Of a stretch of DNA of 21,818 nucleotides, positions 1 through 21,818 are shown one piece after another. The stretch covers positions 1-21,818 of IMG/VR virus record IMGVR_UViG_3300025120_000650. One strand, given 5' to 3'. The notes below the pieces were generated by a model that ran no database searches, was not told the DNA's origin, and saw only the letters and a list, made by a program, of their open reading frames with translations. The position numbers were made by a program, and so were the translations under genes. Numbering within the stretch: the stretch's first letter is position 1; the number at the start of each line of letters is the position of its first letter. The stretch is from a virus.

Positions 1-417
1 CTGGGCGCTTAGAACATTTTGTGCCTTAATCATTCCCGCATCTGTGTAGTCTTTTCCTGCTGCTAGACCTTTTTTTATATAATCGAGTGCTGCTTTGCCT
101 TTAGCTATGATCGATTTACTATCACCCTCTGCTCTATCGGCCATCTCAGTGCCGCGTTTTTCGATTTCATCGGCCATTCTGCCGTGTTCTCTTGCAGTTC
201 GACTAAAAGAGCTGTCTAAGGACACACCTTGCTTTTTGAGCATTACATCAACACGCGCTCCAGCGTCAGATGCTGATTCAATACCATCACGCAAGACTGA
301 ATTAATAGTCTCATGCAAGACTGCTTGATCTCTCAGCAGTTTTTGTGTAACGCCTAACTGCCGATTAATCTTTTCGTAGATTTTAGCCTGCGGGCCTTTT
401 GGGTCTTTTGGTGCCAT
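1..417 (-). CDS. N-terminal part of a probable tape-measure protein (cut by window edge)
   Basis: An open frame starts at ATG 417-415 and runs without a stop to base 1, giving 139 residues; the gene continues outside the window. The start reads MAPKDPKGPQAKIYEKI. The visible part is hydrophilic and strongly helical, rich in Lys, Glu, Ala and Asp, with no membrane segment and no catalytic motif. A GAGG Shine-Dalgarno lies at about 432-429. It is the next gene after the tail-tube and chaperone-like genes, which is where tailed phages place the tape-measure protein that sets tail length (the role of T4 gp29). Assignment as tape measure rests on position and helical composition, not on a recognised domain. 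Another baseplate or hub protein is the alternative. Confidence 0.5.
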   Translation of the reverse strand, partial: MAPKDPKGPQAKIYEKINRQLGVTQKLLRDQAVLHETINSVLRDGIESASDAGARVDVMLKKQGVSLDSSFSRTAREHGRMADEIEKRGTEMADRAEGDSKSIIAKGKAALDYIKKGLAAGKDYTDAGMIKAQNVLSAQ

Positions 418-463
418 TATAAGCCGGTCCTCACACTATAAATATACGTATGCAGAGTTTACC

Positions 464-688
464 TTAGAAATGCTTTGCACCCTTTGGCCGAGAATGACTT
501 CGTGTCATATCTTCAGGTGCGTCTGACATTGCTGATCGGCTATTCTCTAGCTCTTTTGCAAGCCTATCAATGAACCAATTGCGATATCTAATTGGCATAA
601 TTCTGCAATCAGAATAGTTTAAGCCAAGATAATACTGTAAGATGAATGCGTGTTCTAAGAACGTTTCTCTCGCACTAATCCCTAGGCC
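464..688 (-). CDS. Start-less downstream frame, likely made by ribosomal frameshifting from the gp26-like gene
   Basis: This frame is open from about 760 to the TAA at 466-464 and overlaps the 3' end of the 675-1538 gene. It has no ATG, GTG or TTG before an ATG at 598, which would give only a 45-codon product. After the T7 run at 695-689 it encodes 74 residues beginning GLGISARETFLEHAF and containing YSDCRIMPIRYRNWFIDRL, a helical, basic segment with real-protein composition. Entry would need a -2 or +1 shift at the T run, giving a fused product of roughly 357 residues; a -1 shift reaches a TAG almost at once. It lies just before the probable tape-measure gene, as does the frameshifted half of tail-assembly chaperones (lambda G/GT, Mu). 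The fusion is inference; the open frame without a start is directly seen. Confidence 0.6.
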   Translation of the reverse strand, partial: GLGISARETFLEHAFILQYYLGLNYSDCRIMPIRYRNWFIDRLAKELENSRSAMSDAPEDMTRSHSRPKGAKHF

Positions 689-1538
689 AAAAAAAGTTTG
701 CTCCCATAGGGAGCTCGACCTCCGATGACTCGCCGCAACTAGGGCAGGCCATCCAAGACTTCATTTCTATACCTGGTTCATTTGCATCCATGTATGCTCT
801 AAGCTTTCTAGAGTCTTGAGCAGGCATCCTGTCAACGAAGATGTTGATTTTATTTTTATCAGTTATTCCATTAATGGACTCAACTGAACGCGCTAAGCGT
901 GAAGTTACAAGGCTGTCTCCCTGCATTTCAGGTAAAACAGCTTTTTTCCTCTCAGCTATAATGCTCATCTCTTCTTCATCGCGACCTGTCAAGAATTTAA
1001 AGTGTACTTCTTTTTTTGTCACTGGAAGCATAAACGAGAACTTATTTTCTCCTGGGCTTACTGGTTCTATGTTAAGTCGCCTGATCGGCAATTCGCCTAA
1101 ATTAAAATTTTGTTGACTTTTTGCATCGCATGTAGGACAAGTCACATCTGCCCGATAGTCTGCACCATAACCTGTAATTCTAACAGCAATCATCAAAGCA
1201 TTTCTGTCACCTGTAAGCATATCGCTAACATTAATTCCCGGGTCTAGAATGCAAGACTGAAGGAGGGACGTAATTACTGTACCCTTTTTAATCAGCGCTC
1301 TTGAAGTTAGTATGTCTTCTTCCTTTGCTGTCATGGCCTTGATATCAAGCATTGTCTTATTTGATAAAGGAGAATTAGCATCGTAAACTTTACCCTCGGA
1401 TGGTAAAGGGACAGTCTCAACCGGTATTTCCCAACCAAAATCATCTTTCATAACATCGCTTCTAGGCATGCCAGATTGACCTCCAGCTTGACCTAAGGCT
1501 TGGGCCCCAAAGATTTCATTCTTTCTCTTATTAGACAC
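675..1538 (-). CDS. gp26: gp26-like baseplate/tail-assembly protein with two zinc knuckles
   Basis: The 287-aa protein starts at GTG 1538-1536, with GGAG five bases upstream. Residues 60-160 (TMLDIKAMTAKEEDILTSRA, then a DRNALMIAVRITGYG segment) resemble the T4 gp26 baseplate-hub family (Pfam T4_baseplate). Two CxxC pairs, Cys134/137 (CPTC) and Cys265/268 (CPSC), could form a zinc ribbon. The first roughly 35 residues are low-complexity and probably disordered. T4 gp26 is shorter, 208 aa from memory. The gene is preceded by a terminator and a strong promoter, so it opens a new transcription unit. Its 3' end carries a TTTTTTT run in the codons for Phe282-Phe283, from which ribosomes may shift into the overlapping frame. 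By position between tail tube and tape measure it could equally be called the short form of a tail-assembly chaperone. Family assignment is fairly firm; exact role is not. Confidence 0.7.
   Translation of the reverse strand: MSNKRKNEIFGAQALGQAGGQSGMPRSDVMKDDFGWEIPVETVPLPSEGKVYDANSPLSNKTMLDIKAMTAKEEDILTSRALIKKGTVITSLLQSCILDPGINVSDMLTGDRNALMIAVRITGYGADYRADVTCPTCDAKSQQNFNLGELPIRRLNIEPVSPGENKFSFMLPVTKKEVHFKFLTGRDEEEMSIIAERKKAVLPEMQGDSLVTSRLARSVESINGITDKNKINIFVDRMPAQDSRKLRAYMDANEPGIEMKSWMACPSCGESSEVELPMGANFFWPRD
686..698 (-). promoter_or_regulatory. Candidate programmed-frameshift slippery site
   Basis: The minus strand reads AAC TTT TTT TGG C in the zero frame, with seven consecutive T at 695-689, six codons before the gene's TAG stop at 677-675. 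Slippage of -2 or +1 joins the gp26-like frame to the start-less frame ending at 464. A -1 slip gives TTG GCC TAG and terminates. I did not identify a convincing downstream pseudoknot by eye. Confidence 0.5.
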
Positions 1539-1561
1539 ATTTTCTCCAGTTTCTATTAAAA

Positions 1562-1590
1562 ATTATAGCTGCAAATAAAATGTATGTAAA
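1562..1590 (-). promoter_or_regulatory. Strong sigma-70-type promoter for the gp26-like unit
   Basis: On the minus strand TTTACA (1590-1585) is followed by a 17-base spacer and a perfect TATAAT (1567-1562). It lies immediately downstream of the tail-tube terminator and 24 bases before the GTG start of the gp26-like gene. The match is 5/6 at -35 and 6/6 at -10 with ideal spacing. Confidence 0.75.
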
Positions 1591-1592
1591 AT

Positions 1593-1620
1593 AAAAAAGC
1601 CTCTCAAATGAGAGGCTTTA
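1593..1620 (-). terminator. Rho-independent terminator after the tail-tube gene
   Basis: A perfect inverted repeat AAAGCCTCTC / GAGAGGCTTT (1596-1605 with 1610-1619) has a four-base loop. On the minus strand it is followed by a run of six U. It sits about 20 bases after the tail-tube stop codon. Confidence 0.9.
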
Positions 1621-1639
1621 ATTAATGAGTCTAAGAAAT

Positions 1640-2131
1640 CTAGAATTGTAAGACGCAGTTGTCATATCTAAGTGTCATACCAACAGTCATTGGTGAAGAT
1701 TCATCTTCATACGTGAGTGACTGGTAATCAACAGATGTAATTTGTGCGCCTTTAACGTCCCACAACTCGACAACAGTACCAACTGGGTCAAGAAGCTTGA
1801 TTTGACAATCTCGCTTGTAGAAGTCAGCGTAACCAGTACGTGCTGATACTGTCTCTTGATGAGTCCGTATCCATTCCATGACTTGCTGAGCAGCCGATGG
1901 AGCGATGGGATCATAAAGTGTAACATCCATAGTGTTGAATGTCAACCTACCTGCAACGTATCTTTTTGCATTAATAAACGGAATTTCTTGTTCGGCAATT
2001 GACATCGAGGGTCGTGCTGCAGTTTTCATAAGAAATGCGTCAATACCTTCAATGGCAAATATCCACCTAAAAACTCTTTTTGGTTCGAATTTATTGGGTA
2101 GCATGTCCTGAACTGATAGTGTCTCTGCCAT
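1640..2131 (-). CDS. gp19: Tail tube protein, gp19-like
   Basis: The protein forms the stacked hexameric rings of the inner tail tube through which DNA is ejected. It is 163 aa, the same length as T4 gp19. Features typical of the family are an N-terminal segment PNKFEPKRVFRWIFAIEGID, then LTFNTMDVTLYDPIAPSAAQ, and a C-terminal YEDESSPMTVGMTLRYDNC strand. No signal or membrane segments are present. The start ATG has AGGAG about eight bases upstream. It directly follows the two sheath genes, as gene 19 follows gene 18 in T4, and is followed by a strong terminator. A possible separate promoter with a palindrome lies just upstream, which would fit high demand for this protein. Confidence 0.9.
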   Translation of the reverse strand: MAETLSVQDMLPNKFEPKRVFRWIFAIEGIDAFLMKTAARPSMSIAEQEIPFINAKRYVAGRLTFNTMDVTLYDPIAPSAAQQVMEWIRTHQETVSARTGYADFYKRDCQIKLLDPVGTVVELWDVKGAQITSVDYQSLTYEDESSPMTVGMTLRYDNCVLQF

Positions 2132-2158
2132 GTTGTAAATCTCCTAGATTCTTTCTTC

Positions 2159-2174
2159 TATACTAAGTATATCA
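2159..2174 (-). promoter_or_regulatory. Possible extended -10 promoter with overlapping palindrome, upstream of tail tube
   Basis: The minus strand shows TGA followed by TATACT (2174-2166), which fits an extended -10 element. I see no good -35 hexamer. The palindrome TATAC-TTA-GTATA (2171-2159) overlaps the -10 and could be an operator or chance AT-rich symmetry. Confidence 0.3.
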
Positions 2175-2197
2175 AAGTGTTATTGTATTCCTAAAGT

Positions 2198-5100
2198 TTA
2201 AGCACCTGCGCCTGCATTAGTTACTACGAAGTCAAGTGCAATAAACTCGATTGTCCGTGTCGGTTGAACGAAAATCTTGCCTCTAATCGTATTATTCTCA
2301 ACGTCAGCTTGCGTAGTTGTAGTTGTATCAATGATTACCTTAAACCTTGCAAGTCCATTCTTCTCTTGAATACCCTGTAAAATTGGGTTAACCAAAGCGT
2401 TGAATTTATCCAATGTTGTTTGCCTGTTAGGCTCAAACAATAGGGTGTTTGCAACAGCTCTAACGTTACGCCTGATTTCGATAAGCAGTCGTCTAACGTT
2501 AACTCTGTCAAGCGCTGAAGCTGCTGCAAGTAGAGTCTTCTGACCGAAGACAACAAGCCCTGTGCCTGGGAAGTCTGTAATCGGGTTGACATCGACATCG
2601 TAAAGATCGTCGAGGTTTGATCGTTTAAGCTCTACAGCAGCCCTCTGAGCATCATTTAATGCGCCTCTACTAAATCCAGCAGGAGCAAACCAGGGATGCC
2701 CAATGGCATCATTCAGAGCAAATGCACCTAGTACTGCAACCGAAGGCGGAACCTGAATATTTGTCCCTACGCCTGGATCACGTTGTATGACATCAGGGAA
2801 GTATGCTGCTGCAAAAGATGTATCTAGCGCTCTATTTGTGAAATCTGTAGTTGTATTCTTAACATGCACAACTTGCGCAGAAGATGTAACAACAGTATTG
2901 AGTGTATCTCTCTCCTCAATATCCATAATGTACAGAGCATCAAATCTACTTTCAACAGCGTCTATTGCGTAGTCCGTGATACCTGTTTCTCTTATTCCAG
3001 GGATCGCGAGGAGTTTTATTGAAACATCTGAGGTGTTACCCATTATGTCAATAGCTTTTCTAAACGAAGCAACTGTAGGACCTGAAGTTGCGCCCTGTGC
3101 TGTTGCATCATCCATTTCTCTAATAGCTGCAGCATTTGTTAGTTTCATCTTATCTTTGTTGAAGATGTTTGTACCATCAAATCCGCCTTGCAAGAAGAAC
3201 GTAAACTTAGCAAAGTTTCTATTAGCTGCTGATTTAAGATCATCGACCTTGAATGCACGTGTCTTGTTAGTTTCGTCTGCTACAATTGTTCCCTTACGTG
3301 TATAAGAAGCGCTTAACCAGTAAGATGGGTCAGCAAGTGTGTCTGAACCTGTTCTGACCTGTAATTTCTCAAGAGAGAATTTATTGTTATTAAATCTATC
3401 AGAGTCAAATATTACGCCGCCTGAATCCGCTGCGCCTGCGTTATCACCTACTGAGAAGTCTTGATCTGATCCTTCAAATCTTGGGAAGAATTTTGCGTAT
3501 GTGTTCATTGATGAGTTAAATAACGAAACTTTGTTTGGTTCGTTAAGGTCTTCTTTGTTGCTAAACTGAACACCCCAGTAAAGTGAGGACTTTGCACGCT
3601 TTGTTTGACCTGTGCCCATTGCAACAGTTTCTCTAAATGGTATAGGCGGCTCGACCGCTCTATTGATGTTTACCATCTTCCCTTGAATATCAGCAGAACC
3701 TGCAGGATTAACACCTGCATAATTTAATGTGCCTGTTACTGGTGCAAGTTGTGTTGAACCAGAAGTCACAAGGTGATATGGACCGCGGAAGCCCATGGGA
3801 AGGCCTTCATCAGGAATTTCAGATTTCTTAAGCGCTGTGGACTGTTTAATTCTTATGAGTCTTGAGTTGTTTGGATAATCACCTTCAACTACAAGTTTTT
3901 GTGCTCCTGAATTTGCATCAAAATTGAAGTATGCCTTTTGATCACCGACGATGCGTGCAACGAATCTTCCTGAAGTTGGGTCTAAATCGACACCTCTAAA
4001 TGCTTCTAAAACAACGGGCAGTTCATCTGTGTCACTGAATGCTCTTACGACTATATCAAATGAGCCGAACTTGTCTGTATCAGAATTAGTTTTCTTGATA
4101 TTTTCAATTGATATCTTAAATCTATCTGTTGAAACAGCGCCGTCTGAGAGAGCTTCGACTCTAAACACGTCATATGGTGAACCACCAAAGTCCTGAGAAA
4201 TAACATAAGGTGAAAATGCTGTTGTATATCTCGATTGAAAGGACTCATAATTAGGTCTAGTTGAAGAGCCGTTATTATGATTAAGACTTCCTGAACCGCG
4301 TGTCAGGAAAACAGCATCGTTATAAGTGCCGTCTCCTTGGTCAGTCGCACCTGGATTCACCACACCTACACCTGTTACGACAGCTAGCGCTGGGTGAATA
4401 TCATATCTACCGTAAAGGCAATGTCCTGCTTCTTCTATCTTTGTTGAGTCTGTATTAAGGACATTTCCAAAATAATTAGAATTTCTCATATCCATCGATG
4501 CTGTGACAACACGCGGATATAACGATGAACCCTTGTGCCCGTTCAGGAGCATGACAAACTCTTGACTACCTACCTTGATTGATCCTGTCTGCGCACCGCG
4601 CATGCCAAGGTTACCTGTGTAACTATGACCAGCGCCACCGTTCGACTGAACACCCTCTTTGGTTGCACCCCATCGTGCACTTGCAGTTAATGTAGTCGCA
4701 GGGGCTGTACTGTCATAAGTGAAGTTTCCAGACAACGCTAATGTAACACCACTTGGAGCAAGAAGTACACCGCGTATGATTGGTGCTGCGTGATTATTTT
4801 CATAACCCCCGGTGAAGTCACCGTTTGTAGCTACAGTATTACCACCGATAGAAACACTGGCTAGATCTGATGTTATAGTCCTGTTCCCGGCTGAACCACC
4901 TGTGTTTTGAGTAAGAGTTATTGTATAAGGGTCTGAGCCACCAACAGAACCTACTGAGATTTTGCCAGAAAGTGAACTTAATCCAATTGCAGTTGCTAAT
5001 TTGTCTGCTCCGTGTTTGGTGCCGTCCCTACCAAACTCCGTGCCGCTTTCTGTTGTAGCTGTAACGGTAAATGTCACTGAAGTGCCGTCTGTTGACACAA

Positions 5101-5650
5101 TAGTGATTGTATCATCGGCGTCCGGTGCGTTATTAAATGTAAGTGTGACAGTAGCTGCTGTTGCTGATGGTGTGTTTACTTGAATCCCAGCGTCTGAAAA
5201 TATTGTGCTGCCATTTGACTCTGACATGAAGGCACCTAAGAAGTATGTTCTTCCTGGGACACCGCCACTATTAGCATACGGGTTTTCGTTAACAACACCA
5301 TTGGGTTGAACCTGTTTTGCGCCTACAACAAAGCCAGCATTTGTTACTTTTCCTGTAGTAGAATTTTTCTTTTTACCATCTCCCACACCTAGAACACGTA
5401 CGTAGGTGCAGGAAGCTGCGTTTTTAAGCCACTCGTTTACTGCAAGCGGTCCAAATTTTTCGCCGTCTGACGCGCCAAATAGACCTGTAAAGTCTGAATA
5501 GCTTCCCACTGTAATCGGAACAAATGCAGGTCCATCATCAGCTGTACCGATAACGCCGGCTGGTGTCCCAACAGGAGCTACTCTCCTTGGGCCAGAAAGG
5601 TCAATTTCTCTAGTGCTTACGCCTGGGCTTCGAAATGTAAGTTCGGGCAT
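2198..5650 (-). CDS. gp18: Tail sheath protein, second paralogue (gp18-like, 1150 aa)
   Basis: This is the contractile sheath subunit that surrounds the tail tube. The N-terminus (FRSPGVSTREIDLSG, then TPAGVIGTADDGPAFVPITV) and the last roughly 150 residues (FGQKTLLAAASALDRVNVRR, FVQPTRTIEFIALDFVVTNA) carry the conserved T4 gp18 polymerisation core. The middle is much enlarged: T4 gp18 is about 659 aa. Residues about 160-282 form a Thr/Gly/Ser-rich beta-type insertion absent from its neighbour paralogue. Start ATG 5650 has GGAGATAA upstream. It follows the first sheath gene by 38 bases and precedes the tail tube. The two sheath proteins align from end to end but are clearly diverged, so this is an old duplication rather than an assembly artefact. 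Sheath identity is firm; why there are two is unknown. Confidence 0.92.
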   Translation of the reverse strand: MPELTFRSPGVSTREIDLSGPRRVAPVGTPAGVIGTADDGPAFVPITVGSYSDFTGLFGASDGEKFGPLAVNEWLKNAASCTYVRVLGVGDGKKKNSTTGKVTNAGFVVGAKQVQPNGVVNENPYANSGGVPGRTYFLGAFMSESNGSTIFSDAGIQVNTPSATAATVTLTFNNAPDADDTITIVSTDGTSVTFTVTATTESGTEFGRDGTKHGADKLATAIGLSSLSGKISVGSVGGSDPYTITLTQNTGGSAGNRTITSDLASVSIGGNTVATNGDFTGGYENNHAAPIIRGVLLAPSGVTLALSGNFTYDSTAPATTLTASARWGATKEGVQSNGGAGHSYTGNLGMRGAQTGSIKVGSQEFVMLLNGHKGSSLYPRVVTASMDMRNSNYFGNVLNTDSTKIEEAGHCLYGRYDIHPALAVVTGVGVVNPGATDQGDGTYNDAVFLTRGSGSLNHNNGSSTRPNYESFQSRYTTAFSPYVISQDFGGSPYDVFRVEALSDGAVSTDRFKISIENIKKTNSDTDKFGSFDIVVRAFSDTDELPVVLEAFRGVDLDPTSGRFVARIVGDQKAYFNFDANSGAQKLVVEGDYPNNSRLIRIKQSTALKKSEIPDEGLPMGFRGPYHLVTSGSTQLAPVTGTLNYAGVNPAGSADIQGKMVNINRAVEPPIPFRETVAMGTGQTKRAKSSLYWGVQFSNKEDLNEPNKVSLFNSSMNTYAKFFPRFEGSDQDFSVGDNAGAADSGGVIFDSDRFNNNKFSLEKLQVRTGSDTLADPSYWLSASYTRKGTIVADETNKTRAFKVDDLKSAANRNFAKFTFFLQGGFDGTNIFNKDKMKLTNAAAIREMDDATAQGATSGPTVASFRKAIDIMGNTSDVSIKLLAIPGIRETGITDYAIDAVESRFDALYIMDIEERDTLNTVVTSSAQVVHVKNTTTDFTNRALDTSFAAAYFPDVIQRDPGVGTNIQVPPSVAVLGAFALNDAIGHPWFAPAGFSRGALNDAQRAAVELKRSNLDDLYDVDVNPITDFPGTGLVVFGQKTLLAAASALDRVNVRRLLIEIRRNVRAVANTLLFEPNRQTTLDKFNALVNPILQGIQEKNGLARFKVIIDTTTTTQADVENNTIRGKIFVQPTRTIEFIALDFVVTNAGAGA
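4805..5173 (-). other. Inserted beta-rich domain within the second sheath protein
   Basis: Residues about 160-282 include TLTFNNAPDADDTITIVSTD, an ATAIGLSSLSGKISVG segment and TITLTQNTGGSAGNRTITSD. The neighbouring sheath paralogue has only some 20 residues at this point, between matching flanks (GSTIFSDAGIQVN against YPIFSSNDSFAVN). The composition suggests an exposed beta-sandwich on the outer sheath surface. I recall similar repeats in other phage virion proteins, but the family name is not certain. Confidence 0.5.
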
Positions 5651-5688
5651 TTAAGTTATCTCCAAAATCATCTTTAAGTAATTATCAT

Positions 5689-8600
5689 CTATACGAATTC
5701 TACACCAGCATTTGTGATGATGAAGTCAATTGAGATGAATTCAACAGCACGAGTCGGAACTACGACTATCTTACCGTTTAGTGTGTTAGACTCAATATCT
5801 TCTTGAGTATTGTTAGACTCGTCCATAACAATTCTAAATTCATCAATCCCTTGCTGTGCCTGTATAAGCGCAAGCTGAGGAGTAGCGAGTGCAATAAATT
5901 TATTTCTTGTTGATGGTGTGTTTTGTTCAAAAAGAATGCCATTTGCGATTCCTGAAATTACACGCTTAACTTCAAGTAACATTCTACGAACATTGACACG
6001 ATCAAGTGCTGATCGAGCTTGTTGCAGTGTCTTCTGTCCGAAGATTACAAAACCTGCATTAGGGAACGAAGCTATCGGATTAATTCTTGCTTCGTACAGT
6101 GAGTCTCTATCGCCGGCTGTCAATCTTGCCTTAGCATTCACGACGGTTGAAAGAGCGCCTCTATTAAATCCTGCTGGCGCAAACCAAGGATATGAAACAT
6201 TATCATTAAATCCTAACGCAGCAAGTGCAGCAACTGATGCCGGTAAAGCAACTGGGTTGCCTGTATTGGGATCAGTCATGCTGACATCTGGGAAATATGT
6301 TGCAGAATAGTTGCTATCCAGCGCCCTTGATTCAAATTTAGAAATTGTTTCACCAACATTAACTTTCTTGTCATCACCGTCATATATTCTTGCTTTGTCA
6401 TCATCATATGATGCCATATCTACTAAATAGATCGCCTTACTGTAATCCTTTACTAAGTCGATTGCAAAATCAGATACATAACTGTCTCTAATGCCGGGAA
6501 TACTCAAGATATTGATTCTTGTAGTCATTGGATCAAGCATGATCTCAGAAGCGGCACGATATGATGCAACAATGTTATTGTCTTTGCCACTTCCAACTAG
6601 CATGTCACTGCTCAACCCTATGTCAAGTGCAGTATTAGCTGCAGGTCTAACAGCTGATGCCTTACCGCCTGTATCACTAGATGATGCCTTATCATTTAAA
6701 CGTGCCATATCTGTGTCAAGGATGTTGACACCGTCGAAGCCGCCATAAAAGATATTGGTAAATTTGGCAAAGTCAGAAAACTTATTAAACTCAGTAGACG
6801 ATGTCAACGAAGCCAATGTGCCAAGTGTAATTCTAAACGTACTACCAGTATTTACAGTATAGTATCTCTTGTCAACTTTACCGTTTCTTATGTAAGCTGC
6901 TTCTTTCATGTGATCAGGTGCTGTGCCCGTCATCTGAGCAACAACAAGTGACGCAAGGTCAGAAGCTTCTGGATCTGATGCACAAAAGTTTAAGAATGCG
7001 ACCTTTGTTAGTGAGAATTTATTGTTACTAAACGCGTCTGCACCTGATCCTGTGACCATTGTTCCAGCTTTTTCCAGACCAAGAAACTTCGTATACGTCT
7101 TAAGCAGATTGTTTGTCTCACCACCTGCGTTGACGTTTAGAATTGAATTATCTAGTGTGCCGGTGCGAGGTACACGTGTCGTCTTGATTCCCCAGTAGTA
7201 ACGGCTGTCGACGATCTCGTTTGTTCCAGGTTGACCGTAAGATCCAGAAAGATCTGTAGAGACGTTGCCTCTAGTTACCTTGAATGTCATCGGTACCGGT
7301 GGGACAATAGAACCTGTGAGGCTAATTACCGGCATATCGCGGTAGTCATCATCATCCGCAGATCCAGATGGAATTGCAAGGCGCCTTGCAATACTAACAC
7401 CCAATGTTTCGCCTGAAGCAGGATCCTTTAGAGCAGTCCCAGAATCTGTAAGAGTATCAGATGTCTTTAAGACGGGTAAACCCCTGAATCCGAATGGGAG
7501 TGCGTCAGCCGGTACAAGACCATCTTCAACAGCAGCGTTCATAACAATTCTTACGCGTGTTGACATGTTTGGGTGTTTACCAGTTGTCACAAATCTACGC
7601 TCTGAGGAAGACTCTGCATCAAAGTTGAACACGACCTTTAAGTCACCTACTTTCTTTCCAACATAGTCAGCGCTATTTGGATTTAGTGTGCATTGTGAGT
7701 ATTGCTCAAGGATCTGTGCGCCTGTATCTGTATCACCAAACCCGCGGACAAGAACAGTAAATGTGCTGTATGGATCTGTTGGATCTGTTGATTTTCTAAC
7801 ATTTGAAATTGAAATCTTAAACTTTGTGTTAACAGCAGCGCCGTCAGAAATTGTCTCAAAGTGAAAGAGGTCGTATTCTGTGTCACCGTAAGGCTGCGAG
7901 ATAAATGGCGTCGTTTTAGCGCTACTGTAACGTGCATCGAATCGGCCGAACAAGTCTCTAAAGTTTGTGGTAGATAATCCTGCATCTGTTGCAGAGCTAG
8001 AGGATCCTGAAATTATTGCTATTGTACCTGTTGCGTAGTTCATTGTTGTAGCAACTTCGTCTTCGACAGCAAAATCACCATAGAGTAGGTGATTCTCTCT
8101 CTGAAACTGCTCAGGATCAGTATTTAGAATGTTTCCGATGTACATCTCATCAGAAGGATCTAAAGATGCTGTGTATATCTTAATACCAACTTTTCCTTCA
8201 TCATTAAATTTGTATTCATTAGCAGAGTTTGCGCTTGTCGATAATACGAGCTTAAAACGCTTGTACATCGCTACACCTGTAGTTGTTCCAACAGATCCCG
8301 TTGTTGTCCGGCCGTACCCAGTAGGAGCAGCAGGATAGTATTGATCATGAGGTAACATCTGGAAGCGTGAGCCTGTCGCTGTAAAGAGCATTGCTCTAAC
8401 AAGATTTACATGCTCCCCTTCCAGCAAATGAGGGTCTTCAGTTTTAGTGTTTGCTCGAGGATTATTAACCGCAAAACTATCGTTGGAAGAAAATATCGGA
8501 TATCCTGCATCTACTGAAGTAGACACAAAGTGTCTTGCAACAATAAACTGTACAGCACCGTTGTGTGCTGCATTCGTGTCATCGCTTGATTCGCCTTTGA

Positions 8601-8937
8601 CAATGAAACCTGCACTCTTAACAATGCCCGCGTTTCGAGTATTAACAAAATCTGTTGTTGTTTCGTTATTTCCTGCGCCCAAGACTCTTATATAAGTTAA
8701 TGCTGTTCTATTCTTAAGGAACTCGCTTACTGCGTACGGACCAAATTTTGTTGGGTCAAGAGAACCAAACCTCGCCTTAAAATCAGCCATTGAGCCAATA
8801 GTAACTGGAATAAAAGCAGGACCTGTCTCAGCTGTACCAATCACGCCTGCGGGAACACCGACGATCTCTTTTTCTCGCTGAGATAAGTCAATCTCTCTTT
8901 CAAAAAACCCTGGTGATCTGAAAACCTGTTCAGCCAT
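5689..8937 (-). CDS. gp18: Tail sheath protein, first paralogue (gp18-like, 1082 aa)
   Basis: This is a contractile tail-sheath subunit. It begins FRSPGFFEREIDLSQ, then VPAGVIGTAETGPAFIPVTI, closely matching the second sheath protein. It ends with FGQKTLQQARSALDRVNVRR and VVPTRAVEFISIDFIITNAG, the C-terminal core that links subunits and binds the tube. At 1082 aa it is far longer than T4 gp18; the extra mass lies in the middle, which in sheath proteins forms the outward-facing domains. Start ATG 8937 has AGGAG upstream. It lies after the gp15-like gene, whereas in T4 the terminase genes 16 and 17 separate 15 from 18. Both sheath frames are intact, with conserved cores and good ribosome-binding sites, so both are probably expressed. 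Confidence 0.92.
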   Translation of the reverse strand: MAEQVFRSPGFFEREIDLSQREKEIVGVPAGVIGTAETGPAFIPVTIGSMADFKARFGSLDPTKFGPYAVSEFLKNRTALTYIRVLGAGNNETTTDFVNTRNAGIVKSAGFIVKGESSDDTNAAHNGAVQFIVARHFVSTSVDAGYPIFSSNDSFAVNNPRANTKTEDPHLLEGEHVNLVRAMLFTATGSRFQMLPHDQYYPAAPTGYGRTTTGSVGTTTGVAMYKRFKLVLSTSANSANEYKFNDEGKVGIKIYTASLDPSDEMYIGNILNTDPEQFQRENHLLYGDFAVEDEVATTMNYATGTIAIISGSSSSATDAGLSTTNFRDLFGRFDARYSSAKTTPFISQPYGDTEYDLFHFETISDGAAVNTKFKISISNVRKSTDPTDPYSTFTVLVRGFGDTDTGAQILEQYSQCTLNPNSADYVGKKVGDLKVVFNFDAESSSERRFVTTGKHPNMSTRVRIVMNAAVEDGLVPADALPFGFRGLPVLKTSDTLTDSGTALKDPASGETLGVSIARRLAIPSGSADDDDYRDMPVISLTGSIVPPVPMTFKVTRGNVSTDLSGSYGQPGTNEIVDSRYYWGIKTTRVPRTGTLDNSILNVNAGGETNNLLKTYTKFLGLEKAGTMVTGSGADAFSNNKFSLTKVAFLNFCASDPEASDLASLVVAQMTGTAPDHMKEAAYIRNGKVDKRYYTVNTGSTFRITLGTLASLTSSTEFNKFSDFAKFTNIFYGGFDGVNILDTDMARLNDKASSSDTGGKASAVRPAANTALDIGLSSDMLVGSGKDNNIVASYRAASEIMLDPMTTRINILSIPGIRDSYVSDFAIDLVKDYSKAIYLVDMASYDDDKARIYDGDDKKVNVGETISKFESRALDSNYSATYFPDVSMTDPNTGNPVALPASVAALAALGFNDNVSYPWFAPAGFNRGALSTVVNAKARLTAGDRDSLYEARINPIASFPNAGFVIFGQKTLQQARSALDRVNVRRMLLEVKRVISGIANGILFEQNTPSTRNKFIALATPQLALIQAQQGIDEFRIVMDESNNTQEDIESNTLNGKIVVVPTRAVEFISIDFIITNAGVEFV

Positions 8938-8997
8938 TGATTTATCTCCTAAAAAACACTTTATGCACTAATAACTATCGCACACACACTCAAATGT

Positions 8998-10224
8998 CTA
9001 ATCTTGTGACTGATCATTTGAAGTTTCTAAATTAACAACAATTAGGGAACTTGCAACTGTTTCTCCTCGTCGCTGATTCCTAGTTTTCACTCGACTATAA
9101 ACTGTCTTAGTTTCGCCTGTAAAAGGATTTTCTATTAACTGCTTAAGTTGAGCGCCTGTTTGACCCCTTGCTAAAGGCGCTTCGCCTGTCTTGTCTAATA
9201 GTTCAGTATCACTTAATATAAACTTCTTAGTGCCATCTTTTCCAATCTCTTCACCTGTTACTGATGATTTTGATGTTTTTATAGCTTGTGAAGAAATTTG
9301 ATCTATTCCAAAATCTATTTGTGGCGCTGTCAAATAACGTCTAAATGGATTTTTCATGCCATCTATTCTTGTTGCAAGTAAAAATCCCGGTACCTTCACC
9401 TGGAAAGTATATCGAATAATTCTTTCATCATTTGTAAAGTCTGTGAAATTGTCAGCAGGTGTTAATTCACCCTGGAAAAGTGCAGAAAACTCATAACCCT
9501 TGTCTGTTTCTATCTTGAAACCTTTTTCTTGACCATCAAACTGTGCAATTAAACTTTCTATAATCTGGTTCATATGAACTGTATATTGTGTCCAGAATGT
9601 AATCTCATAGTTTGCAACAATAAATTTCGGGTAAGGTACAGTAATTACCTCAAAAATATTGTTACCTAGATTACTTTCAAGCAGATGACCTGACGTGCTG
9701 CTTCTAAGACTTAGGTTTTTTCCGTTTCGTCGTGAAGCAACTGTACCTGGTTTTGAAGTATTTCCTGGAAATATAGTTTGATCTCCAAAATTATTTCTTG
9801 ATGCTACATTTTCTTGATTTTTTAATCTTAGCCTATTGACAATATTTTGATAATCTCTATCACTCTTGTCAAGTCTTCTGCGGACAACATACCCGTCTTG
9901 ATCTCTGTTTGCGATCGGTGAACCAAGGCCTTCTTGACCTGGGCTAAAATTAATTGTATTTCTTTTTATTGCAATGATCGGTAAGATTAAAGCATTATTT
10001 TTGTCTCTAACAGGGGGCGCTCGTCTTGTTAACGCAAATCGTTCACCTGTAGAAAATACAACAGGCACCTTTTTGGGCGTATTGTTAACCTCAATAGAAA
10101 AAGATAAACGCTTATCAAATAAATTAAATAGCGCGCGATCTAGATCTTCAATTCCGCATGGTGGGATTTCAAAATCTGTAGGTACGTTTGTACCTTTTAG
10201 TGGGTCTTCTACTCCTGATGCCAT
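8998..10224 (-). CDS. gp15: Tail sheath stabiliser / tail completion protein, gp15-like
   Basis: In T4, gp15 caps the tail tube and sheath and joins tail to head. Here the protein is 408 aa (T4 gp15 is 272). Matching blocks in the same order are VPVVFSTGERFALTRRAPP (T4 VPITYASKEHF), NYEITFWTQYTVHMNQIIES (T4 YELSIFTRYEDDMFQIVEQI) and DERIIRYTFQVKVPGFLLA (T4 RRRIEWSLTFEVNGWMYPP). An extra hydrophilic Asn/Arg-rich segment lies between the first and second blocks, and a polar tail follows the third. I chose ATG 10224 over the TTG five codons upstream because AGGAG sits at the right distance from the ATG. That Shine-Dalgarno overlaps the stop of the upstream neck gene, suggesting coupled translation. 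The T4 strings are from memory. Confidence 0.82.
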   Translation of the reverse strand: MASGVEDPLKGTNVPTDFEIPPCGIEDLDRALFNLFDKRLSFSIEVNNTPKKVPVVFSTGERFALTRRAPPVRDKNNALILPIIAIKRNTINFSPGQEGLGSPIANRDQDGYVVRRRLDKSDRDYQNIVNRLRLKNQENVASRNNFGDQTIFPGNTSKPGTVASRRNGKNLSLRSSTSGHLLESNLGNNIFEVITVPYPKFIVANYEITFWTQYTVHMNQIIESLIAQFDGQEKGFKIETDKGYEFSALFQGELTPADNFTDFTNDERIIRYTFQVKVPGFLLATRIDGMKNPFRRYLTAPQIDFGIDQISSQAIKTSKSSVTGEEIGKDGTKKFILSDTELLDKTGEAPLARGQTGAQLKQLIENPFTGETKTVYSRVKTRNQRRGETVASSLIVVNLETSNDQSQD

Positions 10225-10232
10225 AATTTCTC

Positions 10233-10904
10233 CTAACAATCATCCCCGTAAAAAGATGAGCCTACACCTGGTGTATCACCACGTGGCGATACTTCAGCAG
10301 GTTTTCCTGAGACGGGGGTTTCAAGGACACCTTCTTTTTGAAGTGCTCTAACATCACCTGTTGGACCCTCTCTATTAGTTGCGTAACCACGTTGTTGGAC
10401 GAATGTATTTTGTACAGCATCTGGATCTGAATACTCTTCTCCGAACGGGCCAAACACCTTTGAAATAAACTGTCCTTTTCTTGCTTGTCGCCCGGTAATA
10501 GTTGTAAAACCTTCGTGCTCGACCTGTCCATAGATTAGATCGCTATCTGGTGCTTGTATAATTTCAAAAAACACAGTCCCGTAACTAAAAAAGTCGCCTT
10601 CGTTGACAGATATCTGTTTATCTATTAAGTCTCGTTGCTGAACATATACTTCGATCGTAAAGAATTCTTCAAAACCAAATTCATTTGCTCGCACTTCTTG
10701 TGGGTTGTATTTGACAAGTGCATCTAGATTGATGGGATTATCAAATACTTTTTCAGGCGCTTCTTCATATATGTCATGGACGCGTGTTTTTATTTGCGAT
10801 ATCGGGAAATAATAAATTTTTTGACCAATGACATCTTTGACAATTTCTTTACCGATATCATTAATAAAATTTATTTCACGAGGTGTGATGAAAAGTCTTG
10901 CCAT
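10233..10904 (-). CDS. gp14: Neck protein, gp14-like
   Basis: In T4, gp14 forms the ring below gp13 at the head-tail joint. This 223-aa protein (T4 gp14 is about 256) has the family pattern of an N-terminal IYYFPIS strand, the block IYEEAPEKVFDNPINLDALV, and the beta segment EGDFFSYGTVFFEIIQAPD. The last roughly 60 residues are Gly, Pro and charge rich and probably flexible. The start ATG is nine bases after the stop of the gp13-like gene, and the ribosome-binding site is weak, which fits translational coupling. Order gp13-gp14-gp15 is conserved with T4 and supports the call, since sequence similarity alone is modest. Confidence 0.75.
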   Translation of the reverse strand: MARLFITPREINFINDIGKEIVKDVIGQKIYYFPISQIKTRVHDIYEEAPEKVFDNPINLDALVKYNPQEVRANEFGFEEFFTIEVYVQQRDLIDKQISVNEGDFFSYGTVFFEIIQAPDSDLIYGQVEHEGFTTITGRQARKGQFISKVFGPFGEEYSDPDAVQNTFVQQRGYATNREGPTGDVRALQKEGVLETPVSGKPAEVSPRGDTPGVGSSFYGDDC

Positions 10905-10913
10905 TAGTTCTTA

Positions 10914-12095
10914 TTAGCCCATGAATATTGCTTTGCCGTTAGGCATAGGTACAAATTTTAATTGTTTTTGAATTGATTCAGATCTTGCTGCTGCAACTTC
11001 AATCAATTTATCGTAAGTTAGTGTCTCAAGCATCTCTTTTAATTCTGTTCTTAGATTTGTTTGATCCTCTCTTCCCTGGGAGACTAGATCTGTTCCGTTA
11101 AGCGTCAATTCAGACCCAGGGACAGGAATACTACCAAACTTAGAACGAACCAAACCGAGAAGTTCTTTACTTAGAGAGAGTGTATATTGTCTTATCCACT
11201 GTCGACCAATTGAGTTGACCCTATTAAATCTTAAATTACCGAAAGGAATGTTTGATAAATTTGACACCCCGTGGATAGTATCATCTTGATAAGCAGGGTT
11301 CAATGGGTCTGGATGGTACATAACACGAAGCCAAAGCTTTGATGGGACTTGATTCGTAGGCGTCGGAAAGACCCTAAGCCTTGTACCCATAAGTTTATAA
11401 GAATAGTTTGATCTTCTCACCCTATTTGATAAGTCAAGCTGGCCCGCCCTCAGAACATCTTCAAATACAGGTAAGACATAAAAAATTGTCTCAGGGGTAA
11501 ATGACTCAAATGAGAATTCATTATTTAGATAGTTTACAGCTGAAGTTGTATCAAAAAATCTATACGCAGCTTGCGGATTAAAGTGAAAAACTTCGCTTAC
11601 TTTTAATTTAGTTTTGCGGCCGGCAAGTGTATTTGAACCTGAGTTAAAAATTACGTCTCCTGCTCCATTTTTAAGCTCTGTGTATAAGTCGTAATCCTGT
11701 CTACCTTTTTCTAATTGAATTGATCCTGAGATCATGTCATAAGAACCACCGATGCCGGCTTCCATTGCGTAGGGTTCAGCTGCTCTATTGAGATATTCTA
11801 AATTTTCTCTAGGCAACCGTTGTTCTGACCCAGACATAAAGCTGCCTGTAGGCATTCCTAAAAATTGGACCATCTGTGATTTTGCTTGATACTGATTTAA
11901 TATTGAACCATACTCTAGCGCAGCTTCCTCAAATGTTCCCCAAATTTGTTTTTTTGTCAACTCAACGCTTAAGATATCATCGCCTAGCTTTCGCTTAATA
12001 AAAGTAACAATATTGTCTGCTTCATGTTGAAAGTCAGTTTCATTATCAAAAAAACCAAAGGGAGTAGGATTTGTTGTGTTTTCAAAGCTCGCCAT
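10914..12095 (-). CDS. gp13: Neck protein, gp13-like
   Basis: This 393-aa protein probably forms the ring that seals the portal vertex after packaging, as T4 gp13 (309 aa) does. The N-terminal part FIKRKLGDDILSVELTKKQI, followed by FEEAALEYGSIL, is the helical start typical of T4-like gp13 proteins. The rest is mixed alpha/beta with RVFPTPTNQVPSKLWLRVMY, typical of connector proteins. The frame extends ten codons further to a TTG, but ATG 12095 is preferred because GAAGG lies about nine bases upstream. The 145-base gap before it, after the tubulin-like gene, holds two inverted repeats but no clear terminator. The call combines the N-terminal signature with gene order. Confidence 0.72.
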   Translation of the reverse strand: MASFENTTNPTPFGFFDNETDFQHEADNIVTFIKRKLGDDILSVELTKKQIWGTFEEAALEYGSILNQYQAKSQMVQFLGMPTGSFMSGSEQRLPRENLEYLNRAAEPYAMEAGIGGSYDMISGSIQLEKGRQDYDLYTELKNGAGDVIFNSGSNTLAGRKTKLKVSEVFHFNPQAAYRFFDTTSAVNYLNNEFSFESFTPETIFYVLPVFEDVLRAGQLDLSNRVRRSNYSYKLMGTRLRVFPTPTNQVPSKLWLRVMYHPDPLNPAYQDDTIHGVSNLSNIPFGNLRFNRVNSIGRQWIRQYTLSLSKELLGLVRSKFGSIPVPGSELTLNGTDLVSQGREDQTNLRTELKEMLETLTYDKLIEVAAARSESIQKQLKFVPMPNGKAIFMG

Positions 12096-12161
12096 GCGAA
12101 TCACACCTTCTAGACAGTAGTACAATCATAAATATTGTGTTGCGATCGAAGTGATTAATTC

Positions 12162-12221
12162 TCAAGATTTGTTTTCTTGATGTCTGTTATTAAATAAGAC
12201 AGCTAGCTAAGCGAATAACAG
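12162..12221 (-). repeat. Two inverted repeats in the gap between the tubulin-like and gp13-like genes
   Basis: CTGTTATT (12184-12191) pairs with AATAACAG (12214-12221) across 22 bases. TCAAGA (12162-12167) pairs with TCTTGA (12175-12180) across seven bases. Neither is GC-rich or followed by a U run on the minus strand, so they are not convincing terminators. They could be weak attenuators or RNA-processing structures. No strong promoter is seen in the gap. Confidence 0.3.
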
Positions 12222-12240
12222 CATTCATTTTTTTTAAAAA

Positions 12241-13647
12241 TTATAGTCCACCAAGCACTGTAATAGCAACAAGTCCGGGTATTTTCTCTTTTACATACAC
12301 GCCTGAAAACAGCGCATTTGCTCTGCCGCCGACGTAAGAGATTGCAGCTTCCATGTGTCTACTAATCTGTGGATCAGAAGCCATCTCAGAAGTTACTACA
12401 AGCAACAGTACACCAGTTTGGATATTACCCCTTGGTAACGGACACGGAGACTTCTGGAGACAATTCTGATAAATCTGTGCACCTAAATTAGAGTCTTTTG
12501 GATCTTTAATAACGCTTGTACCTAAAAATATTCTTCCGTCTGTACTTAGACATCGCTCAAGATCTTTAGAGTCAAATGTCTGAACTGGGGAATGCTCTGA
12601 TGATAGTTTGAGAACTTGTCCAACAAGTTTTGCAAAACTCTTATTTGCAGTTGGGTACATCCCTAGCATTCCAATACGACCTCTTAATAACTGTAGTTGA
12701 CGCTCATTATCTATTATGATGTGAGGTGAGTCTTTGACATCAGCTTTAGTTGACTCATAGTTTGCCTTGATTGTTGGGTTTAGAAGCTCTTGTGCAGTGG
12801 GTGAAGTAATTACATAAATTACACGACCACTTGCCTGGACTGACTTGAGGTATCTTGTAAAGCAGCCGTCGAGTGCATGAGAAGCACTACCTGTTCCGCC
12901 GCCGCCGCCTGCCAAAACAAAAAGCCAATCAACTTGACCAAACCGAGTGCGTAGTCTATCTTCAACAAACGCACCATTATCTTTTAGGACTTGCTTCCCT
13001 AATTCAACATCCTTCCCTACACCGTCTGCTCCGGGTAGTAATAGAAAGTGTTTTGCGTCTAATCCGTCTGGTTGATCTTTTGGTGTAGTGTTAACAACAA
13101 GTGTCTTGTTAAAACCAATGTCAAGAAATGCCTTAGCCATCTTGCCGCCGCCGCCGCCTATGCCGACGAAGCCTACAGAAAGCGAAGACTTTGCTGTATT
13201 TTCAGGGAGTAAATTGCTGACACCTGTCTCAACAGATTCATCATAATCAGAAACAAAGTCGAAATCGTCGTCATCTTCTTCTTGCTCAACTGTTTCTTGA
13301 GGTTGATAACTTAAAGCAGGTGGTGTGGGTGGCTGAACAGGCGTAGCAATAACAGGCTGCTGAATTACGGGTGGTGGCTGCACAGGTGCTGGTTGGGTAG
13401 CCTCAGTCTGAACTGGTATAGGCGGAGCGGACACTGGAGTTTGTTGTTGTACTGGTTCCGGTGGCGCAACTACTTCCTGCTTGGGTTCCGCTGGTTGTTG
13501 CTCACCTTCAACATTCACTTCATTTTGTTGTGAATCAAGAAGTTCTCTCAAGTGTTGTCTTTGTGCTTCTTTATAAAAATCATCAGATGACATGGTATCC
13601 TCTTTCTTTTTTGATTTTGCTAGGCTTTTCTTTACAGTGCTTGCCAT
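12241..13647 (-). CDS. Tubulin/FtsZ-superfamily GTPase with long disordered N-terminal extension
   Basis: The 468-aa protein is a GTP-binding, probably filament-forming homologue of FtsZ, TubZ and PhuZ. Motifs in order: T1 loop GIGGGGGK (162-169), T2-like VVNTTP (184-189), T3-like PGADGVGKD (205-213), the tubulin signature GGGGGTGS (247-254), T6-like DSPHIIIDNERQL (306-318, compare FtsZ DSLIxIPND), and a T7-like TFDSKD (357-362) followed by GRIFLGTS. FtsZ has NxDxxD at T7; here the Asn is Thr while both Asp keep their spacing. A C-terminal FtsZ-like domain follows and the protein stops right after the final strand (LVAITVLGGL), with no tail. Residues 1-155 are extra: a Lys-rich start, a Pro/Gln-rich stretch and an acidic patch (EEDDDDFDF). 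It lies alone between two promoter candidates and the neck genes. Superfamily is firm; function (spindle, genome positioning, assembly) is unknown. Confidence 0.9.
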   Translation of the reverse strand: MASTVKKSLAKSKKKEDTMSSDDFYKEAQRQHLRELLDSQQNEVNVEGEQQPAEPKQEVVAPPEPVQQQTPVSAPPIPVQTEATQPAPVQPPPVIQQPVIATPVQPPTPPALSYQPQETVEQEEDDDDFDFVSDYDESVETGVSNLLPENTAKSSLSVGFVGIGGGGGKMAKAFLDIGFNKTLVVNTTPKDQPDGLDAKHFLLLPGADGVGKDVELGKQVLKDNGAFVEDRLRTRFGQVDWLFVLAGGGGGTGSASHALDGCFTRYLKSVQASGRVIYVITSPTAQELLNPTIKANYESTKADVKDSPHIIIDNERQLQLLRGRIGMLGMYPTANKSFAKLVGQVLKLSSEHSPVQTFDSKDLERCLSTDGRIFLGTSVIKDPKDSNLGAQIYQNCLQKSPCPLPRGNIQTGVLLLVVTSEMASDPQISRHMEAAISYVGGRANALFSGVYVKEKIPGLVAITVLGGL

Positions 13648-13653
13648 TTTAAT

Positions 13654-13736
13654 CTACCGCTAAATATAACTATGGACTTAGCTGATTGTAAAATCATAGC
13701 GGAAGTCGTATATACTAAATATTATGAACACATGTA
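13654..13736 (-). promoter_or_regulatory. Two candidate sigma-70-type promoters for the tubulin-like gene
   Basis: Downstream of the terminator at 13740-13770, the minus strand carries TTTACA, an 18-base spacer and TATATA, then about 30 bases further TTTACA, 18 bases and TATATT. Each has a 5/6 -35; the -10s match 4/6 and 5/6. The second lies nearer the ATG at 13647. The ribosome-binding site of the gene is weak (GCGGTAG). Confidence 0.45.
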
Positions 13737-13739
13737 AAT

Positions 13740-13770
13740 AAAAACGGGACACCTTTTTTAAGGTGCCCCG
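13740..13770 (-). terminator. Rho-independent terminator after the 150-aa decoration-like gene
   Basis: On the minus strand CGGGGCACCTT pairs with AAGGUGUCCCG (one G-U pair, 11-bp stem, four-base loop) and is followed by UUUUU. It separates the 150-aa gene from the tubulin-like gene. Confidence 0.9.
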
Positions 13771-13823
13771 AATAGTCACTATTATCTAACAAATATATGA
13801 AAATAGCTCAATATTAAATATTC

Positions 13824-14276
13824 CTAGTCTGGCACTGTTGCCGACATCGTTCCAACGACCCAAGCATTAGCACCTGACTTGGTGGCTATCAACGTCTGGT
13901 CAGCTGCAACTGCAAGCTCTTTCGCATAAACTCCAGCGCCATTCGTTACCGCAGTTCCGTTGATTGTTGTTGCAGTGGTGCCGTCGCCCTCTGCGCTTAG
14001 CTCATAACCTCCTCCAGTGATGTCGGAAATAATGACCCAGTGGCCGGTTGGAACGGCTGTTGGCGAAGGCAAATAAACACGATCATTAGCATCATTGGCT
14101 TGTGAAATCAAGGCCAGCTGTGTGGTGGTCAGGATTCTGGAAGTGTCGGAGGCTGCGGCAGCTGCGGGAGCTGCGATGGATTGCGTGCTTAATGCTGTGG
14201 CAACACCGTTAAATGTGAAGCCTGAACCGGCTGACTGTACTAAGCCTTTCGCGCTTGAAATTTCTACTTTTGGCAT
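13824..14276 (-). CDS. Putative virion decoration-type protein, beta-rich (150 aa)
   Basis: I do not recognise a named family. The N-terminus MPKVEISSAKGLVQSAGSGF is followed by an Ala-rich stretch (SIAAPAAAAAS, about residues 33-43), then a beta-rich part with RVYLPSPTAVPTGHWVIISD, ATTINGTAV and LIATKSGANAWVVGTMSA. Leucine/proline strands followed by Gly/Thr turns of this sort are common in phage capsid-decoration and fibre proteins, so a surface role is inferred. The gene has AAAGGAGAAAG upstream of its ATG. It is bounded by the capsid-gene terminator and its own, with a -10 box before it, making it an independent unit. It is visibly more GC-rich than the tail genes, as is the capsid gene. 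It may be a later insertion, or simply strongly expressed. Confidence 0.55.
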   Translation of the reverse strand: MPKVEISSAKGLVQSAGSGFTFNGVATALSTQSIAAPAAAAASDTSRILTTTQLALISQANDANDRVYLPSPTAVPTGHWVIISDITGGGYELSAEGDGTTATTINGTAVTNGAGVYAKELAVAADQTLIATKSGANAWVVGTMSATVPD

Positions 14277-14319
14277 AATCTTTCTCCTTTAAAGAATTTA
14301 GAGTTACATCCCGATGCTT

Positions 14320-14357
14320 CCGGTTCCCCGCGGGTGTCAGGTGATTATATAAACCGG
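14320..14357 (-). promoter_or_regulatory. Candidate promoter of the 150-aa gene, with flanking inverted repeat
   Basis: A perfect TATAAT lies at 14349-14344 on the minus strand, but no good -35 is found at 16-18 bases. CCGGTT (14357-14352) and AACCGG (14325-14320) flank the -10, and the palindrome CCCGCGGG falls in the leader. The site is downstream of the capsid-gene terminator, where a promoter is needed if that terminator is efficient. Confidence 0.4.
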
Positions 14358-14404
14358 GCTTAATTCTACTTATCTTTTAAACTGACAAAAGACAGTAAAG
14401 AAAT

Positions 14405-14435
14405 AAAAAAAGGCGACCCGTTACGGGTCGCCTTT
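14405..14435 (-). terminator. Rho-independent terminator after the major capsid gene
   Basis: AAAGGCGACCCG (14409-14420) and CGGGTCGCCTTT (14424-14435) form a perfect 12-bp stem with a three-base loop. On the minus strand a U run (14410-14405) follows. It starts about 20 bases after the capsid stop codon. Confidence 0.93.
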
Positions 14436-14454
14436 AATGATAACATTTCTATTT

Positions 14455-16362
14455 CTAGATAATGTTAAGATCCTGAACAGTAACTGTACCGTAGAAGTCA
14501 GAGCGAACCATCTTCTTACCGTAGCGAGTCATCACGCCCTTACGGGGTGTGAAGTCTTCTGGCTGGAAGATAGTAGGAGTAACAATCAGCGGCACGTACG
14601 GAGCGTAAACATAACCGGTCTCGAGGTAGCTACCACCCTTATATCCAACAAGTACCTTGTTCCGTGGGAAGTACGGATCCTTGTAGACAGTGAAGCGGTT
14701 GCTCAGAGAACCAATTGGTGCTGCGCCAAGCTGCATTGGGTTACCGACCTGACCCTGGCCATCAAGGCTGTAGTTGGGCTTGTAGAGGACGGAAGCCTCG
14801 AAGATTGTTGCAATATCGGGTGAGCAAACGATGAAGTTAGCAGAACCACGAAGGGTCTTGCGATGAATCTCGTTAGCAACATCGATAATAGTCTCAACCA
14901 GTGTCTCGTACCATTCCCGAACTGTACCAGTGAACTGAGGACCGGAAGCAAGGGTAGAAGAAGCTGTTGCTTCTGCGCCTGTCTTCTTGTTGACGAACTT
15001 ACCGGGCATTCTTGACCAGTAGTAGTTAGCGCCATTGGCCTCTGTAAGGAGGTCGTTGAGAATCTCACGATCGATTTCAAGCGCGATCTGCTCGGAGAGG
15101 ATCTGAGTAAGCTCAACCTCAGCGTCAAGGCTGTGGTAAGCGTTCAGGTCCTGTGCGAGTTCTGGTGACCAGCGAGCACGGAGCTTACGGGTCGCAGCTG
15201 TAACCGCGATGGATTCGATCTTGATGTCGATCTCTGGGATGATTGGAGAAGGTGAGGATGAACTGAAATCCGACTCGAAGGAAGGAATTGTCAGAGTAGA
15301 TCCAACACCGGACTCAACATCTAGAGTCGGAGCAATGACACACGAACCAGTAAGGTTTGTAAGATCATCAGCTGGAATAAGTGTACCAGACATGACGAAC
15401 ATTAGTGCAGCATTAGCGCCTGTTCTTCCGACGAGAGGCTTAGAAGTGAACTTACCATTCTTGAATGTACCGAGTTGGTTCAAACGACGAATGTTAAGAA
15501 CGTTCTTGCCACCCTGGAAGTCAGCACCAGGGGCAGAAAGGCCAGGCTGGCCACCGTGTCCGGAGAATAGCGAGATGTCCTTGACATGTGTCAAGTCAAT
15601 GCTAGAACCGAATGCTTCTGGATCGATGAAGATGAGCTGGAATTGACCATCAGTGCTGAGACCATTATCATTTTCGATAAGATCAAGAACTTGTGGGTCA
15701 TACTGAAGCATCTTGCCATCTGTACCAGTAGCGTGACATTTAGCACCAGTCTGGAGTGTTGCATTACCCTGGAAAGCGCCCGAAGCAATCATGTGTGCTG
15801 TTGGGAGTCCTGAAGAAGAGTGCACCTTGGTGTACGAAGTACCGACAAGGTCGTATTGACCGCCGACGCCCTGTGAACCAGAGCGAACGCCCTTTCCTGT
15901 TGGGTTGTTGTAGATAGACTGGTTAAGTGCGTATGTTTGTGCATCAGCGTTGCCAGCTGTACCATCAGCAAGAGTTGTATCACCGCCGACACGAGTGCCG
16001 TAAGTGTAATCCAGATAAAAGAGCAGTCCGGAAGGAAGGCTCATGGGCTGGATGGAAACAAGCTCATTTGCTATAAGCCCGCCGAAAACACGACGAACGA
16101 TTGGAAACGCTATGTTAGTGAATCCGCGGAGATCACCAGAGGCTGTTCCGCCGCCGCCGCCTGTACCTAATGAGTTAGCCTCGCGAAGAAGTTGCGCAGC
16201 CTGGTTTTCAAGCATAAGAGCCATGTTCTCACGACCGTAGCCGTCCATACCTCTAAGTAAACCAGTGCGTGACCACTTCTCGACGAGTGCAACATTCTGA
16301 GAGCCCATGTGACGTTGTCTAATGCCCTCAGTTAGTTGTTCAAGTGTGAAAGATTTTGCCAT
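14455..16362 (-). CDS. gp23: Major capsid protein, gp23-like
   Basis: This 635-aa protein builds the head shell. The segment VRRVFGGLIANELVSIQPMS (about residues 88-107) matches the start of mature T4 gp23 (RRAIPNLIAFDICGVQPMN), and the C-terminus carries TPRKGVMTRYGKKMVRSDFY, a hallmark of T4-like capsid proteins. It is about 110 residues longer than T4 gp23 (521). The N-terminal 61 residues are probably a scaffold-binding propeptide: LRE61-A62 fits the gp21 cleavage rule (L/I-x-E) and lies near the T4 site at Glu65. A Gly5 run follows. Start ATG has AAGGAT upstream. It follows the scaffold gene by 29 bases and ends at a strong terminator. Codon use is more GC-rich than in most neighbours, as expected for the most abundant protein. 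Confidence 0.95.
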   Translation of the reverse strand: MAKSFTLEQLTEGIRQRHMGSQNVALVEKWSRTGLLRGMDGYGRENMALMLENQAAQLLREANSLGTGGGGGTASGDLRGFTNIAFPIVRRVFGGLIANELVSIQPMSLPSGLLFYLDYTYGTRVGGDTTLADGTAGNADAQTYALNQSIYNNPTGKGVRSGSQGVGGQYDLVGTSYTKVHSSSGLPTAHMIASGAFQGNATLQTGAKCHATGTDGKMLQYDPQVLDLIENDNGLSTDGQFQLIFIDPEAFGSSIDLTHVKDISLFSGHGGQPGLSAPGADFQGGKNVLNIRRLNQLGTFKNGKFTSKPLVGRTGANAALMFVMSGTLIPADDLTNLTGSCVIAPTLDVESGVGSTLTIPSFESDFSSSSPSPIIPEIDIKIESIAVTAATRKLRARWSPELAQDLNAYHSLDAEVELTQILSEQIALEIDREILNDLLTEANGANYYWSRMPGKFVNKKTGAEATASSTLASGPQFTGTVREWYETLVETIIDVANEIHRKTLRGSANFIVCSPDIATIFEASVLYKPNYSLDGQGQVGNPMQLGAAPIGSLSNRFTVYKDPYFPRNKVLVGYKGGSYLETGYVYAPYVPLIVTPTIFQPEDFTPRKGVMTRYGKKMVRSDFYGTVTVQDLNII

Positions 16363-16391
16363 TGTAATATATCCTTTTTAAGCAGTTGTTA

Positions 16392-17837
16392 TTATTTTTT
16401 AATTCCAGCCAATTCAGCCCAACGTCCCATCTCTGCTTCAGCACGAGCTGATGAAGATGATGATTGAGTTGCCTTGGAAGATGACCCGAGAGCACGTCGC
16501 GCTACTGACTCAGTCAGACGCTTATTACGCTTAGGCTTTTGGATTGATTCAGTCAAGCTCTTAAATAGAAGCTTGACCTCTCTTAAACTTCTAGCATCAT
16601 CGAGTGCCTCTATTATAGATTTTCTCTGTGAAGGTGCTACATCTTTGTTTTGTAGAAGTTTATTGACATAAAGAAGTTTTGCATTAAACAAATTCATCTC
16701 AGTCAACTGCTCACGAAGTGTTTCAACGGCACTCCTGTATTCATTGAGCTTGGTTTTAAGAGATCGATTCTTGCGTCTCTCATTGGTATAAGCTTCGGAA
16801 AGTTTATTCATATTAACAGACAGAGCATCGCCCTCTCTCTTTCCTCCACCAAAATCGTCGCCAGCCTTACCAGAGCCTTTTCCGCCCCAGAGGTCTGCCA
16901 TATCTTTTTTAATGCCCTTAACCTTAGTGAGCTCTTTAGCTTCTTCTAAGTGCATATTTTTAATCTCGTCTCGAAGCATATCAAGGTCGATCTCTAAGAC
17001 TTCATCAAGTTCTTCAGAATCAAGATCAAGTTCAAGCTCTTCATCGTCTTCAACTTCTTCGTCTTCTAATTCGACTTCTTCGTCTTCTAATTCGACTTCT
17101 TCGTCATCGTCTCCGGTGACTAAATCATCAGACATCATTACATCAACGTCAAGGCCTGTAAGGTCTAACGCGTCAGGATCGTCTACACCGAGTGCTTCAA
17201 GATCTTCATCGTCGAGGACAATATCTAATTCCCCTAAGTCGAGACCTTCGTCAGATTCTTCGTCTTCTTCAGCTAGCTCTTGCTCAAGCAAAGCAGCAAT
17301 TTCATCAAGGTCCACCTCATACAAGGTTTCATTAGTTTCATTAATTGACATTTCAGAGTACTCCTCAAGATCTTGTGTGTCATTGTCTTCATTGATAACT
17401 ATGTTGTCAAGGCTTAAACTATCAGCCTTGATCTTTAAATCGTTTGCAATCTTTAAAAGTTTTTGCTTATCATCTTCTGTTAAGCTATCAAGCGACTCAT
17501 TAAGCGCGCTAGCTATAACTGTACGACTCTTGATCTTGCTTAATGCATCATCAAGGTCTTCTCCTGAACCTGCAAGACCTATTAAAGTCTCTAAGGTCGC
17601 TTCATTTAAAGTTACTTCATCATCGTCGCTTAGCATTTCACTGACAACAGACTCTAGAAAATTTGATTCATCGGGCGATTCGGCCAAATTATCTTCTTCA
17701 CTTATAAGCTGTTGTTCTATAAATTGTCTAATACGCGGTGTAATTGCTTCTATTATAGCGTTTTTAGCATTCTTTTCAGCAACTTCTCTAAGTTGCTTTG
17801 CTTCTGCTATTGCCTCTTGATAAAGAGATTGTGACAT
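16392..17837 (-). CDS. gp22: Prohead core scaffold protein, gp22-like
   Basis: This protein forms the temporary inner core on which the capsid assembles and is then digested by the prohead protease. It is 481 aa, against 269 aa from memory for T4 gp22. The N-terminus (LYQEAIAEAKQLREVAEKNA) is helical. Residues about 180-300 are extremely acidic, with EEVELED repeats. Residues about 345-455 are coiled-coil-like and include AKLLYVNKLLQNKDVAPSQR, which resembles the C-terminal half of gp22. A Ser-rich stretch precedes the end (RWAELAGIKK). Several L-x-E sites (LAESP, LTESI, LTESV) fit protease cleavage. It lies directly before the capsid gene, as 22 precedes 23 in T4, and has a strong GGGAGAGGG ribosome-binding region. 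Identity rests on position, composition and the C-terminal similarity. Confidence 0.82.
   Translation of the reverse strand: MSQSLYQEAIAEAKQLREVAEKNAKNAIIEAITPRIRQFIEQQLISEEDNLAESPDESNFLESVVSEMLSDDDEVTLNEATLETLIGLAGSGEDLDDALSKIKSRTVIASALNESLDSLTEDDKQKLLKIANDLKIKADSLSLDNIVINEDNDTQDLEEYSEMSINETNETLYEVDLDEIAALLEQELAEEDEESDEGLDLGELDIVLDDEDLEALGVDDPDALDLTGLDVDVMMSDDLVTGDDDEEVELEDEEVELEDEEVEDDEELELDLDSEELDEVLEIDLDMLRDEIKNMHLEEAKELTKVKGIKKDMADLWGGKGSGKAGDDFGGGKREGDALSVNMNKLSEAYTNERRKNRSLKTKLNEYRSAVETLREQLTEMNLFNAKLLYVNKLLQNKDVAPSQRKSIIEALDDARSLREVKLLFKSLTESIQKPKRNKRLTESVARRALGSSSKATQSSSSSARAEAEMGRWAELAGIKK
17058..17105 (-). repeat. 21-bp in-frame tandem repeat in the scaffold gene
   Basis: Two identical 21-base units (17058-17078 and 17079-17099) are followed by six bases of a third. 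They encode the acidic heptapeptide EEVELED twice. Being a multiple of three, copy-number change would keep the frame, so this is a candidate site of length variation. Confidence 0.85.
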
Positions 17838-17893
17838 TTTAAACCCTCTCCCTGATTAAATATGCTTGATTAAACGAAAATACATACCATTTT

Positions 17894-18583
17894 TCATTGT
17901 GTTGCATTAGTAGCTTCTTCAGATTCTGAATATTTTTCATTTGCTTCAGCTTCTGCTCTTCTTATTTTTTTTATATTTAGCTTATTTTTTTCTAACACGT
18001 CTTCATCATCAAAGAACAGATCTTGCAAACTATACCTGTGGATATAATCATCATAATCTGGTCCTATCTTATCTAGGGGTGCCCTCGATGTACCGTACTG
18101 AGTTCCAGTCCGTCGATAGTTACCTGTTGTGCTAAAGGCTTGAGCTGAACCTCCTGACCCTACTGGCGCGCCGTCGAAGCCCTTGGGGTAAAGCTTTCTA
18201 TTGCTAAATGGAGCTGTCCCCTTACCTGCAGTGGGCATACGATTTATTTCAGCAAGATCAAACCTGTTACTGGATCCTGCAAATGATCCTCTGTCTGCGC
18301 GCCTAGAGATATCGTGCCTTGGTCTAATGCTGTTTATTTTTGATACAAACCTGTCAATTCCAATATTGTCATCAAAGGTTTCATCCTCAAATTCTTCTTG
18401 CTCGTCTTCTTCTATGTCGTACAAATCAGGTTCAAAGTAAATCCCTGTATTATTTGACCCCATAGATCGCATTGAGCCGATGCCTGTGCCAAAACTCGGT
18501 GTTTTTTGAGACTTACCGTATCCGCCGCCGGAATTACCATCATAAGATGATTGATTATAGTATAACGGATCTTGGCCAGCCAC
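17894..18583 (-). CDS. Unrecognised hydrophilic protein, 229 aa, in the prohead gene block
   Basis: I do not recognise the family. Start is GTG 18583, whose G is the last base of the upstream TAG stop, so translation is probably coupled. Residues 1-50 are Gly/Ser/Tyr rich (YYNQSSYDGNSGGGYG) and look disordered. An acidic patch follows (YDIEEDEQEEFEDETFDD, about 55-73), then Arg/Gly-rich sequence. The last third is helical and charged (DDEDVLEKNKLNIKKIRRAE). No membrane segment, cysteine motif or enzyme signature is visible. The composition suits a prohead core or internal protein. It lies between the protease and scaffold genes, and LAE-I fits the prohead-protease rule. The intergenic space to the scaffold gene is 56 bases, with no clear promoter. 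Confidence 0.7.
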   Translation of the reverse strand: MAGQDPLYYNQSSYDGNSGGGYGKSQKTPSFGTGIGSMRSMGSNNTGIYFEPDLYDIEEDEQEEFEDETFDDNIGIDRFVSKINSIRPRHDISRRADRGSFAGSSNRFDLAEINRMPTAGKGTAPFSNRKLYPKGFDGAPVGSGGSAQAFSTTGNYRRTGTQYGTSRAPLDKIGPDYDDYIHRYSLQDLFFDDEDVLEKNKLNIKKIRRAEAEANEKYSESEEATNATQ

Positions 18584-19107
18584 TAGCTTCGACCGTCTGA
18601 ACCACCGTAAGATCTACCTGATATATAAGAACCTACAGTAACTTTGCCGATGTTGGGAGACGTCTTAGATGGGCTAGCTGTAGAGCCTAAGCCTGAGCCG
18701 TAGCCACTATTTTTAGGGATGGGATCACCAGTGTATTCAGGCATTGCCAATGGATTATTAGCGTTTCCCTCACCAGGTGATGTTATGTTAGGTACGAAGG
18801 GTGTTGCAGGTAGGCCGCCGCCGCCAGTTTCAACTTCACCTAAGTCTGGTGCATCTGCGAATTCAAGGCTAACTGTACTAAAGCCCCAGACTCCTGCGTC
18901 ATTAACAACAGAAGCTGCTCCTGAGACTATACCTCCTGCATCTTTTCCGTCAACATCAACTGCAGTTTTTATTGCGTCTGTGTTTGTGTAATCTGTGTTT
19001 ATGGGTGATTCTGGAAATGCTGCAGAAATGTTCTTCTGATTTCGCTGTCCTTTTCCGCCGTCACCGGGTTTGCCTGTCGTGTTTACTGTTGGATAAATTG
19101 TGGCCAT
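18583..19107 (-). CDS. Unrecognised Gly/Pro-rich protein, 174 aa
   Basis: No family is recognised. The ATG at 19107 overlaps the TAA of the 81-aa gene by one base (TAATG), with AAGGAAC upstream, so the two are likely translated together. The sequence is low in hydrophobic residues and rich in Gly, Asn, Thr, Pro and Ser, for example PGDGGKGQRNQKNISAAF near the start and YGSGLGSTASPSK near the end. A short central stretch (VVNDAGVWGFSTVSLEFADA) might form strands. It appears largely disordered and could be a head-internal or linker protein. The overlapping stops and starts and the shared codon style argue that it is a genuine gene. Confidence 0.65.
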   Translation of the reverse strand: MATIYPTVNTTGKPGDGGKGQRNQKNISAAFPESPINTDYTNTDAIKTAVDVDGKDAGGIVSGAASVVNDAGVWGFSTVSLEFADAPDLGEVETGGGGLPATPFVPNITSPGEGNANNPLAMPEYTGDPIPKNSGYGSGLGSTASPSKTSPNIGKVTVGSYISGRSYGGSDGRS

Positions 19108-19352
19108 TATAGTTCCTTAAGAATTGTTTCTTTGAGTTTTAAGCGGTGCTTTTGAACTTTATTAAGTGCCTGCTTAAGTTTTGCTTCTTGAATTCCTAAT
19201 TTCTTAATGTAGTCAATTTTCTTGACAAGATTGTCGTTACCACCTGACCATGCATCTTCAACAGTTTCATCTGCGTGTGTATGTATTTTTTTCTTTTCTT
19301 CAACAATAAATTTTTTTAGAATCTCTGGAGTAAGCTTTTTAATTGTAGACAT
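19107..19352 (-). CDS. Small helical coiled-coil protein, 81 aa
   Basis: No family is recognised. The protein is Lys/Leu/Glu rich and almost wholly helical: ILKKFIVEEKKKIHTHADET, then LGIQEAKLKQALNKVQKHRL, with heptad-like spacing of Leu and Ile. There are no cysteines and no membrane segment. Start ATG 19352 has a good CAGGAG six bases upstream. It is preceded by a 57-base gap with a TATAAT box and an inverted repeat, so it may start a sub-operon. A small helical protein next to scaffold genes could be a minor core component comparable in role to T4 gp67 or gp68, but I see no sequence proof. Confidence 0.65.
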   Translation of the reverse strand: MSTIKKLTPEILKKFIVEEKKKIHTHADETVEDAWSGGNDNLVKKIDYIKKLGIQEAKLKQALNKVQKHRLKLKETILKEL

Positions 19353-19361
19353 AAAATTCTC

Positions 19362-19404
19362 CTGTGCACCTGCAAATATACATATCTTGCACAGTTAAAT
19401 TATA
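19362..19404 (-). promoter_or_regulatory. Possible promoter and leader hairpin before the 81-aa gene
   Basis: A perfect TATAAT lies at 19404-19399 on the minus strand, without a good -35. Downstream, CTGTGCA (19394-19388) and TGCACAG (19368-19362) form a 7-bp inverted repeat, with a second smaller repeat (GCAA/TTGC) inside. The proximal arm ends next to the AGGAG, so the hairpin could affect translation. Confidence 0.3.
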
Positions 19405-19409
19405 ACTAC

Positions 19410-19916
19410 TTAATTGTTCTTTGTTGCGCCTGGAAATGCTAGCGCAGCCCACTTATCAGCTGACTCACTAAACATGTTTGCGGGATCATTTGCTGCCATC
19501 GTTCTGGCAGCTTGGTCGCCTTGCGAAAATGCAGGTGTTCTATTTTCTGCGCTAAGTTGTTCTTGTAATGTAGTTCTTGCAGAATCACTAAAAATTGCAG
19601 CCATGATAGGATCATCTGTTAGATGATTAATCGTATTCGATATCTTTTGGTCGAATTCTGGGTTTTTGGCAGGTGCAGCATCAGTTCTAGGACCATATGA
19701 AATGTTGTCAGCTGCACTACTTCTTCTTACTGGTTGTGCATTTGTTGAATTTGTTCGTGATTGTGAAGCTTGCATTCTTGAAACTTGCATGCTATTACTC
19801 TCAGACAGCTGGGTATTTTCACTTACATTACCTTGAGTTGTTATACCTTCTTTCAAAATTTCAACTAAGCATTCTTTAACAACACTTTTTAGTTTTTGTC
19901 TACTTACTTTTGACAT
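19410..19916 (-). CDS. Unrecognised protein, 168 aa, with helical N-terminus
   Basis: No family is recognised. The start, SKVSRQKLKSVVKECLVEIL, is an amphipathic basic helix followed by KEGITTQ. ILKE-G fits the L/I-x-E cleavage rule of T4-type prohead proteases, so the helix may be removed during maturation. Residues 30-90 are Ser/Asn/Gln rich and probably disordered. The C-terminal third (HLTDDPIMAAIFSDSARTTL and later SADKWAALAFPGA) is helical. Start ATG 19916 is one base after the upstream stop, so expression is likely coupled. A core or internal head protein is the best guess. Confidence 0.65.
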   Translation of the reverse strand: MSKVSRQKLKSVVKECLVEILKEGITTQGNVSENTQLSESNSMQVSRMQASQSRTNSTNAQPVRRSSAADNISYGPRTDAAPAKNPEFDQKISNTINHLTDDPIMAAIFSDSARTTLQEQLSAENRTPAFSQGDQAARTMAANDPANMFSESADKWAALAFPGATKNN

Positions 19917-19917
19917 C

Positions 19918-20388
19918 TTATCCTACTCCTTCAAACTTCGGCACAGGTGCCCCAAGAGGTTCGCCATCTGAACCAGAGTAAAGCAAAGAACCTGTAAGTG
20001 TGGGGAATTGATTACTTGCCACACCTGATAACCCTGCCATTAAACTGAAGCCTGTAGGGTTACTGCCGTCCACAGCTCTAAACCACAACTCTTTACACCT
20101 AATTTCAAGCCTTGGTGTCATTAATCCTGCAGGTACTTCAAACCAACGTAACTTGTTCGGACCGCCGCCTTCGGGGCCGCCATCGATACCATTCTCTGTG
20201 AATCCAACTCTGAGAGTTTTTGCGCCTGTATTAGTAACAACAAAAAACCTTGTCACTTGTGGGAACTTAACTTGCTGTGCAGTAGCGTTTATTGAATTAA
20301 CAGCATGTGACGACGTTACGAAAGGAATTCCTGATACCTGATATGCAGGGACAAAGTTTGGTCCCATACCTTTTGACCAATGTGCCAT
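19918..20388 (-). CDS. Beta-rich putative virion protein, 156 aa
   Basis: I do not recognise a named family. The ATG at 20388 overlaps the TAA of the protease gene (TAATG), so the two are coupled. The protein looks like a single beta-sandwich: TRFFVVTNTGAKTLRVGFTE, then LRWFEVPAGLMTPRLEIRCK, then ELWFRAVDGSNPTGFSLMAG, in regular alternation of hydrophobic strands and Gly/Asn turns. Two Trp occur in the strands. There is no signal peptide. The proline- and glycine-rich last 35 residues look extended. Such small beta-proteins in head operons are often decoration or capsid-vertex proteins, but that role is inference. Confidence 0.65.
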   Translation of the reverse strand: MAHWSKGMGPNFVPAYQVSGIPFVTSSHAVNSINATAQQVKFPQVTRFFVVTNTGAKTLRVGFTENGIDGGPEGGGPNKLRWFEVPAGLMTPRLEIRCKELWFRAVDGSNPTGFSLMAGLSGVASNQFPTLTGSLLYSGSDGEPLGAPVPKFEGVG

Positions 20389-20999
20389 TATTCACTCTCC
20401 CATGATAAGATCTCGTTAAATATTCTATCAACACGATCTGTTTTGGTAAAAAACTTATCTAAATCTTTTGTTTGCACCTTTTTTCCTTCATTCATCATAA
20501 ATGCGCCCGGTGTTGATGGTTCAGAAACCATATCAAAGCAAATCAGCTGGAAGTCTTCTTGTACGATTGTTGTATCACCTTCACGTCGTGTTGAACCTAC
20601 ACCTCTAGATGATATCCCTAATGTAACACCTGATTCTACTAAACTTTGAAGTATTTTTCCGCTTGGTGTATTTAGGAGTTCGACCGTTCCATAACAAACA
20701 TCATTTTCCATATGAGCTTCTCTTATAATGTGGGAAGCATTTTTAAGTTCAACAACAGATGAGTCTGGATGATCGCATTCACCGAGTGCTCTGTTTTCTC
20801 TAATGAACTTTTGATAATTTCTTACTTCTCTTTCTAGAATAGCACGTGGATATACACGACCATTTTGATTTAGGGTGTCAGATTTTTGTAGAATCCCTTT
20901 AAGCAATATTTTTCCGGCATGAGAATCTTTAGACTCTTTGATCATTTCGACGGTATAACTTAAAGGTGTCCATTCAGTTAATAGTTGTAAATCACTCAC
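20388..20999 (-). CDS. gp21: Prohead core protease, gp21-like
   Basis: This serine protease (T4 gp21 type, MEROPS S80) matures the prohead by cutting scaffold and capsid proteins after L/I-x-E. It is 203 aa; T4 gp21 is 212. Visible signatures are LNQNGRVYP (43-51), CDHPDS with the likely catalytic His77, a SH.I segment (89-91), LNTPSGK (109-115) and GISSRGVGS with the catalytic Ser at 130 or 131. I chose GTG 20999 because GGAGG lies six bases upstream; a TTG two codons earlier directly abuts the GGAGG and cannot be used well. The start overlaps the end of the upstream gene by eight bases. Its targets, scaffold and capsid, lie downstream in the same orientation. Confidence 0.92.
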   Translation of the reverse strand: MSDLQLLTEWTPLSYTVEMIKESKDSHAGKILLKGILQKSDTLNQNGRVYPRAILEREVRNYQKFIRENRALGECDHPDSSVVELKNASHIIREAHMENDVCYGTVELLNTPSGKILQSLVESGVTLGISSRGVGSTRREGDTTIVQEDFQLICFDMVSEPSTPGAFMMNEGKKVQTKDLDKFFTKTDRVDRIFNEILSWESE

Positions 21000-21818
21000 C
21001 AGCAACCTCCATTAATTCGGCTTTGAGTTGAGAAATCACAAGAAATCTTGAAATAGTTTCATCACAAACATTTTCAATATTTTCACTTACGATTAGCTTT
21101 CTAATAGCTTCAACTTTTTCTAACAGAATTTTGTTGTCTTCTTTTAGAAAGTATTGTTCTATTTCATTTAGCGTGTTCTCTTTTAGTTTTTCAAGCTTTT
21201 CTTTTATTTTTTCGCCTTCATCAGAAGACATTGAAAGTGCGTAAAGTCTGACAATATTTTTTTGTTCATCATTAAGTACTTTCTGGTAAGCTTGATTAAA
21301 TTTTTCTGTCAGAATTTTGACAACTAAAGCGTCAACATCTGGACTGACATGTTCTTCTATGACATCATCAACTTTTTCTTTTAACAGCCAGTCAACAATT
21401 TTAGTCTCATACTGAATAGTTCTTGTTAGATCAGAACGATCTTTTGCACGCCAGTCATTTAATAAAGTTTGAATGGTTGCATAAACTGTATAGTCTGATA
21501 CTCTTCTATGATAAAACGTTGGGTCATCTAAACTATGATTAATTTCTTTAATTAGGCGAGACTTTTCTATATCAAGCTTTTTGGCATCGCATCTTCTTGC
21601 AGCTTGTTTTGCTTCAGATAGAATACCCGCTGCTACAGCAGTATCACTAACTGTTGATTTAGCAAGAGCATTAAACAATCTAAATTCTCTATAGAGTTCA
21701 GATTCTTTGTCAAAATACTTTGATATGATATCTAATGCTGATTGCGCACTTTTCTCATTACCCTCTATTAGACGTGCCGAAACACAACGAAGTAGTAATT
21801 CAAATATTATGCCAACAT
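20992..21818 (-). CDS. Helical protein upstream of the prohead protease (5' end outside window)
   Basis: The frame is open from the right edge (first full codon 21816) to the TGA at 20994-20992, giving 274 residues without the start. An internal TTG at 21678 is unlikely to be the true start, because the preceding 46 codons (GIIFELLLRCVSARLIEGNE onwards) have normal protein character. It is nearly all helix, rich in Glu, Lys, Leu and Ile (EGEKIKEKLEKLKENTLNEI), with no membrane segment or enzyme motif. In T4 the genes before 21 are 20, 67 and 68. This protein could be a core protein of that sort, but I see no recognisable homology. It may equally be a phage-specific head-assembly factor. Confidence 0.7.
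   Translation of the reverse strand, partial: VGIIFELLLRCVSARLIEGNEKSAQSALDIISKYFDKESELYREFRLFNALAKSTVSDTAVAAGILSEAKQAARRCDAKKLDIEKSRLIKEINHSLDDPTFYHRRVSDYTVYATIQTLLNDWRAKDRSDLTRTIQYETKIVDWLLKEKVDDVIEEHVSPDVDALVVKILTEKFNQAYQKVLNDEQKNIVRLYALSMSSDEGEKIKEKLEKLKENTLNEIEQYFLKEDNKILLEKVEAIRKLIVSENIENVCDETISRFLVISQLKAELMEVAGE

Follow-up and report, generated by a model that had tools for sequence, protein, structure and literature searches.

A fragment of 21,818 bases from IMG/VR, here referred to as the window, contains an open reading frame that encodes a complete protein of the tubulin/FtsZ fold. Together with its relatives, this protein makes up a new family of phage tubulins: they form a clade of their own, distinct from the phage and bacterial tubulins used for comparison, and their tail is placed at the opposite end of the protein. 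The gene is carried by a number of large T4-related phages of the ocean, none of them in culture, in which it is accessory and positionally mobile. On balance, it is considered somewhat probable that the protein is an accessory filament-forming tubulin, carrying out work similar to that of PhuZ without being PhuZ, and that it is not a part of virion assembly.

The gene begins with ATG, is open throughout and complete (Table 1). In the preliminary description a tubulin/FtsZ-like GTPase had been proposed from the motifs GIGGGGGK, GGGGGTGS and a T7-like TFDSKD, and all of them are present in that order at 12241-13647 on the minus strand; profile searches, the predicted structure and the conservation of the family support the same identification. 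The window protein matches FtsZ from the PDB with phmmer (E 1.2e-7), and the search with the family profile against FtsZ reached 2.3e-8, similarities far above what chance would give. Taken alone, the window protein obtains 19.1 bits with PF00091, under the Pfam cut-off of 33; the model is matched by all 37 members sampled (best 2.6e-10), and the cut-off is passed in 8 of 15 related records.

Table 1. Features of the tubulin gene and its surroundings (window coordinates)
Feature	Position	Strand	Remarks
Neck / head-tail adaptor, Ad2-like	10914..12125	-	3.1e-10; downstream border of cargo slot
Phage tubulin/FtsZ-superfamily GTPase	12241..13647	-	468 aa; stop codon 12241-12243
C-terminal domain of tubulin fold	12244..12555	-	protein ends at last strand
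T7 loop QTFDSKDLE	12556..12582	-	residues 356-364; D359 and D362 aligned with FtsZ catalytic aspartates
T6 DNERQ	12697..12711	-	residues 313-317; N314 aligned with FtsZ guanine-binding Asn
T4 tubulin signature GGGGGTGS	12886..12909	-	residues 247-254
T3 region ADGVGKD	13009..13029	-	
T1 phosphate loop GIGGGGGK	13141..13164	-	residues 162-169
N-terminal extension	13183..13647	-	residues 1-155; basic start MASTVKK...KSKKK, Pro/Gln-rich, then acidic
Acidic-aromatic motif DFDFVSDY	13243..13266	-	residues 128-135
Promoter-like TTTACA-18-TATATT	13663..13692	-	just upstream of start codon; consensus match only
Intrinsic-terminator-like hairpin	13745..13770	-	CGGGGCACCTTAAAAAAGGTGTCCCG + TTTTTATTTA; upstream of tubulin gene
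Small 150-aa protein	13824..14276	-	same cargo slot; no family match; relatives in some loci
Major capsid protein, Gp23 type	14455..16362	-	635 aa; 1.5e-77; upstream border of cargo slot

Folded without an alignment, the window protein gave a pLDDT of 38.9, and 37 relatives were added for a good model. The resulting AlphaFold model of the core (residues 116-468, alignment of 37 sequences) has a pLDDT of 89.7 and a pTM of 0.86, with disorder limited to the first 28 modelled residues. It covers the GTPase domain, the core helix and the C-terminal domain, with 320-340 aligned columns to FtsZ/CetZ. Both tubulin domains, for which structure prediction and a fold search had been suggested beforehand, are therefore found, and the best solved structures in Foldseek are CetZ (3zid, E 4.9e-20), FtsZ (7e-20) and TubZ (1e-18), with TM values of 0.65-0.73.

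The nucleotide-binding and catalytic elements T1, T4, T6 and T7, including both T7 aspartates, are nearly invariant among 92 unique relatives. DNERQ of T6 is kept in every one of these sequences, and the T7 pattern QxFDxKD, which aligns with NxDFxD of FtsZ, in 89 of them. At the position of the guanine-contacting Asn in T1 of FtsZ, the family has a lysine (K169) shared by at least 98% of the sequences, so that the nucleotide preference could differ. The gene is under purifying selection, with dN/dS values of 0.02-0.08 for those pairs that allowed the calculation, and the mean identity over 36 phages is 68% for the tubulin against 57% for the major capsid protein (MCP). The lysine would also fit a tubulin-fold GTPase that works without filaments, for instance as a regulator. 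This is considered very improbable: in tubulins the T7 aspartates act only across the subunit interface, and here they are kept, in a protein that varies less than the capsid protein.

The protein stops at the core, without a C-terminal tail of the FtsZ, PhuZ or TubZ type. At the other end lies the N-terminal extension, which is predicted to be disordered where modelled and whose length differs strongly among relatives. Within it, the motif DFDF[VI][DE]xY is located 35-36 residues ahead of GGGGGK in all 52 sequences of a first sample, 12 of which contain a second copy, and the looser FDFxxxY is present in 87 of the 90 sequences of a larger set. Such an almost constant distance, within an arm that is disordered, suggests that the motif serves for docking close to the core. 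Copies of DFDF were also sought across the proteome as a clue to the partner, with scattered matches, none of them convincing.

Relatives of the tubulin occur in at least 179 places of IMG/VR, on contigs of up to 293 kb, all of them uncultured and none known as complete. A tblastn search of 50,697 phage records returned no relative, which agrees with the earlier statement that the gene does not belong to the canonical T4 gene set. The FtsZ matches inspected in the phage collection were cellular FtsZ-like sequences, probably due to contamination. No report of the family is contained in the literature searched, to which Sun et al. (2025; PMC12625630) on phages that encode PhuZ did not belong. 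A phylogeny with phage and bacterial tubulins, another check that had been proposed, included the family, FtsZ and PhuZ, TubZ being known here by fold likeness alone. The three groups sampled are separate clades, with FtsZ and PhuZ each monophyletic and support values of 100/99 for PhuZ and 99/96 for the tubulin family of the window; given the long branches between them, no branching order is claimed. Tubulin and MCP distances are correlated (Mantel r 0.67, with none of 2000 permutations as high), which indicates that descent together with the phage accounts for part of the history of the gene, and gain, loss or relocation for the rest.

The phage tubulins described by experiment form two groups, PhuZ and phage TubZ. 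PhuZ, from the phiKZ-type nucleus-forming jumbo phages, has in common with the family that it is phage-encoded, shows the tubulin fold and the catalytic Asp of T7, and is accessory in its own group; besides, the PhuZ model PHROG 4733 matches 24 of 37 family members (best 3.6e-7). However, the identity is about 15%, the fold is less close (Foldseek E about 1e-10, TM 0.5-0.58), the carriers are Gp23-type phages without the RNA-polymerase beta subunit, and the family lacks the extended C-terminal tail that PhuZ needs for polymerisation (PMC3678025). When phiKZ PhuZ was compared with the family profile, the alignment never went beyond 20 columns. CetZ from archaea gives the top fold match mentioned above (CetZ2, 4b45, TM 0.71), but its identity to the family is 18-22% and the setting of the family is a phage. 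Among the best viral fold matches are two phage proteins named FtsZ, A0A6J5RW92 from an uncultured Caudovirales phage (E 2.7e-23) and A0A8S5UFG9 from Myoviridae sp. ctcyQ27 (E 4.1e-18), which are only 18% identical to the family.

FtsZ is the best sequence match and is among the best folds, with the same order of T1, T4, T6 and T7 and both T7 aspartates. This likeness would be expected if the protein were a divergent FtsZ acting as a poison or a trap for the Z-ring machinery of the host, and phage inhibitors of FtsZ do exist, for example T7 Gp0.4 and lambda Kil (PMC13423816). The identity to FtsZ is about 20%, also when the FtsZ comes from a Flavobacteriales MAG in which two relatives of the tubulin lie, and copolymerisation is thus unlikely. 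The family also lacks the C-terminal linker and peptide of FtsZ, the tail for partners of the FtsA/ZipA type, and has a long N-terminal arm instead. The known phage inhibitors of FtsZ are small proteins, which likewise counts against such interference. Interference with host division is consequently regarded as distinctly unlikely.

The fold is also shared with TubZ/RepX of Bacillus plasmids (4ei7, TM 0.73, E 1e-18), and a phage TubZ partition system is on record (as cited in PMC7824862). The tubulin could in this case serve to segregate a phage genome that is kept as a plasmid in pseudolysogeny. The TubZ C-terminal tail is missing. We hold such a role to be quite improbable, since no iteron array is present in the two intergenic stretches 13600-14460 and 12100-12300, the genes adjacent to the tubulin are capsid and neck genes, none of them TubR-like, and a T4-type particle module would imply a lytic life.

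The preliminary description had placed the tubulin among the head and neck genes of a T4-like phage, and the Gp23-type MCP, the Peptidase_S77 prohead protease, the Ad2-like neck protein and a T4-type baseplate protein recognised in the window bear this out; more exactly, the MCP assigns the phage to the Far-T4 group. In the order of transcription, a gene upstream of the protease, the prohead protease, small genes, a scaffold-like protein and the MCP are followed by the 150-aa protein, the tubulin, the neck protein and the proteins at the gp14 and gp15 positions, and the series ends with two large sheath paralogues, the tube and the baseplate protein. The sheath paralogues, of 1150 and 1082 aa, lie in tandem at 2198-5650 and 5689-8937 and are conserved in most of the relatives read. 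The nearest isolate MCPs are those of Flavobacterium phage immuto, Microcystis phage Mel-JY01 and Rhodothermus phage RM378. For the Far-T4 group, published work has inferred Flavobacteriales hosts (PMC7198788; PMC13037479). Related to this, the two tubulin relatives in the Flavobacteriales MAG are on short contigs, and the FtsZ of the MAG is a different gene; as they depend on binning, these contigs are a mere hint of the host.

The location between head and neck genes had led to the proposal of a late protein, a virion or assembly factor that builds, places or joins heads and necks. In the window the tubulin is directly upstream of the neck genes on the same strand, an MCP or neck gene is found at most six genes away in 40 of 90 unique members, the tubulin adjoins portal/protease genes in two loci (L031 and L034), and its conservation above that of the MCP points in the same direction. 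Nevertheless, the other 50 members are located elsewhere, for example beside SbcCD-, tmRNA- or PhoH-type genes, and the position has changed at least five times on the tree. The impression from the first 63 loci that the tubulin was fixed in the head module was overturned by wider sampling. The series MCP, neck, gp14, gp15 and sheath is syntenic in nine of nine relatives examined, with MCPs 65-75% identical, and in all nine the MCP-neck interval contains other genes and no tubulin, so the same head-neck module is made without it. Among 21 contigs with an MCP of this similarity, the tubulin is present in 2 and had no match in 19, most of them being fragments, so that its absence is established for the MCP-neck interval and not for each genome.

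In the Far-T4 relatives (L236-L244, L081, L082) the MCP-neck interval is a hypervariable cargo slot that contains small proteins, sulfotransferase-like proteins (a relative of which was matched in L092), PhoH and others; in Flavobacterium phage immuto and Microcystis phage Mel-JY01, PhoH is situated between the MCP and the downstream genes. Location in such a slot argues only weakly for a function in the virion. Furthermore, the predicted terminator of the window stands between the tubulin and the capsid genes. Hairpins of this type were found 69-152 nt upstream of the tubulin in 17 of 38 head-located loci, in none of 50 others and in 9 of 605 random stretches. The coding strand of the window has no copy of TATAAAT, the core of T4 late promoters, and the timing of expression cannot be inferred from it. 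Position thus lends no support to a late or virion role, and a virion or assembly factor is thought unlikely.

In one lineage the tubulin is immediately preceded by a complete tmRNA gene carried by the phage (L017, L020, L021, L022, L027, L030, L040, L052 and L005:5004-5369). The tmRNA tag is ANDNVEFDYALAA in most loci and ANNNSFNVALAA in L005, and that of L052 is doubtful; the five loci checked were confirmed by Rfam RF00023 with 94-135 bits.

Some further observations come from the large relatives. Two Gp23-type major capsid genes are in tandem in the 293-kb relative (G016:C1:176500-180120) and in another of 242 kb (G019:C1:139350-142940). The record of locus L034 (G001, 203,368 bases) contains, judging by eye from how the ORFs begin, a C-family DNA polymerase (PHP-domain start), GroEL-like, RecA-like and IMP-dehydrogenase-like ORFs and sugar-nucleotide genes. 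In the same record, a very divergent ORF of 278 aa that begins MISVIGVGTAGINVAEKF lies between DNA-polymerase-like and SSB-like genes (G001:153671-154504; L074:13671-14504). It has a T1-like loop without the T4 signature and a weak match to PF00091 (E 0.018), and it matches neither the tubulin family nor phages; similar weak matches are found in G005 and G003. It is possibly a degenerate relative of tubulin.

The RNA-polymerase beta subunit is typical of nucleus-forming phages. It was found (PF00562) in none of 12 large relatives, whose records may be incomplete, in a search with a positive control, and Gp23 is present in 11 of the 12; positioning of a nucleus is therefore not a likely cargo. 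A search for chimallin with a single phiKZ sequence as query gave no match, a weak result as this search had no positive control.

Returning to the filament-forming tubulin favoured here, polymerisation, GTP hydrolysis, cargo and purpose are what we infer for it. The protein probably builds filaments in the infected cell. With GTP held by T1-T6, the subunits would join head to tail, each GTPase site being completed by the T7 aspartates of the adjacent subunit, and dynamic protofilaments would result. The exposed N-terminal arm with DFDF[VI][DE]xY could take the place of the C-terminal tail used by FtsZ, TubZ and PhuZ, either by docking cargo (replicating DNA, capsids or membrane) or by clipping onto the neighbouring subunit. 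Such filaments may order the DNA or the particles of the phage within the infected cell, a task accessory to infection and similar to that of PhuZ, which is also accessory, traffics capsids and positions DNA (PMC10299810; PMC13282480). The tubulin would travel as a cargo gene, in the lineage of the window in the variable capsid-neck slot and with its own upstream terminator. It is suggested, more tentatively, that the family could represent a distinct class of phage cytoskeleton, belonging to nucleus-less T4-type phages, gripping cargo or neighbour by the N-terminal DFDF motif, widely distributed in the ocean and missing among the cultured phages that were searched.

The T4-type phages are the textbook case of virion assembly without a phage cytoskeleton. 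The presence of the family in at least 179 IMG/VR places, under a constraint stronger than that of the capsid protein, suggests that some marine T4-type lineages also run a cytoskeleton. This raises the question of what a tubulin positions in a phage seemingly without a nucleus, and the N-terminal motif offers a clear handle for mutants.
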